Source: Fibrobacter sp. (GTDB lineage: Bacteria; Fibrobacterota; Fibrobacteria; Fibrobacterales; Fibrobacteraceae). Taken from it: a DNA stretch of 64,000 nucleotides. Numbering within the stretch: the first letter of the stretch is position 1; each line of letters starts with the position of its first letter. The translations under genes and the position numbers were made by a program. The stretch lies in assembly GCA_017503015.1 (NCBI GenBank), contig JAFVTX010000002.1:1-64000 (forward strand). The letters run 5' to 3'. The notes under the pieces are model-generated. The model ran no database searches. It was not told where the DNA came from and saw only the letters and a program-made list of their open reading frames with translations. Positions 1 to 64,000 of the stretch are shown one piece after another.

Positions 1-92
1 AGGCACAGCAAGACCGTAAGTCCAAGAATCATCAAGAAGCGCCCGGCGACGCTTTTTAAACTCTTGATAATTCGTGGTTGAACGTCGGTCAT
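1..92 (-). CDS. Partial membrane protein downstream of ftsY
   Basis: Only the first 30 codons are inside the window; the gene runs off the left edge. It starts with ATG at 92, 8 bases after the ftsY stop, so it is probably the third gene of a clpP-ftsY operon. The visible residues begin MTDVQPRIIKSLK and then turn hydrophobic (FLMILGLTVLLC), as in an N-terminal membrane anchor preceded by a short basic cytoplasmic segment. No family can be named from so little sequence. Confidence 0.5.
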   Translation of the reverse strand, partial: MTDVQPRIIKSLKSVAGRFLMILGLTVLLC

Positions 93-100
93 GACGGTTT

Positions 101-1021
101 TCAGGTTTCGCTTTCCAGGGCGTTTTCGAAAAGGCCTTCTACATATTCGGCCTTGCTGAAAGGCACCAGCTGGTCGATGCGTTCGCCCATGCCAATCCAG
201 CGGATGGGAATCTGCAGGGAGCTTGCGATGGAAAGCACTGCTCCGCCGCGGGCCGTGCCGTCTAGCTTGGTGACCACCAGGCCCGTAAGGGGGAAGCTCT
301 GGTTGAAAATCTTGGTCTGGTTGATGGTGTTCTGACCGGTGTTGCCGTCAATGACCAGCCACATGTCGTGAGGCATGTCGGGGTTCACCTTCTTGATGAC
401 GCGGACTATCTTCTTGAGTTCTTCCATCAGGTAGTCCTTGTTGTGCAGACGGCCTGCGGTATCGATGAGCACCACGTCGCAGCCGCGGGCCACAGCCGCA
501 TTGCAAGCATCAAACGCCACGGCTGCAGGGTCGGAACCTTCTTGATGTTTTACGAATTCGGCGCCGCTACGTTCGGCCCAGGTTTCCAGCTGGTCGATGG
601 CCGCCGCACGGAAGGTATCGCAGGCGGCAATCATCACCTTCTTGCCTTCGTCCTTGAGGCGGGCGGCAAGCTTACCGATTGTGGTGGTCTTGCCGGCACC
701 GTTTACACCGATGACCAGCACCACATGGGGCTTGCCCTTGAGTTCAAAGGGGGGAGGGTCTTTCAAGAGGCGTTCCGCCTCGCTCCGCATAATGTCAAGA
801 ACCTGCTCGGTGGTCAGTGACTTGCCGAGAGCCTGCTCGCGTAAGGCGTCGGTCAACAGGAATGCGGCTTCGACACCCACGTCGGCCTTGATGAGGTGCT
901 CTTCCAGCTCTTCCAGGGTTTCGTCGGTAATTTTCCCGGCGCCTACAATACCCTTGAGCTCGCCCATAAGGGCGTCACGGGTCTTGGCAAGGCCGCTCTT
1001 GATGGCAGAAAAAAGTCCCAT
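101..1021 (-). CDS. ftsY: Signal recognition particle receptor FtsY
   Basis: FtsY is the SRP receptor GTPase that docks ribosome-nascent chain complexes at the inner membrane. The 306-residue protein shows a helical N domain (about 1-90) and then the G domain, with P-loop GVNGAGKTTT, the DTFRAAA motif, DTAGRLHNK and TKLDGTARGG. The acidic A domain found in enterobacterial FtsY is absent, which is normal for short FtsY proteins. Its ATG shares one base with the clpP stop codon (TAATG), so the two genes are translationally coupled. A further membrane protein follows after 8 bases. Confidence 0.97.
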   Translation of the reverse strand: MGLFSAIKSGLAKTRDALMGELKGIVGAGKITDETLEELEEHLIKADVGVEAAFLLTDALREQALGKSLTTEQVLDIMRSEAERLLKDPPPFELKGKPHVVLVIGVNGAGKTTTIGKLAARLKDEGKKVMIAACDTFRAAAIDQLETWAERSGAEFVKHQEGSDPAAVAFDACNAAVARGCDVVLIDTAGRLHNKDYLMEELKKIVRVIKKVNPDMPHDMWLVIDGNTGQNTINQTKIFNQSFPLTGLVVTKLDGTARGGAVLSIASSLQIPIRWIGMGERIDQLVPFSKAEYVEGLFENALESET

Positions 1022-1602
1022 TATACCAGGCTCTCGACCTTATCGACCAGACCGTAGGCCCTGGCCTCTTCGGCGCTCATAAAGTTGTCGCGTTCGGTGT
1101 CCTTGTCGATTTCTTCGATGCTATGGCCCGAAGTTTCGGCAAGAATCTTGCCCGTGATGTTACGGATGCGGAGCATTTCTTCGGCCTGGATCTGGATATC
1201 GCTAGCGGGCGCCACGATTTCGCCGTGAATCAGGGGCTGGTGGATCATGATACGGGCATTGGGCCAGGCGTAACGCTTGCCCTTGGCACCGGAGGTGAGG
1301 AGGACAGCTCCCATGGAGGCGGCCTGACCACAGCAGACGGTAACCACGTCGCTCTTGATGGCGTTCATGCAGTCGTAAATGGCAAGACCGCTAGAAATCA
1401 CTCCGCCCGGGCTGTTGATAAAGAACACGATGTCTTCGTGGTTCAGGGAATCCAGGTACAGGAGCTGCTTGACGATGCGTTCGGCGCTTTCGTCATCCAC
1501 TCCGCCCCACAAAAAAATCCTGCGCTTGGAGGCGAGGAACTCCTCGGCCTTTTTCATCATTTCGGGTGTCTGGTTTTCTTTCTTTTCGCTACAGTCAGCC
1601 AT
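1021..1602 (-). CDS. clpP: ATP-dependent Clp protease proteolytic subunit ClpP
   Basis: ClpP is the serine peptidase barrel that degrades substrates unfolded by ClpX or ClpA. The 193-residue protein has the catalytic serine (Ser96) in GQAASMGAV and the catalytic histidine (His121) in MIHQP. The INSPGG motif is near residue 64, and the acidic member of the triad is probably in the DTERDNFMSAEEA segment. Length fits the family. The first 20 residues are charged and less conserved. It is the first gene of a clpP-ftsY unit and is transcribed divergently from aroD. Confidence 0.96.
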   Translation of the reverse strand: MADCSEKKENQTPEMMKKAEEFLASKRRIFLWGGVDDESAERIVKQLLYLDSLNHEDIVFFINSPGGVISSGLAIYDCMNAIKSDVVTVCCGQAASMGAVLLTSGAKGKRYAWPNARIMIHQPLIHGEIVAPASDIQIQAEEMLRIRNITGKILAETSGHSIEEIDKDTERDNFMSAEEARAYGLVDKVESLV

Positions 1603-1697
1603 AATGAATCCTTTTTGTTCAAGTATAATTTAGAAATTATTCAACACTGAATTATCGCCATTTCCTTGCAAAATGTAAAGATTCCTATATTTGGCCC

Positions 1698-2462
1698 ATG
1701 CCCGCGTGCAACGATAAAATTTTGGTAGGCCTTGTCAGTCCCGAAGTCCTCTCCGCCATAGAGTCGGACTCCATGCACCCCGTGTTTCTGGACCTGCAAG
1801 CCTGTTCGGCGCTAGAAATCCGGTATGACTTTTTCGAAGAGTCCCTCTGGCCGGGCCTTTCGGCGCGGGTCCGGAAGGTAGCGCCCCACGCCATGCAGAT
1901 AGGCACCATCCGCCTCAAGCGGGATGGCGGGGCCTTTCAGGATTCCCGTGCCGGAGACCGCCTGCCCCTGTGGAAAAACATCCTGGAAGCGGAGCAGGTG
2001 CCGGGCTGGCTGGACCTGGAGCAGGACTGCCTCTACGACTACGAAAAGCTGTCCGCCCTGGCCGACCGCCGGAATGTAAAAATCCTTATCTCTCAGCACA
2101 ATTTTTCCCGCACGCCTACGGACATGGAACTGCGGGATTACGCCCGAGACGTTTCCCGCCTAGGGGCCGAAGGTCTGAAAATTGCTGCCATGTGCAACTC
2201 CGAAGAGGACTGTGACCGTCTGTACAGGTTCACGCAGAAATTTTCTGGCGACTTTGAACTTTTTGCCGCCTTCGGCATGGGTGACCTTGGCCGGGTAAGC
2301 CGAATCTGGTCCCTGAAAGAGGGGGCGAACCTGACCTACGGGGCCATTGGCCAAGTGGCTGCCCCCGGTCAAATCCAGGTGCCGGTGATGGCGGAAGCCC
2401 TTGAAAAACTGTCGGATTTCCATTCCAAATTCGAAATTTCCGCATTTTTGAACGAAAAATGA
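1698..2462 (+). CDS. aroD: Type I 3-dehydroquinate dehydratase
   Basis: This enzyme of the shikimate pathway dehydrates 3-dehydroquinate through a Schiff base. Family hallmarks in the 254 residues are the EIRYD motif (Glu40, Arg42), ISQHNF with catalytic His134, the Schiff-base lysine in GLKIAAM (Lys161) and the C-terminal APGQIQVP loop, which matches SAPGQ in other AroD proteins. The ATG lies only six bases after a TATATT hexamer (1686-1691) and no Shine-Dalgarno sequence is visible, so the mRNA may be leaderless; no good -35 is seen at 17 bases. Confidence 0.93.
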   Translation: MPACNDKILVGLVSPEVLSAIESDSMHPVFLDLQACSALEIRYDFFEESLWPGLSARVRKVAPHAMQIGTIRLKRDGGAFQDSRAGDRLPLWKNILEAEQVPGWLDLEQDCLYDYEKLSALADRRNVKILISQHNFSRTPTDMELRDYARDVSRLGAEGLKIAAMCNSEEDCDRLYRFTQKFSGDFELFAAFGMGDLGRVSRIWSLKEGANLTYGAIGQVAAPGQIQVPVMAEALEKLSDFHSKFEISAFLNEK

Positions 2463-2489
2463 CGGTTTTCCTTTTTTTATCCTTATTTT

Positions 2490-2519
2490 TTGGCAAAAAG
2501 GCCTTAAATTTTCTAAATA
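2490..2519 (+). promoter_or_regulatory. Possible promoter of the PTS EIIA gene
   Basis: TTGGCA (2490-2495) and TAAATA (2514-2519) are separated by 18 bases and lie upstream of the ATG at 2547. The match to consensus is moderate. Confidence 0.4.
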
Positions 2520-2546
2520 TCTATCTTGTAGATAGAGGATAATGAT

Positions 2547-3011
2547 ATGCGTCTTTCTGAACGGTTTGTAGATAATTGCATTTTGATCAATTCTCCTTGC
2601 GAAACCAAGGAGGCCATTCTGAACGAACTGGTGGATACTCTTTGCAGCGCCTATAAGCTGGAACATCGCGACGAAATTTTTGAGGCCGTCTGGAACCGCG
2701 AAAAGACCCGTTCCACCGGTATCGGTTGCGGCCTGGCCGTGCCCCACGCCAAGATTGACTACGTGGACCGCATGTGCATGGTGGCCGCCACTGTCGAAAA
2801 GGGCCTGGACTTCGAGTCCTTTGACGGCGAACCCGTTTATTTGCTGATTCTCATCGTAAGCCCCGGAAACACTGTCGGACCGCACCTGAAGGCCCTGTCT
2901 TCGGTGAGCCGCCTCCTGGCCGACGGCAACGTCCGCAAGGAGCTGATTGCCGCCAAGACCCCGGCGGAGTTCCTGACTATCCTCAAGGGCGCCGAGGATA
3001 AGTACCTGTAG
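2547..3011 (+). CDS. PTS EIIA protein of the fructose/nitrogen (PtsN-like) type
   Basis: The 154-residue protein is a single EIIA-Fru/Ntr domain. The phosphoacceptor histidine is His67 in GCGLAVPHAK, preceded by the typical NREKTRSTGIG segment. No EIIB or EIIC gene lies nearby, so a regulatory PtsN-like role is more likely than sugar uptake, though this is inference. A Shine-Dalgarno-like AGAGGA precedes the ATG. A GGCGGC-AAAA-GCCGCC hairpin directly follows the stop codon but lacks a T-run. Confidence 0.9.
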   Translation: MRLSERFVDNCILINSPCETKEAILNELVDTLCSAYKLEHRDEIFEAVWNREKTRSTGIGCGLAVPHAKIDYVDRMCMVAATVEKGLDFESFDGEPVYLLILIVSPGNTVGPHLKALSSVSRLLADGNVRKELIAAKTPAEFLTILKGAEDKYL

Positions 3012-3027
3012 GCGGCAAAAGCCGCCT
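3012..3027 (+). terminator. Hairpin after the EIIA gene, weak terminator
   Basis: GGCGGC, loop AAAA, GCCGCC directly abuts the stop codon. There is no T-run, so it may be an mRNA 3'-end stabiliser rather than an intrinsic terminator. Confidence 0.4.
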
Positions 3028-3029
3028 GT

Positions 3030-3116
3030 AGATACTAGTTACTAGTTCTAAGTTACTAGATATTTTTGTATAAAATTCTAGTAACTAGCGAAGCGTAACT
3101 TGGAACTTAGAACTCG
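3030..3116. repeat. CTAGTTACTAG-rich inverted repeat
   Basis: The stretch is built from variants of CTAGTTACTAG and TTCTAAGTTAC. GTTACTAGA and TCTAGTAAC form a perfect 9-base inverted repeat around an AT-rich loop, flanked by further partial complements (GTTCTAAG / CTTGGAAC). It sits between the EIIA gene and the tRNA promoter and looks like a dispersed repeat remnant. Confidence 0.55.
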
Positions 3117-3123
3117 CCATCCC

Positions 3124-3152
3124 TTGACAACCTCCTGTCCCTTTTATATATT
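3124..3152 (+). promoter_or_regulatory. Sigma-70 type promoter of tRNA-Val
   Basis: TTGACA (3124-3129), 17-base spacer, TATATT (3147-3152), 12 bases upstream of the tRNA 5' end. This is a near-consensus housekeeping promoter. Confidence 0.85.
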
Positions 3153-3164
3153 TGCACCCACCTC

Positions 3165-3239
3165 GGACGGTTAGCTCAGTTGGTTTAGAGCGCTGCTTTC
3201 ACACGGCAGAGGTCACTGGTTCAAATCCAGTACCGTCCA
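3165..3239 (+). tRNA. tRNA-Val (anticodon CAC)
   Basis: The 75-base sequence folds as a full cloverleaf. The acceptor stem is GGACGGT/ACCGTCC, the D stem GCTC/GAGC, the anticodon stem CTGCT/GGCAG with loop TTCACAC, and the T stem ACTGG/CCAGT with loop TTCAAAT. The discriminator is A and the 3' CCA is not encoded. The CAC anticodon reads GUG valine codons. It has its own promoter and terminator. Confidence 0.93.
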
Positions 3240-3243
3240 CTCG

Positions 3244-3278
3244 AAAGGTCCTGCTTCGGCGGGGCCTTTTTGTTTTTG
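3244..3278 (+). terminator. Intrinsic terminator of tRNA-Val
   Basis: AAGGTCCTGC and GCGGGGCCTT pair (with two G-T wobbles) around a TTCG tetraloop, followed by TTTGTTTTT. Confidence 0.85.
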
Positions 3279-3328
3279 TCCGGGGCGTTTTAGACCGCGG
3301 GACAACCGTTGGTTACAAGAGGCGCCGC

Positions 3329-4366
3329 CTAAACCTGCCCGAAGAACAAGTCCGAAAGGGCAGAGCGGAACTGGTTGATGCGGTCGGCGCTGGGTTCCCG
3401 GTGTGGCCAGGTGAAGTTGCTCAGGAGGACTACAGCCGCTCCCTTTTCGGGGTCGGCCACGATGCTTGCTCCGGTAAAACCGGTTTTTCCGAAGGTGCGG
3501 GGGGAGCGGCGGCTTCCCATGAACCGTTCGGCGTTCAACTCCCAGCCGAGGGCCGTTTCTGCACCCACCTCCGGGGCGAAGGCGTTGTGGCTTACCAGGT
3601 CAAGCAGCCCCTTGGGGGCGACGGTCTTGCCTTCGAAGACACCGTCGTTCAAGACCATCTGCACAAAGCGGAGCAGGTCGGGGACGGTGCTGAACATGCC
3701 GGCAGAACCTACGGGGAAAAGTTTCCGGAGCACCCAGGCGCTTTCGTCGTGAATTTCCCCCTGGATGGTGCGGCCCCGGAATTCGCATTCTTCCGTGGGC
3801 ATGATCTGCTCCTTTGGGAACCGGTCCAGCGGGTCCCAGCCGGAACGCTCCATCTGTAGCGGCTCGAAGAAGGTCTCTTGCCCCAGCTGCTGCAGGGACT
3901 TTCCGGTGAGGCGGTTCAGCACGATTCCCAGCAGCACGCTGGGCGGGTTTCCGTAGTTGAAGGCCTTGCCCGGCGGAATCTGGAACTGGTAGGTGAACAG
4001 GGCCTCCAGAATCTTTTCGGGCGGAAGAGTCCGGAGAGTCTTCATGGGCACCCGGTAGTCCAGGCTATGGGTCAGCAGGTGGAAAATCCGGATGTCGCCC
4101 CGGTAGTTGGTGTGCAGCTCCGGAATGAAGTCTATGACCTTGGCGTCAACATCCAGTTCGCCCCGCAGAATGCTGCACAGGGCAAGAGTCGAGGTGGGGC
4201 AGACCTTGGTAAGGGAGGCAATGTCGAAGAGGGTGTCTTCGGCAGTGTCCAGCGCAACGACGTGCCGCGAACCGTCGGGCAGTACAAAGCCTGCCACGGC
4301 CTTGCTAAAGATGCCCTGGGCTTTGCCCTGGATGAGCAGTTCCTGGATGGTCGCTTTGTTGAACAT
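3329..4366 (-). CDS. Serine hydrolase of the beta-lactamase (class C) / DD-peptidase family
   Basis: The 345-residue protein has the three motifs of the AmpC-like superfamily: SLTK (Ser51, Lys54), a Tyr-Gly-Asn in FNYGNPPS near residue 140, and KTG in FGKTGFTGAS near residue 308. Such proteins are usually esterases or peptidases of unknown substrate, and true beta-lactamase activity cannot be claimed. No signal peptide is evident, so a cytoplasmic location is likely. The start ATG at 4366 follows GAAGGAAC. It converges with the tRNA unit. Confidence 0.85.
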   Translation of the reverse strand: MFNKATIQELLIQGKAQGIFSKAVAGFVLPDGSRHVVALDTAEDTLFDIASLTKVCPTSTLALCSILRGELDVDAKVIDFIPELHTNYRGDIRIFHLLTHSLDYRVPMKTLRTLPPEKILEALFTYQFQIPPGKAFNYGNPPSVLLGIVLNRLTGKSLQQLGQETFFEPLQMERSGWDPLDRFPKEQIMPTEECEFRGRTIQGEIHDESAWVLRKLFPVGSAGMFSTVPDLLRFVQMVLNDGVFEGKTVAPKGLLDLVSHNAFAPEVGAETALGWELNAERFMGSRRSPRTFGKTGFTGASIVADPEKGAAVVLLSNFTWPHREPSADRINQFRSALSDLFFGQV

Positions 4367-4383
4367 GTTCCTTCTTCCCCCTT

Positions 4384-4491
4384 TGTCATCCTGAGGCGGA
4401 GCCGAAGGATCCAGACACGAATTTTATACCATCAACTGACGGCCAAGAACTTGTGTCCTGGATGCTTCGTCGCGCAGCTCCTCGGCATGAC
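4384..4491. repeat. Long imperfect palindromic repeat (GTCATCCTGAG...GGCATGAC)
   Basis: The left end GTCATCCTGAG...GAAGGATCCA and the right end TGGATGCTTC...GGCATGAC are imperfect inverted complements, giving an element of about 107 bases. A second copy with the same ends and a different middle lies at 14909-15022. This is REP/MITE-like non-coding DNA. Confidence 0.7.
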
Positions 4492-4505
4492 GTAAGGAAA
4501 CGTCA

Positions 4506-5768
4506 TTACAAATCAATAACGCGGTCGTTCTGCAAGAGCTGCTCGAAGGTCTGCCTTTCGCGGATGACCTTCAGTTCGCCATTAGTGTACATGGTCTCGG
4601 CGGCGTAGCGGCGGCTGTTGTAGTTGCTGCTCATGGCGGCACCGTAGGCACCAGCATCATGGAGAATCAGCAAGTCGCCGACCTTTGCTTTCGGGAGCTT
4701 GCGGGTCACCACGAAGCCACCTTCTTCCTGCGTGAACACGTCACCAGATTCGCAGAGCGGGCCTGCCACCACTGCGTCGACCATCTCGTTCATTTCGCGA
4801 CCGTCGCGGGCGATGATGGAAATGGCGTGGTAGCTACCGTAGAAGCTCGGGCGCACCAGGTCGGTAAAGCCCGCGTCGAGCAGGTAGAATAAATTGTCGC
4901 CCTGCTTTTTGACGGCGCGGATTTCGGCCATCAGGTAACCGCTTTCGGCCACCAGGTAGCGACCGGGTTCCACTTCCAGGTGAACCTCGTGGCCGATGCT
5001 CTGCTGGATGTTCTTGCGGGCCTTGTCCCACAGGTCGTAGTAGGCCTGCATGTCGATGCGGTTGCCCTTGTCTTCTTCGTGGTACGGAATCGGGAGGCCG
5101 CCCCCTGCACTGATGGTGCGCAAATGAGAGCCCAGGCGGCGGCTAGCGTCCACCATGGCGTCGCAAACCTGCGAGAGGTGCTCGAAGTCGGAGCCGGAAC
5201 CGATGTGCATGTGGAGTCCTGTAATCCACATCCCGTTTGCCTGCGCGAGCTTGACGCAGTCCTTGATCTGTTCGTGCCACACGCCGTGCTTGCTAAGCGG
5301 GCCGCCGGTATTCACCTTGCTGGAATGCCCGTGGCCGAAGCCCGGGTTCACGCGGAGCGTAAGTTCCGACTTCACGCCGAAATCGGCCAGCTGCTGGATC
5401 ATGTCGGGGGAACCCACGTTCACCGCGATGTCGTACTTCTTCACGAGTTCAAGCGCGTCCTTGTCAAAGATATCTGCGGTGTAAACAATCTCGGGAGCCT
5501 TGCCCTTCTGTTGGCCGCCCTTGAAACCCGCCTTCAACGCGCGCACGATTTCGCCTGCAGAGACGGCATCCACCACGCCGCCCAGCTTGCGCACCAGCGC
5601 TACGATGGAGAGGTTCGGGCAAGCCTTCTGGGCAAAACGCACGGTGTCGAAAACCTGAACTTCCTTCACGCGCTTCTCAATGGTGGCGCGATCATAGAGC
5701 CAGAGGGGGGTGCCGTACTGTTCGGCAGCCTTCACGAAAACTTCTTGAGGGATGGAATAATTTGTCAT
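4506..5768 (-). CDS. lysA: Diaminopimelate decarboxylase
   Basis: LysA makes L-lysine from meso-diaminopimelate and is PLP dependent. The 420-residue protein has the PLP lysine in RFAQKACPN, GLHMHIGSGS, the glycine-rich phosphate loop SAGGGLPIPY, EPGRYLVAE, the GPLCESGD motif that supplies the dimer-interface cysteine, and DAGAYGAAM near the C-terminus. A longer reading exists upstream, but the family N-terminus starts at MTNYSIPQ, so 5768 is chosen. The RFAQKA motif departs from the usual YALKAN. Confidence 0.94.
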   Translation of the reverse strand: MTNYSIPQEVFVKAAEQYGTPLWLYDRATIEKRVKEVQVFDTVRFAQKACPNLSIVALVRKLGGVVDAVSAGEIVRALKAGFKGGQQKGKAPEIVYTADIFDKDALELVKKYDIAVNVGSPDMIQQLADFGVKSELTLRVNPGFGHGHSSKVNTGGPLSKHGVWHEQIKDCVKLAQANGMWITGLHMHIGSGSDFEHLSQVCDAMVDASRRLGSHLRTISAGGGLPIPYHEEDKGNRIDMQAYYDLWDKARKNIQQSIGHEVHLEVEPGRYLVAESGYLMAEIRAVKKQGDNLFYLLDAGFTDLVRPSFYGSYHAISIIARDGREMNEMVDAVVAGPLCESGDVFTQEEGGFVVTRKLPKAKVGDLLILHDAGAYGAAMSSNYNSRRYAAETMYTNGELKVIRERQTFEQLLQNDRVIDL

Positions 5769-6111
5769 ACGACGAAAATTTAGTTTTTTATTATGCGGGA
5801 GGGGCCCCAGCTCGGAGTTGCGAAGGCCGCACGGGCCCCTCCCTGCACCCTCCCCATCCTGGCGCAAGCGCCAACCTTACGGCTCAACCATGGCCATACA
5901 AGTATGGCCGCGGCACTCGCCTTGATCGGTTGTGGCCGACGCTTCTATTCTCTAGCCGCTTTACACTATTTGTTAAATTAGACAGTTGTCACGCTACAGA
6001 CTTTTTTATTTTATAAAAAAGGTTTCGGTGATCCGAAACCTCTCTCGTCTTTCGTCTGTAGGGCCGTGGTTCGGCGATGCTCACCAACCTAGGCCCGTTC
6101 TTTCGTCTAGA
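5769..6111. other. Intergenic region with GC-rich inverted repeats
   Basis: No gene is seen here. An 11-base perfect inverted repeat, GGGAGGGGCCC (5797-5807) and GGGCCCCTCCC (5833-5843), is followed by a hairpin GGCCATAC-AA-GTATGGCC (5892-5909). Short phrases similar to this GC-rich text recur near 13.55 kb, suggesting dispersed repeat debris. The right part holds the terminator of the next gene. Confidence 0.5.
6014..6042 (-). terminator. Intrinsic terminator of the histone-tail/CBM48 gene
   Basis: On the minus strand GGTTTCGG, loop ATCA, CCGAAACC is followed by TTTTTTATAA. Confidence 0.85.
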
Positions 6112-6516
6112 TTACACGTGCTTGATCTTGTTGTCGCCTTCGTCCCAGTACTGACCGTCGCAGACGAACTTGTATTCGTAAACGCCGGAGTCGAGGGTGA
6201 CCTTGCCGACCCAGAGACCGGTCTTCTTGTCCTTCTTGAGCATATCCTTGTCGATAGCCCAGTTGTTGAAGGAACCGGCAACGGAAACGGTAGTGGCCAG
6301 GGGGCAGTTGGCTTCGAACACCACGGCGACCTTCTTGGAGGCCTTGGGGGCGGCTTTCTTTGCCGGAGCGGACTTAACGGCAGCCTTTTTCTCGGCAGCG
6401 GGCTTAGCAGCCTTGGGGGCGGCAGCCTTAGTGGCGGTCTTCTTGGCCGGGGCGGCCTTTACCGCAGCCTTCTTGGCAGCGGGTGCCTTTGTTGTCTTAG
6501 CAGTAGCTTTGGTCAT
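6112..6516 (-). CDS. Histone H1-like Lys/Ala tail fused to a CBM48 (AMPK-beta-like glycogen-binding) domain
   Basis: Residues 1-65 of 134 are almost only Lys, Ala, Pro and Thr in repeats of the AAPAKK and KKAAVK type, as in bacterial H1-like proteins. Residues 66-134 match the CBM48/AMPK-beta fold: VAVVFEANCP, VSVAGSFNNW, KKTGLWVGKV and YEYKFVCDGQYW. The protein ends a few residues earlier than most family members (no NPxxxP tail). A basic tail could bind nucleic acid or another polyanion, and the second domain glucan. A role linking glycogen to the nucleoid or to cell-wall anions is speculation. It is monocistronic with its own terminator. Confidence 0.85.
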   Translation of the reverse strand: MTKATAKTTKAPAAKKAAVKAAPAKKTATKAAAPKAAKPAAEKKAAVKSAPAKKAAPKASKKVAVVFEANCPLATTVSVAGSFNNWAIDKDMLKKDKKTGLWVGKVTLDSGVYEYKFVCDGQYWDEGDNKIKHV

Positions 6517-6737
6517 AGTTATCTCCTTTACTTAGTCCGCGCCAAAGATAGTAAAAAAAAGTTTAACTGTCTAATAAAAAAGTGAAATTATGCCTAAAAC
6601 TACGGATTATACACTGATAATTGCCTCAAAAAAGGCGAAAAAAACGGGTTCGTGGTCAAAAAAAGAAGAAAGTTGTTGTAAAAAACAGGACAATAATCTA
6701 TTTTTTCATCAAATAACTTAAAAAGGAGTATTCCCAA

Positions 6738-8159
6738 ATGAAAAAGAGCTTAACTCTCATGTTGGCCGTTACGTCGGCGTTTTTCTTCGCCTGTAGCGAC
6801 GACAGCAGTTCGGACAGCGGTACCAATGGTGGCAGCGTTACTATTGAGGTGTCCGGAACCATCTCTGTTGACCAAGAAAACAAGGCTGTTGTCGTTGCCA
6901 TCTCCAACGCCGAAGACGTGTGCGTCAACGAAAACAATACTTATGCTTGGAAGAATGTGGATTTCGGTGTAGATTCTTCTTTCGCAAAATACCTATTCTT
7001 GGGCGATACCCTGGTGGTAATCGATTGCGAAGAAATAGGTAAGGATGGCGAACCTAGGTATTGCGACGACGAGGGTCAGATGTTTGTTGGCGGCAAGGCC
7101 GATGACCTGAACGGCACCTGGAAGTCCGTTTATTGCATGTACGATACGGACGATGAAACGAGCCAATGCTTCAAGGCTTGTAAGGACGTCCCTGGTGGCA
7201 AGCTCACCGAAGAAGAAATGGCGAAGATGTACGAGGACATGTTCAGTTCCATGAGCGAGTTGGATATGGATGCGGAACCTGAAGTGGACCAGAAAATGAT
7301 GGACCGCATGACCTGCCTTGACGACAATGATTTGAGAAAGTTCCCGGAATCGATCATGAAGATATCGGGTAATTCAATAACTTCCAAGGTTACCTATAGC
7401 TATGGTGATGATGACAACTTTGACGACTACATGAATTCCAGATTCATGTCCAAGTTCTACAAGAACCTGGCAAAGGGCGATCCTTCGATTCCCGACACCT
7501 ACTACCTGACCGAAGAAGATTCCTCTGGTGTGGAACAGTACATCAAGTCGGCCGGTATTGAAGTGACGAAGCAGACCAAGAACAGCGTCACCTTCAAGTT
7601 TGCAGACCAGACTTTCTCGGTGGATGTCAAGAAATTCAACAATTCTGTTGACGGACGTGAATTTGCCATGTCTGTTTCCTTCAACAGCATGAGCTGCGAC
7701 CTAGAAGCCGAAGAAGGGGAAGTGACCAAGAGCACTTGCAAGGCTGAATATGGCGAATTCTTTGACAAGGAAACCGTAAAGGATGCTGCCGGCAACAAGA
7801 TTACGGTCGCCTATGAATACGAAAAGTCCAACGAAAAGGATTTTGACCGTTGCACCGACAAGATGGTGGATTCTGTGTATGCCGCCATCAAGGGTAAGGG
7901 TGGTTCGAGCGACGACGAATGTGATCGTATAATTCAAGAGTACTATGCTTGCTCCGCAAGTGGTTCCATTAACAGTAATTGTGACTTTGTGGCCTACCAG
8001 GAATGTGTAGCTGCCGCCACAGAAGACGACACCTATGATGTTTCCAGCCCCGATTGGGAACTCTACAAGAAGGCAACTTCTTCTGCTGAACTTGCCAAGA
8101 AAAAGTTCCTCAAGAATGCCCGCAAGATTGCCCGCAAACTGGAAAAGTTTGCCGAATAA
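6738..8159 (+). CDS. Serine/aspartate-rich lipoprotein, function unknown
   Basis: A 473-residue precursor begins with a lysine-led hydrophobic signal and a lipobox-like FFAC at residue 19, followed by DDSSSDSG, the spacer style of Fibrobacter lipoproteins. The mature part is acidic and has many cysteines (VCVN, DCEE, YCDD, QCFKAC, TCLDD and others), so disulfides are likely in the periplasm or at the surface. No known domain is recognised. An AAAAGGAG ribosome site precedes the ATG, and a terminator follows. Confidence 0.8.
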   Translation: MKKSLTLMLAVTSAFFFACSDDSSSDSGTNGGSVTIEVSGTISVDQENKAVVVAISNAEDVCVNENNTYAWKNVDFGVDSSFAKYLFLGDTLVVIDCEEIGKDGEPRYCDDEGQMFVGGKADDLNGTWKSVYCMYDTDDETSQCFKACKDVPGGKLTEEEMAKMYEDMFSSMSELDMDAEPEVDQKMMDRMTCLDDNDLRKFPESIMKISGNSITSKVTYSYGDDDNFDDYMNSRFMSKFYKNLAKGDPSIPDTYYLTEEDSSGVEQYIKSAGIEVTKQTKNSVTFKFADQTFSVDVKKFNNSVDGREFAMSVSFNSMSCDLEAEEGEVTKSTCKAEYGEFFDKETVKDAAGNKITVAYEYEKSNEKDFDRCTDKMVDSVYAAIKGKGGSSDDECDRIIQEYYACSASGSINSNCDFVAYQECVAAATEDDTYDVSSPDWELYKKATSSAELAKKKFLKNARKIARKLEKFAE

Positions 8160-8183
8160 GAAAAGGCTATTTGCTTGAAAATG

Positions 8184-8218
8184 ATCCCGGCCTCTTGGGT
8201 CGGGATTTTTTATTTTTG
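8184..8218 (+). terminator. Intrinsic terminator after the lipoprotein gene
   Basis: ATCCCGGCC, loop TCTT, GGGTCGGGAT (one G-T wobble) followed by TTTTTATTTTTG. Confidence 0.85.
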
Positions 8219-8251
8219 TAGAAAGCCGAGAAATAGCGGCAAGAGGTTTTT

Positions 8252-9820
8252 ATGAACGTTACGATGCAAGAGGTAATGAAAGAGTCCGGCGTGGCATTCG
8301 GTACCAGCGGTGCCCGCGGACTTGTGACCGCCATGACGGACCGGGTGTGCTATGTGTATGCCCGCTCCTTTATCAAGTACTGTGAAGCAAGTTACAAGTG
8401 CGAGCACACCATCGCCATTGCAGGCGACCTGCGGCCCAGTACCGAACGGATTTTGAAAGCCCTTGTAAAGGCGGGCGAGGACAGCTCCTGGAAGGTGGTC
8501 TATTGCGGTCGTATCCCGAGCCCGGCCATTGCACTGTATGGTATCGACAAGAAGCTCCCCACCATCATGGTGACGGGGAGCCACATTCCTGCAGACCGTA
8601 ACGGCATCAAGTTTAACCACCCCCAGGGCGAAATCACCAAGAAAGACGAGCAGGGAATCGTTTCCCAGTCCGTTGATTTTGACGAATCGATTTTCGATGC
8701 GGCAGGCATGCTGAAATCGGCGCCGGAGCTGCCGACGGTTGAAGCCGAGGCCGAAGAAAATTACCTGAAACGCTACCCTGCGTTTTTCGGGAGCAAGGCC
8801 CTTTCGGGGCTTACCATCGGGGTCTATCAGCATTCTGCTGTGGGTCGCGACATCGTGGTGAAGGTTCTGGAAAGCCTGGGCGCTACCGTAAAGCCCTTCG
8901 CCAGGAGCGAGACGTTTATTCCGGTAGATACCGAAGCCATCCGTAAAGAAGACGAAGAACTGGCTCGGGATTTTGCCCATAAGGATTTTGTGGACGCCAT
9001 CTTCAGTACCGACGGGGATTCTGACCGGCCGCTTTTGGCGGACGATACCGGCATGTGGCTCAGGGGCGACGTGCTGGGCATCCTCGCTGCCCAGGCGCTG
9101 GGTATCCAGCGCATTGCAACTCCCGTGAGTTGCAACACGTCGCTTGAAAAGTCGGGCAGCTTCGAAAAGATTTGCCGTACCCGCATAGGCAGCCCCTACG
9201 TGATCGCCGGCATGGAAAGCCTGGTGGACAGTGCCGACCCTGCCGTAAGTGTCGCCGGTTACGAGGCCAACGGAGGGTTCTTGCTGCAGACGGATTTGAC
9301 CCGTGAATTTGCGGAACATGACAGCAGCGGTAACGAGACGCGGGTGACCCGCACCCTGCCGGCACTCCCCACCCGTGACGCCCTGCTCCCCATGCTTGCC
9401 GTGATGGTGCGTGTCCGGGAAGAGCGGATGTGCGTGGTGGACCTGCTGAAAAAACTCCCCAAGCGCTTTACGCTCAGTGACCGCCTCAAGGAATTCCCGA
9501 CGGAAACCTCTAAGGCAAAGCTAGCCGAAATCCGCGAGCAGAAACTGGGCAAGAAACTTTTTGGCGCCCTTACGGCAAAGCCTAGCCGTTTTGCAAAGCC
9601 CGATGCCAATGGCAACATGCCCGCACCCTTCCACGGCGATATCGTCTCCATCGACGAGACCGACGGCTACCGCATGGAATTCGATTCTGGAGACATCGTG
9701 CACCTGCGGCCCAGCGGAAACGCTCCGGAATTTCGCTGCTACGTAGAAACCGGCGATAAGGAGCGCTCCGCGGAACTCCTCGCCGGTTGCATGAAGATTA
9801 TGGAAGGCTGGCGGAAATAA
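8252..9820 (+). CDS. Phosphohexomutase (phosphomannomutase/phosphoglucomutase family)
   Basis: The 522-residue protein has the four alpha-D-phosphohexomutase signatures in order: N-terminal GTSGARGLV, the active-site serine in TGSHIPADRNGIKF, the metal-binding DGDSDR loop in FSTDGDSDRPLL, the sugar-binding EANGG loop in YEANGGFLL, and the phosphate-binding RPSGNAPEFR near the C-terminus. It interconverts hexose 1- and 6-phosphates; glucose versus mannose specificity cannot be read from the sequence. It has a good ATG start and converges on the lipoprotein operon. Confidence 0.9.
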   Translation: MNVTMQEVMKESGVAFGTSGARGLVTAMTDRVCYVYARSFIKYCEASYKCEHTIAIAGDLRPSTERILKALVKAGEDSSWKVVYCGRIPSPAIALYGIDKKLPTIMVTGSHIPADRNGIKFNHPQGEITKKDEQGIVSQSVDFDESIFDAAGMLKSAPELPTVEAEAEENYLKRYPAFFGSKALSGLTIGVYQHSAVGRDIVVKVLESLGATVKPFARSETFIPVDTEAIRKEDEELARDFAHKDFVDAIFSTDGDSDRPLLADDTGMWLRGDVLGILAAQALGIQRIATPVSCNTSLEKSGSFEKICRTRIGSPYVIAGMESLVDSADPAVSVAGYEANGGFLLQTDLTREFAEHDSSGNETRVTRTLPALPTRDALLPMLAVMVRVREERMCVVDLLKKLPKRFTLSDRLKEFPTETSKAKLAEIREQKLGKKLFGALTAKPSRFAKPDANGNMPAPFHGDIVSIDETDGYRMEFDSGDIVHLRPSGNAPEFRCYVETGDKERSAELLAGCMKIMEGWRK

Positions 9821-9829
9821 TTTGGAAGG

Positions 9830-10627
9830 TTAGTTTCCTGTTGGGACAGGAGGCATGACAACGCCATATTTTCCGTTATTGCATTGATACATGCAGTCGG
9901 CAGCACTGCTCCAGACGCTTATGGTAAGTTGTGCGACCTTTCCGTTTTCTTTACTGCAGCTAAACCCGTTGATGGGGTGTGTTCCGCAGCTATAGTTGGG
10001 CCGCTGGCAGTTGCTCCCGGGAGGGCATTTGTCGATGGTACTTTTATATTTCCAATAGCCTTCGTTGCAGATAAGGTTTATTTCATTGACGGTCATTTCA
10101 TCGCCTGATGGAGTGCAGTTGTCTCCGATGATGGCGAGCCTCCACCCATTATTGCGGCATACGGCATAAGCGCCTGTTTCGCAGTCCTTGACCGTGTCAT
10201 AGTCTTGGCAGGTGCCTCCGTCTACATCGGAAACGTGCTTGCAAGTTTCTTCTGTGCTGGAGCTGCTATTGACGCAATACTCCGTCAATCCCTTGTTGCA
10301 AAGTTGTGTTGCGGAGTAGCATTCTAGGGTGAGGGCTTGGCAGGTTACGGCCAAAGACGAACTGGAATTGTCGTCAAGGGATGCCGATGAACCGCCTTCG
10401 GTTGCCGAACTTTCTGCGGTTGCGGAACTGTTGACTGTTGCCGAGCTTTCTGCTGTTGCGGAGCTCTCGATGTTGTCAGAGCTATCGCCACCGTTGCTTT
10501 CAGAGGAGTTTTCCTCGATGTCCGGCCCGTTGACGCTAGCGCTGCTGCTGTCGTCGCAGGCCGTAAGCGTAAAGGTCAGTGCTGCTGCGGCAAACCCGCA
10601 AGCGATTTTTAAAAGACGTTGTTTCAT
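9830..10627 (-). CDS. Serine-rich lipoprotein, third of a cluster
   Basis: A 265-residue precursor with a signal peptide ending in LTAC (lipobox, Cys24), then a low-complexity spacer of SSATAESSATV-like repeats to about residue 95. A cysteine-rich C-terminal region follows (CQALTLECYS, CNKGLTEYC, CPPGSNC and others). It resembles the next gene upstream, probably a paralogue. It is the last gene of the TIGR02147-lipoprotein operon, 15 bases downstream of its neighbour. Probably a surface lipoprotein; no function assigned. Confidence 0.8.
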   Translation of the reverse strand: MKQRLLKIACGFAAAALTFTLTACDDSSSASVNGPDIEENSSESNGGDSSDNIESSATAESSATVNSSATAESSATEGGSSASLDDNSSSSLAVTCQALTLECYSATQLCNKGLTEYCVNSSSSTEETCKHVSDVDGGTCQDYDTVKDCETGAYAVCRNNGWRLAIIGDNCTPSGDEMTVNEINLICNEGYWKYKSTIDKCPPGSNCQRPNYSCGTHPINGFSCSKENGKVAQLTISVWSSAADCMYQCNNGKYGVVMPPVPTGN

Positions 10628-10642
10628 GGCGAGTTTCCTTTT

Positions 10643-11581
10643 TTAAAGTCTGGTCCAAACGTTGTTGATGCACTGGTAATTGTAGCTTTCGACGGTCATC
10701 TGTTCACCCTCGTTTGTGCAGGGGGCTCCATCGGGCAATATTCCATGGTCGTCGCTCTTGTTGTTGCCGCAATCCATCATGGGGTCGCATTGTTGGACAA
10801 ATTCTTCCCATTTGCCACTTTGGTTGCAGGAATAGCGTATTTGATCGCTTGGGTAATCATCTTCTGGATCATTGTAGGTATAGAGCCATCTCATGGGGTC
10901 TTTGCCATAACTGCAGGATTCGTTTAGCCAATCGGTTTTGAGGCAGTATTTCTTGAGTTTTGTTTTCAGACATAGAGTGTAGTCATCGTATCCGCAGTAG
11001 GGTTTGGTGGGGTCACAGTCATTCGTCACGAACCAGCGATTGCTAACGCACATATAGGTGGTTGTGTTGTCGCTGCAATCAGTCATGAGAGTGAAGTCGT
11101 TTTCGTCGCAGTTCCACCTGTCGTTCCCATCGATACCGGAAATATTGGCACAGCTTTCGGCAACCTGCCAAGTACCGCCTTTACAGACGTAGTCGAGGTT
11201 TGTTGCGCAGTCGAAAGCCTTGGTACCATCCATGCAGGGGGTCATGGCGCAGCCTTGTGTTATGAGGCATTCGTTGTCCGTAATGTGGGAGCAGGTTTCT
11301 ACGGAGTTAGAGCTAAGTTCCGCGGAGGAGGAACTAGTGCCCGTGGATGTTGAAGAGCCTCCCTCTTGACTCGTTGAGGAATTGCCATTTTGGCTTGTGG
11401 CAGATTTCTCGTTGCTATCGGCGGAGTCTCCGGTTGTCTCGGAGCTGGTGACGGTCTCGCTAGAAAGCCCATCCAGGTCATCGCTCGAGGGCCCGCTACT
11501 ACTGTCGTCGCAGGCGACAAGCGCAAAGGCGAGTGCCGCCGCGGCAAGTCCGCAACTAAATTTCGTGAATTTCAGTTTCAT
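10643..11581 (-). CDS. Serine-rich lipoprotein, second of a cluster
   Basis: A 312-residue precursor. The signal is almost the same as in the following gene (GLAAAALAFALVAC), with lipobox VAC and then CDDSSSGPSSDD. A Ser/Thr spacer runs to about residue 95. The rest is cysteine-rich, with repeated units of the form C...Y.C.....W (for example TTYMCVSNRWFV and IRYSCNQSGKWEEF), which look like tandem small disulfide modules. It belongs to the same operon as its neighbours. Function unknown. Confidence 0.8.
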   Translation of the reverse strand: MKLKFTKFSCGLAAAALAFALVACDDSSSGPSSDDLDGLSSETVTSSETTGDSADSNEKSATSQNGNSSTSQEGGSSTSTGTSSSSAELSSNSVETCSHITDNECLITQGCAMTPCMDGTKAFDCATNLDYVCKGGTWQVAESCANISGIDGNDRWNCDENDFTLMTDCSDNTTTYMCVSNRWFVTNDCDPTKPYCGYDDYTLCLKTKLKKYCLKTDWLNESCSYGKDPMRWLYTYNDPEDDYPSDQIRYSCNQSGKWEEFVQQCDPMMDCGNNKSDDHGILPDGAPCTNEGEQMTVESYNYQCINNVWTRL

Positions 11582-11596
11582 ATCGTTGCTCCTTTT

Positions 11597-12448
11597 TTAG
11601 TACTGTCTATTTGCCCACCCCGTACTAAAGTCCAGGTCGATGCATTTGCCTGACGGTTTTTCTATTGTCTTCGTTTCCTTGACGATTTCGGCTTCAAGGT
11701 TTACATTACTGCAATAAACAAACAGGAATGCATAGAGTTTTTCTTCTGTCGAATAGCTGCAGCCCTCCATTTCTACGACGGTAACCGTCATGGAGTTTGC
11801 ACTGACCGCAGTCAAGACGTTTGGCCTTCCGTCGCCTGCGACCACCAGTACATAGGCACCATAATCTTCAGCACCGTCGGCGCTGCAGGTTCCACCGGCC
11901 TTGAGTTCTTCGATTTTGTTCTGGATTGATTTCATCCCTTCTATTTTCTCGTCGGGAAGCTTGTAGATTCCGGGCTTATCGAAGTTCAACGAGGAACTGT
12001 TGTTGTCGCCTTCGCTGGTTGAAGGAGCCGTATCGGTCTTGTTCCGGACAACCGTTGCCGCGAGGACAGAATTGTCGTAATGGAGGTCCGGGATTCCGTA
12101 CTGGACAATAAAGCTGTTGGGATCTTTGCCGGAAACGGGAGTGGATTCGCTATGAGTAGGGCTGGAATCGTTTTCTGCACCGGAGGAGCTCTGCTCTACA
12201 GTGTTACTGGAACTTTCCACGCCGGGAGAAACCATCAGGGAACTGGAAGAAAGTTCCGCCTTGTTGGGGCTTTCGGAACTAGAGGACGGATTTTCGGAAG
12301 CGGAGGATACCGACCCTTGACCTTCGGCCATTTCATTAGTTTCTTCGGCGGTACCAGCAAGACCGCTCGTGGAATCGGCGCATCCTGTGCCCAAGAAGGC
12401 CACAAGGAAAAATAGCGCGAATAAATACAAGAGGAATGGCTTATTCAT
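11597..12448 (-). CDS. Serine-rich lipoprotein, first of a cluster
   Basis: A 283-residue precursor with hydrophobic signal and lipobox LGTGC (Cys23). A Ser/Glu spacer with SSSSES and SSSS blocks runs to about residue 100. The C-terminal part is globular, from PNSFIVQYGIPDLHYDNS to the end, with few cysteines. Its ATG lies inside the last codons of the TIGR02147 gene (8-base overlap), implying translational coupling, so the two products are probably needed together. No domain recognised. Confidence 0.78.
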   Translation of the reverse strand: MNKPFLLYLFALFFLVAFLGTGCADSTSGLAGTAEETNEMAEGQGSVSSASENPSSSSESPNKAELSSSSLMVSPGVESSSNTVEQSSSGAENDSSPTHSESTPVSGKDPNSFIVQYGIPDLHYDNSVLAATVVRNKTDTAPSTSEGDNNSSSLNFDKPGIYKLPDEKIEGMKSIQNKIEELKAGGTCSADGAEDYGAYVLVVAGDGRPNVLTAVSANSMTVTVVEMEGCSYSTEEKLYAFLFVYCSNVNLEAEIVKETKTIEKPSGKCIDLDFSTGWANRQY

Positions 12449-13271
12449 TTTCGCACTCCTTCACGTTTTTGGTCAAGGGGAAGAGCTGGAGGTTCAGGCG
12501 GTACACCTGGTCGATGTTTTTGTCGTCAGCGGCGATGGCGATAATTTGGCGGCGGCATTCGTCCAGCACCTTCACGATGCGTTCGTAACTTTCGCGGGAC
12601 ACTCCCATGGTCACTCCGCTGAAGTTGCGCTGTTCAACAGGCAAATCCAACGCAGGGGTAGCAAGCTTGGACATCTGGCGGTGCATTCCCCTGAGTGCAA
12701 GCCGCGTGGCGTCCGGCGTTCCTGTGATGGATGATTCTGCCTGCACGAAAGCGCTGTCCCCTGCCTTCTTCAGGAGACCCGCCTTCGTGAGGAAGTTCAG
12801 ACTCTGCTGGACTTCTGCCGCGGTCATTTCGGGGTAGCATTTCTTGGCGATTTCGCCCGGAGTGGCGCCCGGCATCAGGGGCGCAAGTTCACGTACAACG
12901 GGGTTCTGCCAGGAATCGTAAAACTCGAACAGGTCGCCTTCTAGCACGCGGACCTTGTGGATCTTGGCAATGGCGAGCATATTTTCGTAGGCGGCCTTCT
13001 TTTTTTCTTCGGTGGCGGCCTGGCCGAATTCCACCATGGCGCGGAAATATTCCATCTCGAAACCCACGAGACCCATGGCGGCCCCCGTGCGTTCCACGCC
13101 GATACGGGAGAGCTTGCTCTTGCCGTCGCAGACTACCTTCATGTAAGAAGACGAGGAGAATCCCGCTATCTTGGAGAACTCGCGCCACGAAAAAACGGAA
13201 CGGCGCTTGCGCTCCTCGTAGTAATCCAGCATGTACTGGCGGAAATCGGAATATTCGACTATCGGTTTCAT
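12441..13271 (-). CDS. TIGR02147-family protein (Fibrobacter paralogous family, DUF4423-like)
   Basis: This 276-residue protein starts at MKPIVEYSDFR. An upstream in-frame start would add ten hydrophobic residues and is rejected, because family members begin with this Y-x-DFRxYxxDYYEERK pattern. The N-terminal part has a helix-turn-helix look (SWREFSKIAGFSSSSYMKVVCDGKSKLS), and the middle holds a winged-helix-like PGEIAKKCYPEMTAAEVQQSLNFLTKAGLLKK. The family is known from many paralogues in F. succinogenes without assigned function; a transcription regulator is likely. It is the head of an operon with three lipoproteins, overlapping the first by 8 bases. Confidence 0.85.
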   Translation of the reverse strand: MKPIVEYSDFRQYMLDYYEERKRRSVFSWREFSKIAGFSSSSYMKVVCDGKSKLSRIGVERTGAAMGLVGFEMEYFRAMVEFGQAATEEKKKAAYENMLAIAKIHKVRVLEGDLFEFYDSWQNPVVRELAPLMPGATPGEIAKKCYPEMTAAEVQQSLNFLTKAGLLKKAGDSAFVQAESSITGTPDATRLALRGMHRQMSKLATPALDLPVEQRNFSGVTMGVSRESYERIVKVLDECRRQIIAIAADDKNIDQVYRLNLQLFPLTKNVKECENE

Positions 13272-13726
13272 CGTAAATAAATATACGACTATTTCCCCCA
13301 AAAGTCAATAGCCTATGCAACAAAAATGCTTATTTTGAATAAAAATACGAAAAATTTACATAATTTTCTAAAATATTTTCGTATATAGAACACTTTGTTT
13401 CATATACTGTTGCATAAAGAAGGAGCGATGAAGTATTTGCTAAGTACGGAGATGATAGGGGATCCCCGCCTTGGTTCGACGCAGCTCACCACAGGTCGCG
13501 GGGATGACAAAGAATGGTCGCGAGGATGACGAAAAGGAATATAGAAGGGGGTTTTAGGGGGCGATGCCCCCTAGGGGAGGGGGTGATGGAAGACGCGGCG
13601 AGATGGCGGCTCGTGGGCCGCCATGACGACGGGGCTGCAATCAGGGGGAGGCTTCCCCCACCAAGGTAAAACAAAAAAAAGAACCGCAGCGTTTGTCGCG
13701 GTTCTTTGAGGTTTCATTGGGGACTC
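13272..13726. other. Intergenic region upstream of the TIGR02147 operon
   Basis: The left part is AT-rich and holds a perfect 9-base inverted repeat, TATGCAACA (13314-13322) and TGTTGCATA (13408-13416). Between the arms lies an AT-rich imperfect palindrome around 13350. Just to the right is GAAGGAGCG followed by ATG at 13428 on the plus strand, opening a 33-codon reading frame that runs into repeat DNA. From about 13460 the text is GC-rich repeat debris (GGGGATCCCCGCC, GGGGCGATGCCCCC). Confidence 0.5.
13666..13707 (-). terminator. Intrinsic terminator of the Fe-alcohol dehydrogenase gene
   Basis: On the minus strand AAAGAACCGC pairs with GCGGTTCTTT, followed by TTTTTGTTTT. Confidence 0.88.
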
Positions 13727-14887
13727 TTACAGCGCGAGTTTCAAGATGTCCTTGATGGCGGCAGCGTCTAGCGGCACGTAGTGGCCGACCTTGCCGTTGC
13801 GTGTAGCGCGGGCAGCCATGGAGTCGAAATCCCTGTCGTCGATTTTCAGCTCTGCAAGGGTTGTGGCCAAGTGCAGTTTCTTGAAGAATGCCGTCAGTTT
13901 TTCGGACAGGATGTAGGCCCGTTCTGTTTCGCTGTAGTTGAAGGTATCCACACCGAACAGGCGGCTTGCGAGGAGGGCGAGCCTCCAGGGCTTCTGCACC
14001 GCCATGTACTTTGTCCAGGCCACAGTCACCACGGCCATGCCTTCTCCATGGGTGATGTTGTACTGAGCCGAAAGTTCATGTTCAATTCGGTGCGAGCCCC
14101 AGTCGGCGCGGCGACCTGCATCCAAGAACCCGCCGTGAGCCACACTTGCAAGCCACTGGATTTCTCCACGGGCATTCACGTCTTTCTGGTTGGCAATCAG
14201 TTTGTCCGCGTTCACGAACAGAGACCTGATTGCTCCCTCAATCAGGTAATCTGTCGTGTCGGAATTCTTTTCGTCCGAGAAATAGCGTTCCAACAAGTGC
14301 GAAAGTACGTCCGCGATGCCTACAAAAGTCTGGTACGCCGGCAGGCCCACCGTGTATTTCGGGTTCATGATGGCGAACTTCGGGATGATGCGGTCGTCTT
14401 CGAAGCCCAGCTTCCACTGCCCGCTAGAAAGGATGGCCGCGTTGGATGTCTCGGAACCGCTGGATGCCGTCGTGGCGATGACGCCTACCGGTAATACCTT
14501 TTCGGGTGAAATTCCCCTCTCGAAGAAATCCCACACGTCCCCTTCGTAAGGTATTCCAAGCGCCACCGCCTTTGCGGTATCTATGGAACTTCCGCCGCCT
14601 ACGGCCAGAACGAAGTCCACCTGGTTTTGTTTGCCTTGCTTTACCAGCTCGCGAACAAGGTCAATGGACGGGTTCGGCACCACGTTTCCGTTTTCGGAAA
14701 AGCGAATGCCCAGTTCGGCGACGGCGTCCTTGATGACATCGTAAATGCCGAGGGTCTTGATAAAGTCGCCGCTGTAAACGAGTTGGAGCGACTTTACGCC
14801 GTGTGCGGCCAAAAGCGATTTCAGTTTCTGTTCGCTGTGTTCGCCAAAGACAATTTTTGCAGGGTTGTAGTATTCAAAATCAATCAT
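13727..14887 (-). CDS. Iron-containing alcohol dehydrogenase (butanol dehydrogenase-like)
   Basis: The 386-residue NAD(P)-dependent group III dehydrogenase begins MIDFEYYNPAKIVFGE. It shows the cofactor motif VGGGSSIDTAKAVA, the ATTASSGSETSNAAI segment, and metal-ligand histidines in the helical C-terminal half (DVLSHLLERYF, GSHRIEHELSAQYNITHGEGMA). Substrate is probably an aldehyde or alcohol of fermentation. The start at 14887 is preceded by TTGTACGGAG, seven bases from the ATG, the same ribosome-site sequence found in three sulfur genes (see findings). An in-frame start nine codons upstream lacks such a site. Confidence 0.88.
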   Translation of the reverse strand: MIDFEYYNPAKIVFGEHSEQKLKSLLAAHGVKSLQLVYSGDFIKTLGIYDVIKDAVAELGIRFSENGNVVPNPSIDLVRELVKQGKQNQVDFVLAVGGGSSIDTAKAVALGIPYEGDVWDFFERGISPEKVLPVGVIATTASSGSETSNAAILSSGQWKLGFEDDRIIPKFAIMNPKYTVGLPAYQTFVGIADVLSHLLERYFSDEKNSDTTDYLIEGAIRSLFVNADKLIANQKDVNARGEIQWLASVAHGGFLDAGRRADWGSHRIEHELSAQYNITHGEGMAVVTVAWTKYMAVQKPWRLALLASRLFGVDTFNYSETERAYILSEKLTAFFKKLHLATTLAELKIDDRDFDSMAARATRNGKVGHYVPLDAAAIKDILKLAL

Positions 14888-14908
14888 TGTATTCTCCGTA
14901 CAAAAAAG

Positions 14909-15022
14909 TGTCATCCTGAGCGGAGCGTAAGCGAAGTCGAAGGATCCAAATCAGCGGTTTTTTCCTAATGGTGGAAATACCGCTGGACTGGATGCTTCCT
15001 GGCCTACGCCCGTCAGCATGAC
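14909..15022. repeat. Long imperfect palindromic repeat, second copy
   Basis: It has the same ends as 4384-4491: GTCATCCTGAGCGGAGCG...GAAGGATCCA on the left, CTGGATGCTTCCTGG...CAGCATGAC on the right, with an unrelated middle. Confidence 0.7.
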
Positions 15023-15059
15023 ATTACTTAAAACTGACCTCTCATAGCTCACGACACGT

Positions 15060-16343
15060 TTAGATTGCCGCGAAGCCGTTTTCCAGGTCGGCGATGATGT
15101 CTTCGTAGTGTTCCGTACCGATAGACACGCGGATGGTTGCCGGAGTGATTTCGGCTGCGGCCAGTTCCTCTGGAGTGAGCTCCGAATGCGTGGTGGTGTA
15201 CGGGTGGATCACGAGGCTCTTCACGTCGGCAACGTTTGCAAGCAGGCTGAAGATTTTCAAGCTGTCGATGAACTTGAAGGCTTCGGCCTGGCCGCCCTTG
15301 ATGTCGAAGGTGAAAATGGAACCGCCACCGTTGGGGAAATACTTCTGGTAAAGTTCATGGTCCGGATGGTTCGGCAGGCTCGGGTGGCTCACGCGGGTAA
15401 CCTTCGGGTGCTTTACCAGGTACTCGATGACCTTCTTGGTGTTTTCTACATGGCGGTCCAGGCGGAGCGATAGGGTTTCTACACCCTGCAGCAGCAGGAA
15501 CGCGTTGAACGGAGAAATGGCAGCGCCTTCGTCGCGCAAGAGAATCGTGCGGATGTAGATGGCATAGGCTGCAGCGCCCGTGGCCACGAAAGGAATGCCG
15601 TAGCTCGGGTTCTTTTCGGTAAACTGCGGGAACTTGCCACTGGCCGCCCAGTCGAACTTGCCGCTGTCTACGATGATGCCGCCGAGGGTCGTTCCATGGC
15701 CGCCGATAAACTTGGTGGCAGAATGCACAACCACGTCGGCACCGTGTTCGATGGGGCGAATCAGGTAGGGCGTACCGAAGGTGTTGTCGATGACCAGCGG
15801 AATCTTGTTCTTGTGGGCAATCTGGGCAATGGCGTCGATATCCGGGATGTCGGAATGGGGGTTGCCGAGAGTCTCAATAAAGATGAGTTTCGTATTTTCC
15901 TTGACGGCGGACTCGACGCTCTTGAGATCGTGGGTATCTACAAACGTGGTCTCGATACCGAAGGTGCGGAGCGTGTGCAGCAGCAGGTTGAAAGTTCCGC
16001 CGTAAACCGTGCGCTGGGCCACCACATGGTCTCCCTTGCGGGCAAGAGCCGTGATGGCGTAAGTGATGGCTGCAGCACCAGAAGCTACAGCCAGAGCGGC
16101 AACGCCACCTTCGAGAGCGGCAACGCGTTCTTCGAGAACGCCCTGGGTGCTGTTGGTGATGCGTCCATAGACGTTACCGGCATCCTTCAGGGCAAAACGG
16201 TCCGCGGCATGCTGTGCGTTATGGAACACGTAAGAAGTGGTCTGGTAAATAGGCACCGCGCGGGAATCGGTTGCGGGGTCTGCGTGTTCCTGGCCAACGT
16301 GGAGCTGAAGAGTTTCAAAATGGAGCTTGTTCTGTGTTGTCAT
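15060..16343 (-). CDS. metY: O-acetylhomoserine sulfhydrylase (MetY)
   Basis: A 427-residue Cys/Met-metabolism PLP enzyme. It shows the QTTSYVF and [11 protein letters not shown] active-site segments, [23 protein letters not shown], and the PLP lysine in [13 protein letters not shown]. Length and the long loop after the PLP lysine match MetY rather than MetB or MetC. It would make homocysteine from O-acetylhomoserine and sulfide, free or carrier-bound. The mRNA leader carries a short reading frame, alternative hairpins, a promoter with an operator at the start site, and a distal copy of the sulfur box. A second MetY-like gene is at 30373. Confidence 0.93.
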
Positions 16344-16475
16344 GGTAAAAATTCCTTTTAGGTTGCAGCGGGCAATCGGGTCCCATGAGGACCCTTCGCT
16401 CGCTAAATTTTTTTTGAAATATCCTTAGGCTTGATTTTTCTAACCTGCAAAGCCTCAAGGACAAAAGGCTTCCGG

Positions 16476-16523
16476 CTAGTTCGTTTTCAGAATGCCTCTC
16501 GGCATTCGACATTCAGTACTCAT
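16476..16523 (-). CDS. 15-codon leader reading frame upstream of metY
   Basis: MSTECRMPRGILKTN starts with ATG after GAAGGAGCG, a good ribosome site. The frame overlaps a GAATGCC-GAGA-GGCATTC hairpin. Downstream, AGGCTT can pair either with an upstream AAGCCT or with a downstream AAGCCT (the latter extended by TCCTT/AAGGA), so mutually exclusive hairpins are possible. No T-run terminator is seen. It might be a translation-sensing leader, but with only one Cys and two Met codons the case is weaker than for metB. Confidence 0.4.
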   Translation of the reverse strand: MSTECRMPRGILKTN

Positions 16524-16569
16524 AGGCGCTCCTTCGAATGCATTGGGAATCACAAACCATTTTGTTATC

Positions 16570-16586
16570 CCTATCAATCTTGTAGG
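16570..16586 (-). promoter_or_regulatory. 17-base operator-like motif at the metY start site
   Basis: CCTACAAGATTGATAGG on the minus strand, directly after the -10. Near-identical 17-mers lie upstream of the metB-like gene (21597-21613) and srpI (25534-25550). Confidence 0.6.
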
Positions 16587-16590
16587 AAAT

Positions 16591-16619
16591 AAAATAGAAT
16601 AAGAATGTCCCTTCGTCAA
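16591..16619 (-). promoter_or_regulatory. metY promoter
   Basis: On the minus strand TTGACG (16619-16614), 17-base spacer, TATTTT (16596-16591). Confidence 0.75.
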
Positions 16620-16630
16620 GGCATAAATGC

Positions 16631-16670
16631 ATACTATTTAATTATGGTTTGTTATAGTTTTTAATTATGG
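16631..16670 (-). promoter_or_regulatory. Distal sulfur box upstream of metY
   Basis: Read on the plus strand, ATACTATTTAATTATGG followed by GTTATAGTTTTT matches the box at 21667-21706 and, more loosely, the boxes abutting seven other sulfur promoters. It starts 11 bases beyond the -35. Confidence 0.5.
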
Positions 16671-16734
16671 CCAATGCGTACAAAGGGAGATTAATATTTC
16701 TTCCATTGGATCTTCTTTTTCTACATTTCTTCGT

Positions 16735-17121
16735 ATGAAATCTATTGAAGTCGTAGCCGGCATCATCATGGACGGCGAAAAAGTTTTCGCCACCCAGCGC
16801 GGCTACGGCGACTATAAGGACTTCTGGGAATTCCCGGGCGGTAAAATGGAGCCCGGTGAAACTCCGCTGCAGGCCCTTGCCCGGGAGCTGAAAGAAGAAC
16901 TCGCCATCGATGTAAACGTGGGCGAATTCCTGTGCACGGTGGAGCATGACTACCCGACCTTTCACCTGACCATGCACTGCTTTTACTGCACTATCGCGGG
17001 CGGAAAGGCTCCCATGCTTTTGGAACACGAGGCGGCCAGGTGGCTCAGCCCCGCGGAACTGCACAGCGTTGACTGGTTGCCCGCCGACGTGAAGGTGGTC
17101 GAATCGCTTGAAAACGCGTAA
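16735..17121 (+). CDS. NUDIX hydrolase, MutT-type 8-oxo-dGTP diphosphatase
   Basis: A 128-residue single NUDIX domain. The Nudix box is GGKMEPGETPLQALAREL followed by KEEL, preceded by FWEFPGG. The start VVAGIIMDGEKVFATQR is typical of MutT, which removes oxidised dGTP from the nucleotide pool. An HDYPTFHLTMHCF strand follows the box, as in E. coli MutT. It is transcribed divergently from metY. No clear ribosome site is seen, and a TACATT hexamer lies seven bases before the ATG, so a very short leader is possible. The bidirectional terminator at 17186 follows. Confidence 0.9.
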   Translation: MKSIEVVAGIIMDGEKVFATQRGYGDYKDFWEFPGGKMEPGETPLQALARELKEELAIDVNVGEFLCTVEHDYPTFHLTMHCFYCTIAGGKAPMLLEHEAARWLSPAELHSVDWLPADVKVVESLENA

Positions 17122-17185
17122 ATTCACCAATTAGAGCCCTGTCATTGACAAAACGTCCATAGAAAAAATCCCGAAACTATGGAAA

Positions 17186-17212
17186 ATCCCCCTAAAAGGG
17201 GGTATTTTTTTT
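17186..17212 (+). terminator. Intrinsic terminator after mutT
   Basis: ATCCCCC, loop TAAAA, GGGGGTAT followed by eight T. Confidence 0.85.
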
Positions 17213-17235
17213 GCCGGTGATTAAGGATTGTGGGT

Positions 17236-19194
17236 ATGAAACATAAGCTTCTTACTGCTGTTTTGGTATTGGCCGCCATCTCTGAAGCGGCTGTAAACTT
17301 AAACGTCAGCTTGGGTGATAGCATCAAGCCGGTGACCCATGTGGCCACGGGTTCGCTCTACGGTCTGACCGAAGATCTTCCGAGCAACATCGAAAAGGAC
17401 GTGGCTCCTCTCAGGCCCAACGTGTTCCTTGCTCCTGCCCGCAGCGGAAACGGGCGCCAGCAGCGTATCGGTGGCGCGTTTCTTGTAGCGCCCCGTGTGG
17501 AAGCGATTGGTGCCAAGGTACAGATTCGTCTTGCCGATGTCTTGCCCGGTTGGCCGTACAAATTCCAGAGTATGGAACACTGGAAATCCGAGGTCACCTC
17601 TGTCATCAAGGACAAGCTTGCGTCCAGCAACAAGAATTTTGACGGTTACGAAATCTGGAATGAGCCAAACGACACCTGGAACAGCAAAAATGGCGATTTT
17701 AATTCGGTGCTCTGGAAACAGACCTACGACTTGATTCGTCAACTGGACCCGGACGCCAAAATCATTGGCCCGTCGTACTCCTTCTATCACGCTTCCAAGA
17801 TGGAAGAATTCGTGAAGTACTGCGCCCAGAACAAGTGCATGCCCGACGTGGTCAGCTGGCACCAGTGGGGGAGCGGCGGCTTCGTGGGTGCCGTCGAGAC
17901 CTACCGCGCCCTGGAAAAGACATACAACGTCAAGCCCCGCCCGCTGAGCATCAACGAATATTCCTCTACGGAACATACCGAAGAGGGTTGCCCGGGCCTG
18001 TCGATTCCCTTTATTGCCAAGTTCGAGCGCCACGGTGTTGAAAGCGCCATGATTTCCTGGTGGTTCGTCCCGCTTCCGGGCCGCCTAGGCAGCCTTCTCA
18101 CCAAGAACAACGAGCGGGGCGGCGGCTGGTGGCTGTACAAGTGGTACGGCGATATGAGCGGCTATATGGCGAAGGTGACCCCGCCCAACGACAAGAGCGA
18201 CGGCGTGGACGGCTTTGCAGCCCTTGACGAGAAGAAGGGCTTTGCAAGCATCGTGCTGGGCGGCAACACCCTGGGCGATGTGAACGTGAACATTTCGGGT
18301 ATCCCCGCCGCATTCGGCAACAAGGTGAATGTGGCGGTGGAATACGTGGTGTGGGAAGACAAGGACAAGGCGGTTCCTTCTACCACGCCGGTATCCAGCA
18401 AGGAATATGACGTGAGCGATGGCAAGATTACGGTACCGGTGAATATCGCCAACACCAAGTACGGTTACCGCGTGTACGTGACAGCCATTGTCCCCCAGGG
18501 CCCATACAACGGAGTGGCTACGGCAATTCCGGGAAAACTTGAAACTGAAAACTATGACGTTGGCGGTCCTGGCAAGGCCTACATGGACAAGGACGACGAG
18601 AACAAGGGAAAGACCTATCGCGAAGATGCCGTTGATGTGGTGAAGGGAGGTACAGGCTACGCTATCGGCTACACCCAAGAAGGCGAATGGCTGGAGTACA
18701 CCGTGAAGGTGGTCGAGGCCGGCGAGTACAGCGTGTCTGCTAGCTATGCGACCTCTTCTGAAAATGCTGGGTTCAACTTGTACGTGGATGACGAAATGGT
18801 GCTGGAAAATATTGTATTCCCGCAGGGTAGCGACTGGGAAACCTACGCCACGTTTGATGCGGGAAAGGTGAACCTGCTTGCAGGGGAACATGTGTTCAAA
18901 CTGGAAATTGTAGGCAACTACGTGAACATTGACTGGCTTGATTTCAGTGCAGTCAATTCAGCGAAGGGTGATTCGACAACGGCAATCACAGTACGCTATA
19001 GGGTAGATTTCGGCGAGCTTAGAACTTACGGGGTCTACGGTCTCGATGGTCGCCTCGTGGCAAAATTCTCCGCTGCAACCGGCGAAAACCTGCAGGCAAA
19101 AACTGCAGCGGCGGTCAAGCGCTCCGGCATGTATCTGGTGAAATCTAGAACAGGCGGAAAGGTTTACCGCATTAAGGTTTCGCAACCGGACTAA
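17236..19194 (+). CDS. Secreted clan GH-A glycoside hydrolase with CBM6 and C-terminal sorting-like domain
   Basis: A 652-residue secreted enzyme. The signal peptide MKHKLLTAVLVLAAISEA is followed by a TIM-barrel-like domain to about residue 420. The likely acid/base is in EIWNEPNDTW (near residue 143) and the likely nucleophile in SINEYSS (near 240), a spacing like GH39, although the exact family is uncertain. Residues about 430-570 form a CBM6 (IPGKLETENYD, YAIGYTQEGEWLEY, YVNIDWLDF). The end (YGLDGRLVAKF, SGMYLVKSRTGGKVYRIKV) resembles type A sorting domains of type IX secretion. The start ATG at 17236 has AAGGA eight bases upstream and is preferred to a GTG two codons earlier. Substrate is probably a hemicellulose. 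Confidence 0.85.
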   Translation: MKHKLLTAVLVLAAISEAAVNLNVSLGDSIKPVTHVATGSLYGLTEDLPSNIEKDVAPLRPNVFLAPARSGNGRQQRIGGAFLVAPRVEAIGAKVQIRLADVLPGWPYKFQSMEHWKSEVTSVIKDKLASSNKNFDGYEIWNEPNDTWNSKNGDFNSVLWKQTYDLIRQLDPDAKIIGPSYSFYHASKMEEFVKYCAQNKCMPDVVSWHQWGSGGFVGAVETYRALEKTYNVKPRPLSINEYSSTEHTEEGCPGLSIPFIAKFERHGVESAMISWWFVPLPGRLGSLLTKNNERGGGWWLYKWYGDMSGYMAKVTPPNDKSDGVDGFAALDEKKGFASIVLGGNTLGDVNVNISGIPAAFGNKVNVAVEYVVWEDKDKAVPSTTPVSSKEYDVSDGKITVPVNIANTKYGYRVYVTAIVPQGPYNGVATAIPGKLETENYDVGGPGKAYMDKDDENKGKTYREDAVDVVKGGTGYAIGYTQEGEWLEYTVKVVEAGEYSVSASYATSSENAGFNLYVDDEMVLENIVFPQGSDWETYATFDAGKVNLLAGEHVFKLEIVGNYVNIDWLDFSAVNSAKGDSTTAITVRYRVDFGELRTYGVYGLDGRLVAKFSAATGENLQAKTAAAVKRSGMYLVKSRTGGKVYRIKVSQPD

Positions 19195-19230
19195 TCAAAA
19201 GAAATTATTCGTTCTCTCCCAGAAAAAATA

Positions 19231-19256
19231 CCGTCAGCGTCCTGCTGGCGGTTTTC
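19231..19256 (+). terminator. Intrinsic terminator after the glycoside hydrolase
   Basis: CCGTCAGC, loop GTCCT, GCTGGCGG followed by TTTTC. The T-run is short but the stem is strong. Confidence 0.7.
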
Positions 19257-19281
19257 TAGTTCTAGAAATTGTTGACGAAAT

Positions 19282-20199
19282 TTATGGGGTTTCGTACAAT
19301 CCCTTGCTGAAGTAACGGTCGCCACGGTCGGGCGCAACGAACACGATGTTTCCGCGGGCACCCGAGGCGATGAGTTTCTTGGCTGCGGTGAACGCGGCAC
19401 CCGAAGAGGAGCCTGCGAAGATTCCTTCTTTCTGGGCGAGTTCGCGAGAGCCGGTAAAGGCGTCGTCATCGTTGATTTTGATGACCTGATCCACCAGCGA
19501 CATGTCCATGGTATCGGCGATAAAGTCGTTGCCGATTCCTTCGATGTTGTAGTCGCCATGTTCGCCGCCGCCCATGGTAGAGCCGATGGGGTCTGCCAGC
19601 ACGCCCTTGATGCTTGGGTTGCGTTCCTTGAGAGCCTTGAGGATTCCGCTGAAGGTGCCGCCGCTGCCTGCGCCTGCCACTACGTAGTCTACGTGACCGT
19701 CCAGGTCTTCGTAGATTTCAGGGCCGGTGGTTTCGTAATGGGCGAGGGGGTTGGCCATATTGTGGAACTGCCGAAGCGAAACAGAATCGGGAATCTGTTT
19801 CAAAAGTTCTTCGGCCTTCTTTTCGGCTCCTAGCATGCCTTCTTCGCGGGGGGTGTTGATGAGTTCTGCGCCGAGGGCGCGCAGGAGCGTCTGCTTTTCT
19901 TGCGAGAACTTGGTGGGCACCACGAATATCACGCGGATGCCGCGGTTGAGCGCGGCGAAGGCAATGCCAAGGCCGGTGTTGCCTGCGGTCGCCTCGACGA
20001 TGGTTCCGTCCGGCTTGAGCGTTCCTTTTGCGAGAGCGTCGTTCACCATATAAAGGCCGGTACGGTCCTTCACGCTGCCCGAGGGGTTCCAGAGTTCCAG
20101 TTTGGCAAACAGGTTTGCGCCTTCGGGGAGCCCCACGTGCGAAAGTTTTACAAGCGGAGTCTTGCCGATTAGGCCCTGCATAGATTCGTAGTAATGCAT
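19282..20199 (-). CDS. PLP-dependent cysteine synthase / cystathionine beta-synthase family enzyme
   Basis: A 305-residue fold-type II PLP enzyme beginning MHYYESMQGLIGKTPLVKLSH, with the PLP lysine in NPSGSVKDRTG and the phosphate loop GAGSGGTFSG. The segment IEGIGNDFIADTMDMSLVDQV followed by NDDDAF is like true cystathionine beta-synthases and MccA, more than plain CysK. It is therefore likely that homocysteine or O-acetylserine chemistry is catalysed here, feeding the gamma-lyase-like partner encoded one base upstream. AAAGGAG lies seven bases before the ATG, and a longer upstream reading overlapping the partner gene is rejected. The operon is headed by a cysteine-rich leader peptide. Plain O-acetylserine sulfhydrylase remains possible. 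Confidence 0.88.
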   Translation of the reverse strand: MHYYESMQGLIGKTPLVKLSHVGLPEGANLFAKLELWNPSGSVKDRTGLYMVNDALAKGTLKPDGTIVEATAGNTGLGIAFAALNRGIRVIFVVPTKFSQEKQTLLRALGAELINTPREEGMLGAEKKAEELLKQIPDSVSLRQFHNMANPLAHYETTGPEIYEDLDGHVDYVVAGAGSGGTFSGILKALKERNPSIKGVLADPIGSTMGGGEHGDYNIEGIGNDFIADTMDMSLVDQVIKINDDDAFTGSRELAQKEGIFAGSSSGAAFTAAKKLIASGARGNIVFVAPDRGDRYFSKGLYETP

Positions 20200-20200
20200 T

Positions 20201-21382
20201 TTATGCTCCTTTCGCCGAATCGGACGGTGCGGCCGCCGCATTGATTGCCGCGACCAGGTCCACAATGATGTCATCCACTTTCTCGATGCCTACAGACAAA
20301 CGAATGAGTCCGTCGGTGATGCCCACCTTTTCGCGAATTTCCTTCGGAATGGAGGCATGGGTCATGGTAGCCGGATGGCATACGAGGCTTTCGACGCCGC
20401 CCAAACTTTCGGCGAGCGAAATCAGCTGCAATGCCTTGAAGAATTTCTTGATGTCGTAGTTTTCGTAAAGTTCGAACGAAATCATGGCGCCGCCGTTCTT
20501 GGCTTGTTTCTTGTTGATTTCATAACCCTGTGCGGTCGGAAGGCCCGGATAATAAACATGCTTTACAGCCTCGTGGCTCTCCAGGTAGCGGGCGATGCGT
20601 TCTGCATTTTCGGTATGGCGATCGAGGCGCACGCCGAGCGTCTTGATACCGCGAATCAAGAGGAAGGAATCAAAGGGGCCGAGTACAGCGCCAACAGCGT
20701 TCTGCGTGAAGGCGAGACGTTCCGCAATTTCTTTGTTGTTGGTCACCGCAAGGCCTGCCACCAGATCGCTATGGCCGCCCAGATACTTGGTCGCGCTATG
20801 CACAACGATGTCGGCGCCCAGTTCCAGTGGACGCTGCAAATAAGGCGTCATGAAGGTATTATCGACAATCGTCAGAATTCCGTGCTTCTTGGCAATCGCG
20901 GCCACCCCTGCTAAGTCTGTCACGGTCAGGAGCGGGTTTGCCGGGCTTTCGATAAAGAAGGCCTTCACATCGGGCGTCACCTTGGTATCAAGTGCTGCCA
21001 AGTCGGTAGTATCTTCAATGGAGTAGGTGATGCCCAGGTTCTTGAAAACCTTGTCCAGAACGCGAAAGGTTCCGCCGTACACATTGCTCGAGATGATGAT
21101 TTTGTCGCCCTTGTTAAACAGGGCAAGAACCGTTGAGGTGGCCGCCATGCCGCTTGCAAAGGCAAAGCCTGCCACACCGCCTTCCAGTTCTGCAATCAGG
21201 GCTTCCAGGGCTGCGCGCGTGGGGTTGCCCGTGCGGGAATATTCCCAGCCCGTATTTTCACCAAGGCCCGCCTGCTTGTAGGTGGAAGTCTGGTAGATGG
21301 GTACGTTGACAGCACCTGTTACGCTGTCGCCATCGATGCCGCCGTGAATGAGTTTTGTTTCGATATACTTAGAAGTTGACAT
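20201..21382 (-). CDS. Cystathionine gamma-synthase/gamma-lyase family PLP enzyme
   Basis: A 393-residue Cys/Met-metabolism enzyme: NVPIYQTSTYKQ, WEYSRTGNPTR, FASGMAATSTVL, DNTFMTPYLQRPLELGADI and the PLP lysine in VVHSATKYLGGHSD. Gamma-lyase and gamma-synthase cannot be told apart with certainty. The pairing with a cystathionine beta-synthase-like gene, one base apart, favours gamma-lyase and reverse transsulfuration (homocysteine to cysteine), as in mccA-mccB pairs. Transcription starts far upstream, and the leader holds a six-cysteine peptide plus an attenuator terminator, so expression should rise when Cys-tRNA is short. Confidence 0.9.
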   Translation of the reverse strand: MSTSKYIETKLIHGGIDGDSVTGAVNVPIYQTSTYKQAGLGENTGWEYSRTGNPTRAALEALIAELEGGVAGFAFASGMAATSTVLALFNKGDKIIISSNVYGGTFRVLDKVFKNLGITYSIEDTTDLAALDTKVTPDVKAFFIESPANPLLTVTDLAGVAAIAKKHGILTIVDNTFMTPYLQRPLELGADIVVHSATKYLGGHSDLVAGLAVTNNKEIAERLAFTQNAVGAVLGPFDSFLLIRGIKTLGVRLDRHTENAERIARYLESHEAVKHVYYPGLPTAQGYEINKKQAKNGGAMISFELYENYDIKKFFKALQLISLAESLGGVESLVCHPATMTHASIPKEIREKVGITDGLIRLSVGIEKVDDIIVDLVAAINAAAAPSDSAKGA

Positions 21383-21437
21383 TTTGAAATTCCTTTGGCG
21401 CCTTTGTTGCCGCGCCGCGCATTGATGAAAGTTTGAA

Positions 21438-21475
21438 TAAAAAAATCCCGCTCAGGAATTGTATCTGAGCGGGAT
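21438..21475 (-). terminator. Attenuator terminator in the metB-like operon leader
   Basis: On the minus strand ATCCCGCTCAG, 9-base loop, CTGAGCGGGAT, then seven T and ATT. The 11-base-pair stem is perfect. It lies between the leader peptide and the structural gene. Its first arm (CCCGCTCA) is also perfectly complementary to TGAGCGGG at 21526-21519, which begins with the leader peptide stop codon, so an antiterminator can form instead. Confidence 0.9.
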
Positions 21476-21523
21476 CGTGTTTAGAGTCTTGTTAAACCAA
21501 TAGCCTAAAAACTAGTCGCCCGC

Positions 21524-21583
21524 TCAACATCGACACACGCAACACACGTTGCAGAATTTCTTTGAAAAGGCAGGTGAATTCAT
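21524..21583 (-). CDS. Cysteine-rich leader peptide (attenuator)
   Basis: The 19-codon frame MNSPAFSKKFCNVCCVCRC has six cysteines in its last nine residues (positions 11, 14, 15, 17 and 19, plus the CC doublet counted individually: C11, C14, C15, C17, C19 and none elsewhere gives five codons certain by position). The TGA stop is the first base triplet of the antiterminator arm TGAGCGGG. It sits about 30 bases after the predicted transcription start and 50 bases before the terminator. A weak AGGA lies 12 bases before the ATG. The arrangement is that of classical amino-acid attenuation: ribosomes stalled on Cys codons would leave TGAGCGGG free to pair with the terminator's first arm. Confidence 0.85.
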   Translation of the reverse strand: MNSPAFSKKFCNVCCVCRC

Positions 21584-21596
21584 CGTGATTTTATTT

Positions 21597-21613
21597 CCTA
21601 TATTTTTTGTAGG
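21597..21613 (-). promoter_or_regulatory. 17-base operator-like motif at the metB start site
   Basis: CCTACAAAAAATATAGG on the minus strand, three bases after the -10. It matches the motifs at metY and srpI, and a repressor binding at the start site is the simplest reading. Confidence 0.6.
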
Positions 21614-21616
21614 GAT

Positions 21617-21645
21617 AATATAGGCAAAAATTTTCTCGCTGTCAA
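21617..21645 (-). promoter_or_regulatory. Promoter of the metB-like operon
   Basis: On the minus strand TTGACA (21645-21640), 17-base spacer, TATATT (21622-21617); a near-consensus promoter. Confidence 0.85.
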
Positions 21646-21666
21646 CCAAATTCGGGCTATTCGGTT

Positions 21667-21706
21667 ATACTATTTTTCTTTAGCTAGTAATAGTTTTTTG
21701 CTATAA
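21667..21706 (-). promoter_or_regulatory. Distal sulfur box upstream of the metB-like operon
   Basis: Read on the plus strand it runs ATACTATTTTTCTTTAGC, then AGTAATAGTTTTTTGC and TATA. It shares the layout of the other sulfur boxes and most closely the metY box. It starts 21 bases beyond the -35, ten more than in metY. Confidence 0.5.
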
Positions 21707-21719
21707 CGCAACTAAATGA

Positions 21720-22679
21720 CTAAATGATATAGTACCAGACATCGCTCTGTTTGAGCTCCTCTGACTTGTGTTGCTTATCGGTAGAAACGTAGTCCATTTC
21801 GAGGCTCTTCATGCTCACGCGGGTATTGGGCGCGACAGAACTCGTGATGAAGGCGCTACCGCCGATGATGGCATTTTCGCCCACGACGGTATCACCGCCG
21901 AGAATGGAGGCGTTCGCGTAAATGGTTACGTTGTCTTGAATGGTGGGGTGACGCTTTTTGCCGGAGAGGCGCTGGCCCCCGCGTGTCGAAAGAGCACCGA
22001 GAGTGACACCCTGGTAAATCTTCACGTTCTTGCCTATCACGGCGGTTTCGCCAATGACGATGCCTGTGCCGTGATCGATAAAGAAGTACTTGCCGATGGA
22101 TGCGCCCGGATGGATATCGATGCCCGTTTTGGAATGGGCGTATTCGGTCATGAGACGCGGGAGAACGGGTACATGCAAAAGGTAAAGCTCGTGGGCGATG
22201 CGGTAAATCGTTGTCGCCATAAGGCCAGGGTAGGCGAGGATAATTTCGTCGAGGCAGCCGGCAGCAGGGTCGCCATCGTAGGCGGCGTGCAAGTCGGTTT
22301 CAAGGCATTCGCGAATCAATGGAATCTTGGCGAAAAACTCCTTGCAGATACGGTAGCTTTCAATCTTGCGCTCGTCGGAGCTCATGGTGCCGCGGAGCTT
22401 GCAGTAATCGAGAGCAATGGCCACCTGCTTGTGGAGGTGGTAAAAGGTGTCCTCGATAATGACCGCAAAGCTGTTCTTGGGGTTGTAAATCTTGTGGGTG
22501 CGGTCCCTGAAATGCCCAGGATAAACTACGCGGATTAGGTTCTGCAAAATCGTCTGGATTTCGGCCTGGTCGGGTCGATTATAGATGTCGATGTTGTCGA
22601 TATGCTTGCCGCGATTGTAATCGGCAAAAATCGTTTGTACCGCTTTTTCGACTTCTGATTCCTGGATAAGTTTGTGCAT
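21720..22679 (-). CDS. Serine O-acetyltransferase (EpsC/CysE family)
   Basis: This 319-residue protein makes O-acetylserine for cysteine synthesis. The N-terminal 180 residues are helical. The C-terminal left-handed beta-helix is built from hexapeptide repeats, with GIDIHPGASIGKYFFIDHGTG containing the catalytic histidines, then VIGETAVIGKNVKIYQGVTLGA and GGDTVVGENAIIGGSAF. The long N-terminus fits the EpsC subtype that is common beside family 2A encapsulins. It lies 104 bases downstream of the cargo desulfurase gene, in the same direction. Confidence 0.93.
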   Translation of the reverse strand: MHKLIQESEVEKAVQTIFADYNRGKHIDNIDIYNRPDQAEIQTILQNLIRVVYPGHFRDRTHKIYNPKNSFAVIIEDTFYHLHKQVAIALDYCKLRGTMSSDERKIESYRICKEFFAKIPLIRECLETDLHAAYDGDPAAGCLDEIILAYPGLMATTIYRIAHELYLLHVPVLPRLMTEYAHSKTGIDIHPGASIGKYFFIDHGTGIVIGETAVIGKNVKIYQGVTLGALSTRGGQRLSGKKRHPTIQDNVTIYANASILGGDTVVGENAIIGGSAFITSSVAPNTRVSMKSLEMDYVSTDKQHKSEELKQSDVWYYII

Positions 22680-22710
22680 GACAAAATTCAGGGTAAAAAT
22701 TTAAGGAATA

Positions 22711-22775
22711 GTGTGGAATGTGAAATGTGAGATGTGAAATGAAATTATCTTCACTCCACACTACACATTCCACAC
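22711..22775. repeat. 12-base perfect inverted repeat between desulfurase and serine acetyltransferase genes
   Basis: GTGTGGAATGTG (22711-22722) and CACATTCCACAC (22764-22775) enclose 41 bases that also contain repeated ATGTGA-like words. It could fold as a stem between the two genes; there is no T-run. Confidence 0.65.
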
Positions 22776-22783
22776 ATCACATT

Positions 22784-24526
22784 TTATGCGAACGTCTTCA
22801 GCGCCCTCACAAGAGCGTCGATGTCGTCCGGCGAGTTGTACAGCGCAAGCGTCGGGCGAACGGTACTTTCGTAACCGAAATGCCTGAGCACCGGCTGTGC
22901 GCAGTGGTGACCTGTACGTACGGCGACACCGTAGGCATCGAGCCTCTTGCCCACTTCTTCGTCGGAATAACCGTCGAGCTTGAAGGCAAGTGCAGAAGCC
23001 TTGTTGAGTGCCGTACCTACAAGATGCAGGCCCTTGACGGTCTTCAGTTCCTTGAGGCCATACTGCAACAGTTCATGTTCCCAGCGGAATACGCAGGGCA
23101 TCCCGATTTCGGAGAGGTACTGGAGGGCAGCACCCAAGCCTACGGCGTCAGCGATGCTTCCGGTTCCCGCTTCGAACTTGTTCGGAATCCCGTTGTAGAT
23201 GGTGCGTTCGAACGTGACGTCGGCAATCATGTTGCCACCGCCGTGGTACGGGCGTGCCGCTTCCAGCAATTCCTTCTTGCCGTAAACGACGCCGATACCG
23301 GTCGGGGCAAACACCTTGTGTCCAGAGAACACGAAGAAGTCTGCGTCGAGGGCGGAAACATTCACCGGAATGTGCGCGATGGACTGTGCCCCATCAATGA
23401 GGATTCTCACGCCGTGCCTGTGGGCGATGGCAATGAGTTCCTCGATCGGTGTCACGGTGCCGAGCACGTTCGAGACATGCGTCACGGAAACGAACTTGGT
23501 GCGCTTCGTGAATAGCGCCTCGTAATCGTGCAACTTGAGCTGGCCGGTAGAATCGCAGGGAATCACCTTGATGATGGCGCCCGTTTCTTCGGCGATGAGC
23601 TGCCACGGCACGATGTTCGCATGGTGTTCCAGGATAGAGACGATGATTTCGTCACCCGGCTGGAGCGTCGGCTTCACGTAGGCGTTAGCCACCAGGTTGA
23701 TTGCCTCGGTGGTACCGCGCACGAACACGATTTCCTGCGAAGACGGGGCCCCGATAAAGTCGCGCACGATGTTACGGGCGTTTTCGTAGGCATCCGTCGA
23801 TGCAGCCGCAAGCGTATGGGCGCCACGGTGCACGTTGGAGTTTTCGTTTTCGTAGTAGTACTTGAGACGGTCAATCACCACCTGCGGGCGCTGCGTCGTA
23901 GCACCGTTATCGAGCCAGACGAGCGGATGGCCGTTGACCTGCTTCGAAAGAATCGGGAAATCGCTACGGATTTGCGCAAGGTTCTTGGAACCGATGCGGA
24001 TGGATTCGTTGCGGGAATTGGAGCCGCTGTTTGCGGAACCCGTCTTCACGGAATCGCCTCCGAGAGAAGTCGGAGCGTCGATTGGGCGCGCGTTCTGTGC
24101 AGCCTGCGTCTTGGACACGACCTTCGGGGAGTATCCTTGAGCCGGCGCGGGCGCCGCCGGAACATCGCCGAACTGCGACACAAATTCCGCTTCGGGAATC
24201 GCAGGGGCTTCCACGGATTTGAGCCAGGTATCGGTGGAATTGCCGCCGTAGGCAAACGGAGCCGAAGAAGTCGGCTGGTCGCCATAGGTCGCAAACGGAT
24301 GTTCCCAGTCGAATTCGGGAGTCTGGCTGATGGCAGCCGCTCCTTGGGCGGCGCTCACTCCCTGAGCCACAGAAGCATTCTGCACTTCGGGTGCCGCGGG
24401 AGTTGCAGCATAAGCACTGTCCGTCAAGTCGGGAAAGTACTCATTTGCCAACTGCTCCAGTTCAGCCGCATTGGGAACTCCGGCGAGTTCTTCCAGCGAT
24501 CTGGTATCTGGATTATTCGTAATCAT
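22784..24526 (-). CDS. Family 2A encapsulin cargo: cysteine desulfurase (SufS-like) with long disordered N-terminal targeting region
   Basis: A 580-residue protein. Residues 1-175 are low in complexity, rich in Ala, Pro, Ser and Gln, with short conserved-looking islands (SLEELAGVPNAAELEQLA, EFDWEHPFATYG, EFVSQFGDVPAAPAPAQGY). This matches the encapsulation region of desulfurase cargos. The rest is a group II desulfurase: VWLDNGATTQRP, HRGAHTLA, EHHANIVPW, DGAQSIAH, PLP lysine in FSGHKVFAPTG, and the catalytic cysteine in RTGHHCAQP. It converts cysteine to alanine plus persulfide. ATG at 24526 is chosen over an upstream TTG, because GAGG lies 12 bases from the ATG and abuts the TTG. The gene overlaps srpI by 14 bases. 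Confidence 0.95.
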   Translation of the reverse strand: MITNNPDTRSLEELAGVPNAAELEQLANEYFPDLTDSAYAATPAAPEVQNASVAQGVSAAQGAAAISQTPEFDWEHPFATYGDQPTSSAPFAYGGNSTDTWLKSVEAPAIPEAEFVSQFGDVPAAPAPAQGYSPKVVSKTQAAQNARPIDAPTSLGGDSVKTGSANSGSNSRNESIRIGSKNLAQIRSDFPILSKQVNGHPLVWLDNGATTQRPQVVIDRLKYYYENENSNVHRGAHTLAAASTDAYENARNIVRDFIGAPSSQEIVFVRGTTEAINLVANAYVKPTLQPGDEIIVSILEHHANIVPWQLIAEETGAIIKVIPCDSTGQLKLHDYEALFTKRTKFVSVTHVSNVLGTVTPIEELIAIAHRHGVRILIDGAQSIAHIPVNVSALDADFFVFSGHKVFAPTGIGVVYGKKELLEAARPYHGGGNMIADVTFERTIYNGIPNKFEAGTGSIADAVGLGAALQYLSEIGMPCVFRWEHELLQYGLKELKTVKGLHLVGTALNKASALAFKLDGYSDEEVGKRLDAYGVAVRTGHHCAQPVLRHFGYESTVRPTLALYNSPDDIDALVRALKTFA

Positions 24527-25478
24527 AGTATTCGCCAACCTCTACGTCTTCGAGAACTGCAATGGCATCGTCGGCAAGGATAGCCGCAGAGCAGTACAGG
24601 GAAAGCAGGTAAGAAGCAACGCCCTTGTTGTCGATGCCGCGGAAACGCACGGAGAGACCGCGAGAATGTTCGTTCTTGAGACCGGCCTGGAAGAGGCCGA
24701 TTACGCCGCGCTTGGCTTCGCCAGTACGCACGAGCAAGATATTGGTCTTGCCGCCCTGGGACTTCGGATTCTTCACGCCGTCCACGAGGAGCTTATCGGT
24801 CGGGACCAGAGGAATTCCGCGCCAGGTGAGGAACTTGCCACCGGCGATATCGACAACAACAGGCGGCACGCCACGGCGGGTGCATTCGCGTTCGAATGCG
24901 GCAATGGCACGCGGGTGAGCAAGGAAGAAGGACGGTTCCTTCCAAACCTTCGAAATGAGTTCGTCGAGATCGTCCGGTGTGGGGCGTCCGTCGGCGCGGA
25001 GCGGCTGAATGCGCTGGGAATCAGCCACGTTCTTCAGCAGGCCGTAATCGTCGTTGTTGATGAGCAGGCTTTCCTGACGTTCGCGGAGCGATTCGATAGC
25101 GAGGCCGAGCTGTTCCTGAACCTGGTCATACGGAGAACTGTAAACGTCTTCGATGGCCGTGTTCACGTTGATAATCGTAGAGATAGAATTGAGTTTGTAT
25201 TCGCGCGGTTCGGTTTCGTATTCGACGTAGCCTTCCGGAATAATGTCGGTTTTCTTGGTCTGGCTGCAAAGAACATCGAGCGGGGTTTCGCCTTCCACGA
25301 CCTTGTTCACACGGAACAGGCCCGTTTCGAGACCCTTGAATTCAAGGAACTTGGTGAGCCACTTGGGAGTAAGTGCACCGAATTGCGGCTTGGTCTTGGT
25401 GACGTTCGCCAGGTTGTAGGCAGCCTTTGCGCCAAGCGCATTGATGCCGGTTTTCTTTTCTGTAGCTTCATTTGCCAT
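24513..25478 (-). CDS. srpI: Family 2A encapsulin shell protein (SrpI-like)
   Basis: The 321-residue shell protein of a sulfur-related nanocompartment, with an HK97-like fold. Recalled Synechococcus SrpI matches closely along the chain: NVTKTKPQFGALTPKWL, ETGLFRVNKV, YETEPREYKLNSIST, YSSPYDQVQEQLGLAIES, ERQESLLINNDDYGLL, PTPDDLDELISKVWKEPSFF, RRGVPPVVVDIAGGKFLTWRG and LFQAGLKNEHSRGLSVRF. The length is right for the family. The shell gene comes first, and the cargo desulfurase and serine acetyltransferase follow. Ribosome site AAGAGGT precedes the ATG. The upstream region has the 17-base CCTAC...ATAGG motif also found at metY and metB. Confidence 0.95.
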   Translation of the reverse strand: MANEATEKKTGINALGAKAAYNLANVTKTKPQFGALTPKWLTKFLEFKGLETGLFRVNKVVEGETPLDVLCSQTKKTDIIPEGYVEYETEPREYKLNSISTIINVNTAIEDVYSSPYDQVQEQLGLAIESLRERQESLLINNDDYGLLKNVADSQRIQPLRADGRPTPDDLDELISKVWKEPSFFLAHPRAIAAFERECTRRGVPPVVVDIAGGKFLTWRGIPLVPTDKLLVDGVKNPKSQGGKTNILLVRTGEAKRGVIGLFQAGLKNEHSRGLSVRFRGIDNKGVASYLLSLYCSAAILADDAIAVLEDVEVGEYYDYE

Positions 25479-25533
25479 AGTGGTTTACCTCTTGGGTTTG
25501 TGTTAAGTGTTGCAGTTCTATAAAGTTTTGTTT

Positions 25534-25550
25534 CCTATCTGTTTTGTAGG
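25534..25550 (-). promoter_or_regulatory. 17-base operator-like motif upstream of srpI
   Basis: CCTACAAAACAGATAGG on the minus strand, 56 bases before the srpI ATG; the third copy of the motif. A TAAAAT hexamer lies just before it and may be the -10. Confidence 0.55.
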
Positions 25551-25568
25551 ATTTTACGAGAAAAAATT

Positions 25569-27035
25569 TTACAGCCATGCGCCTTCGTGCGAGAACATGA
25601 TGTCCTTCATGGCATCAACGCCGCCTTTAAGGTTATAGAGCGGCCCCGTGTAGCCCGCTTCGCGCAAGGTGTTGATGGCGAGAATGCTGCGCTTGCCCTG
25701 CTTGCAAATAAAGACGGTATCCTTGTTCGGGTCCAGTTCTTTTTGCCTGCGGGCCAGCTGCCCAATGGGAATCACGATGGCGTTGGGGAAGCGTAAAATC
25801 GCGCGTTCATGGGGTTCGCGCACATCGATAATGGTCAGCGGGTCGCCATTGTCAATCTTCTTCGCGAGTTCTTCGGGCGTAAAGCCCTCCACCGGGATTT
25901 CGTTGTTTTCCTTGAGCCCGCAAAAATCTTCATAATCAAACTCTTCGATATCGGTTATGGTCGGGTTCTTTCCGCAAATCGGACAGTCGCTCTGCCTCTG
26001 AACTTGGATAATTTTCGATTTTAGATAAAGACTGTCAATAATCAGGAGCTTTCCGCTCAGGACTTCGCCGACTCCGATAATTAACTTTAGCGCTTCATTT
26101 GCCTGGATGCTCCCGATAATTCCCGGCAGCGGGCTGATCGTTCCACCCGATGCGCAAGAAGGTACAAGTCCTGCAGGGGGCGGTTCCTTAAAAAGGCAGC
26201 GGTAACAGGGGCCGCCATTCAGGTTGAATACGCCGACACGCCCTTCGAACTGGTAAACGGCTCCAAATACTAGCGGTGTTCCGTTCAAGACGCAGGCATC
26301 GTTAATCAGGTAACGGGATTTGTAGTTGTCGGTACAGTCTATGACGAGGTCATATCCCTCAATCAGCCTTAGGACATTATCTGCTGAAATTTCTTCTTTT
26401 TCGGCCTCGACCACAATGGACTTGTTCACATTCCGAATCCTGTCTTTTGCGGAGGCGACTTTGGGCCGTTTAATGTCACGAGTGCCATACAGGACCTGAT
26501 TTTGCAGGCCGTCCAATGAGACTTCGCTATTGTCGATAATCTTGATTGTGCCTACACCTGCCGCCGCAAGGTACTGGATTACGGCGGAACCAAGCGCTCC
26601 CGCTCCAACAACGACGACACGTGCCGCCTTGATGCGCTTTTGTCCCTTGACTCCGATTTCCTTGAGCATCAGGTGTTTCCCAAAACGCTCCACTTCGGAG
26701 TCGTCAAAGGAGACCTCTTTACGTCGTGCATCGGAGATGATGCTTTCTGTCGAAGATTCTACAACAGGTGCGCCACCTGCAATCGCTGGCAGCAGAAGGA
26801 TTTCTGTCTCTTCTGAAAGCGGCGTGTCCCAAAGGGCGTCGAGCAGGTTCTTGCCATTGACATAGATCTGGATAAAGCTTCTGAGCTTATTGTTGTCATC
26901 AAACAGGACCTTGCCTGCGTCTGGATACATGTCCAGAAGGATAGCGAGGGCTTTCCTGACAGAGCTCGCCGGGATTTCTATCTGTGCACTGTTTCCAAAA
27001 AAATTTCTAAGTGTAGCCGAGATGTAAATTTTCAC
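25569..27035 (-). CDS. Triple fusion: MoaD/ThiS-like ubiquitin fold, MoeB/ThiF-like E1, rhodanese
   Basis: Residues 1-90 are a MoaD/CysO-like beta-grasp domain ending LLPAIAGG. The Gly-Gly is not at a C-terminus but runs on into a linker (APVVESSTES). Residues about 110-370 are an adenylating E1: HLMLKEIGVKGQKRI, VVVGAGALGSAV, DNSEVSLDGLQNQVLYG, CTDNYKSRYLIND, and the zinc pairs CYRC and CPICG. Residues about 390-488 are a rhodanese with DVREPHERAI and active-site CKQGKRS. The protein begins with GTG, preceded by TTGTACGGAGG. The gene has its own sulfur-box promoter and ends 90 bases before srpI. It presumably activates a carrier tail and passes sulfur from cysteine to it. Confidence 0.92.
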   Translation of the reverse strand: MKIYISATLRNFFGNSAQIEIPASSVRKALAILLDMYPDAGKVLFDDNNKLRSFIQIYVNGKNLLDALWDTPLSEETEILLLPAIAGGAPVVESSTESIISDARRKEVSFDDSEVERFGKHLMLKEIGVKGQKRIKAARVVVVGAGALGSAVIQYLAAAGVGTIKIIDNSEVSLDGLQNQVLYGTRDIKRPKVASAKDRIRNVNKSIVVEAEKEEISADNVLRLIEGYDLVIDCTDNYKSRYLINDACVLNGTPLVFGAVYQFEGRVGVFNLNGGPCYRCLFKEPPPAGLVPSCASGGTISPLPGIIGSIQANEALKLIIGVGEVLSGKLLIIDSLYLKSKIIQVQRQSDCPICGKNPTITDIEEFDYEDFCGLKENNEIPVEGFTPEELAKKIDNGDPLTIIDVREPHERAILRFPNAIVIPIGQLARRQKELDPNKDTVFICKQGKRSILAINTLREAGYTGPLYNLKGGVDAMKDIMFSHEGAWL

Positions 27036-27102
27036 TTTTTCCTCCGTACAAAAAAAAGTGGAACTTTGTACAAAATAACCACTGAGGCTATTTCTGCTGC
27101 GA

Positions 27103-27172
27103 AATATAGAACTGGGTTTTATTGCTGTCCAATACTTAATTCTTATGCTAGATTATTGATTTTTTCTATATC
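27103..27172 (-). promoter_or_regulatory. Sulfur-box promoter A (triple-fusion gene)
   Basis: On the minus strand the -35 is TTGGAC (27132-27127), the spacer 18 bases, and the -10 TATATT (27108-27103). Upstream is the conserved box: TATAGAAAAAAT, then AATAATC, GCATAAGAATTAAGTA. Confidence 0.85.
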
Positions 27173-27191
27173 ATCGGGGGGGGGCTGGGCT

Positions 27192-27590
27192 TTATGACTC
27201 CGCGGTAAAAGTCCTTATATCGACGACTCCGTCGGCTGTGACGGAGAGAATGGCATAAATGAGCCCTGGGACCATTTTTTCGGTATCTTCCCTGGATGGG
27301 ATGGCCTCGCAATCGGGATGGGAGTGGTAGAACCCGACGATTTCAAGCCCGCTTCCTTCGATTTCTCGTTCCACCTGGTAAAGAAACAGCGGGTTCGCCT
27401 CGAAGCGGGTGGATTTCTGCTCTCCCTGAACCAGGTTGGGGGCTTCGCGGGTTTCTAGAACCTCAATTTCGCCTTTTCCACTATTTTTGGCGGTTTTTCC
27501 GAGCAAAATACCGCAACATTCACCTGGATAGGCGGCTTTTGCGGCCTCCTCCATTTGACAAGACGAGATTTTGTTCAGATTGATTTCCAT
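27192..27590 (-). CDS. JAMM/MPN+ metalloprotease (Mec-like), second copy
   Basis: A 132-residue JAB1/MPN domain. The zinc site is complete: Glu in YPGECCGILLG, then H-S-H in GFYHSHPDCEAIPSREDTE, with the acidic ligand in the same motif. Relatives release C-terminal extensions from ubiquitin-like sulfur carriers (Mec+ acting on CysO). The ATG comes directly after the T-run of a strong terminator, with no ribosome site, so translation must depend on read-through or on another start. The stop is eight bases from a run of nine G that abuts the next sulfur promoter. Confidence 0.88.
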   Translation of the reverse strand: MEINLNKISSCQMEEAAKAAYPGECCGILLGKTAKNSGKGEIEVLETREAPNLVQGEQKSTRFEANPLFLYQVEREIEGSGLEIVGFYHSHPDCEAIPSREDTEKMVPGLIYAILSVTADGVVDIRTFTAES

Positions 27591-27646
27591 AAAAAAACGA
27601 AAAAAAGTGCCCCCGGGGCAGGATTTCGGTAAAACCCCAGGGGCAC
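27591..27646 (-). terminator. Strong intrinsic terminator between the two JAMM genes
   Basis: On the minus strand GTGCCCCTGGGG pairs with CCCCGGGGGCAC around a 16-base loop, followed by TTTTTTTCGTTTTTTT. The sequence CTCCGTACAA lies just before the stem. Confidence 0.88.
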
Positions 27647-27648
27647 CA

Positions 27649-27658
27649 TTGTACGGAG
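27649..27658 (-). promoter_or_regulatory. 3'-UTR motif CTCCGTACAA, complement of sulfur-gene ribosome sites
   Basis: On the transcript CTCCGTACAA lies between the JAMM stop codon and the terminator stem. It is a perfect 10-base complement of TTGTACGGAG in the leaders of aprA, metY2, the triple-fusion gene and the Fe-alcohol dehydrogenase gene. A second 3'-UTR copy is at 54172-54181. Confidence 0.55.
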
Positions 27659-27662
27659 CTCT

Positions 27663-28073
27663 TTAGCCGATTACGAGACCTTCGTTCGTGGCAATATCAC
27701 CTTCAATGTGGAAAGAGTTCAGCACCGGATGTTCACGGTCCATGAGCGAAAGAATCAAGTAGCTCGCCCTGGAATCGTAGGCAAGACGCTTGTCTTCTTC
27801 CGACGGGCGCGAAGGGGATTCCGGATGGGAATGCCAGTTACCCAGCGGCGAAAAGCCGTTTGCACGCATGTCCTTGATGGCGGCAAGCTGTTCCTTGGGG
27901 TCCAGCGAAAAATGCTCGTTGGAATGGTCGATATTCGTGAGCAGGTAGACCTCCTCGATATGCTTGTCGCTACCTTCGATGCGCCCCGCAATCAGCCCGC
28001 AGGCCTCTTCGGGGAGGTTCTTTTCCGCATGCGCAAGAATTTTTTCGTAGTTATCTTTTGAAATGGAAATCAT
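27663..28073 (-). CDS. JAMM/MPN+ metalloprotease (HcyD/Mec-like)
   Basis: A 136-residue JAMM domain with Glu in LPEEACGLIAGR and the zinc-binding LGNWHSHPESPSRPSEEDKRL. The start MISISKDNY at 28073 has GAGGAG upstream, and a longer reading is rejected. It is the last gene of the metY2-sir-tusA-thiS-thiF operon. The partner carrier ends in GGGC, so this protease probably trims the carrier to expose Gly-Gly, as HcyD does in the Wolinella homocysteine pathway. A strong terminator follows. Confidence 0.9.
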   Translation of the reverse strand: MISISKDNYEKILAHAEKNLPEEACGLIAGRIEGSDKHIEEVYLLTNIDHSNEHFSLDPKEQLAAIKDMRANGFSPLGNWHSHPESPSRPSEEDKRLAYDSRASYLILSLMDREHPVLNSFHIEGDIATNEGLVIG

Positions 28074-28145
28074 ATTTCTCTCCTCAAAGCGAGTGTAGCG
28101 AGCGTCCCCAAACCTCAAAGGATCGCAGATCCGCGCTCATACCTC

Positions 28146-28955
28146 TTAATGCTTCAAATCGCAAACCGCCTGCTCGTAGTCGATGAGCTGGGTGATGGTC
28201 GGGTGCGTACCGCAAACAGCGCAGTCTTCGGTATGCGTCGGGAGTTTCACCTTGCGGAATTCCATGGTGAGCGCATTGTAGGTGAGCAGGTAGCCCGTAA
28301 GCAGGTTGCCCACACCGAGAATGTACTTGACCGCTTCCATCGCTTGCAGGCTACCGATAACGCCGCCCATGGCGCCAATCACGCCCGCCTGCTTGCAGGT
28401 CGGCACAGCATCTTTCGGAGGGGGTTCCTTGAACACACAGCGGTAGCAGGGGCCCTGGCCCGGAACATACGTCATGAGCTGTCCCTGGGAGCGGATGATT
28501 CCCGCATGGGAGAAAGGTTTCTTCGCCATCACGCAAGCGTCGTTAATGAGGAACTTCGCCGGGAAATTGTCCGTGCCGTCGATGATGAAATCGTAATCCT
28601 TGATGAGGTCGAGGATGTTGTCGCTGGTGACGAAGGTGTGGTAGGTAATGACCTTCACATCGGGGTTCATCGCTTCCATCGTCTCTTTCGCGGACTGCAC
28701 CTTGGGCTTGCCCACATCGGCTGTAGCGTGAATGATCTGGCGCTGCAGATTGGAAAGGTCAACCACGTCGGCATCAGCAATACCGATGGTGCCCACGCCC
28801 GCTGCAGCAAGGTACATGGCTACAGGGGCTCCGAGGCCACCAGCACCGATTACCAGCACCTTCGCGTTCAGGAGCTTCTTTTGGCCCTTCGCGCCCACCT
28901 CTTTCAAGATGATGTGGCGGGAATAGCGCTCCAGCTGTTCGTTAGTAAATGCCAT
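28146..28955 (-). CDS. thiF: E1-like adenylyltransferase of the ThiF/MoeB/HcyF family
   Basis: The 269-residue protein shows RYSRHIILKEVGAKGQKKL, the nucleotide loop VIGAGGLGAPVAMYLAAAG, DADVVDLSNLQRQ, the DGTDNFPAKFLIND segment and two zinc pairs (CYRC, CAVCG). The carrier-binding cysteine lies in PTCKQAGVIGAM. It adenylates the C-terminal glycine of a sulfur carrier so that sulfide can form a thiocarboxylate. Its ATG shares a base with the carrier stop codon (TAATG), so the ThiS-like protein encoded just upstream is its likely substrate. Confidence 0.93.
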   Translation of the reverse strand: MAFTNEQLERYSRHIILKEVGAKGQKKLLNAKVLVIGAGGLGAPVAMYLAAAGVGTIGIADADVVDLSNLQRQIIHATADVGKPKVQSAKETMEAMNPDVKVITYHTFVTSDNILDLIKDYDFIIDGTDNFPAKFLINDACVMAKKPFSHAGIIRSQGQLMTYVPGQGPCYRCVFKEPPPKDAVPTCKQAGVIGAMGGVIGSLQAMEAVKYILGVGNLLTGYLLTYNALTMEFRKVKLPTHTEDCAVCGTHPTITQLIDYEQAVCDLKH

Positions 28956-29161
28956 TAGCAGCCGCCTCCCATGAAGTAGAGGAACTCGACGCTGTCGCCG
29001 TCCTTGAGCACGGCCTTGTCAAACGTTCCGACTTCCACAAATTCCTCGTTCACCGAAACGGTCACGTAAAGCGGGTTGTCAATCTTCTCGGCATCAATCA
29101 GTTCTGCGACGGTGAGACCGTCCTTGTATTCTTTCTTGTTTCCTGCAACAGTGATAATCAT
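28955..29161 (-). CDS. thiS: ThiS/HcyS-like sulfur carrier protein ending in GGGC
   Basis: A 68-residue beta-grasp protein, MIITVAGNKKEYKDGLTVAE at the start and DGDSVEFLYFMGGGC at the end. Mature ThiS proteins end in Gly-Gly; here at least a cysteine follows, which is the arrangement needing a JAMM protease before activation. Both an E1 and a JAMM gene lie directly downstream, and sulfite reductase and MetY lie upstream, so homocysteine rather than thiamine synthesis is the likely destination. The ATG at 29161 is the first that fits the fold. Confidence 0.93.
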   Translation of the reverse strand: MIITVAGNKKEYKDGLTVAELIDAEKIDNPLYVTVSVNEEFVEVGTFDKAVLKDGDSVEFLYFMGGGC

Positions 29162-29189
29162 TTTATACTCCTTAATAAACTTTTCCTTT

Positions 29190-29215
29190 GTCATCCCCGC
29201 GAAGGCGGGGATCTC
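29190..29215. repeat. Short palindromic repeat (GTCATCCCCGC...GCGGGGAT)
   Basis: Perfect GC-rich palindrome with a short GAAG centre between the tusA-like and thiS genes; one of the dispersed elements in this window. Confidence 0.75.
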
Positions 29216-29220
29216 CTTGG

Positions 29221-29472
29221 TTAGTCTCCGACCTTCTTCACGATGAGCGTGAAGGTGCCGTCCTGGTTGTCGTCGAGTTTCAAGATTTCGTGTCCCTCTT
29301 CCTTGATACTGCGCGGCACGTTCTGCACCGGTTCGCCGTCGTTCAGGCGGATAGAAAGGATTTGACCTTCTTCCAGTTCCTCGAGGGCGACCTTCGCCTT
29401 CACGAAAGTAGTCGGGCACACGACATCGGTAATGTCGATGGTATCGTCGATTTTGTACTGCGTATCAGCCAT
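29221..29472 (-). CDS. tusA: TusA/SirA-family sulfur carrier
   Basis: An 83-residue TusA-fold protein. The conserved cysteine is in ITDVVCPTTFVKAKVALEEL, the CPxP-like motif of the family (CPTT here). The later segment VQNVPRSIKEEGHEI is also typical. Such proteins carry persulfide sulfur between enzymes. It overlaps the sulfite reductase gene by 8 bases and precedes the ThiS-like carrier. A role in moving sulfide or sulfane sulfur towards the carrier is inferred from context. Confidence 0.9.
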   Translation of the reverse strand: MADTQYKIDDTIDITDVVCPTTFVKAKVALEELEEGQILSIRLNDGEPVQNVPRSIKEEGHEILKLDDNQDGTFTLIVKKVGD

Positions 29473-30325
29473 TGTAAACCTCCGTAATTTTCTTCGCAAA
29501 CACGTCGCGGCCGATGCGATCAATGGTGTACTTGAAGCGTTCACCGGGCTTCGCGTTCTCGGCAAAGAACGTGATGGCCGCATCGCAGATGTCCAGCAGC
29601 TTTTGCTTGTCTTCGATGAAGGGGATAATCGTTTCGCCCTTGTTGATGTTGTTGCCGAAAAGCCCGCCGAAGGAGACGATGTAGCCGTGTGTATCTTCCC
29701 AGGCGTCCGTCGGGCAAGACTTGTAGCAGCGTCCGCAGAAGTTGCACTGCGATTCGTCGAAGATAACCTTCTTGTTTTCGACCTTGATGGCGCCCTTGCG
29801 GCAAGTCTTTGCGCAAAGCCCGCAGCCGATGCACTTGTCCTCGATCCACTTGACCTTGATGGCACCCTTGATGCCTACGTCGTTTTCTTCGGCCTTGAGG
29901 CAGTTGTTCTGGCAACCGGTCACGCCGAACTTGAACTTGTGCGGGAGTTCGCGAGCAAAGTAACGGTCGTCGAGTTCCTTGGCGAGCGCGTAGGTATCAA
30001 TACAGCCACTCGGGCAAACCGCTTCGCCCTGGCATGCCGTGATGGTGCGCACACGCGGTCCGCAAACGCCCGGTTCCACGCCGCCTTCGGCCAGGGCTGC
30101 CTTCACGTCTTCTACGTTTTCGAGCTTGATGAACGGGATTTCGACGCTCTGCCTGGAGGTCAAATGAGCGTAACCTTCACCGTATTTTTCGGCGACTTCT
30201 GCGATTTTAGCGAGTTGTGTTGCAGTCAAATTGCCGCCCACCACGCGCACGCGCAGCGAGAAGTTGTTCTTCTGCTTCTGGCGCATCCAACCGCCCTTCT
30301 TAAGAGTTGCATAATCCGTTGCCAT
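29465..30325 (-). CDS. Small siroheme sulfite reductase with inserted ferredoxin domain
   Basis: The 286-residue protein resembles low-molecular-weight assimilatory sulfite reductases and Fsr-type subunits. The siroheme-Fe4S4 ligands are CQGEAVC (C-x5-C) and CQNNC (C-x3-C). Substrate-binding basic residues lie in LTSRQSVEIPF and GPRVRTI. A 2x[4Fe-4S] ferredoxin domain follows (CIGCGLCAKTC and CNFCGRCYKSCP). It should reduce sulfite to sulfide for the adjacent carrier. GGAGAC precedes the ATG. It lies between metY2 and the TusA-like gene in one operon. Confidence 0.9.
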   Translation of the reverse strand: MATDYATLKKGGWMRQKQKNNFSLRVRVVGGNLTATQLAKIAEVAEKYGEGYAHLTSRQSVEIPFIKLENVEDVKAALAEGGVEPGVCGPRVRTITACQGEAVCPSGCIDTYALAKELDDRYFARELPHKFKFGVTGCQNNCLKAEENDVGIKGAIKVKWIEDKCIGCGLCAKTCRKGAIKVENKKVIFDESQCNFCGRCYKSCPTDAWEDTHGYIVSFGGLFGNNINKGETIIPFIEDKQKLLDICDAAITFFAENAKPGERFKYTIDRIGRDVFAKKITEVYNG

Positions 30326-30343
30326 TTTTGTGTCTCCGTTATT

Positions 30344-30370
30344 GTCATGCCCGCGAAGGCGGGCATCTCC
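30344..30370. repeat. Short palindromic repeat (GTCATGCCCGC...GCGGGCAT)
   Basis: Perfect palindrome with GAAG centre between metY2 and the sulfite reductase gene; a close variant of the element at 29190. Confidence 0.75.
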
Positions 30371-30372
30371 GT

Positions 30373-31599
30373 TTAAATATTTTTAATCGCCTGTTCAAAA
30401 TCTTCTTTCAAATCCCCGATGTCCTCAATCCCGATGCTCACGCGGATAGTCCCTTCGAAAACGCCCGCATGTTCCTTCTGTTCCTTGGAACTGTGCGTAA
30501 AGATGGTACTTTCTGGGTGAATCACCAGCGTGCGGATATCGCCGATATTGGTCGCGATGGTGGCGTACTTGAGCCCGTTAATCAGCTTGAACGCTCGTTC
30601 CTTCGTGCCCGCATCAATCGTGAGGATTGCGCCTCCCCTGCCACCAAGTTGCTTCTGCACCAGGTCGTAATAGGGGCTGCTTTTGAGGGCCGGATAGTTG
30701 ACAGAAACGCCATCAAAACCCTGCAAAAATTCCGAGAGTTGCAGCGCGTTGCTGCAAAGGCGATCCATACGGAGTCCGAGTGTTTCAAGCCCGAGCGAAT
30801 TCAGGAAAGAGGTCGCCGGGGCAACGCAGCAGCCCACGTTACGCCAGATTCCGTTGCGCAGTTTCGCGATGTAGGCAAACTTGCCGAAACGCCTGTATTC
30901 TTCGAGGCCCTTGTAGCGGGTGTAATTCCAAGGGAAGTTCCCGCTATCGACAATGAGGCCGCTAATCGCAGAACCGCTCCCGTTAATGTACTTCGAAGAC
31001 GAATGCACCACGATATCCGCGCCGAAATCGAAGGGATGCACAAGATACGGAGTCGCCGTCGTGCTATCGACAATGAACGGGACGCCGCCCTCGTGGGCAG
31101 CATCCGCGACGGCCTTCAGGTCAACGACATTCAGTTTCGGGTTCCCGATAAGTTCGGTAAATACCGCCTTTGTCTTTTCGTTCAGCTGTTCGCGGACACT
31201 TTCGGCGGTCACTTCGGTAACGAACCGGGTCGTAATTCCGAACGCCTCCAGGTCGTGGAACAGGTCGATAGTGCCGCCAAAGAGCCCAGCACTCGCAATC
31301 ACTTCGTCGCCCGCGTGCAAAATGTTCAAAAGCGAGATAGTCACTGCCGCCATGCCCGAAGAGCAGGCCACCGCGCCGATACCCTTCTCGAGTGATGCAA
31401 TTCGGCGTTCAAAGGAATCGTTCGTGGGGTTCGCGATGCGCGTATATGCAAATCCCGGAGCTTTGTTGTTGAATACGGCTTCGAGTTTTTCGGCGGAATC
31501 CTGCGAAAAGGCGCTCACCTGGTAAATGGGCGCAAGCGTAGAACCGCTACATCGGTCGCTACCGAAATTCTGGTGCAATAAAGCAGTATTGAAATCCAT
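30373..31599 (-). CDS. Second MetY-like homocysteine synthase (thiocarboxylate-dependent type likely)
   Basis: A 408-residue Cys/Met-metabolism PLP enzyme: APIYQVSAFSQD, GFAYTRIANPTNDSFE, CSSGMAAVTISLLN, DSTTATPYLVHPFDFGADI and the PLP lysine in VVHSSSKYINGSG. It differs from the first MetY (15060), for example SSSKYINGSG versus [10 protein letters not shown], and heads the operon with sulfite reductase, sulfur carriers, E1 and JAMM. The best inference is that it accepts sulfur from the carrier thiocarboxylate, as the Wolinella MetY does. Promoter B lies upstream, and TTGTACGGAG is the ribosome site. Confidence 0.88.
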   Translation of the reverse strand: MDFNTALLHQNFGSDRCSGSTLAPIYQVSAFSQDSAEKLEAVFNNKAPGFAYTRIANPTNDSFERRIASLEKGIGAVACSSGMAAVTISLLNILHAGDEVIASAGLFGGTIDLFHDLEAFGITTRFVTEVTAESVREQLNEKTKAVFTELIGNPKLNVVDLKAVADAAHEGGVPFIVDSTTATPYLVHPFDFGADIVVHSSSKYINGSGSAISGLIVDSGNFPWNYTRYKGLEEYRRFGKFAYIAKLRNGIWRNVGCCVAPATSFLNSLGLETLGLRMDRLCSNALQLSEFLQGFDGVSVNYPALKSSPYYDLVQKQLGGRGGAILTIDAGTKERAFKLINGLKYATIATNIGDIRTLVIHPESTIFTHSSKEQKEHAGVFEGTIRVSIGIEDIGDLKEDFEQAIKNI

Positions 31600-31634
31600 T
31601 CAGAATGTCTCCGTACAATTTCCGTCCGCAGCCA

Positions 31635-31702
31635 AATATAGAACGGGATTTCACCCCCGTCCAATACTTAATTTTTATGCGGAATTATCAGTTTTTTCTA
31701 TA
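31635..31702 (-). promoter_or_regulatory. Sulfur-box promoter B (metY2 operon)
   Basis: TTGGAC (31664-31659), 18 bases, TATATT (31640-31635) on the minus strand, with upstream box TATAGAAAAAACTGATAA, TTCCGCATAA, AATTAAGTA. Confidence 0.88.
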
Positions 31703-31721
31703 GCGAAACCGCATCCGTTCG

Positions 31722-32780
31722 TTAAATCACCACCACCGGCTCACGCAGCGACTTGTTTTCGAGCAGGGTCGCGGTGTCGCCCTGGGTCACGAACATGCGG
31801 TAGATAAACACGTTCACGGCTTCGCCTACATCGATTCTCGGCTGGTCGAAAGACCGGCGGGCCGTAAGCAAGACCCCGTTCACGCGGACGCGCAGTTCGA
31901 TACCGTAGCCGCGGAAATCCACTTCTTCCACAACGCCTTCTTCAGCGGAACTCTTGTATTTCTGCACTTCGTTTTTCTTGGTGACCTTCACGAATTCTGG
32001 GCGCACAATCGCATTCTCCGCATTTTCAAGGATGTCGAAACGGCGGAAATTACTATAGTCCTTAAAAATGCTGGGCTGGCCGAAGAACGATGCCGTAAAG
32101 GCGGTTTTCGGGTTGCTGTAAACCTCGTAGGGCGAGCCCACCTGCTCGATGCGGCCCCGGTTAGTGATGATGATTTCGTCGGCGACTTCAATGGCTTCGT
32201 CCTGGTCGTGTGTCACGAAAATGCTCGTGACACCGAGTTTCTGGATCATGCCCTTGAGCCAGCTGCGCAGTTCCTGGCGCACCTTCGCGTCGATTGCGGC
32301 AAAAGGTTCGTCGAGCAAGAGCAATTGCGGGTTGGGAGCGAGGGCACGGGCAAAGGCTACACGCTGGCGCTGCCCGCCCGAAAGTTCGCTGGGGTAACGT
32401 TTTTCGAGTCCGGAAAGGCCCACCAGTTCCAAGAGTTCGTGGACGCGTTCCTTGATTTCGTTGGCCGGCTTCTTCGCAATCTTGAGACCAAAAGCGATAT
32501 TGTCGAAGACGGTCATGTAGCGGAACAATGCGTAACTCTGGAACACGAAACCGATACCGCGCTTGCTTGCGGGCACATTATTGATGACCTTCCCGTTGAT
32601 GATGATTTCGCCGCTGTCCGGGTTCTCGAGCCCCGCAATCATGCGGAGAATCGTCGTCTTGCCCGAACCGCTCGGGCCCAGAAGGCCAATCAGCTTGCCT
32701 TTCTCGATGCCGACAGTTACATCGTCCGAGGCCTTGAAATTTCCGAAATGCTTGTTGATATGTTTGAGTTCGACGTACAT
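31722..32780 (-). CDS. cysA: Sulfate ABC transporter ATP-binding protein CysA
   Basis: A 352-residue ABC ATPase: Walker A LGPSGSGKTT, Q-loop VFQSYALF, signature LSGGQRQRVA, Walker B LLLLDEPFAA, H-loop FVTHDQDEA, then a TOBE-like C-terminal domain from about residue 235 on (VRPEFVKV, VDFRGYGIELRVRV). MYVELKHINKHFG is the family start, and an upstream extension is rejected. It is third in the cysT-cysW-cysA operon. A palindromic repeat separates it from cysW. Confidence 0.95.
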   Translation of the reverse strand: MYVELKHINKHFGNFKASDDVTVGIEKGKLIGLLGPSGSGKTTILRMIAGLENPDSGEIIINGKVINNVPASKRGIGFVFQSYALFRYMTVFDNIAFGLKIAKKPANEIKERVHELLELVGLSGLEKRYPSELSGGQRQRVAFARALAPNPQLLLLDEPFAAIDAKVRQELRSWLKGMIQKLGVTSIFVTHDQDEAIEVADEIIITNRGRIEQVGSPYEVYSNPKTAFTASFFGQPSIFKDYSNFRRFDILENAENAIVRPEFVKVTKKNEVQKYKSSAEEGVVEEVDFRGYGIELRVRVNGVLLTARRSFDQPRIDVGEAVNVFIYRMFVTQGDTATLLENKSLREPVVVI

Positions 32781-32801
32781 AAAATCTCCTATTTCATAAT
32801 C

Positions 32802-32856
32802 GTCATCCCCGCTGTCATTCTGGAGGGGCAAAGCCCCGATAGAATCACGGGGATCC
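32802..32856. repeat. Palindromic repeat between cysW and cysA
   Basis: GTCATCCCCGC at the left and CACGGGGATCC at the right enclose a second hairpin (GGGGCAAAGCCCC), a composite of the dispersed palindromic family. Confidence 0.65.
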
Positions 32857-32867
32857 AATTTTCAAGG

Positions 32868-33710
32868 CTATTTCTTTCTTCCCTTATGTTCAATGACGCT
32901 TCGAGCAACCAGAATGAGAATGGCAAGCATCACCAGTATCGACGCCACCGCAAATGCGGGCACGTACTGGAACTCGTTAAAAAGGATTTCCACATGGAGC
33001 GGGAGCGTGTTCGTCTTTCCGCGCAGGTGGCCCGAAATCACCGACACCGCTCCGAATTCGCCCATGGCGCGCGCCGCGCAGAGCACCACGCCGTAAAGGA
33101 AAGCCCACTTGATATGCGGAAAAGTGATGCGCCTAAAAATCGTAAAACCCTTCGCACCCATGAGCGCCGCCGCCTCTTCCTCGTCGGTTCCCTGCGATTC
33201 CAGTACCGGAATCAATTCACGGGAAATAAACGGGAAAGTCACGAAAATTGTCGCAAGCACAATTCCCGGCACCGCAAAGACAATCTTGATATCGGCATCC
33301 TGCAACAGCGGGAAAATCGGGCTCTGACGGCCAAACGTGAGCAAGAAAATGAGACCCGCAATAATCGGCGAAACCGTCACCGGCAAGTCAATGAGCGTCG
33401 CGAGAATCTTTTTCCCCTTGAACTTGAACTTCGTAAGGCTCCAGGCGGCACACAGCCCGAATACCGTATTGATGGCGACAGCAAAAAACGAAGCCTCCAG
33501 CGTAAGGAGGATCGCCTTGATGGTGTAATCGTCGGCAACCGCCTGGCTGTACACCGCAAAACCCTGCTTGAACGCTTCGGTAATCACCGTAATCAGCGGG
33601 AGGATAAGCATCAAGAAGACGAAAAGTAGGCTTATGCCAATCAGCGAATACCTGACAAGTTTCGAGCCTTTCGTATCGCGATGGAGAGCGTTCTGCGTCA
33701 CTGCACTCAT
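32868..33710 (-). CDS. cysW: Sulfate ABC transporter permease CysW
   Basis: A 280-residue inner-membrane permease with about six hydrophobic segments, starting near LIGISLLFVFLMLILPL. The EAA loop that docks CysA is EEEAAALMGAKGFTIFRRI. VTVSPIIAGLIFLL and ARAMGEFGAVSVISG are characteristic of CysW. Its ATG shares a base with the cysT stop codon. Confidence 0.94.
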   Translation of the reverse strand: MSAVTQNALHRDTKGSKLVRYSLIGISLLFVFLMLILPLITVITEAFKQGFAVYSQAVADDYTIKAILLTLEASFFAVAINTVFGLCAAWSLTKFKFKGKKILATLIDLPVTVSPIIAGLIFLLTFGRQSPIFPLLQDADIKIVFAVPGIVLATIFVTFPFISRELIPVLESQGTDEEEAAALMGAKGFTIFRRITFPHIKWAFLYGVVLCAARAMGEFGAVSVISGHLRGKTNTLPLHVEILFNEFQYVPAFAVASILVMLAILILVARSVIEHKGRKK

Positions 33711-34540
33711 TAGCTACCTCCCTTGAGAATCTTGGCGTTCCTGTTCTGCACCACGTTCACCAGGAACAGCGTGATGAACGACGCCACCAGCATCACGAGG
33801 GCAATCGTCGTCGCGCTGGAATAGTCGTATTCCTGGAGTTCCGACATGATGATGAGCGGCGCGATTTCGGTTTCGAAGGGCATGTTGCCCGCGATAAATA
33901 CGACGCTACCGTATTCGCCGAGGCAGCGCCCGAAAGCGAGCCCGAAACCCGTAAAGATGGCGGGAATCAGTTCCGGCAATATGACCTTCCAGAAAATCCT
34001 CGTGCGGCTTGCGCCCAGCACCCCCGCAGCCTCTTCGTAGGCGGGGTCCAGTTTTTCGAGCACCGGCTGCACCGCGCGCACCACGAAGGGGATGCCGATA
34101 AACACGAGCGCCACTGTAATGCCGATACGCGTGAATGCAATCTTAATGCCGAAATTCGCAAAAAAGCCGCCCACAAGGCCCGTGTCTGCTGTAAGGGCTG
34201 TCAAGGCGATGCCCGCTACCGCCGTAGGGAGCGCAAACGGGAGTTCTATGGTTCCGTCCACGATACGCTTGAGCGGGAACGTGTAACGCACCAGCACCCA
34301 GGCGAGAACCACGCCCATCACTGCGTTGATAAGCGATGCGATAAAAGCCGTCAAGAAACTCACCTTGAAACTCGAAAGCACCCGCGGCCGCGTGATGACA
34401 TCGATAATCTCACTCGCGCTCATCTGGGCCGAAAACACGACCAGCGAAGCAAGCGGAATCAGCACCACCACGCTCAAAATCGCCAGGGTCACCCCCGTAG
34501 TAAGGCCGAAGCCCGGTATGACAACACTCTTTCTTTTCAT
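33710..34540 (-). CDS. cysT: Sulfate ABC transporter permease CysT
   Basis: A 276-residue inner-membrane permease starting MKRKSVVIPGFGL. The EAA loop is YEEAAGVLGASRTRIFWKVI; LPFALPTAVAGIAL and GRCLGEYGSVVFIAGN are CysT hallmarks. ATG at 34540 is chosen over a TTG four codons upstream that touches the -10. The ATG lies only about 12 bases past the -10 hexamer of promoter C, so the transcript has almost no leader and no ribosome site is visible. Confidence 0.93.
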   Translation of the reverse strand: MKRKSVVIPGFGLTTGVTLAILSVVVLIPLASLVVFSAQMSASEIIDVITRPRVLSSFKVSFLTAFIASLINAVMGVVLAWVLVRYTFPLKRIVDGTIELPFALPTAVAGIALTALTADTGLVGGFFANFGIKIAFTRIGITVALVFIGIPFVVRAVQPVLEKLDPAYEEAAGVLGASRTRIFWKVILPELIPAIFTGFGLAFGRCLGEYGSVVFIAGNMPFETEIAPLIIMSELQEYDYSSATTIALVMLVASFITLFLVNVVQNRNAKILKGGS

Positions 34541-34551
34541 AAACGTTGCCA

Positions 34552-34620
34552 AATATAGAACGGGCTTTTGGGTGCGTCTAATACTTAATATTTATGCTGA
34601 ATTATCAATTTTTTCTATAA
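34552..34620 (-). promoter_or_regulatory. Sulfur-box promoter C (cysTWA)
   Basis: TTAGAC (34581-34576), 18 bases, TATATT (34557-34552) on the minus strand. Upstream box: TATAGAAAAAATTGATAA, TTCAGCATAA, ATATTAAGTA. Confidence 0.87.
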
Positions 34621-34682
34621 CAAACAGGGTGCAATAGGCACCCCAAATTATTTATATTACCGACAAAAATTGGAGATTTAAA

Positions 34683-35255
34683 ATGAGCCTGACCGTCGAA
34701 CGCGCAAAAGAAATCAGCAAGGGCCACGTGACCGAAGAATCGCTGGTCATCCATTCCCTCAACGTATGCTACGCCATGGGCGCCATGGCCAAACACTTTG
34801 GCGAAGACGTTGAACACTGGCAAGCCGTGGGCTACCTGCACGATTACGACTACCAGGAATTTCCCGAAGAACACCTGCAGCACACCGAAAAGGAACTGCT
34901 CGCACAAGGCGTCTCCGAAGAAGACGTGCGTGCCATTTTGGCACACGGTTTTGAAATCGTGAACCAGGTGGAGCCCAAGACCAACATGGAAAAGAGCCTG
35001 TTTACCGTCGACGAACTCACCGGAATCATCCAGGCCTGCGCGAGAATGCGCCCCAACGGCATCCTGGATCTGGAAGTGAAAAGCTTCATTAAGAAGTTCA
35101 AGGACAAGAAATTTGCCGCCAAGTGCAACCGCGACTACATCCTGAAAGGCTGCGCCCTGCTCGGCATGGACGTGAAAGACGTCGCCGCCATCTGCATCGA
35201 GGGCATGCGCGAACACGCCGCAGAAATTGGGCTGGCAGGGAACGCCGGGGCATAA
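34683..35255 (+). CDS. HD-domain hydrolase, function unknown
   Basis: A 190-residue protein with an HD-type metal site: His in LVIHSLNVCYAM, the doublet LHDYDYQEF, and further candidates HTEKE and ILAHGFE. It resembles the short HD hydrolases annotated as HDIG or phosphohydrolase family. Substrate unknown, possibly a nucleotide. GGAG lies eight bases before the ATG. It is divergent from cysT and shares the intergenic region with promoter C, so co-regulation is possible but not shown. Confidence 0.8.
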   Translation: MSLTVERAKEISKGHVTEESLVIHSLNVCYAMGAMAKHFGEDVEHWQAVGYLHDYDYQEFPEEHLQHTEKELLAQGVSEEDVRAILAHGFEIVNQVEPKTNMEKSLFTVDELTGIIQACARMRPNGILDLEVKSFIKKFKDKKFAAKCNRDYILKGCALLGMDVKDVAAICIEGMREHAAEIGLAGNAGA

Positions 35256-35475
35256 TGTCGGAAAAATGGGCGTTCCCCGGCTTGTCCCCATCTGTCACCC
35301 TGGAGCCGCAGGCGATAGGGGCCATGCCGGGTCGGGCTATACTCGCTTCGCTCACCGAGCCTGTAGTCTCGGCCCCAAGGGGTAACTATCCCTAACGCAA
35401 AAGTCTCGTATCACTGAAAAAAGAATCGCGGTTTAGCCCCTTGACACGCAAAAACAGTGAGTATAGATTTATCGC
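35256..35475. other. Intergenic repeat-like stretch
   Basis: No gene seen. The left half is GC-rich repeat-like text. At the right, TTGACA (35441-35446), 17 bases, TAGATT (35464-35469) makes a plausible promoter for the phosphoesterase remnant that starts at 35476. Confidence 0.4.
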
Positions 35476-35640
35476 ATGACCTACTACTTTATCAGCGACT
35501 TGCATGTCGAATACCGCCATCAAGCGAGAATACACCGATAAACTAGGCAAAAAGCACCTGCTGCTGTGCAATCCCGTGGGCAACCCCGACGAGAAACCCT
35601 ACGCAGAATATGGACTCAAACGGGAAGATTTCTTGATGGA
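35476..35640 (+). pseudogene. Metallophosphoesterase remnant with internal deletion
   Basis: The start MTYYFISDLHVE is the N-terminus of a calcineurin-like phosphoesterase (D-x-H motif). After about 20 codons the frame stops, and in another frame the text KKHLLLCNPVGNPDEKP and YGLKREDFLMEV reads like the family C-terminus. The middle of the gene, which would carry the remaining metal ligands, is missing. A run of nine G (35644-35652) follows. A degraded gene is the simplest reading. Confidence 0.7.
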
Positions 35641-35778
35641 AGTGGGGGGGGGAGGATTTTTTTGCTTAAAATCAAAACGGGACAAAATATCAAAATCCCC
35701 CCCCAAAAAACATCTTTTTCGGCAAATTTGCACATTTTTTATGTTTTTAACACCTAAATTCATTTATATTTCAGGTGG

Positions 35779-38700
35779 ATGCCCGATTTTAGTAAGTTCT
35801 TATTTTTTGATTTGGAATATAATCCCGAAACACAGAAAGTCCGGGAATATGGCTTTATATTGGGTGAAGAATATGTTCGCGATAGGAATCCCGCCAAATT
35901 AGAATCGGCAGCTTTAAAAGCTAAGTTTATTGTTGGGCACAATGTACTGCGTCATGACGCCCCGATACTCCGGCAATATTTCTCTATCGATTTTCCGAAC
36001 GTCAAGGCGCTTGACACATTGATGCTGTCGTCACTGCTATTCCCGCGCAAGCCGTATCACAAATTGCGCAAGGAATACCTGCACAATGAAGACGACCCGT
36101 CGGATCCGCTGGAAGATGCCAGACTCTGCAAAAAATTGCTAGAAGACTGCATCGAAAAATGGAAAAGTTATCCATGGCAACTTCAATATCTTCTCTTTCA
36201 ATTTTTAAAAAACGAGCCTGGCTTTGCCCCATTTTTTGAACTGGTCGATGTCCCTAGCACGCTAAAGCTACGCCATAAAATAGCGGAAATACAGCGCTGG
36301 TTCACTTCTAATTACGAAAAAACAATTTGCTTGCGTCAAGATTTTCAAAATGAATGGAAGGCATACCGTGCAGAATGGTGCTTTCTGCTGACATTATTCC
36401 ATGAAGAAGGCCCTAGCGATTATGTACCTTACTGGGTACGCTACCAATACCCCCATCTTGAAAACATTCTGCATCGTAGGCGTCTTGTTCCTTGCGGAGA
36501 CTCCCAATGTCCATACTGTTCCGAACAATTGAGCTCAACGAAGCAGTTGAAAAAATGGTTTGGCTTCGATAGTTTCCGTTCCTTTAATGGGGAAAAGATT
36601 CCTCTTCAGCAACAGGTTGTTGAATCGGCCATGCGAGGGGAATCCCTATTGGCAGTCTTTCCAACGGGTGGTGGAAAATCAATGACTTTTCAATTGCCAG
36701 CCTTGATTGCGGGCACCCAAGTAGGCGCATTGACCGTCGTGATTTCACCAATTGTCGCTTTGATGAAGGACCAAGTTGACGTTCTGGAAAAGCGTAGGCA
36801 AATAGGAGACGCCGCCTATATAAACTCCATGCTTTCTCCCGCAGAACGAAAAGACGTTATCGAAAAAGTCAACAACGGCGAAAAGAACATTCTATATATT
36901 TCTCCAGAATCACTGCGTTCGAATACGACATTCAATTTACTGAAGCATCGTCGAGTAGAACGTATCGTTGTAGATGAGGCTCACTGTTTTAGCGGCTGGG
37001 GCCACGATTTTAGAGTCGATTATCTTTATTTGGCAGACTTTTTGAAAGACTTGCAAAGAGAAAAGAATCTAGAATCTCCGATTTCGGTGAGTTGCTTTAC
37101 GGCAACCGCAAAGCAATCCGTTGTAGATGACATTTGCGGTTATTTCAAGGAACGCCTAAATCTTGAATTGGTAAAATTCGTTAGCCCCGCAAAACGTACA
37201 AACCTGACGTATAAGGTTATTGAATCTTCGGAGTCACCCAACGAACGGCGTAAGCAGTTAGTAAATATTCTTCGCGAATATAAAGGTCCCAAAATCATAT
37301 ATGCATCCAAGGTGAAGACGACAGAATCCTTAGCCGAAGAATTGTACAATCGAGGCTTCGCCAGCGCCTGCTATAACGGCAAAATGGAATCCGAAAAGAA
37401 AATGACCATTCAGGACCAATTTCAGAATGGCGAAGTGGATACCATGGTGGCGACAACGGCTTTCGGAATGGGCGTTGACAAGGACAACGTGGAACTGGTC
37501 GCTCACTACGAAATTTCTAGTACACTGGAAAATTATGTACAAGAAGCAGGCCGTGCGGGTCGTGACCCAAAATTGCAGGCCAGCTGTGTAGCACTTTTCA
37601 ATCCTAAAGATCTTGACACGAACTTTCAAATTCTTCAACAATCTAAGCTATCTGCACAAGAGATCTCATCCGTCTGGAAAGTTTTGAAAAAAACAGCTGG
37701 CAACCAGAATCGCATAATCATGTCGGCTCTTGAAATAGCTGATTTATGCGGATGGACAGAAAAAGAAAATGACGCCAGTGTCAATACGACAAAGGTTAAG
37801 CTAGCCATTCTTGTTTTGGAAGAACAGGGATTCTTGAAGCGTAAGCGGAATAGAACTCAAATGTATGGTTCATCCATTTCGGTTGATTCTGCAGAAGAGG
37901 CCCGTGAAAGAATCGGTTCAGACAAGATTGAAATCACTAACTCAACCGAAAATATCGCATATCGCATAATTCATCACATCATCAGCAAACGATGGACCCG
38001 TTCTCCGGAATGCGCTCTTGACGAACTTACTGTAAATTTAGGCCTGACGCGCGAACAGGCAAATGATGGACTGCGGCTATTGAGAACGCTCAATCTTTTG
38101 AACGAGGAAGATGATTGGAGCGCCAGATTACAGAGAAAGGGTAACGATACTCCACGTTCACTCTTAAAAGCTGCATCTGAATTGCAGGAAGAACTGCTGA
38201 AAGCATGCGAAGGCAAGGGCGTTAATGACCGCTTTGTCATAGACATGACCAAACTCAATTCCCAGTTAAACCAAAGAGATGACTCTATCGGTGCTTCTAC
38301 ATCTAGACGGAATCTTTTCATTTTCCGTGGCATTCTGCGTTATTGGGCCCACGAAAGTGTCGCTGAAATCCATTTAGTAGAAGCAGGACATCAGGTTTAT
38401 CAGATAGAATTTCTTGTTCCTCCTGAAAGTGTCAAGGAAAACCTCAAGAAGCAATGGCAGATATTTGACAAGGCCATTGATGCATTGACGGATATGCAAA
38501 AGGAACAAGCTCATAAAAATGGAAATATTGTCTGGTTCTCCTTAAATAGTTTAATGAGAAAAATGTACGGCGAGAAAGCTGTTGGCCGTATTGAGATGCA
38601 AAAGCAACTGGAGTATGCCCTTCTCTTCTTGCATTTAGTTGGATCCATTACACTGGACCATGGCCTTGTCGTTTTCTATACAGGGCTTGTTTTGGAGTTG

Positions 38701-40752
38701 AATCCAGAAGCAAAACAACGCAGTTTTACTCCTAAAGACTTTGAAATGCTTGATGCGCATTACAAGCATAAAGCAGAAGCGATTCACATTGTTGGTGAAT
38801 ATGCTAAGATGATGCTTACCGATGAACGAATGGCTCAGCAGTTATTAGGTGATTATTTCGTAATGGATATCGGTGATTTTCGTTTGAAGTATATGCAGGG
38901 AATAAAGCAGGAAGATTCCGTATCCGATGAACTGAAGCGGAAAATAGAAAAAGTTAATGACGAACAGCGTAAAGTCATAAAAAGCCGCAAGAAACATATC
39001 CTTGTAGGTGCCGGCCCCGGTTCGGGAAAAACGCACCTGCTAGTTCACAAAGTTGCTTCGCTTTTGTGGATTGAAGAAGCAAAACCTGATTCAATCCTGT
39101 GCTTGACATACACGCGCGCTGCATGCCGCGAGCTCAGAAAGCGCCTGTTTGATTTGGCAGGCCTGTTAGCTGCAAAAGTAACCATCACCACATTCCATTC
39201 ACTCGCTTTCTCTATACTTGGCGTACAGGGAAATAAAAAGGCACTTGAAAATGCTGACGATGTTGTTTCCAAAGCCGCTGAACTTCTTGAATCCGGAGAA
39301 GACGTTGGCGTAGGTGCCCCCGGTGTTATTCTTGTTGATGAATTTCAGGATTTGTCTGCAGGAGAATACCGCCTATTGCGAGCTCTTTATGATTTAGGAG
39401 AAAAAGATCCCCGCGTTATTGTCGTTGGAGACGATGATCAAAGTATTTTTGCTTTCCGTGGAAGTTCTTCTCAGTATTTCCAAAAATTTGCCGATGAATT
39501 CCCGAATACCGAAAAATTCTATTTAACGACAAATTACCGCTCTGTCGCTGAACTTGTACGAGCAAATGCAAAATTGCTTGACTTGATGACAGAACGCGTA
39601 AAAGAAGGCTCGCAACAGTTTGCATTAAAACAAGACAAGGCGTCGCTAGCATTCTATGAAGAAAGTGACAAGGCTACAGCCGCTTTTGCTGCAGCAGAAA
39701 TTCTGGCAAAAAAATTTTTATCAAATTCAACAGAGTCCTATTGTATTTTGACGAGGGATAACGCGGAAGCCTTTTTGGCTGCTGCGAAATTAGAAGAAAA
39801 AAATGTTCCATATCGCCTTCTTAAAGGGCGAGACAAGGACAAATGTCCCGTTGAAAAAACACGAGAAATTTTAGGATTCAGCAAAATACTCCAGGAGGAC
39901 CCGCGCGTAGGTAAATTCCCGTGGAGTGCAAAAGAATTCAGACGACTTGCAGACGATTACAAAACAAACCATAAAACAGAAAGTTCTTTTGAATTGCTAG
40001 ATGCATTAGTAAATGATTTTATAGAGACCGAAACGGCTTGCGGCGAAGACGAAATCACATTAGGTGATTTCAACCAGTATTTGAGCGAAGTGTCGTATAG
40101 CGACTTTGCTACGAAAAACATGGGTGCGGTTTCTATAGGGACAATGCATAGCGCAAAAGGACTTGAATGGGATAATGTAATCCTTGCGCTAGGATCGTGG
40201 GCATTGAAAGATGCCGACGACAAAACAGCACAAGAAAATTATCGTCTGCTTTACGTTGCTGCGACACGAGCAAAGAAATCGCTAACTATTATTGGCGCTG
40301 AAAAAATGCTGCCGCAAGAATGGTTAAGTCATTTTGTCAAGCAAGGCAAAATCACTAACATAGATATTCCGAAGGTATTGCATATTGAAACGGGGCTCAG
40401 TGACATGGCTTTGGGACAGTATCTGAAAAAAGGTGATTCTAGCGATGTTTTTGTTGAAAAGCTACAACAGGTGTTAGAAAAAGAATCGATAGGAACATCC
40501 CTTTCCGTAGAACTTCATCCCAAAACAGGAAACTACTGTATAAAACAAGGTTCACTTTATTGGGCATGGTTCGCAAAGGATTTTACTGGCGGCCTTGTGA
40601 AAAGCCTGGCAAAGAATATCCTTGTTCCACAAAAGGCTATTCTTTCGCAAGTTGTTCGCTGGACATCTGAAGACGGGCAAGAAACCTGGGTGCCGTTGTT
40701 TAGAGTGGAATTCGCAAAAAAAATAATCTCTCGATCGTCGCAAGAGATATGA
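35779..40752 (+). CDS. Giant fusion: DEDD exonuclease-like, RecQ helicase and UvrD/PcrA-like helicase
   Basis: One frame of 1657 residues. Residues 1-130 look like a DEDD 3'-5' exonuclease: D-x-E in FFDLEYNP, GHNVLRHDAPIL, and a last Asp in PLEDARLC. Residues about 280-640 are RecQ: Walker A PTGGGKS (near 294), DEAHCFSGWGHDFR (near 398), SCFTATA, FGMGVDKDNV and QEAGRAGRD. A RecQ C-terminal-like region follows. Residues about 1070-1560 are UvrD/PcrA-like: GAGPGSGKTHLL, TYTRAACRELRKRL, DEFQDLSAGE, GDDDQSIFAFRG, LTTNYRS, GTMHSAKGLEWDNV and YVAATRAKKSL. It should process branched or recombining DNA. Codon use is more AT-rich than its neighbours, suggesting transfer. AGGTGG precedes the ATG. Confidence 0.93.
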   Translation: MPDFSKFLFFDLEYNPETQKVREYGFILGEEYVRDRNPAKLESAALKAKFIVGHNVLRHDAPILRQYFSIDFPNVKALDTLMLSSLLFPRKPYHKLRKEYLHNEDDPSDPLEDARLCKKLLEDCIEKWKSYPWQLQYLLFQFLKNEPGFAPFFELVDVPSTLKLRHKIAEIQRWFTSNYEKTICLRQDFQNEWKAYRAEWCFLLTLFHEEGPSDYVPYWVRYQYPHLENILHRRRLVPCGDSQCPYCSEQLSSTKQLKKWFGFDSFRSFNGEKIPLQQQVVESAMRGESLLAVFPTGGGKSMTFQLPALIAGTQVGALTVVISPIVALMKDQVDVLEKRRQIGDAAYINSMLSPAERKDVIEKVNNGEKNILYISPESLRSNTTFNLLKHRRVERIVVDEAHCFSGWGHDFRVDYLYLADFLKDLQREKNLESPISVSCFTATAKQSVVDDICGYFKERLNLELVKFVSPAKRTNLTYKVIESSESPNERRKQLVNILREYKGPKIIYASKVKTTESLAEELYNRGFASACYNGKMESEKKMTIQDQFQNGEVDTMVATTAFGMGVDKDNVELVAHYEISSTLENYVQEAGRAGRDPKLQASCVALFNPKDLDTNFQILQQSKLSAQEISSVWKVLKKTAGNQNRIIMSALEIADLCGWTEKENDASVNTTKVKLAILVLEEQGFLKRKRNRTQMYGSSISVDSAEEARERIGSDKIEITNSTENIAYRIIHHIISKRWTRSPECALDELTVNLGLTREQANDGLRLLRTLNLLNEEDDWSARLQRKGNDTPRSLLKAASELQEELLKACEGKGVNDRFVIDMTKLNSQLNQRDDSIGASTSRRNLFIFRGILRYWAHESVAEIHLVEAGHQVYQIEFLVPPESVKENLKKQWQIFDKAIDALTDMQKEQAHKNGNIVWFSLNSLMRKMYGEKAVGRIEMQKQLEYALLFLHLVGSITLDHGLVVFYTGLVLELNPEAKQRSFTPKDFEMLDAHYKHKAEAIHIVGEYAKMMLTDERMAQQLLGDYFVMDIGDFRLKYMQGIKQEDSVSDELKRKIEKVNDEQRKVIKSRKKHILVGAGPGSGKTHLLVHKVASLLWIEEAKPDSILCLTYTRAACRELRKRLFDLAGLLAAKVTITTFHSLAFSILGVQGNKKALENADDVVSKAAELLESGEDVGVGAPGVILVDEFQDLSAGEYRLLRALYDLGEKDPRVIVVGDDDQSIFAFRGSSSQYFQKFADEFPNTEKFYLTTNYRSVAELVRANAKLLDLMTERVKEGSQQFALKQDKASLAFYEESDKATAAFAAAEILAKKFLSNSTESYCILTRDNAEAFLAAAKLEEKNVPYRLLKGRDKDKCPVEKTREILGFSKILQEDPRVGKFPWSAKEFRRLADDYKTNHKTESSFELLDALVNDFIETETACGEDEITLGDFNQYLSEVSYSDFATKNMGAVSIGTMHSAKGLEWDNVILALGSWALKDADDKTAQENYRLLYVAATRAKKSLTIIGAEKMLPQEWLSHFVKQGKITNIDIPKVLHIETGLSDMALGQYLKKGDSSDVFVEKLQQVLEKESIGTSLSVELHPKTGNYCIKQGSLYWAWFAKDFTGGLVKSLAKNILVPQKAILSQVVRWTSEDGQETWVPLFRVEFAKKIISRSSQEI

Positions 40753-40775
40753 CAAATCATTGAAAATGTATCGGA

Positions 40776-40808
40776 TTTGAGTTGTCAAGCATTCCTTGAC
40801 AACTCAAA
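40776..40808. repeat. 14-base perfect hairpin after the helicase gene
   Basis: TTTGAGTTGTCAAG and CTTGACAACTCAAA enclose five bases. It is followed by AAGCGG, not a T-run, so Rho-independent termination is uncertain. Confidence 0.65.
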
Positions 40809-40899
40809 AGCGGTGCGTTGCGGGCTGGCGTCTGAGCCCCGCAGAAGGGGAAGGCTTTTCCCTCCTTTCAGAATTTTCCCACAAAATCGCCCGGACCTA

Positions 40900-40928
40900 T
40901 TGACAATCGTGGTTTCCGAAGCTATATT
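40900..40928 (+). promoter_or_regulatory. Promoter of the ORF6N gene
   Basis: TTGACA (40900-40905), 17-base spacer, TATATT (40923-40928). Confidence 0.8.
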
Positions 40929-40981
40929 TAGTGCACAAGTGTGTAGTTTTGGCGTTTTTTGCTTGTTCGCCAAAGGAGTTG

Positions 40982-41892
40982 ATGATGAAAGACATTGAGC
41001 ATGTCGCCTTGAACCTATTGGATAGGTCCGGATTATTCGCGATAAGCAGGTGCTGCTGGACAGCGATCTTGCGATTCTTTATGGGGTTGAAACCAAGCGT
41101 ATCAACGAACAGGTAAAGCGTAATATTGAGCGCTTTCCAGCAGAGTTTTGTTTTCAACTAGACAAACTGGAGTTTGAAAATTGGAAGTCGCAATTTGCGA
41201 CTTCCAATTCAGACAAGATGGGATTGCGAAAGGCGCCCTTCGCCTTCACCGAGCAGGGGGTGGCAATGCTTTCTGCCGTACTGCATAGCGAAAAAGCCAT
41301 AAGGGTCAGCATAGACATTATGAAGGCATTCGTTGCGATGCGACACTACATGATGCTGAATGGTGGTTTCGTTAATCGCCTTGCCAATGTGGAAAGTAAA
41401 GTAATCGATCAGGATGCGCGGTTGCTCGATCACGAACACAAATTTGATACCATTTTTGAGGCGATGGACCGCGGCGAGCTCAAAACCAAGGGCATTTTCT
41501 ACGAAAGTCAGGAGTTTGACGCCTATGCTTTTGCGTGCGGCTTAATCCGCCAGGCGCAAAAAAACATTGTGCTTGTGGACAATTATGTGGATGAAACGAC
41601 TCTTTTGATGATGCTCAAGAGGAAAAAGGGCGTCTCGGTGACGATTTATACCTACAACAAGAGCAAAATTTTTGAGCTAGACCTCCAGAAATACAATGCG
41701 CAGTATGCCGACTGCCCCATAACAATTCTTCCAAATACAAATACTCACGATCGCTTTCTGTTTATAGACGAAACTTCGTATCACTTTGGAGCGTCTCTAA
41801 AGGACTTGGGGAAGAAAACGTTCTTCTGTAGCAAAGAAGACTTCACCTTGGAAGAGGTACTGAAAGAAACGCAAAACAAAAGAATCCGCTAA
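40982..41892 (+). pseudogene. ORF6N-domain protein gene with a frameshift near 41040
   Basis: A strong AAAGGAG and ATG at 40982 start MMKDIEHVALNLLDRSGLFA, the usual lead-in of ORF6N (KilA-N related) proteins. The domain continues in another frame as QVLLDSDLAILYGVETKR, INEQVKRNIERFPAEFCFQL and so on to 41892. One missing base around 41036-41048 would restore one frame of about 303 codons. The C-terminal half (AQKNIVLVDNYVDETTLLMM, HDRFLFIDETSYHFGASL) resembles PLD-like or phage-type modules. Such genes are associated with phages and mobile regions. Either the gene is broken or the assembly has a one-base error. Confidence 0.75.
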
Positions 41893-41894
41893 AA

Positions 41895-41923
41895 AATCCC
41901 CGCTCCGAAGAGCGAGGATTTTT
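41895..41923 (+). terminator. Intrinsic terminator of the ORF6N gene
   Basis: AATCCCCGCTC, loop CGAA, GAGCGAGGATT followed by TTT. Confidence 0.8.
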
Positions 41924-41946
41924 GCTATGACAATTTGGCTCTAGAT

Positions 41947-41976
41947 TCTATCGCCTCTTCGAGGCTCCAGAATGAC
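41947..41976. repeat. Palindromic repeat at the 3' end of sbp
   Basis: AGATTCTATCGCCTC and GAGGCTCCAGAATGAC are imperfect complements; a member of the dispersed GTCAT-ended family. Confidence 0.55.
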
Positions 41977-41984
41977 AACCTGGC

Positions 41985-43034
41985 TTACTTCTTTTCGTAA
42001 ATCTGGTCGAAGACGCCTCCGTTGGAGAAGTGCGTTCCCTGTGCCTTGTCCCAACCGCCGAAGTGCTCGATAGAAATCAAGTTCACGTTCTGGTCGAATT
42101 CCTTGTACTGGTCGAGAATGGCCTTGTTGGAGGGGCGGTAATGGTTCTTTGCGGCAATGTGCTGGCCGTCGTCGCTGTAGAGGTAGTTCAAGTACTCGGT
42201 GGCAAGTTCGCGGGTGCCGCGCTTGTCGACCACCTTGTCCACGATGGCAACGGAAGGTTCAGCCAGAATGCTGATGCTCGGGATTACGATTTCGTAGTCG
42301 TTCGGGTAGTCCTTGAGAGCGAGGAAGGCTTCGTTTTCCCATGCGAGAAGCACGTCGCCCTGGCCGTTTTCGATAAAGGTCGTGGTGGAGCCACGTGCAC
42401 CGGAAGCGAGCACGAGCACGTTCTGGAACAGTTTCTTGATGAAGTCCTTGACCTTGGCCTCGTCATTGTTGTACTGCTTTTCGGCCCATGCCCAGGCGGC
42501 GAGGTAGTTCCAGCGTGCGCCACCGGAAGTTTTCGGGTTCGGCGTGATGATGCCAACGCCCGGCTTCACGAGGTCACCCCAGTCCTTCAGGTTCTTCGGG
42601 TTGCCCTTGCGGACCAGGAACACGATGGTGGATGTATACGGGGAACTATTCAGCGGGAATTCCTTGACCCAACCGTTTTCGATGAGGCCCGCGTCGCGCA
42701 CTGCGTTCACGTCGAATTCGAGGGCGAGAGTCACCACGTCGGCTTCGAGACCGTTGGCCACTTCCAGAGCCTGCTTGCCGGAACCGCCGTGAGACTGCGT
42801 GATTTCCACTTCGCCACCGGTCTTTTCTTTCCAGTGCTTCTTGAAGACTTCGTTGTAGTTCGCGTAGAGTTCGCGGGTCGGGTCGTAAGACACGTTGGTG
42901 AGCGTCTGCTTTTCAACCTTCTTGACGGAAGTTTCGCTCTTCTGCTCGTCAGAAGATGAGCATGCGCTAAAACCGATAGTTCCCGCAATCAGGAGACTTG
43001 CCGCAATGGCGGACTTGACAAAATTCTGATTCAT
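41985..43034 (-). CDS. sbp: Sulfate-binding lipoprotein (periplasmic component of CysTWA)
   Basis: A 349-residue solute-binding protein with lipoprotein signal [18 protein letters not shown] ending in the lipobox FSAC. The mature protein has the sulfate/molybdate-binding hallmarks [45 protein letters not shown] and [12 protein letters not shown] lies before the ATG at 43034, and a longer reading that starts in the promoter is rejected. It is encoded away from cysTWA but has the same promoter type (D). Confidence 0.95.
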
Positions 43035-43086
43035 TCTTATACCTCGCTTGTTTATTGTTTTTTGTTTGTTGTTTTTTGTGCGCCGA

Positions 43087-43155
43087 AATATAGAACCCGT
43101 TTTTGCCATTGTCCAATACTTAATTCTTATGCGGTATTATCGGATTTTTTTATAA
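43087..43155 (-). promoter_or_regulatory. Sulfur-box promoter D (sbp)
   Basis: TTGGAC (43116-43111), 18 bases, TATATT (43092-43087) on the minus strand. Upstream box: TTATAAAAAAATCCGATAA, TACCGCATAA, GAATTAAGTA. Confidence 0.88.
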
Positions 43156-43276
43156 GTTCCGAACGCAAAATAGCCTTTTGCTATCGGCAGGTATAAGAAA
43201 ATAGTATAACGCCAGATATTGTGCCGCAAAAAACCGATTTGTATTTTATAGTATCATCTTTTTTATTTGGTTTAAA

Positions 43277-44227
43277 ATGTCTTTAACCCGCGAAGAAGCT
43301 CTTAATATTCTGAATACCAATGCAGAACTCTTGCCTGCGCTTGTTGAAAATGCATATAAATTGCGCGCCAAGTACAAAGGCAACCGCGTAAACATCCAGT
43401 TGCTCACCAATGTCCGTAGTGGAAACTGCACGCAGAACTGCGCGTATTGCGCCCAGTCCCGCGATTCCGAAGCACCTATTGAAAAGTACCGCTATGTAGA
43501 GGATAAAAAACTCTATGGCGACAACGATCTTGTTGACGAAATGCATTTGGCGAGGCACTGCATCGGGCTCAGCGGCATCCGCTTTGCCGACGACGATATC
43601 GAAAAACTTGCCGAACGCATCCGCAGGATGAAAAAGAATGACACGCAAATCTGTTGTTCCATCGGGTTCCTGACCGAAAAGCAGGCTTTGATTCTTAAGG
43701 AAGCGGGGCTGAACCGTATCAATCACAACTTGAACAGCAGCCGTCGTTTTTATCCGAGCATCTGCACCACGCACACTTACCAAGAACGAATTGACAACCT
43801 GAAAATGCTGAAGGGTCTCGGCTTTGAAATTTGCTCCGGCGGCATCATCGGCATGGGTGAAACGCCCGAAGATGTCGTCGATATGCTTTTCGAACTGCTG
43901 GAAATCAATCCCGACTCGGTGCCCATCAACTTCTTGCTTCCGGTAGAAGGCACGCGCCTAGCGAAGCGCGACATTTCAGCTCTCACGCCCGAATACTGCA
44001 TCAAGGTGCTTTGCCTTGCGCGTCTGATGCTCCCGAAATCGGACATCCGCTGTGCCGCCGGCCGCGAAATGTATTTCAAGGGACACGAGAAGACGCTTTT
44101 CAAGGTGGCCGATTCCATATTCGCGTCAGGCTACCTCACCGAAGGCGGCCAGAGTCTCGAAGAAACATTCCGCACCATCGAGGCGGCGGGCTTCACCTGG
44201 CAAGTGGAAAGCGAATCATCCCACTAG
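43277..44227 (+). CDS. bioB: Biotin synthase BioB
   Basis: A 316-residue radical SAM enzyme that inserts sulfur into dethiobiotin. The cluster motif CTQNCAYC (C-x3-C-x2-C) follows VRSGN, and SSRRFYPSICTTHTYQERI and CSGGIIGMGETPED are BioB signatures. The [2Fe-2S] ligands are in the CCSIGF region, CTTHTY and CAAGREMYF. It is divergent from sbp and its last 12 bases overlap the 3' end of pdxT on the other strand. Confidence 0.95.
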   Translation: MSLTREEALNILNTNAELLPALVENAYKLRAKYKGNRVNIQLLTNVRSGNCTQNCAYCAQSRDSEAPIEKYRYVEDKKLYGDNDLVDEMHLARHCIGLSGIRFADDDIEKLAERIRRMKKNDTQICCSIGFLTEKQALILKEAGLNRINHNLNSSRRFYPSICTTHTYQERIDNLKMLKGLGFEICSGGIIGMGETPEDVVDMLFELLEINPDSVPINFLLPVEGTRLAKRDISALTPEYCIKVLCLARLMLPKSDIRCAAGREMYFKGHEKTLFKVADSIFASGYLTEGGQSLEETFRTIEAAGFTWQVESESSH

Positions 44228-44818
44228 CTTCAAAAAATACTGGTGGATGCTAGTGTCGCTATTGAGTTCCGGGTGAAATGAAAGTGCGATCTGGTTCTTG
44301 TAGCGAACGGCAACGATTTGCTCGGGAGCATCTGCAGTATTTGAACTTGCCGTACGCGAAAGGACTTCGATGCCTTTGCCGACTGATTCAAAGAAGGGCG
44401 CGCGAATAAAAGTCTGCGGAACTTTTCCGACGTGCGCGACTTCGTTTTCCGTAAAGAAGCTGCCGAGTTGCCGACCGTAGGCATTGCGGCGGATAATCGC
44501 GGGGAACGTCGCGAAATGCGCCTTGTTTTCGCCTGCAATTTTTTCGGCAAGGAGGATTGCGCCGGCACATGTTGCAAGCACAGGCAGGCCTTCGACAATC
44601 TTTTTTCGAAGAGGCTCGAAAAGCCCCAAATCGTGGAGCAGCTTCCCTTGCACGGTACTTTCTCCACCGGGGAGTACGAGACCGTCTAAATGGCGGTCAA
44701 GGTCGCGTAACTGCCTGATTTCAAATACTTCGGCGCCCAGCGATTTGAGGATACGTTCATGTTCAATGAACGCCCCCTGCACCGCGAGTACGCCAATTTG
44801 CGGTTTGATAATTCCCAT
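44216..44818 (-). CDS. pdxT: Pyridoxal 5'-phosphate synthase glutaminase subunit PdxT
   Basis: A 200-residue class I glutamine amidotransferase that feeds ammonia to PdxS. IGVLAVQGAFIEHERIL at the start, LPGGEST, the catalytic cysteine in ATCAGAILLA, and the His-Glu pair in SFHPEL. Its ATG shares a base with the pdxS stop codon. Many enzymes in this window are PLP dependent, so the locus is metabolically apt. Confidence 0.96.
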   Translation of the reverse strand: MGIIKPQIGVLAVQGAFIEHERILKSLGAEVFEIRQLRDLDRHLDGLVLPGGESTVQGKLLHDLGLFEPLRKKIVEGLPVLATCAGAILLAEKIAGENKAHFATFPAIIRRNAYGRQLGSFFTENEVAHVGKVPQTFIRAPFFESVGKGIEVLSRTASSNTADAPEQIVAVRYKNQIALSFHPELNSDTSIHQYFLKLVG

Positions 44819-45696
44819 TATTTTCCCCTTTCGGCCATCAGCAGCGCGATTTCCTGTTCGTTGATACCGACCATGGCTTCGCCCAAGTCTTCAGAAAGTT
44901 TGGCGATAAGCTTTGCATCGGTGTAATTGGTAACTGCCTGTACAATGGCGGCGGCGCGCTTGGCGGGGTTACCTGACTTGAAGATTCCGGAGCCTACGAA
45001 AACGCCTTCGGCACCGAGTTGCATCATGAGGGCGGCATCGGCGGGGGTGGCAACACCACCGGCAGCGAAGTTCACCACGGGGAGTTTCTTGTGGTCGTGA
45101 ACGAAGCGCACCAGGTCGTACGACACCTGGAGTTCCTTGGCACGGTTAAAGAGTTCATCTTCGCGCATGTTCGAAATGCGGGCGATTTCCTGGTTCATCA
45201 GGCGCATGTGTCGTACGGCCTGGACGATGTCGCCCGTACCCGGCTCCCCCTTGGTACGGATCATCGACGCTCCTTCTTCAATACGGCGCAGCGCTTCGCC
45301 CAAATCCTTGGCGCCGCAAACGAACGGCACATCAAATTCTCGCTTATTGATGTGGAAAATGTCGTCGGCAGGAGAGAGCACTTCGCTTTCGTCGATGTAG
45401 TCGATCTCGATGGCCTGCAAAATTTGCGCTTCGGCAAAATGACCGATACGGCATTTGGCCATGACCGGGATAGAGACGGCGTCCTGAATGCCCTTAATCA
45501 TCTTGGGGTCGCTCATGCGCGATACACCGCCCGCGGCACGGATGTCGGCAGGAATGCGTTCCAGGGCCATCACGGCGGCGGCACCTGCGGCTTCGGCAAT
45601 TTTGGCTTGTTCGGGGGTAGTCACATCCATAATGACGCCACCCTTGAGCATCTGGGCAAGGTTCTTGTTGAGTTCGTAACGGTTCTGGTCAGACAT
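44818..45696 (-). CDS. pdxS: Pyridoxal 5'-phosphate synthase subunit PdxS
   Basis: A 292-residue TIM-barrel synthase that makes PLP from ribose 5-phosphate, glyceraldehyde 3-phosphate and ammonia. [63 protein letters not shown] and [16 protein letters not shown] are family signatures. [11 protein letters not shown] with AAGGAG upstream is the start. It is divergent from the MocR-type regulator, with which it shares a 139-base control region. Confidence 0.97.
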
Positions 45697-45787
45697 GTAC
45701 ATCTCCTTGAAAGTGATTGTTTTGTTTACGACGCTTAATTTAAAACATTCGCTTGACCTGCACAATATTCAGTTTTTTACTATTTTT

Positions 45788-45835
45788 ATAAGGTCAGTTA
45801 AATATCAGATTAACAATATTAATAAGGTCAGTTTA
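45788..45835. promoter_or_regulatory. Direct repeats in the pdxS/pdxR intergenic region
   Basis: ATAAGGTCAGTTAA (45788-45801) and ATAAGGTCAGTTTA (45822-45835) are direct repeats whose starts are 34 bases apart. The second ends at the pdxR ATG. MocR/PdxR regulators bind direct repeats, so these are likely operators for the adjacent gene product. Confidence 0.65.
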
Positions 45836-47260
45836 ATGTTCACTTACGATATGTCCAAGGCGGGAGCAAATAGCCTCTACCATTACCTTTATCAATGCAT
45901 CAAAAAAGATATCGTAAGCGGAAACGTCCTTGCCGAAGAACAGCTCCCTTCCAAACGTAACCTCGCGCAGAATCTTGGCGTTAGCGTCGTGACGGTTGAA
46001 AATGCTTACGCACAGCTCCTCGCCGAAGGTTTCATCTACTCGCTCCCTAAAAAGGGCTTCTTTGTTGCGGACATTAATGCCGCAGCTAATGAACAAGCCC
46101 ATCGGAATCGCAAGAAATCTCGCACACGCAGGCTCCGCGCAGAACTCTCCGACGAATCAGAACATGTCAACCCGAAATATATCGCCGACTTTGCAAGTAA
46201 CGGTTCCGATATCGAGGCGTTCCCCTTTACCACTTGGGCAAAAATCACTCGCGAGGTCCTTTGCGAAAGGCAAAATGATATGCTGCAAGTTTCTCCGGGA
46301 ATGGGCTCGCTAGAACTTCGCCGAGCCATTGCCCGCATGCTCCGCGAATTCAGAAATATCCAGGTATCGCCCGAACAGATTGTCATTGGCGCCGGAACTG
46401 ATTACCTTTATGGTTTGCTAGTACAATTGCTCGGATTTGACAAGTGCTATGGCGTAGAAGACCCTGGTTGGAGCAAAATATCGAAGCTCTATAGCCAATA
46501 CGGCGTCAAAGTTCGTCACGTCCCTATTCTGAACGATAACTTTGTGGACTCGGTCGCAGATTTCGGCGTTGACGTGATGCATATTTCCCCTGCCCATCAT
46601 TTTCCGACAGGAAAGGTGATGCCCATTGGCGAGCGTTACCGCTTGCTCAGCTGGGCTACTGAATCGCCGAGACGCTACATTGTAGAAGATGATTATGACA
46701 GCGAATTTCGCATGACAGGAAAGCCTATTCCTGCGTTGCAAAACATCGATGTTTCTGAGAAGGTGATTTACCTGAATACATTCTCCAAAACGATGACATC
46801 TGCGATTAGGCTTAGTTATATGGTGCTCCCGCCGCATCTTGTCGAAAAATTTCATCAGAAACTTTCGTTCTACTCTTGTTCCGTATCGAATCTGGACCAG
46901 TACGTCATGGCTAAATTCATCGACTTGGGCTATTACGAGACTCACATCAACCGCATGCGTAACCTTTACCGCGCCAAGCGCGACGCGCTGCTGTCGGCAA
47001 TAAGAAAAAGCAGGCTTTCAAGCGTTGTTCGCATTTATGAAGAAGATGCCGGTCTGCACTTTATTTTGGAAGCGTCAATAAAATGTTCTGATTCCGATTT
47101 TTGCAGGCAGCTGCGCCAAAAAGGCGTTAACATCAAGGCCCTTTCGGAATACTATTTCGAAGCGCAGCCCTCTGTGCACAAGTTCGTCATTAACTATTCC
47201 TCGGTGGATAAGAGGAATGTGCAAAAGGCGGTGCAGGCTTTCGCATTGCTCTGTAAGTAA
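45836..47260 (+). CDS. pdxR: MocR-family regulator PdxR (GntR HTH fused to aminotransferase fold)
   Basis: A 474-residue protein. A GntR winged helix at residues 5-75 (SLYHYLYQCIKKDIVSG, LPSKRNLAQNLGVSVVTVENAYAQL) is followed by an aminotransferase class I-like domain with VIGAGTDYLYGLLVQLLG, EDPGWSKI, VEDDYDSEFR and a PLP lysine in LNTFSKTMTSAIRLSYMV. Divergence from pdxST indicates PdxR, which activates PLP synthesis when PLP is low. MFTYDMSKAG at 45836 is chosen; the upstream in-frame region runs across the promoter. A methionine five codons later is an alternative start. Confidence 0.92.
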   Translation: MFTYDMSKAGANSLYHYLYQCIKKDIVSGNVLAEEQLPSKRNLAQNLGVSVVTVENAYAQLLAEGFIYSLPKKGFFVADINAAANEQAHRNRKKSRTRRLRAELSDESEHVNPKYIADFASNGSDIEAFPFTTWAKITREVLCERQNDMLQVSPGMGSLELRRAIARMLREFRNIQVSPEQIVIGAGTDYLYGLLVQLLGFDKCYGVEDPGWSKISKLYSQYGVKVRHVPILNDNFVDSVADFGVDVMHISPAHHFPTGKVMPIGERYRLLSWATESPRRYIVEDDYDSEFRMTGKPIPALQNIDVSEKVIYLNTFSKTMTSAIRLSYMVLPPHLVEKFHQKLSFYSCSVSNLDQYVMAKFIDLGYYETHINRMRNLYRAKRDALLSAIRKSRLSSVVRIYEEDAGLHFILEASIKCSDSDFCRQLRQKGVNIKALSEYYFEAQPSVHKFVINYSSVDKRNVQKAVQAFALLCK

Positions 47261-47323
47261 AGAACGCCCTTGGCGTTTAATAACGTCGAGGACGTGTTTT
47301 GCGAGTCGAGATGCAAAAGCGAC

Positions 47324-47602
47324 TTACTTTTCGTTGCGCAATTTCTTTGCTGCCGCCACGAGATTCTTGAGGCTTGCCGTGGTTTCGATTTCGCCGCGGG
47401 TCTTGAGGCCACAATCGGGGTTTACCCACACGTTTTCTTGCGGCACCTTCGCATGCACCAGGCGGAATGCGGGAATCGCCCAGTCGAGGTATTCCTTGTG
47501 CCAGTCGCTCTTGCGGAGCGGCAGCTTTTCGCGGAGGGCGGCTTCGTCAATCTGGATAATGCGAATGCCGTTCTTTTCGAGGTCAAGGACTTCATCGCGC
47601 TA
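47324..47602 (-). pseudogene. metE remnant (cobalamin-independent methionine synthase C-terminus) with internal deletion
   Basis: The minus-strand text reads RDEVLDLEKNGIRIIQIDEA, ALREKLPLRKSDW, then ENVWVNPDCGLKTRGEIET to a stop. These are two well-known MetE C-terminal blocks. The zinc-site segment that normally separates them (HTHMCY and about 90 residues) is missing, and the N-terminal two thirds are gone, with a stop just before RDEV. MetE has clearly been lost here; another methionine synthase must exist elsewhere. Confidence 0.85.
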
Positions 47603-47643
47603 CGCCAAAGCCTACATTGCAGCCCTTTTAAGGCATTGTAAAT

Positions 47644-47680
47644 AAAAAAAAGACCCCCGGCGCGGGTTACGCCAGGGGCA
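47644..47680 (-). terminator. Intrinsic terminator of the sulfur-regulated porin gene
   Basis: On the minus strand CCCCTGGCG pairs with CGCCGGGGG, followed by TCTTTTTTTTATT. Confidence 0.85.
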
Positions 47681-47697
47681 GGTTTTTGGAGTTGTGA

Positions 47698-49107
47698 TTA
47701 TTGGATGCTTGCGGTAAAGCGAGCGGCGATGGCGACATCGGCGATTTCATTTTCGCTGTAGGCGCTCAACTGAATTTTGCTGTGCTTGCCGAATTTCTTG
47801 ATGAGGCTTACCGTCCAGGCGAGTTCGTCGGCATCCTTGTTCAGTTCGTCGCGGTCCTTGAAGTATTCAAGTTCCGCGTAAAAACTGTTCAAGATACCTG
47901 CGGTCGGAATTTCGAGACCGACGAAAAACGGAGTGTAATCGGAGCCCTGGGCATATTCAGGCTTGATGGCGTTTGCGGCCGTTAAATCTTCGCCGTCACC
48001 CGTGGTGATGTAGGCGACTTCACCATAAACGCCAAGGTTCTTGAGGAGGTAGTAGCTTGCGCGACCCGCAATGCGGTGCGTCACTTCGGCAGTGTGCTGG
48101 ATTGGGTCAAGAACGTTTCCACGGTAGGCAGCGCTGATTTTTGCATCGCCGAGCTTGAGGGTTTCTTCGGCGCGGAGGTAGCCGGTGTCGAACTTACTGT
48201 CGTATGTACCGAGCAACAAGCTGAAGCTGGAAACGCCTACATCATAGCCGATGCCGAGAGCATCATGCTGGTAATCGCGGGCAAGGAATCCGCGCTTGCT
48301 CAGGTGCACGTCCACGTAGGTACCGAAGTTACCTGCAACGGTCCAGTCCGTACGGAAACGACCGAACTGCGTGCTGAAATTACCGAAATCAGAGTTCCAC
48401 TTGTACTTGGCGTAGTAGGTATCGGCGCTAATCTTGTCCTGTGCCGTTTTTGTAGCCTTGACATTGCCGTCTTGATCAACGGTCACGTCGGTCACGTTCT
48501 TGTTGCCAAAGGCCGGAGAGAAAATACGAATGTTGATTACCGCTTCAAAGTCATCGGAAGAATACTTTCCACCGATGTTTGCACGCAAGAAGGAATTGTC
48601 AAGCGTATTGTCGGCATCGTTATCGTAAACGGCCTTAATGGCCTGGGCCTGCACGTTTCCGGTAAGCTTGAAAGCGGGTTCCTCTTTCGGTTTTTCAGGC
48701 GCGGCAGTTTCGGCCTTGGGGGGTTCCGCTACGGGAGCTGTAGCTGCGGGAGCTGCTTCTGCAGAAGTTTCATTTGCAGAGGCAACGGGTGCTTCGGCAG
48801 GTGCTTCCGCAACAGGAGTTTCAGCGACGGGAGTTTCGGCAGGGGCTTCTTCCACGGGTGCGCTTGTGGCCTGAGTTTCCGGAGCAGCAGTTGCTTCGGG
48901 AGCGGCGGTTGCTGAGCCGGTTGATGAGCTTGCCGAATTAGTCGAAGCATCGGCAGCCGGAGTTTCTGCTGCCGGGGCCTCAGCGGCAGGGGCCGCGGCC
49001 ACAGGAGCTTCTGCTGCGGGGGCAACATCCTGTGCGAAAACGTTGGAGGCGAAAAGGGAAGTCGTAATGGCCGCTGCGGCGGCGAACTTTGCAAAATTAT
49101 GATTCAT
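47698..49107 (-). CDS. Outer-membrane porin-like protein with Ala/Pro/Glu-rich periplasmic spacer, sulfur-regulated
   Basis: A 469-residue precursor. A signal peptide ends near NVFAQD. Residues about 26-145 are a low-complexity Ala/Pro/Glu/Thr spacer containing an in-frame palindromic repeat (DASTNSASSSTGSAT). Residues 150-469 alternate polar and hydrophobic residues in beta-barrel style (YYAKYKWNSDFGNFSTQFGRF, GIGYDVGVSSFSLLLGTYDS) and end in an aromatic-poor strand ARFTASIQ. Promoter E is of the same type as sbp and aprA, so uptake of sulfate or an organosulfur compound across the outer membrane is inferred. No porin family is recognised with certainty. Confidence 0.8.
   Translation of the reverse strand: MNHNFAKFAAAAAITTSLFASNVFAQDVAPAAEAPVAAAPAAEAPAAETPAADASTNSASSSTGSATAAPEATAAPETQATSAPVEEAPAETPVAETPVAEAPAEAPVASANETSAEAAPAATAPVAEPPKAETAAPEKPKEEPAFKLTGNVQAQAIKAVYDNDADNTLDNSFLRANIGGKYSSDDFEAVINIRIFSPAFGNKNVTDVTVDQDGNVKATKTAQDKISADTYYAKYKWNSDFGNFSTQFGRFRTDWTVAGNFGTYVDVHLSKRGFLARDYQHDALGIGYDVGVSSFSLLLGTYDSKFDTGYLRAEETLKLGDAKISAAYRGNVLDPIQHTAEVTHRIAGRASYYLLKNLGVYGEVAYITTGDGEDLTAANAIKPEYAQGSDYTPFFVGLEIPTAGILNSFYAELEYFKDRDELNKDADELAWTVSLIKKFGKHSKIQLSAYSENEIADVAIAARFTASIQ
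48907..48954. repeat. In-frame palindromic repeat inside the porin gene
   Basis: GGTTGCTGAGC, TGAGCTTGCCGAA and GTCGAAGCATCGGC form an expanded version of the repeat seen in the second porin gene. Confidence 0.6.
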
Positions 49108-49159
49108 TCTTAAACTCCTTGGTTATGGTTATTTTTTTAGTTCTTCTTTTGTGCGCACA

Positions 49160-49227
49160 AATATAGAAGGCACTTTTTATTTTGTCCAATACTTTAATTT
49201 TATGCGGAGTTATCGTTTTTTGCTATA
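49160..49227 (-). promoter_or_regulatory. Sulfur-box promoter E (porin)
   Basis: TTGGAC (49189-49184), 18 bases, TATATT (49165-49160) on the minus strand. Upstream box: TATAGCAAAAAACGATAA, CTCCGCATAA, AATTAAAGTA. Confidence 0.87.
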
Positions 49228-49231
49228 AAAA

Positions 49232-49256
49232 ATCCCCGTCTTCGCGGGGGATGACG
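49232..49256. repeat. Palindromic repeat downstream of cysN
   Basis: ATCCCCGTCTTCGCGGGGGATGAC; same family as 29190. Confidence 0.65.
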
Positions 49257-49273
49257 ATGGCGTGCACCGACTG

Positions 49274-50959
49274 TTACTTTATCACAACTTTTCGATACGT
49301 GTCGAAAGCGGCCCACTTGCGGAAGAATTCTTCTCGTCCAAATTCACCTGCTTCGGCATATTCGCGCAGAAGCCTTGAAACATCTTCGTCGGAGAACACC
49401 TTGATTTCAAAGCCTCGCCCGTTGATGACGGGGAATCCGTCGTAAAGATATTTGGCCGATTCCGTAATTTCGGCAATTCGCTTGCCGCGCACCTTCACGG
49501 CTACGCTGTCACGCAAGATGATAATGTCGAAATCGTCGGGATAGTGGTAGCTTTCGCCTACGGTCGGGATTTCGTCACCGACAGTGTAGTGCTGCCTTAC
49601 GGGCTGCTGCTTCACCACGGAGAGTGTCGCCGTGTCGTAGAAAAATTCTTCGAAGATTTCTCCACGACCGTGGCGTTCACCCTGCACGAATTCAGCCTTT
49701 TCGCCTGCGGCAATCTGCCTTTCAAAAAGATCTTCCACGACTCCACAAGCCGATGTCGCATGGGTCACGCGGTCGATCAAAATCAGTTCGCCCAAGGTCT
49801 TGTGCTTCTCGAAAAGGTCCACGACAATTCCTTCGGCAAATACAATTTCAACAACGGCGATGCCATTCTTGTTGAGCGTTTCAGTAGCCTGGTGTGCACC
49901 CGTATTCACGTCAATCGCATACTCGATTTTAGTGAGTATTCCGGGAATCGTTTTCGTCCCGAGTTTTACAAGGTAGTCCTTGCCGAGCGAAAGCGGTTCG
50001 TCATCCATCCACAGGAGCGAAGCCTTGATTTTCTTGTAGCTTCCGATGTCAGTGTCTTTGGCGAGCACGCAACCTCTAGAAACATCCACTTCGCGGTCCA
50101 GCGAAATGGTCACAGGTTCACCGGCGTGAGCCTCTTCCACATTCTTGTCGCCACGCAGGATTCCCTTGACGGTCGCCTTCTCGTTGCTCGGGAGGCTAGT
50201 AACCGTATCGCCCACGCGGATAATACCCGCTTCGATCTGTCCCTGGAACCCGCGAAAAGTGCGGTCCGGGCGGCATACGCGCTGCACGGGCAGGTAAAAA
50301 CCCGCTTCGGTTTGCGCATCGTCGATGTCGATGGTTTCAAGGTAATCCAAGAGGGCCTTGCCCTGGTACCAGGCGATGTTCTTGGATTTCACCGTCACGT
50401 TGTCGCCTTCGGTAGCCGAAAGCGGAATCACGTAAACGCTGTGGAGCGAAAGTTCGTCGCTCAGTTCGTTGATTTGCTTCAGGATTTCTTCGAAGCGTTC
50501 CTGGCTATAGCCCACAAGATCCATCTTGTTCACAGCAAAGACAAAGTAGCGGATACCCATGAGCTTGCAGATGCGGGCGTGACGGCGGGTCTGCACAAGC
50601 ACACCCTGCGAGGCATCCACAAGAATCACGGAGAGGTCTGCAAACGAGGCGCCCACGGCCATGTTACGGGTGTATTCCTCATGCCCCGGCGTATCTGCCA
50701 CAATGAAACTGCGGTTGTCCGTCGTAAAGTAACGGTACGCGACATCGATGGTAATGCCCTGCTCGCGTTCCGCCATCAGGCCGTCCAGCAAAAGGGAATA
50801 GTCAATTTTTCCGCTGCGGCTACCGACTTTGCTGTCGAGCTCCAGAGCCTTTTCCTGGTCAGCGTAAAGCAACTTGGAATCGTAAAGGATATGCCCGATG
50901 AGTGTAGATTTTCCGTCGTCCACCGAGCCGCATGTAATAAACTTCAACAAACCATTCAT
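49274..50959 (-). CDS. cysN: Sulfate adenylyltransferase GTPase subunit CysN with C-terminal extension
   Basis: A 561-residue GTPase that drives ATP sulfurylase. G motifs: GSVDDGKST, the AEREQGITIDVAYRYF switch, DTPGHEEYTRN and NKMDLV. EF-Tu-like domains 2 and 3 end near LILIDRVTHATSACG (about residue 406). About 150 further residues follow (EIFEEFFYDTATLSVV, YHYPDDFDIIILRDSVAV, SRLLREYAEAGEFGREEFF). These are not an APS kinase, having no second P-loop, and the usual CysN stops near 475 residues. Its ATG overlaps the cysD stop by one base. It is the last gene of the aprA-aprB-cysD-cysN operon. Confidence 0.95.
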   Translation of the reverse strand: MNGLLKFITCGSVDDGKSTLIGHILYDSKLLYADQEKALELDSKVGSRSGKIDYSLLLDGLMAEREQGITIDVAYRYFTTDNRSFIVADTPGHEEYTRNMAVGASFADLSVILVDASQGVLVQTRRHARICKLMGIRYFVFAVNKMDLVGYSQERFEEILKQINELSDELSLHSVYVIPLSATEGDNVTVKSKNIAWYQGKALLDYLETIDIDDAQTEAGFYLPVQRVCRPDRTFRGFQGQIEAGIIRVGDTVTSLPSNEKATVKGILRGDKNVEEAHAGEPVTISLDREVDVSRGCVLAKDTDIGSYKKIKASLLWMDDEPLSLGKDYLVKLGTKTIPGILTKIEYAIDVNTGAHQATETLNKNGIAVVEIVFAEGIVVDLFEKHKTLGELILIDRVTHATSACGVVEDLFERQIAAGEKAEFVQGERHGRGEIFEEFFYDTATLSVVKQQPVRQHYTVGDEIPTVGESYHYPDDFDIIILRDSVAVKVRGKRIAEITESAKYLYDGFPVINGRGFEIKVFSDEDVSRLLREYAEAGEFGREEFFRKWAAFDTYRKVVIK

Positions 50960-51858
50960 TAGAAATATCCCTCCCTCTTGCGGCGTTCCATGCTGCCTGC
51001 GGCTTCGTTGTCAATGACGCGGGAAGTGCGTTCCGAGGATACTGCACTCAATGTTTCGTTGATGATTTCGTCGAGTGTGGTGGCAGTCGATTCAATGCCA
51101 CCCGTGAGCGGGTAACAGCCCAGTGTACGGAAACGCACCGACTTGATTTCGGGCGTTTCGCCTTCGCGAAGCGGGAAGCGGTCATCGTCCACCATGATGA
51201 TGTTGCCGTCGCGCACCACGACCGGGCGCGGGGCCGCAAAGTACAGCGGAACAATATCAATCTTTTCGCGCTTGATGTACTGCCAAATGTCTTTTTCGGT
51301 CCAGTTCGAAATCGGGAAAACGCGGATGCTTTCGCCCTTGTTGATTTTGGTATTGTAAAGTTTCCACATTTCAGGGCGCTGGTTTTTCGGGTCCCAGGCA
51401 TGTGCAGAATTGCGAAAAGAGAAAATCCTCTCCTTGGCGCGGGATTTTTCTTCGTCACGGCGGCCACCGCCAAAGGCAGCGGTAAAGCCGTACTTGTTGA
51501 GTGCCTGCTTCAAGGCCTGCGTCTTCATGATATCGGTATAGGCGGCACCGTGGTCAAACGGGTTGATGCCCTGCTTGACGCCGTCCTGGTTGATGTATTC
51601 CAGCATTTCGATGCCGAGCTTTTTCGCGATGTTGTCGCGGAACTCGATCATCTCGCGGAACTTCCACGTGGTATTCACGTGCAGAAACGGGAAAGGCGGC
51701 TTTTCGGGGTAAAAGGCCTTCATGGCCAAATGCAACATGACGGAACTGTCCTTGCCGATAGAGTAGAGCATCACCGGCTTTTCGCATTCGGCAGCGACTT
51801 CGCGGATGATGTAAATTGCTTCGGCTTCCAGTTCGTCGAGATGTGAATATTCGCTCAA
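50959..51858 (-). CDS. cysD: Sulfate adenylyltransferase subunit CysD
   Basis: A 299-residue PP-loop ATP pyrophosphatase that makes APS from sulfate and ATP. The PP motif is [48 protein letters not shown] and the C-terminal RKREGYF are CysD hallmarks. It lies 55 bases downstream of aprB, separated by a palindromic repeat. Confidence 0.97.
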
Positions 51859-51873
51859 GTTAAATCTCCATTA

Positions 51874-51900
51874 AGATTCCGGGTCAAGCCCGGAATGACG
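51874..51900. repeat. Palindromic repeat between aprB and cysD
   Basis: ATTCCGGG-TCAAG-CCCGGAAT followed by GACG. The same element is at 54895-54921. Confidence 0.75.
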
Positions 51901-51913
51901 ATTTGTGAAATTC

Positions 51914-52240
51914 CTAGTATTTGTTCGATTCCTTGGGGTCAATGTCGATAGTCTTGACACTTCCGTCGTTCAACTCAAAAATCCAACGCACGATATCGTT
52001 CTTTTGGCCCTTGACCTTTTCGGTGTGCACCTTGCAGCCCTTGCCGCCAATGTCTTCGCCGAGGAAAAACCGGATGGCGTGAACGGGGCATTCCTTGATG
52101 CACGAGATGCAACCCCAGCAGTCCTTGGGATACTTGATAAACGCTTTTTTGCCTTCGTTTATCTTGATTAACGTGCCGGGGCAAACGTCGTGGCAGCGCC
52201 CGCAACCGATGCACTTGCCTTGATCAATGCTGATGCTCAT
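51914..52240 (-). CDS. aprB: Adenylylsulfate reductase beta subunit-like ferredoxin (AprB)
   Basis: A 108-residue protein with two [4Fe-4S] motifs, CIGCGRCHDVCP and CWGCISCIKECP, then a short C-terminal tail (IVRWIFELNDGSVKTI) like the one AprB uses to clasp AprA. It is shorter than the AprB of sulfate reducers. The start MSISIDQG at 52240 overlaps the aprA 3' end by 17 bases. It passes electrons to the FAD of AprA. Confidence 0.92.
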   Translation of the reverse strand: MSISIDQGKCIGCGRCHDVCPGTLIKINEGKKAFIKYPKDCWGCISCIKECPVHAIRFFLGEDIGGKGCKVHTEKVKGQKNDIVRWIFELNDGSVKTIDIDPKESNKY

Positions 52241-54014
52241 AGTTCCTTTGCCCTTCTGTGGTGAGTTCGCGCAAGATAATTTTGATTTCGCCGTTTTCAA
52301 GACGCGAATTCACGTACTTGCGGAAATGTTCGTTGTCTTTTTCGGGATAGTCGGTGTTTTCGGCAAAGCTGTGCCAACGTGTTTCATGGCGTGCCGAGAG
52401 GTGCGCAATCACGCTCTTGCAGACCGTCAGGCGTTCCTTGAGTTCGTAGATGTACATCACCTCTTGTAGGTCGGCGGCACGCAGGGAATCCGTGCGGGCC
52501 TCAATCTTCTTGATTTCTTCAAGAGCAACTGCTAACTGATTTTCGCTATAACGATAGCCTGTCTTGATGCCGCCTGCAAAAGCGTCCATAGCTGTTTGCA
52601 TCGTTTCTTCAAGGTGTTCGACGGTGTCTCCGCCTTCGTCACGGGCTTTTTCGAAGGTGTTATTGACTCGTTTGCCAAGGAACTTCTTGATTTCTGCGAC
52701 ATGTTCTGCAACCTCCCCTTCCGAAATTTTTTCCAACAGATTCACGCTCGATATGCCAGGTCCCTGAGCTTGCCGAAGGGCCGACAAACTCTCTATATAT
52801 TCCACCGCGCTTTTCGCGGCAATCTCGCCTTCGGCAAGGGCCCCTGTTACGTACTTTTGCGGGGCACCACCGGCAACATCGCCCGCAGCATAGAGCCCTT
52901 CGATAGTCGTTGCGCGTTTGGTATCCACCCAGTAACCGCTTGCGGTGTGGCCGCCCACGATGTAGGGTTCCGTACCTTCGATTTCCACATTCGCTTTCGA
53001 CGGAGTGCCGTTTTCAATCCAGCGAATCGTCTGCGATGGCGCCATGTTCAGGTAAGCCTTCAAAAGCGATTCTTCCTGCTCGGGCGTAATCCCGATGGTG
53101 CGCAGGTAGCACGGCCCGCGACCTTCCAGATTTTCGGCTACCGTACCGTACACGCGTTCCGAAGTAGAAATCCCGTACTTGGTCTCATAAACTTCTCCGA
53201 GCGCATTCACCTGCTTGGCGCCAACGCCCTGCGCGAGCGTCCCCGTCGGGGCAATCGTATCCTTGCAACGGAGCGCAATAAAACGCATCTCGAATGTGGT
53301 CATCTCGGCACCGTGACGGATTCCCATGGCGTAACCCGCGCCCGTATTGAACGGCGGGTACCACATCTTGTGGCGCGAAAATCCCGGATTGTTCGGGCGG
53401 TAAAGTCCGGCGGCACCGCCCGTCGCGATAATCACCGCACCCGCCTCGATGGCGTAAAAAGTATCGTTCTCGATTCCAAAACCGAACGCCCCGTCAATCC
53501 TGTTGTCGTGAACGGAAAAATCGAAAACGTTCACGTGGTTCAGCACGGTCACATTGGGGAGCTTCTTGACGGCATCGGCCAAAATCGGCTTAATGTTTTC
53601 GCCGTTGATTTTGATGTTGCGATTTCCTCGCGTCACATATTTGCCATCTTTATCTTTCAAGATGACAAGCCCCAAGTTTTCCAGATGCGCAGTGACTTCG
53701 TTGAACTTCTCGGAGATGGAATAGAGCAAATCCTCGCGGACGATTCCGTCGGCATCCTTCTTGGCATATTCCACGTAGTCCCTGGGCGTGCGGCCTTCGG
53801 TAATGTAGGCGTTCAGGGCGTTTACGCCAGCGGCAAGACAACCGCTCCGCTTGATGTTCGCCTTTTCTACGACGAGTATCTTGAGGCGGGCGCCTTTATT
53901 TTCCGCGGCATCCTGTACCCCGTCGGCATTACTTTCGGCAGTAATAGCGGCATAACAGCCGGCCGTCCCGCCGCCTATAATCAGCAAATCCGTTTTAAGC
54001 CGTTCTATCTTCAC
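52224..54014 (-). CDS. aprA: Adenylylsulfate reductase alpha subunit-like flavoprotein (AprA)
   Basis: A 596-residue FAD protein of the fumarate reductase/AprA family: dinucleotide motif LLIIGGGTAGCYAAI, VEKANIKRSGCLAAGVNA, ATGGAAGLYRPN, FNTGAGYAMGIRHGAEMTTFEM, GLYAAGDVAGGAPQKYVTGA, and a helical C-terminal part. It would reduce APS, made by CysDN from the same operon, to sulfite. The start is a GTG at 54014 with GGAG five bases upstream; a longer frame starts inside the promoter. Residues about 411-418 (RQAQGP) come from an in-frame palindromic repeat. Confidence 0.92.
   Translation of the reverse strand: MKIERLKTDLLIIGGGTAGCYAAITAESNADGVQDAAENKGARLKILVVEKANIKRSGCLAAGVNALNAYITEGRTPRDYVEYAKKDADGIVREDLLYSISEKFNEVTAHLENLGLVILKDKDGKYVTRGNRNIKINGENIKPILADAVKKLPNVTVLNHVNVFDFSVHDNRIDGAFGFGIENDTFYAIEAGAVIIATGGAAGLYRPNNPGFSRHKMWYPPFNTGAGYAMGIRHGAEMTTFEMRFIALRCKDTIAPTGTLAQGVGAKQVNALGEVYETKYGISTSERVYGTVAENLEGRGPCYLRTIGITPEQEESLLKAYLNMAPSQTIRWIENGTPSKANVEIEGTEPYIVGGHTASGYWVDTKRATTIEGLYAAGDVAGGAPQKYVTGALAEGEIAAKSAVEYIESLSALRQAQGPGISSVNLLEKISEGEVAEHVAEIKKFLGKRVNNTFEKARDEGGDTVEHLEETMQTAMDAFAGGIKTGYRYSENQLAVALEEIKKIEARTDSLRAADLQEVMYIYELKERLTVCKSVIAHLSARHETRWHSFAENTDYPEKDNEHFRKYVNSRLENGEIKIILRELTTEGQRNYEHQH
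52759..52782. repeat. In-frame palindromic repeat inside aprA
   Basis: GGTCCCTGAGCTTGCCG followed by AAGGGCC; the core CTGAGCTTGCCGAAG matches the repeats in the two porin genes. Confidence 0.65.
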
Positions 54015-54019
54015 AGCAT

Positions 54020-54029
54020 CTCCGTACAA
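54020..54029 (-). promoter_or_regulatory. TTGTACGGAG ribosome-site element of aprA
   Basis: TTGTACGGAG on the minus strand ends five bases before the GTG start codon. Identical 10-mers precede metY2 (31609-31618), the triple fusion (27042-27051) and the Fe-alcohol dehydrogenase (14894-14903). Their exact complement is found in two 3' UTRs. Confidence 0.7.
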
Positions 54030-54044
54030 CTTTTGGTGCTGCCA

Positions 54045-54113
54045 AATATAGAACGGGATTTTCACCCCGTCCAATATTATATTTTTATGGTGTTTTATAG
54101 AATTTTGCTATAA
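54045..54113 (-). promoter_or_regulatory. Sulfur-box promoter F (aprAB-cysDN)
   Basis: TTGGAC (54074-54069), 18 bases, TATATT (54050-54045) on the minus strand. Upstream box, the most degenerate of the set: TTATAGCAAAATTCTATAA, CACCATAA, AATATAATA. Confidence 0.84.
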
Positions 54114-54121
54114 CGCAAAAA

Positions 54122-54168
54122 GAAAAAAGGCGCTCCCGAAAAAGGACTTCGAATCTCCCGGGAGCGCC
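54122..54168 (-). terminator. Intrinsic terminator of the AhpD-like gene
   Basis: On the minus strand GGCGCTCCCG pairs with CGGGAGCGCC around a 20-base loop, followed by TTTTTTC. Confidence 0.87.
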
Positions 54169-54171
54169 AGC

Positions 54172-54181
54172 TTGTACGGAG
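54172..54181 (-). promoter_or_regulatory. 3'-UTR motif CTCCGTACAA, second copy
   Basis: It lies between the AhpD-like stop codon and the terminator stem. It is a perfect complement of the TTGTACGGAG ribosome-site element. Here it can also pair with its own upstream TTGTAC. Confidence 0.5.
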
Positions 54182-54190
54182 AGTACAAAC

Positions 54191-54748
54191 TTATTTGATG
54201 TCTTTTCTCCAGGTGGCGGGCTTGAATTCGCCTACGATGGGGAGAAGACGCTGGTCCACGTCGATTTTCAGCACCGAGTTGAAGTTGTTGGTGGCGATCA
54301 TCTGGGCGGCAAAGCCCACGATGGCCACAATCTCGGAATCGTTGTAGAACTTGCGCAGTTCCTCGAAGTAGCTGTCCGGAACGGCGGTGGGGTCCTTCAC
54401 GATTTGCCTTGCGAGCTTCACGAGAATCTCTTCGTTCTTCTCGTATTCAAAGCCGTTGGGGTCGATACCGAGAGCCTTCAGGTCGCTGATAAAAAACAGC
54501 GAGCAGAGCTGGCAACTGTTGGTGGTAGAAATGGCGTGGGCGTAAACGGTGGCGGCGCGCTGCCCGATGATTTCTACGAGTCGAGCCCAGCTGGTGTACC
54601 AACCCATAAAGGCGTCGAATGTCGCGTAGTCCTGCAGCAGCGCACGCTTCATGTTGGTAATCTTGCCGGTAGAGACGAGCTTTTCGTAGGCTTCCTTTGC
54701 CTTGCCCTGGGCTTCGTCAACGGATTCAATAAATTTTACTCTTGCCAT
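54191..54748 (-). CDS. Carboxymuconolactone decarboxylase/AhpD-like protein
   Basis: A 185-residue all-helical protein of the AhpD/CMD superfamily. The redox pair is in STTNSCQLCSLFFISDL (C-x2-C); the proton-relay histidine that AhpD has three residues after the CxxC is not seen. MARVKFIES at 54748 with AAAGGAG upstream is the start. Promoter G ties it to the sulfur regulon, so a thiol-based peroxide or persulfide reaction is plausible. Function not established. Confidence 0.82.
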   Translation of the reverse strand: MARVKFIESVDEAQGKAKEAYEKLVSTGKITNMKRALLQDYATFDAFMGWYTSWARLVEIIGQRAATVYAHAISTTNSCQLCSLFFISDLKALGIDPNGFEYEKNEEILVKLARQIVKDPTAVPDSYFEELRKFYNDSEIVAIVGFAAQMIATNNFNSVLKIDVDQRLLPIVGEFKPATWRKDIK

Positions 54749-54794
54749 ATTTTGCACTCTCCTTTGGTGCGTCTGCACCGTTTTTTTTGCGCAA

Positions 54795-54864
54795 AATATA
54801 GAAGCGGTTTTTTACGTTGTCCAATACTAAATTTTTATGCGGAGTTATCAGTTTTTTTTATAAG
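54795..54864 (-). promoter_or_regulatory. Sulfur-box promoter G (AhpD-like gene)
   Basis: TTGGAC (54824-54819), 18 bases, TATATT (54800-54795) on the minus strand. Upstream box: TTATAAAAAAAACTGATAA, CTCCGCATAA, AAATTTAGTA. Confidence 0.88.
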
Positions 54865-54894
54865 GAAAGGAGTTATGTGTTTGATTTGTTATCT

Positions 54895-54921
54895 AGATTC
54901 CGGGTCAAGCCCGGAATGACG
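54895..54921. repeat. Palindromic repeat between the porin-like and AhpD-like genes
   Basis: AGATTCCGGG-TCAAG-CCCGGAATGACG, same as 51874-51900. Confidence 0.75.
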
Positions 54922-54969
54922 TAGGAGCTGAGTGATGCAGAAGAACGCAAGCATATCGTGTACAATTGC

Positions 54970-55002
54970 AAAAAGAAAAGAACCGCAGCGATTGCCGCGG
55001 TC
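54970..55002 (-). terminator. Intrinsic terminator of the second porin-like gene
   Basis: On the minus strand ACCGCGGC, loop AATC, GCTGCGGTT followed by CTTTTCTTTTT. Confidence 0.8.
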
Positions 55003-55034
55003 CCTTGGTTTTTGGGGAAATCTGAATTTGTGAA

Positions 55035-56540
55035 CTAGAAGCTGAACACGGTTTCCACACCGAAGCGCAGCGCGTTGTCGTCTTCGTTGTCCTGGATAGC
55101 CAGGTCCACCATACCGAAGGCCGTGATTTCCAGGTTCTCCACCGGCGTGATGTAGACGCGTCCGCCCACGTCGAAGGTGGCGGCGGTTTCATCGTCGTCA
55201 TCCAGCGTGTGGGTGTGGTATTCTACAGGGATACCCAGCTTGATGAACTCGGCAAGCTTGAGAGCGGGCTCGGCATAGGCGAAGAAGTATTCGGGAATTT
55301 CGCCGTTGTCCAGGTCGCTGGCGTCTTCGGCCGCATCACCTCTGTCGATAAAGGCATAGAATGCAGTCGTCTTGATATCGAACATGCCAAGTTCAAAGGT
55401 GGGTTCAGCCAGGATGGTGTGGGCGGTAGATGTCCAATCCTGATCTTCCACCACATCGCCATCGTCCATAAGGTAGTCGGCATGGAAACCATAGACTGCG
55501 CGGAAGGCGAATCCGCCGATGCTGAGCCCGGCTTCTACACCGGCATGGAGTTCGTTGTGCTGGGCGGTCTGAAAGCTCTTGTAGTCCACATACGGACGCA
55601 GGTGCTGGCCGGCGTAGTCGAATTCGTAGGCGGCGTGAACGTCGTAGACCTTGCCGCCATTGTCGTCGGCCCAGTCGTTGTCGCCACGGCCAAAACCAAA
55701 GCCGAGAATGAATCCGGCCAGGTCGATTTCAAGACCGCGGATGTCATGTTCTTTCATGCCGGCGGCATTGTCGGCAGGATCATCGTAGTCGTAGTAGGCC
55801 ACAAATGCACCTTCGGAATAAGTCAGGTCACCGGCCTTGACGGCGAAGAATTCTGCAGGCTGGTACTGGATGTAAGCGCCGTTATAGACGGCGGCAGGAT
55901 CCGTGGTTTCGTCGTCGGCTTCGAGGCCTACATAGGCAGACCACTTTTCGTTGAACTGGATTTCAAAATTCAGGTCGAAGGTGGATGCATAGGAATGGTT
56001 CAGGTCGTCTTCTACCCAGACATTGCCCGTGTAGGCGTCGAATTCCACTTCACCATTATACTTGACTTGCATCTGGGCTTCGGATGTTCCTTCGTTCATG
56101 CTAGCCTTGAGCATATCAAGGGCGTTGCCCGCGGCATTGGCCACTTCGCCCGGATTCGTGTTTTCGGTTGCTGAGCTTGCCGAAGCATCGGCAGGAGCTG
56201 CGGCCTGTTCGGCAGGCTGCTCGGGCTTGGCTTCTTCTGCCTTGGGTTCTTCGGCGGGCTGTGCCGCTGCGGTCTGCTCAGCGGGCTGTTCCTGTGCGGC
56301 AGCCGGTGCTTCCGTCTGTTCGGCAGCGACGGTTTCGGTTGCTGAGCCTGTCGAAGTATCGGCCTTCGGCTGTTCAGCAGGTTGTGCAGCAGGCTGAGTT
56401 TCCTGTGCGGCAGGCTGCTCGGCAGCAGGAGCGGCAGCTTCGGGGGCCGCAGGTGCTGCGTCCTGTGCAAGTGCCGGCATTGCAAAGAACGCTGCGGCAG
56501 CGAGTCCAGACAAGAGGTGGGACGATAAACGGTTTTTCAT
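55035..56540 (-). CDS. Outer-membrane beta-barrel protein with Ala/Gln/Glu-rich spacer
   Basis: A 501-residue precursor. The signal peptide ends near MPALAQD. Residues about 24-150 are a spacer of Ala, Gln, Pro and Glu (AAQEQPAEQTAAAQPAEE) with two in-frame palindromic repeats (ADTSTGSATETV, ADASASSATENT). Residues 150-501 are beta-strand-like (NVWVEDDLNHSYASTFDLNFEI, YIQYQPAEFFAVKAGDLTYSEGAF) and end in the aromatic-final strand LRFGVETVFSF, as outer-membrane barrels do. It lacks the sulfur box; a DtxR-like palindrome (56680-56695) lies upstream, so iron control is possible. Substrate unknown. Confidence 0.82.
   Translation of the reverse strand: MKNRLSSHLLSGLAAAAFFAMPALAQDAAPAAPEAAAPAAEQPAAQETQPAAQPAEQPKADTSTGSATETVAAEQTEAPAAAQEQPAEQTAAAQPAEEPKAEEAKPEQPAEQAAAPADASASSATENTNPGEVANAAGNALDMLKASMNEGTSEAQMQVKYNGEVEFDAYTGNVWVEDDLNHSYASTFDLNFEIQFNEKWSAYVGLEADDETTDPAAVYNGAYIQYQPAEFFAVKAGDLTYSEGAFVAYYDYDDPADNAAGMKEHDIRGLEIDLAGFILGFGFGRGDNDWADDNGGKVYDVHAAYEFDYAGQHLRPYVDYKSFQTAQHNELHAGVEAGLSIGGFAFRAVYGFHADYLMDDGDVVEDQDWTSTAHTILAEPTFELGMFDIKTTAFYAFIDRGDAAEDASDLDNGEIPEYFFAYAEPALKLAEFIKLGIPVEYHTHTLDDDDETAATFDVGGRVYITPVENLEITAFGMVDLAIQDNEDDNALRFGVETVFSF
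56166..56192. repeat. In-frame palindromic repeat in the second porin gene, copy 1
   Basis: GGTTGCTGAGCTTGCCG followed by AAGCATCGGC; core CTGAGCTTGCCGAAG. Confidence 0.7.
56337..56363. repeat. In-frame palindromic repeat in the second porin gene, copy 2
   Basis: GGTTGCTGAGCCTGTCG followed by AAGTATCGGC; differs from copy 1 at three positions. Confidence 0.7.
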
Positions 56541-56679
56541 TTTTATCTCCTTTGACGGATATTTTTTCGTTTTTGTAACACTCCGTCCACTGTTTTACAG
56601 TTCATGTCACAAAAACGGTAGGCAGACGCTCTTTCGCGCACAGTAGAGCAAAATGCGTGCCATTTTTTTGTTAAGGTTT

Positions 56680-56695
56680 GTTAGTTTGGTCTAAC
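56680..56695. promoter_or_regulatory. DtxR-like operator GTTAGTTTGGTCTAAC
   Basis: Perfect 5-base arms with a 6-base spacer, 140 bases upstream of the porin ATG. The same layout recurs three times around the dtxR-type gene. Confidence 0.6.
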
Positions 56696-56705
56696 TTAAA
56701 CTTTC

Positions 56706-56741
56706 TAATAAAGGGCTGGCAGGATTTGGGCCTACCAGCCC
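56706..56741 (-). terminator. Intrinsic terminator of feoB
   Basis: On the minus strand GGGCTGGTAGG, 7-base loop, CCTGCCAGCCC followed by TTTATTAG. Confidence 0.75.
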
Positions 56742-56759
56742 TATTCTTGATTCCAAAGG

Positions 56760-59700
56760 TTAGTCTTCGAATCTCTTTTCCTTATTGGCCTTCATGCCGA
56801 AGAGCTTGAGGAAGATTCCCGTACCCACAAGCACCACGATGGCTGCGACAATCCATGTCACGTTTCCACCAACAGGCACCTGGTAAAGGAGTACCGCCAC
56901 AGCCCAGGCAAGGAGCGTCTGCACCGTCGCCATGAGGATTGCGAGGCCGAGGCCGATTTCGCGGGCAACCACACCCATGGCGGCAAGGCACGGCACATAG
57001 AGCAGGATGAAGATGAGGAATGCGAACACCTGCCAGTTAAAGCCATCCACCGGGTTACCGTTCTTGTCCGGGTTGTGGAAGTAAGAGCGGAGGTTGGCAT
57101 AGATGTCGGCGGTTTCGGAAAGGTCGCCTTCTTCGAGAGCTCCCATTTCGTCTTCGGAGAGTTCGAGACCTGCGGCAGCGAGCTTTGCGAACACGGCCTC
57201 GCGGGTCTTTTCGTCCTCTTCTTCTTCGCCGAAGGTTTCGATGGCTGCATATTCTTCGCAGGTCAGCACCTTGGCGTCGGTAATCTTGTCCAGAGTTTCT
57301 TTCTTGAGTTCGGCGGCTTCTTGGCCTTCCAATTCTCCGGAGGTTCCCAGCGGATCTACGAGAGAGCCGAACACTTCGGCGAGGTTGGCGGGAATGGAAC
57401 CGAGGGCCTCCAGCAGGGCGCCCTTCATGTCGGGAGCGCCACCTTCTTCCTCTTCTTCGGCAGGGCATTCGTCAATGCCCGCGATAAGGGGCTTTTCTTC
57501 TGCAGCGGGTTCCACGACGGTTTCTTCTGCGGGAGCCTCGGCAGGAGCGGCTTCGCTCGTGCCAGATTCCGGCTCGGTGGCCGGAATGACGTTCGATGCG
57601 AGTGCTGCGGAATCGGTTGTAACAACGCTATCGGTTGTAGCAGAATCAGCGGCAGCCACCTCAGCGGTTTCGGTGGCAGGCTCGGCAACCTTGTTCGTGT
57701 CGTTAGCAGTTGTATCGGCTGTGGCAACATTTTCATCGTCATGGCGGACTTGATCCGCCATCTCGCCTGTGCCAGATTCCGGCTCGGTGGCCGGAATGAC
57801 GTCCGAAGCATTTTCCCCCACCATGGAATAGAGGGAGTTCATGGTACCAATAACGGCTTCCTTGGCCAACAGGCCCGTGAACAGGGACACGGATGCGGGC
57901 CAGTTTTCGCGCTCAACGCCGAAGGGTTCGAACACCGGCGTAATGGCCTTGCCGATTACTGAGAGCAGGCTGTTTTCGGAGTCGCCGTTACCGGCGGTAA
58001 ATTCGTTGGACTTGACCACCTTGGATTCATCGACCACAAAGCCTTCGGGGAGCGCCACGTTTTCAGCCTCGCCTGCTTCGTTTTCTTGAACCATCTGGTA
58101 GCCGTCTTCGGCCTGGACGATTTCGGTCGTCTTGCCGTCAACATCGACATACATCTTCTCCACAATGCCGAAGCTGTTGAGGAAGCCAAGAACTGCAACG
58201 GCAAGCGTAATCACCTTACCGGCGCGCCAGATGTAGTCGCGCAGGCGCTGCCAGCAGTGAATCATCAGGGACTTGAACTTGGGCAAATGATACGGCGGAA
58301 GTTCCATCACAAAGTTAGAGGCCTGGCCCTGGAAAAGCGACTTTTTCAAGAAGAGACCGTAAGCGATGGCGAACAGCACACCGGCGAGGTAAAGCAGGAA
58401 CACGACTGTGCCCGCCATCTTGCCGAAGAATGCGGCGGCAAAAAGCGCGTACACCGGGAGGCGTGCGCCGCAGCTCATAAACGGCACCAAGAAGATGGTG
58501 AGGAAGCGTTCACGCTTGGATTCCAGCACGCGGGAGCCCATAATGCCCGGCACGCCGCAACCGAAGCCCACCATCATGGGCACGAAGGCACGACCGGGGA
58601 GCCCGAGGAAACGCATGAAACGGTCTGCAACGAAAGCCGCGCGGGCCATGTAACCCGAGTCTTCCAAGAACGAAAGGCACAGGAACATGAAGAAGATGAC
58701 CGGGATGAAGGTGGAAACCGTCTGGATACCGGCGCCGATACCGTCGGCGAGAATTGCCGTGACAAAGGAGGGGCAACCGAGAACATCGCCCAACAGGTAG
58801 CCGAGGCCATCCACGAAAATCGCACCGAACAGCACGTCAAAGAAATCAATGAACGCAGAACCGATGGTGACCGCAATCCAGAATACCAGATACATGATGA
58901 CCAGGAATATGGGGAGAGCTGCCCAGCGGTTCAAAAGTACAGCGTCAAGCTTGTCCGAGAAAGTCTTCTTGGTACGGCTGGATTCGATAACGGCCTTGGC
59001 CACTTCGTGAGACTTGGAGTAACGGCTTTCGGCCATGGCAAATTCGGGTTCTTCGCCCAGGAGCCTTGTCACTTCGGCCTTGTCGATGGTAACGCCCGCT
59101 TCGGCGAACTTGTCGGCGTAGCTCTTTTCGTTGCCCAGGTACATCAGGGCGACCCAACGGTCATCGGCATTCAGGAGCTTTGCCACGGGAGCCACCTTCG
59201 GCTCCAACAGCTTTACGGCTTCTTCGACCTTGTCGGCATAGACCATGGGTTTCGGGAGAGGCATGGGGGCGGCAAGCACGTGTGCCATTTCGCCTACGAA
59301 ATTCATGACGCTCTTGTCGCTTACGGCAGAAAGCGGGATGCAGGGAATCCCGTAGGTTTCGGAAAGTGCCTGCAAATCCAGCACGATGCCGCGGTGTTCG
59401 GCAATGTCCATCATGTTCACCGCAATCACCATGGGCAGGTGCATGTCGGCAAGTTGGCTCGTGAGGAACAGGTTGCGCTCGATGTTGGTGGCATCGACAA
59501 TATTGATAATCAGGTCGGCTTCGCGGCTGAGCAGGTAATCGACAGCGGCGCGTTCGTCTTCGGCGTTGGCGAAAATGGCGTAGGTACCCGGCAGGTCCAC
59601 CACGCGGATGTGGCGTCCGCCCAGTTCAAAATAACCTTCTTTCTTTTCGACAGTCACGCCGGGCCAGTTGCCCACATGTTGGCGCGAGCCCGTGAGGGCG

Positions 59701-59768
59701 TTAAAGAGTGCGGTCTTACCGCAGTTCGGGTTACCCGCAATGGCAATCGTGAAATGCTTGGCAGTCAT
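56760..59768 (-). CDS. feoB: Ferrous iron transporter FeoB with a long repeat-bearing insertion
   Basis: A 1002-residue inner-membrane Fe(II) transporter. The G domain has GNPNCGKTALFNALTG, a TVEKKEGYF switch, DLPGTYA and NMMD. The membrane core has GCGVPGIMGSRVL, MSCGARLPVYALF and LAKEAVIGTMNSLYSMVG. FeoB is usually about 750 residues. Here residues about 650-920 are an acidic, Ala/Glu-rich insertion before the last helices. It contains VIPATEPESGT twice and MADQVRHDDE once, which are translations of the dispersed palindromic repeats. ATG overlaps the feoA stop. Confidence 0.95.
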   Translation of the reverse strand: MTAKHFTIAIAGNPNCGKTALFNALTGSRQHVGNWPGVTVEKKEGYFELGGRHIRVVDLPGTYAIFANAEDERAAVDYLLSREADLIINIVDATNIERNLFLTSQLADMHLPMVIAVNMMDIAEHRGIVLDLQALSETYGIPCIPLSAVSDKSVMNFVGEMAHVLAAPMPLPKPMVYADKVEEAVKLLEPKVAPVAKLLNADDRWVALMYLGNEKSYADKFAEAGVTIDKAEVTRLLGEEPEFAMAESRYSKSHEVAKAVIESSRTKKTFSDKLDAVLLNRWAALPIFLVIMYLVFWIAVTIGSAFIDFFDVLFGAIFVDGLGYLLGDVLGCPSFVTAILADGIGAGIQTVSTFIPVIFFMFLCLSFLEDSGYMARAAFVADRFMRFLGLPGRAFVPMMVGFGCGVPGIMGSRVLESKRERFLTIFLVPFMSCGARLPVYALFAAAFFGKMAGTVVFLLYLAGVLFAIAYGLFLKKSLFQGQASNFVMELPPYHLPKFKSLMIHCWQRLRDYIWRAGKVITLAVAVLGFLNSFGIVEKMYVDVDGKTTEIVQAEDGYQMVQENEAGEAENVALPEGFVVDESKVVKSNEFTAGNGDSENSLLSVIGKAITPVFEPFGVERENWPASVSLFTGLLAKEAVIGTMNSLYSMVGENASDVIPATEPESGTGEMADQVRHDDENVATADTTANDTNKVAEPATETAEVAAADSATTDSVVTTDSAALASNVIPATEPESGTSEAAPAEAPAEETVVEPAAEEKPLIAGIDECPAEEEEEGGAPDMKGALLEALGSIPANLAEVFGSLVDPLGTSGELEGQEAAELKKETLDKITDAKVLTCEEYAAIETFGEEEEDEKTREAVFAKLAAAGLELSEDEMGALEEGDLSETADIYANLRSYFHNPDKNGNPVDGFNWQVFAFLIFILLYVPCLAAMGVVAREIGLGLAILMATVQTLLAWAVAVLLYQVPVGGNVTWIVAAIVVLVGTGIFLKLFGMKANKEKRFED
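57561..57592. repeat. In-frame palindromic repeat in feoB, copy 1
   Basis: AGATTCCGG-CTCGGTGG-CCGGAATGACG; translated on the minus strand as VIPATEPESGT. Confidence 0.75.
57738..57764. repeat. In-frame palindromic repeat in feoB, copy 3
   Basis: GTCATGGCGGA-CTTGA-TCCGCCATCTC; translated as part of EMADQVRHDDE. Confidence 0.75.
57771..57802. repeat. In-frame palindromic repeat in feoB, copy 2
   Basis: Identical over its core to copy 1 (57561-57592), and directly next to copy 3. Confidence 0.75.
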
Positions 59769-60052
59769 TATACCCTCCTCAGCTTGAGAACATTGGCTTC
59801 TTGCTTGCGGAGCGAGAGCCTGTAAGAAAGGACGCTCACTTCAATCGGATCGCCGAGGGGGGCCACCTGCAAGACTTCCATTTGAACGCCACGGACTAAC
59901 CCCATGGACAGAAGCTTCGACTTGTAACGGGAATCGCCTTCGTTGTAGCCGACGATTTCTACCTTGTCGCCGCGTTTCAAGTCCGAAAACTGCGGCTCAG
60001 TGTTCCATTTCTTTGCTTGCGACTTGCCGCCGCAACCACAATTACAGCTCAT
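59768..60052 (-). CDS. feoA: Ferrous iron transport protein FeoA
   Basis: A 94-residue SH3-like FeoA domain (LKRGDKVEIVGYNEGDSRYKSKLLSMG, then VRGVQMEVLQVAPLGDPIEV). The N-terminus MSCNCGCGGKSQ is cysteine-rich and not part of the usual domain; it could bind metal. Its stop overlaps the feoB start (TAATG), and FeoA is thought to act with FeoB at the membrane. It lies 51 bases downstream of the dtxR-type gene. Confidence 0.94.
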   Translation of the reverse strand: MSCNCGCGGKSQAKKWNTEPQFSDLKRGDKVEIVGYNEGDSRYKSKLLSMGLVRGVQMEVLQVAPLGDPIEVSVLSYRLSLRKQEANVLKLRRV

Positions 60053-60103
60053 ATTTTATCCTCGTATAAAAGGCCGGATACCGCATGAGCCGCGATTTCC
60101 AGC

Positions 60104-60526
60104 CTACTTTTTGTTTTTGACGCTTTTTGCTTTTTTGGGCGAGGGCGCAGCCTCCGCCGGTTTCATAAAGTCTTCGATTTTTCCAAGAGTCTCCGCCGAA
60201 AGGATATGCTCCATGCAGCAGGCGTCCTTGTCGGCAATGGCTTCGGACACGCCCAGCTTGACCAGGAATCCTTTCAATAATATATGGCGGTTCAGAATCA
60301 TGGCGGCAACGCGCTGACCTTCTTCGGTAAGCTCTACTCCGCTGTATGGTTCCTGTGTCACAAGCCCGAGCTTCTTGAGTTCAATCATAGCCTTCGCTAC
60401 CGACGGCATCTTGACCGTAAGGGCTGCGGCAATGTCCTTGACGCGGGCGATTCCATTTGCAAGGCGCAACATGTGCACCATTTCCAGGTAGTCTTCCAGA
60501 CTCTGGCTTAGTTTTGTATGATCCAT
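60104..60526 (-). CDS. DtxR/MntR-family metal-dependent regulator
   Basis: A 140-residue repressor. The winged helix is in residues 5-70 (LEDYLEMVHMLRLANGIARV, DIAAALTVKMPSVAKAMIEL, LTEEGQRVA). The dimerisation and metal region has RHILLKGFL and DKDACCMEHILS. The C-terminal SH3 domain of DtxR is absent, as in MntR-like members, and a lysine-rich tail ends the protein. It heads the feoA-feoB operon, and its own promoter carries several candidate operators, which points to autoregulation by iron (or manganese). Confidence 0.9.
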   Translation of the reverse strand: MDHTKLSQSLEDYLEMVHMLRLANGIARVKDIAAALTVKMPSVAKAMIELKKLGLVTQEPYSGVELTEEGQRVAAMILNRHILLKGFLVKLGVSEAIADKDACCMEHILSAETLGKIEDFMKPAEAAPSPKKAKSVKNKK

Positions 60527-60574
60527 TCGAGGCCTCCGATCCGGATTATACGGGTTAATTTTTGCCTAATCGTC

Positions 60575-60590
60575 ATTAGACGGGGCTAAT
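60575..60590. promoter_or_regulatory. DtxR-like operator ATTAGACGGGGCTAAT overlapping the -10
   Basis: Perfect 5-base arms, 6-base spacer; it overlaps the -10 of the dtxR-feoAB promoter. Confidence 0.65.
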
Positions 60591-60616
60591 ATAGTTCTTT
60601 TCGGCTAATTAGGCAA
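60588..60616 (-). promoter_or_regulatory. Promoter of the dtxR-feoA-feoB operon
   Basis: TTGCCT (60616-60611), 17 bases, TATATT (60593-60588) on the minus strand. The palindrome CTAATTAG (60605-60612) lies between and over the elements. Confidence 0.75.
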
Positions 60617-60645
60617 GGCTAAAATTATTAAAAAAGGCATACTTT

Positions 60646-60661
60646 TTTAGGTTGAGCTAAC
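60646..60661. promoter_or_regulatory. DtxR-like operator TTTAGGTTGAGCTAAC
   Basis: TTAG and CTAA arms with a 6-base spacer, upstream of the -35. Confidence 0.5.
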
Positions 60662-60711
60662 ATTTTGTTTAAAAATTTACCAAAAAACGCGATTTTGCCC
60701 TTGCTTTTCTT

Positions 60712-60727
60712 GTTAGATTTGTCTAAC
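60712..60727. promoter_or_regulatory. DtxR-like operator GTTAGATTTGTCTAAC
   Basis: Perfect palindrome (GTTAGA/TCTAAC) with the same 16-base frame as the other operators; 108 bases before an orphan plus-strand terminator. Confidence 0.6.
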
Positions 60728-60872
60728 TTTGAATTGGCGGGTCAAATTCTAATTGTAGCCATAGGGTTAGAATGGAGCCTGCCAGGTTGAAGCAAAAATC
60801 CAATTCCCTCCTTGTGTCTCTTTGGGAACGATTTCGCCCCCGCTCAAGTAGCTCTGAGCGGGGGCGTTTTTT
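60728..60872 (+). ncRNA. Candidate small RNA between dtxR and the P-type ATPase gene
   Basis: A strong plus-strand terminator ends a stretch of about 110 bases with no convincing gene, and a DtxR-like operator lies just upstream. This is the layout of an iron-regulated small RNA. A 36-codon frame from ATG 60772 (MEPARLKQKSNSLLVSLW at its start) runs through the terminator and is not convincing. No clear promoter hexamers are seen, so the call is tentative. Confidence 0.3.
60835..60872 (+). terminator. Orphan intrinsic terminator
   Basis: CGCCCCCGCTCA, 8-base loop, TGAGCGGGGGCG then six T, on the plus strand where no gene ends. Confidence 0.85.
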
Positions 60873-60904
60873 GATAATTTAGGCTGTTTTTGATTGTCGC
60901 GAGC

Positions 60905-62986
60905 CTACGCGCGCTTCAACGGCGTCATGCTCTTGGCGCAAATCGCCATGGTCGAGAGGTTATGCAACAGGGCCGAGGTCGAGGGGGCAAGTATTCCGAA
61001 GAAACCTGCGGCCAGGAGCGACGTGTTGAAGGCGACGATAAAGCGGTAGTTCGCTTGGATGCGGTCCATGAGCTGCGTACTCAACGTGCGGAGCTCGGCG
61101 AGGTCGCGCAGGTCTTCGCTGCGGAGCGTCACGTCGGCGGTTTCGCGGGCAATGTCGCTGGCATCGCTCATGGCAACCGACACGTTCGCGGCGGCCAATG
61201 CGGGCGCATCGTTGATTCCGTCGCCCACCATTATCACGCGGCGGCCTTCGGCCTTCATTTTTTCCACATAGCGGTGCTTGTCTTCGGGCAGCACCTGCGC
61301 AAAGAAGGTGTCGATGCCCAAAAGTTGCGCCGTACGTTCGGCGGCCTTCTGGCTGTCGCCGGTAATCATCGCCACATATTTAATTCCGCGTTCACGGAGC
61401 ATGCGAATCGCTTCTGCTGCTTCGTCACGCGGAGGATCGCTAATGCAAAGCACGCCCGCAAGGTTCCCGCCAATGGCAAGGTAAATCACGGAAGCAGCTC
61501 CGGCGAGTTCGTCGATCTTTTTCTGCTCCGCTTCGCCCACTGCAATCTTTTCGTCTTCGACGACGAAATGCTTGCTGCCGATAACGGCGCGTTCACCGTC
61601 GAGGGTCGTCGCAATCCCGTGCGCCACAATGTACTTGACATCGGCGTGTTCTTCTTCGTGGTCGATTCCCCGTTCGGCGGCACCGCGCACAATGGCGCGC
61701 GCCATGCTATGCGGGAAATGCTCCTCGATGCAGGCCGCGATGCGCAGAATTTCCTCTTCGCTGCGGTTACCGAACGGAATCACGCGTTCGAGTTTCGGTT
61801 CCGCCTTGGTGAGCGTTCCCGTCTTGTCGAAAACGATGGTGTCTGCCAGGGCGAATTCTTCGAGATACTTGCCGCCTTTCACGGTCATGTTGCGGTCAGC
61901 CGCTTCGCGCAGCGCCGAAATCACCGAAATCGGGGTGGAAAGCTTGATGGCGCAAGAATAGTCCACCATCAGAATCGAGACGGCCTTGGTGATGTTGCGC
62001 GTAAACAGGAGCGTGAGCCCGAATCCGATAAAGCTGAACGGCACGATACCATCGGCAAGGCGTTCGGCGCGGCTCTGGATAGAGGCCTTCAGGTCTTCGG
62101 AGCGGTCGATGAGTTCAATGATTTTCTGAATCTTGGTGTTGCCGCTCACGGCTCGCACAGATACTACGATGGAGCCTTCGTCTACGACGGTGCCCGCAAA
62201 AACGGACTTTCCGACCGTCTTATGCACCGCCTGCGATTCGCCCGTCATGGTCGCTTCGTTCACGAATGCATCGCCTTCGGCAACGGTTCCGTCCACCGGA
62301 ATCATGCTGCCAGAGCGCACGCGCACGAGGTCGCCCACCTGAACATCCTGCATACGCACTTGAACATCGACGCCGTCCTTGACTACCCACACGCGGTCAA
62401 CCTTCACGGCAAGGCTTGCGGTAAGGGCGGTTCGCGTACGCGCCTTGGTGTAATCTTCCAAGAGGCTACTCACGTTCAGCAGGAACATGATGGTCCCTGC
62501 CGATTCGTAATTACGCTGCAAGATGCTAGCCCCGATGGCGGCACCGTCCAACACCTCGACAGAAAGTTTCCCTTCACCTAGGCAATTCAGGCCCTTCGCC
62601 ACAAACTTGAGGCCCCTGTAAATCAGGTGTGCCGTGCGGATGGGAGCTGGAACCAGCAATTTGGCAAGGTAACGCCGCGCAATCATGAACGCGAGCCGGT
62701 TCTTGAATCGCGTGTCGAGTTCCTGCAGTTGGTATTCGGTATCGGGTTCAATTTCCGGAAGATTAGCAACGTTTAGATTCCGGACGAAATCAATCACCTG
62801 TTCACGATAGCCATCTTCGTATTCCAGCAGAATGCCGCCGTTTTCCGAATGGACTACCGCTTTCTGGACATAAGGTACACTCACGCATGCCTTGTGTATG
62901 CGCGGTTCATGCATTTTTTCAAACGCGTAGGCCCCCGCCCGAAAGCGGATTCGCCCCGGCTGATCGTAAACGATTCTACATTTCAT
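60905..62986 (-). CDS. Heavy-metal translocating P1B-type ATPase
   Basis: A 693-residue P-type ATPase: TMTGES (actuator), DKTGTLTKAEP (phosphorylation), HFPHSMARA and GDGINDAPALAAANV. The membrane metal motif is YSCAIKLSTP, with Cys replacing the usual CPC, as in some Mn/Fe/Zn exporters. The N-terminal 90 residues resemble a divergent metal-binding domain (MKCRIVYDQPGRIRFRAGAY) without CxxC. Location next to a metal regulator and a DUF6110-like gene suggests Fe, Mn or Zn export; the metal is not decided. Confidence 0.9.
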   Translation of the reverse strand: MKCRIVYDQPGRIRFRAGAYAFEKMHEPRIHKACVSVPYVQKAVVHSENGGILLEYEDGYREQVIDFVRNLNVANLPEIEPDTEYQLQELDTRFKNRLAFMIARRYLAKLLVPAPIRTAHLIYRGLKFVAKGLNCLGEGKLSVEVLDGAAIGASILQRNYESAGTIMFLLNVSSLLEDYTKARTRTALTASLAVKVDRVWVVKDGVDVQVRMQDVQVGDLVRVRSGSMIPVDGTVAEGDAFVNEATMTGESQAVHKTVGKSVFAGTVVDEGSIVVSVRAVSGNTKIQKIIELIDRSEDLKASIQSRAERLADGIVPFSFIGFGLTLLFTRNITKAVSILMVDYSCAIKLSTPISVISALREAADRNMTVKGGKYLEEFALADTIVFDKTGTLTKAEPKLERVIPFGNRSEEEILRIAACIEEHFPHSMARAIVRGAAERGIDHEEEHADVKYIVAHGIATTLDGERAVIGSKHFVVEDEKIAVGEAEQKKIDELAGAASVIYLAIGGNLAGVLCISDPPRDEAAEAIRMLRERGIKYVAMITGDSQKAAERTAQLLGIDTFFAQVLPEDKHRYVEKMKAEGRRVIMVGDGINDAPALAAANVSVAMSDASDIARETADVTLRSEDLRDLAELRTLSTQLMDRIQANYRFIVAFNTSLLAAGFFGILAPSTSALLHNLSTMAICAKSMTPLKRA

Positions 62987-63008
62987 CGAAAACTCTTTCG
63001 TCTTTCGT

Positions 63009-63230
63009 CTATTTCTCCGCTTCTTTCTTCGCGTCGTTGCAGATGTCTGCGGCTTCGTCCTTCATATCCTGGAAGGCGGCCTTGGCGTCGGCAGTAATCT
63101 TCATGCCTTCGGCAAGTCCCTTGACGGCATATTCGCGAGTTTTGGGAGCCTTGAGAATCTTCTTGATGATAGTCGGGCCAACCACGCCTGCCATCACACA
63201 CCAGAACTTTTCATTTTTCCATACGGACAT
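63009..63230 (-). CDS. Small DUF6110-like protein encoded with the P-type ATPase
   Basis: A 73-residue protein. MSVWKNEKFWCVMAGVVGPTI is a short hydrophobic segment, followed by a basic and amphipathic helix (KTREYAVKGLAEGMKITADA) and an acidic C-terminus. It resembles the small proteins found beside P1B ATPases of this type (DUF6110), from memory. It lies 22 bases upstream of the ATPase gene. It may be a membrane-associated accessory. Confidence 0.65.
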   Translation of the reverse strand: MSVWKNEKFWCVMAGVVGPTIIKKILKAPKTREYAVKGLAEGMKITADAKAAFQDMKDEAADICNDAKKEAEK

Positions 63231-63257
63231 AGTTTACTCCTTGTGTTTCGCCCTAAT

Positions 63258-63285
63258 GTCATCCCCGACTTGGTCGGGGATCTCC
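63258..63285. repeat. Palindromic repeat upstream of the DUF6110-like gene
   Basis: GTCATCCCCGA-CTTGG-TCGGGGATCTCC; same family as 29190. Confidence 0.75.
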
Positions 63286-63400
63286 ATTAAAGCTTTGTTG
63301 TTCCTTGCTTAATAATCTACCTAAAATTTCATTCAAAAGCAACTTACATACAAACTAACAGACAAACTTCGAACCCAAGTCCTGTAAGGCTTCCGTGCGA

Positions 63401-63425
63401 CTAACATTGTTAGAATTTTTCTAAT
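63401..63425. promoter_or_regulatory. DtxR-like palindromes upstream of the ATPase operon
   Basis: CTAAC-ATT-GTTAG overlaps GTTAG-N7-CTAAT. The arms match the feo operators though the spacing differs by one base. Further TTAG/CTAA words follow to 63470. Confidence 0.4.
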
Positions 63426-63500
63426 TTAGTTCAGCCTATTTAACTTAGTTAGCGTAAAAAAAGTTAGCCCTATTCTTGTTCCAACTCGTTTATCAACTGA

Positions 63501-63680
63501 ATATTGATCACCTTCATCCTTTGCGCAATGTTCTTCGTATTCATCTTTAGCCCCATGGGCGCGCTCCACAACGTGGGCCTGCTCTCCATCGTGGGCCTCG
63601 GTGCCGCACTCCTTGCCGACTACACGCTCACCACGGCGCTTGTTTACCTGACAAAACCATACGGGATATCTTCAAATTAA
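63501..63680 (+). pseudogene. RND/MMPL transporter C-terminal remnant
   Basis: The plus-strand frame reads LITFILCAMFFVFIFSPMG and HNVGLLSIVGLGAALLADYT to TAA at 63678. This is the last transmembrane pair of an RND/MMPL-type exporter. A stop (63498) precedes it and the rest of the gene is absent. Confidence 0.65.
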
Positions 63681-63695
63681 TTCTACATTTAAATC

Positions 63696-64000
63696 ATGGA
63701 CAAGAATGTCATTGCGATTGGTTATGCTATAGCGGCAGCCGCATTTTATGCACTGAATGTTCCCTGCTCCAAAATGCTGCTGGCCCACATTTCGCCCGTA
63801 TTCATGGCAGGGCTGCTCTATATTGGCGCAGGGCTCGGCATCGGCATCCTCTACCTGTTCCATGTCAGGCGCGAGCCCCAATCGGAACGGCTCTGCAAAA
63901 AAGATTTCCCTTACACGCTAGGCATGGTCCTGCTCGACATCGCCGCACCCATATTGCTCATGTTTGGCGTCAAGTACGGAACATCCAGCAACGCCTCCCT
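63696..64000 (+). CDS. EamA/DMT-family transporter, partial at window edge
   Basis: The first 101 codons are present: MDKNVIAIGYAIAAAAFYAL, CSKMLLAHISPVFMAGLLYI, then a basic loop and TLGMVLLDIAAPILLMFGVK. Alternating helices and short loops, with the P-x-F-x-A-x-x-R/L-Y pattern, are typical of drug/metabolite transporters of the EamA type. It starts 15 bases after the remnant's stop codon; no strong ribosome site is seen. Confidence 0.85.
   Translation, partial: MDKNVIAIGYAIAAAAFYALNVPCSKMLLAHISPVFMAGLLYIGAGLGIGILYLFHVRREPQSERLCKKDFPYTLGMVLLDIAAPILLMFGVKYGTSSNAS

Follow-up and report, generated by a model that had tools for sequence, protein, structure and literature searches.

The analysed stretch of DNA, hereafter called the window, comprises the first 64,000 nt of contig JAFVTX010000002.1 of a Fibrobacter sp. 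genome (GCA_017503015.1). Its minus strand contains a two-gene mccB-mccA operon, which is preceded by a short regulatory region and by cysE (Table 1). The nearest PDB chains are 4l0o and 7d7o for the mccB-like protein and 5xw3 for the mccA-like protein. The NCBIfam models closest to the mccB-like protein are those of a gamma-synthase and a gamma-lyase and both matches are below the curated cut-offs, so that the direction of transsulfuration is assigned from the type of operon, i.e. mccA-mccB pairs serve the conversion of methionine to cysteine in Firmicutes (PMC2940859).

The genes further upstream are also connected to sulfur. cysE is adjoined by the genes for a family 2A encapsulin shell protein and for its cargo, a cysteine desulfurase whose N-terminal extension is long; this known system is found here inside a cluster of sulfur genes. 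They are followed by a single ORF that combines ThiS-like, ThiF/MoeB, and rhodanese parts, and by a JAB-domain gene; this stretch looks like a sulfur-carrier protein route to cysteine in the vicinity of the mccBA operon.

Table 1. Features of the mccBA locus and its surroundings (window coordinates).
Feature	Position	Strand	Basis or remark
mccA-like PALP enzyme (cystathionine beta-synthase / O-acetylserine lyase type), operon gene 2	19282..20199	-	PF00291, E 2e-69
mccB-like cystathionine gamma-lyase/synthase (Cys/Met metabolism PLP enzyme), operon gene 1	20201..21382	-	PF01053, E 3e-155
Terminator T7 tract	21439..21445	-	Sequence; T5 or longer in essentially all copies
Intrinsic terminator stem-loop (regions 3:4), 5′ arm GATCCCGCTCAG, 3′ arm CTGAGCGGGATT	21444..21476	-	Fold, pair counts, slid controls
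CCCGCTCA, in the terminator 5′ arm	21473-21466	-	Exact complement of region 2
Linker with antiterminator inner helix (TTTTAG...CTAAA type)	21481..21514	-	Helix 36-40/68-71 of alignment A2, 98.7% paired; also in per-lineage folds
Region 2, antiterminator 5′ arm TGAGCGGG	21519..21526	-	First base at leader TGA; exact complement of 21473-21466
CGATGT (Arg-Cys) core	21532-21527	-	
Leader ORF MNSPAFSKKFCNVCCVCRC, 19 codons + TGA; Cys 11, 14, 15, 17, 19	21524..21583	-	ATG at 21583, TGA 21526-21524
AGGA ribosome-binding motif	21596..21599	-	Sequence; 12 nt 5′ of leader ATG
Promoter: TTGACA 21645-21640, 17-nt spacer, TATATT 21622-21617	21617..21645	-	Consensus scan, 11/12 positions
Inverted repeat AACCGAAT-N7-ATTTGGTT	21644-21667	-	One copy in genome
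cysE	21720-22679	-	Ends just upstream of attenuator region
Family 2A encapsulin shell gene and cysteine desulfurase cargo gene	22784-25478	-	Adjoins cysE
ORF with ThiS-like, ThiF/MoeB, and rhodanese parts	25569-27035	-	
JAB-domain gene	27192-27590	-	

A first-pass annotation, which was made from the DNA letters, had described a cysteine attenuator between cysE and mccB. All of its parts were found, and the strand, which it had not given, is the minus strand. The consensus promoter that it had placed upstream was recovered by the scan, and the described 19-codon leader with five cysteines agrees with the sequence. The segment that starts at the leader stop codon, region 2, is indeed perfectly complementary to a part of the first terminator arm (TGAGCGGG versus CCCGCTCA). 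The terminator and its T-run are likewise present, but the stem, reported as 11 bp, was counted as 12 pairs, including one G-U pair, and is followed by T7. The mccB start lies ~55 nt beyond the terminator. Of 200 dinucleotide shuffles of the complete 180-nt leader RNA, 199 fold less well than the natural sequence (z −2.5).

The leader ORF starts ~35 nt downstream of the −10 box, and the predicted 5′-UTR of ~25-30 nt contains the ribosome-binding motif. The spacing between AGGA and the leader ATG in the window copy is above the ideal value and represents a weak point. Almost all of the related leaders also have an AGGA or TAGGA motif upstream, in most cases closer to the start codon. Promoter elements resembling TTGACA and TATATT are also seen again in most relatives, with a weaker −35 box in some groups. 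The −35 box of the window copy is overlapped by an inverted repeat; 87% of its cells pair across 16 relatives, which also show two-sided changes (AACCG/CGGTT and AACTG/CAGTT), and this repeat is a possible operator or RNA hairpin.

Taken alone, the window leader is only mildly unusual, since shuffles of its own sequence yielded a P value of ~0.11 for its Cys content. A pattern search of the source genome revealed no second convincing copy. For comparison, we collected mccB orthologues from the phylum and compared their upstream regions. The element is kept at ~50 related loci: the leaders share a tandem Cys pair and the CGATGT core (Arg-Cys), and the RNA retains the terminator as well as the two exclusive helices. 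With a covariance model, it was detected in 49 of the 168 genomes of the phylum, 48 of which belong to the genus, with E-values from 1e-21 to 1e-12.

The 36 distinct leaders contain 123 Cys codons in frame, versus 33 and 19 in the other two frames. Both TGT and TGC are used, and the position −3 relative to CGA encodes Cys in 34 of the 36 leaders. The N-termini of the Fibrobacter leaders are wholly divergent, e.g. MTTNFANICCWCHC, MTQKMMNKCCFCWG, MNFPFNSLNFACCC, and MTIQFANICCMND, each of which is followed by Arg-Cys. The annotation had proposed an alignment across Fibrobacter; this alignment shows that conservation of the Cys codons and the alternative stem is genus-wide, whereas other parts of the leader have diverged. 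The conservation of in-frame Cys codons together with the helices implies that the window leader is more than a chance ORF. In most relatives, the stop codon is TAG and is located some codons later than the TGA of the window, and a terminating ribosome would still be positioned over region 2. One leader (L018) has TAATGT in place of the core, so that the stop precedes the position of CGATGT and the Arg-Cys end is lost.

These results bear on the simplest alternative, i.e. a plain terminator between cysE and mccB that coincides with a chance Cys-rich ORF and has no regulatory function. The shuffle P value of only ~0.1 would be compatible with it, and so would the end of cysE just upstream on the same strand. 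However, a promoter is situated between cysE and the terminator, and the Cys codons are conserved in frame throughout the genus, as are region 2 and the two helices; these observations contradict this explanation, which we regard as highly improbable.

The leader RNA can form two mutually exclusive structures. The antiterminator consists of the pairing of region 2 with region 3 around an inner UUUAG/CUAAA-type helix, and the terminator is formed by the 3′ half. When the segment was folded without the terminator 3′ arm, the antiterminator was the minimum-energy fold in nearly every lineage. The energies of the two structures in the window are comparable (−21.4 kcal/mol for the antiterminator and −19.3 kcal/mol for the terminator). 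Among the relatives, 93% of the antiterminator cells are paired, versus 32-56% in slid controls, and the respective values for the terminator are 95% versus 29-51%.

Covariation in both stems had been put forward as a check of the annotated attenuator. Two-sided changes do occur in each stem, but they are few, and the sequences are related and thus not independent: the antiterminator has U-A/C-G and A-U/G-C changes, and the terminator has a C-G to U-A double change. The region 2/region 3 pairs of the individual lineages were also compared with pairs swapped between lineages. The own pair was better, with a permutation P of 0.005, or of 0.04 on ten representatives, values from which relatedness has not been removed. 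At four loci (L034, L039, L102, and L103), region 2 is GAACGAGC and its pairing with arms of the GCTCGTTC type is shifted in register, and at two further loci (L049 and L052), pairing is kept through ACGGGCG/CGCCCGT. RNAalifold applied to alignment A2 found the terminator, with almost no covariation credit, and the antiterminator is absent from this fold, as expected for exclusive structures. As a candidate protector (1:2), short GUCG/CGAC or GAUG/CAUC pairs were seen by eye and were not counted as a helix; RNAalifold shows a different small helix.

A T-box or metabolite riboswitch could in principle bind tRNA-Cys or a sulfur compound directly, and the ORF would then be incidental. There is a precedent for such control, as the ubiGmccBA operon of Clostridium is controlled by a Cys T-box and an S-box (PMC2940859). 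The Cys T-box resembles the element described here in the methyltransferase-mccB-mccA operon type, in the sensing of Cys-tRNA charge, and in premature termination, but it differs in that the tRNA is read directly by the RNA, without a leader peptide. At the gathering score, Rfam searches of this region of the window and of 38 related loci detected neither a T-box nor any other family. Moreover, no aptamer-sized conserved fold was seen, and the conservation tracks the codons. Direct sensing by the RNA is thus very unlikely.

To model translation of the leader, a ribosome mask was placed on it in silico, with RNA polymerase just beyond region 3. A ribosome whose A site holds Cys codon 11, 14, or 15 leaves region 2 accessible in the masked fold, and P(2:3) is 0.99. 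Once the A site has moved on to codon 17, codon 19, or the stop codon, region 2 is covered and P(2:3) does not exceed 0.02. The earlier suggestion that stalling at the Cys codons frees region 2 is thus borne out for codons 11, 14, and 15, but not for codons 17 and 19. Because region 2 is already masked from codon 17 onward, a sensing function in the window copy is limited to the first three Cys codons, which the model indicates as the likely sensors. The fold calculation for the full-length RNA at equilibrium prefers the terminator in every ribosome state; therefore, read-through must be kinetic. Kinetic switching is generally assumed for ribosome-mediated attenuators.

The region thus contains a short Cys-rich leader ORF, a terminator ahead of the first gene, and an antiterminator that shares the terminator 5′ arm, and, in silico, region 2 is freed by a ribosome at Cys codon 11, 14, or 15 and covered by one at the stop codon. 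In view of these conserved parts, of the two exclusive helices, in which some changes are compensatory, and of the footprint calculations, the element is very probably a ribosome-mediated transcription attenuator of the trp/his type that senses charged tRNA-Cys and controls mccB-mccA, i.e. the route from methionine or homocysteine to cysteine. We infer leader translation, stalling, read-through, and a response to cysteine as follows. With ample Cys-tRNA, the ribosome would reach the leader stop and cover region 2 (TGAGCGGG), and the 3:4 terminator would form. With scarce Cys-tRNA, the ribosome would stall at Cys codon 11, 14, or 15, and region 2 would remain free to pair with the emerging region 3. 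This 2:3 pairing would delay or block the terminator, and mccBA would be transcribed.

Two other modes of action for a Cys leader were considered. Its main effect might be on translation, through attenuation or coupling, and not on transcription termination; citing papers (PMC13236596) describe such an action for the poly-Cys leaders of mycobacteria. In almost all copies, the leader is separated from the gene by a strong intrinsic terminator that ends in a T-run, and the ribosome-binding site of mccB, ~45 nt further down, is not part of the switching helices; both features argue against a mainly translational mechanism, to which we assign a very low probability.

The second possibility concerns the CGATGT core, which is near-invariant in Fibrobacter and recurs in Ruminococcus leaders (AQRCC, SERC, SCRC). 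Its conservation exceeds the needs of a simple attenuation model. The nascent chain, or a slow codon within the CGA-TGT core, might actively arrest the ribosome in response to a cue other than Cys-tRNA, e.g. a sulfur metabolite, and operate the same 2:3/3:4 switch. The conservation of CGATGT beyond simple Cys counting, even across phyla, is in line with this idea. However, the N-termini vary freely and only the Cys codons and Arg-Cys recur, and the footprint folds predict that a ribosome arrested there would cover region 2, with termination as the result. Active arrest as the basis of the switch therefore appears very improbable as well, and the sensing of charged tRNA-Cys is the preferred reading.

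The element is not confined to mccB. In one genome (G120), it lies ahead of a second cysteine operon, which comprises genes for a methyltransferase (PF04072), cysK, and a PatB/MalY-like lyase, as named from sequence (leader MTHFFKIICCAFCCSRRC). In another (G141), it lies ahead of a methyltransferase gene of the same kind (leader MIRLCVCNCCIRCRTSD). About a dozen loci with ordinary cysK genes were checked in the genus, and none of them carries the Cys leader. Several genomes of one clade contain two diverged cysK copies a few kb apart, which are ~80% identical (G104:C1:2182545-2187899, and similarly G060, G105, and G131). Paired cysK copies were devoid of a Cys leader where checked, i.e. at the G131, G104, and G064 loci. 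Weak covariance-model matches beyond the genus, e.g. in G150 and in R. albus (L237), were rejected if remote from sulfur genes or devoid of a Cys leader. A search of a plasmid collection gave no match.

A genome-wide search uncovered mccB relatives of 71-80% identity in Treponema, Ruminococcus, other Oscillospiraceae, Clostridia, and a few differently labelled MAGs. All of the non-Fibrobacter loci examined (49 of 49) have the mccB-mccA pair, and most are preceded by a methyltransferase gene. We estimated the frequency of poly-Cys leaders for the 41 loci with 200 nt or more upstream, a few of which are one genome fetched twice. An ORF with at least three Cys in eight codons is present upstream of the operon at 33 of these loci, compared to 2.9 expected from dinucleotide shuffles and 2 on the other strand. 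Examples are MNMNFYADRSISSCCQCCCRHRRT (L173, Treponema), SENCCCLCCKNNTGGLFCVL (L200), and MRKNMICCCMCYMIYERILRACAQRCCILS (L223, R. flavefaciens 007c). The leader also occurs in the genome of R. flavefaciens ND2009.

At 27 loci, a Cys leader and a terminator were both detected automatically. Without L239, for which there is no region 2 calculation, 26 loci were usable; at 14 of these, the post-Cys segment outperforms 95% of shuffles in its pairing with the 5′ arm of the terminator, and a combined P value is nominal, as the loci are related to one another. Clean switches were visible by eye in folds, e.g. those of L223 (CGTATTCTGCGTG with GCGTGGAATGCG) and L192 (ACAGACGGC with GCCGTCTGT), and for the five-Cys leader of L224 no region 2 could be assigned by eye. 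The Fibrobacter-like TGTCGATGTTGA core is retained in L216 and L239 (both Oscillospirales) and in L170. A strict automatic detector of the complete architecture scored 6 of 63 loci, and 0 on the reverse strand; this count was discarded because the detector missed known Fibrobacter copies through its choice of longer hairpins. Judged from the sequences, similar switches appear to precede mccBA in at least two further phyla, in bacteria from rumen and gut.

In a tree of mccB, the attenuator-bearing Fibrobacter copy groups with Treponema (97/84) and not with the other Fibrobacterota copies; the tree contains a few long branches, and its remainder is unsure. This grouping makes a transfer between phyla likely. 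One locus labelled Deltaproteobacteria (L162) carries a 94% identical mccB, and MAG labels may mislead for single contigs. The same locus has two elements in one operon, i.e. a copy with a Cys leader before the methyltransferase gene (400-520) and a terminator element lacking a Cys leader between this gene and mccB (1383-1485), as if a gene plus its own attenuator had been inserted.

The element shares with the trp/his-type attenuators of Proteobacteria the runs of cognate codons, the use of region 3 in both 2:3 and 3:4, and the location before a biosynthetic operon. It differs in that the amino acid is cysteine and that, in the window copy, region 2 starts with the stop codon. A related case is uORFC-8-2 upstream of cysS in Rhodobacterales, in which a uORF with two Cys codons in tandem is combined with an intrinsic terminator, and for which ribosome-mediated attenuation by cysteine has been predicted (PMC8632094). 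In contrast to the present element, it is found in Alphaproteobacteria and belongs to a cysteinyl-tRNA synthetase gene rather than mccBA; its Cys codons lie within its first stem. For the poly-Cys leaders before cysteine genes of Actinobacteria, no conserved terminator hairpin was found (PMC1262725). The mycobacterial poly-Cys ORFs, which also precede cysteine genes, are reported in citing papers to be cysteine-responsive, leaderless, and to act by translational attenuation (Canestrari 2020, cited in PMC9094748 and PMC13236596). The window leader does not match this type, as it has a predicted 5′-UTR, a ribosome-binding motif, and a strong terminator.

The searchable text, which excludes most subscription journals, contained no report for Fibrobacter and no leader-peptide attenuator for mccBA. 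The layout had been annotated as not known in Fibrobacter, which agrees with the searchable papers, but the device extends beyond this genus. Attenuation by cysteine is already known as an idea, and what is unreported is the mccBA target and the spread across phyla. On balance, we favour the view that the elements represent an undescribed family of cysteine attenuators on a methionine-to-cysteine operon (often methyltransferase-mccB-mccA) in gut and rumen Fibrobacterota, Spirochaetota, and Bacillota, which apparently moved with the operon between phyla, takes the place of the Cys T-box of Clostridium, and has a CGATGT core with an extra role.

Classical leader-peptide attenuation would thereby be extended to a phylum for which we found no report, and to an operon that is under T-box control in clostridia, so that two unrelated RNA sensors of one charged tRNA would regulate equivalent genes. 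The natural variants, with shifted registers, stop codons before or after region 2, and 2 to 8 Cys codons in three phyla, offer a ready test set for the roles of the codons and the position of stalling. As cysteine has a central place in the supply of reduced sulfur to rumen fibre degraders, the switch may also bear on their sulfur economy.
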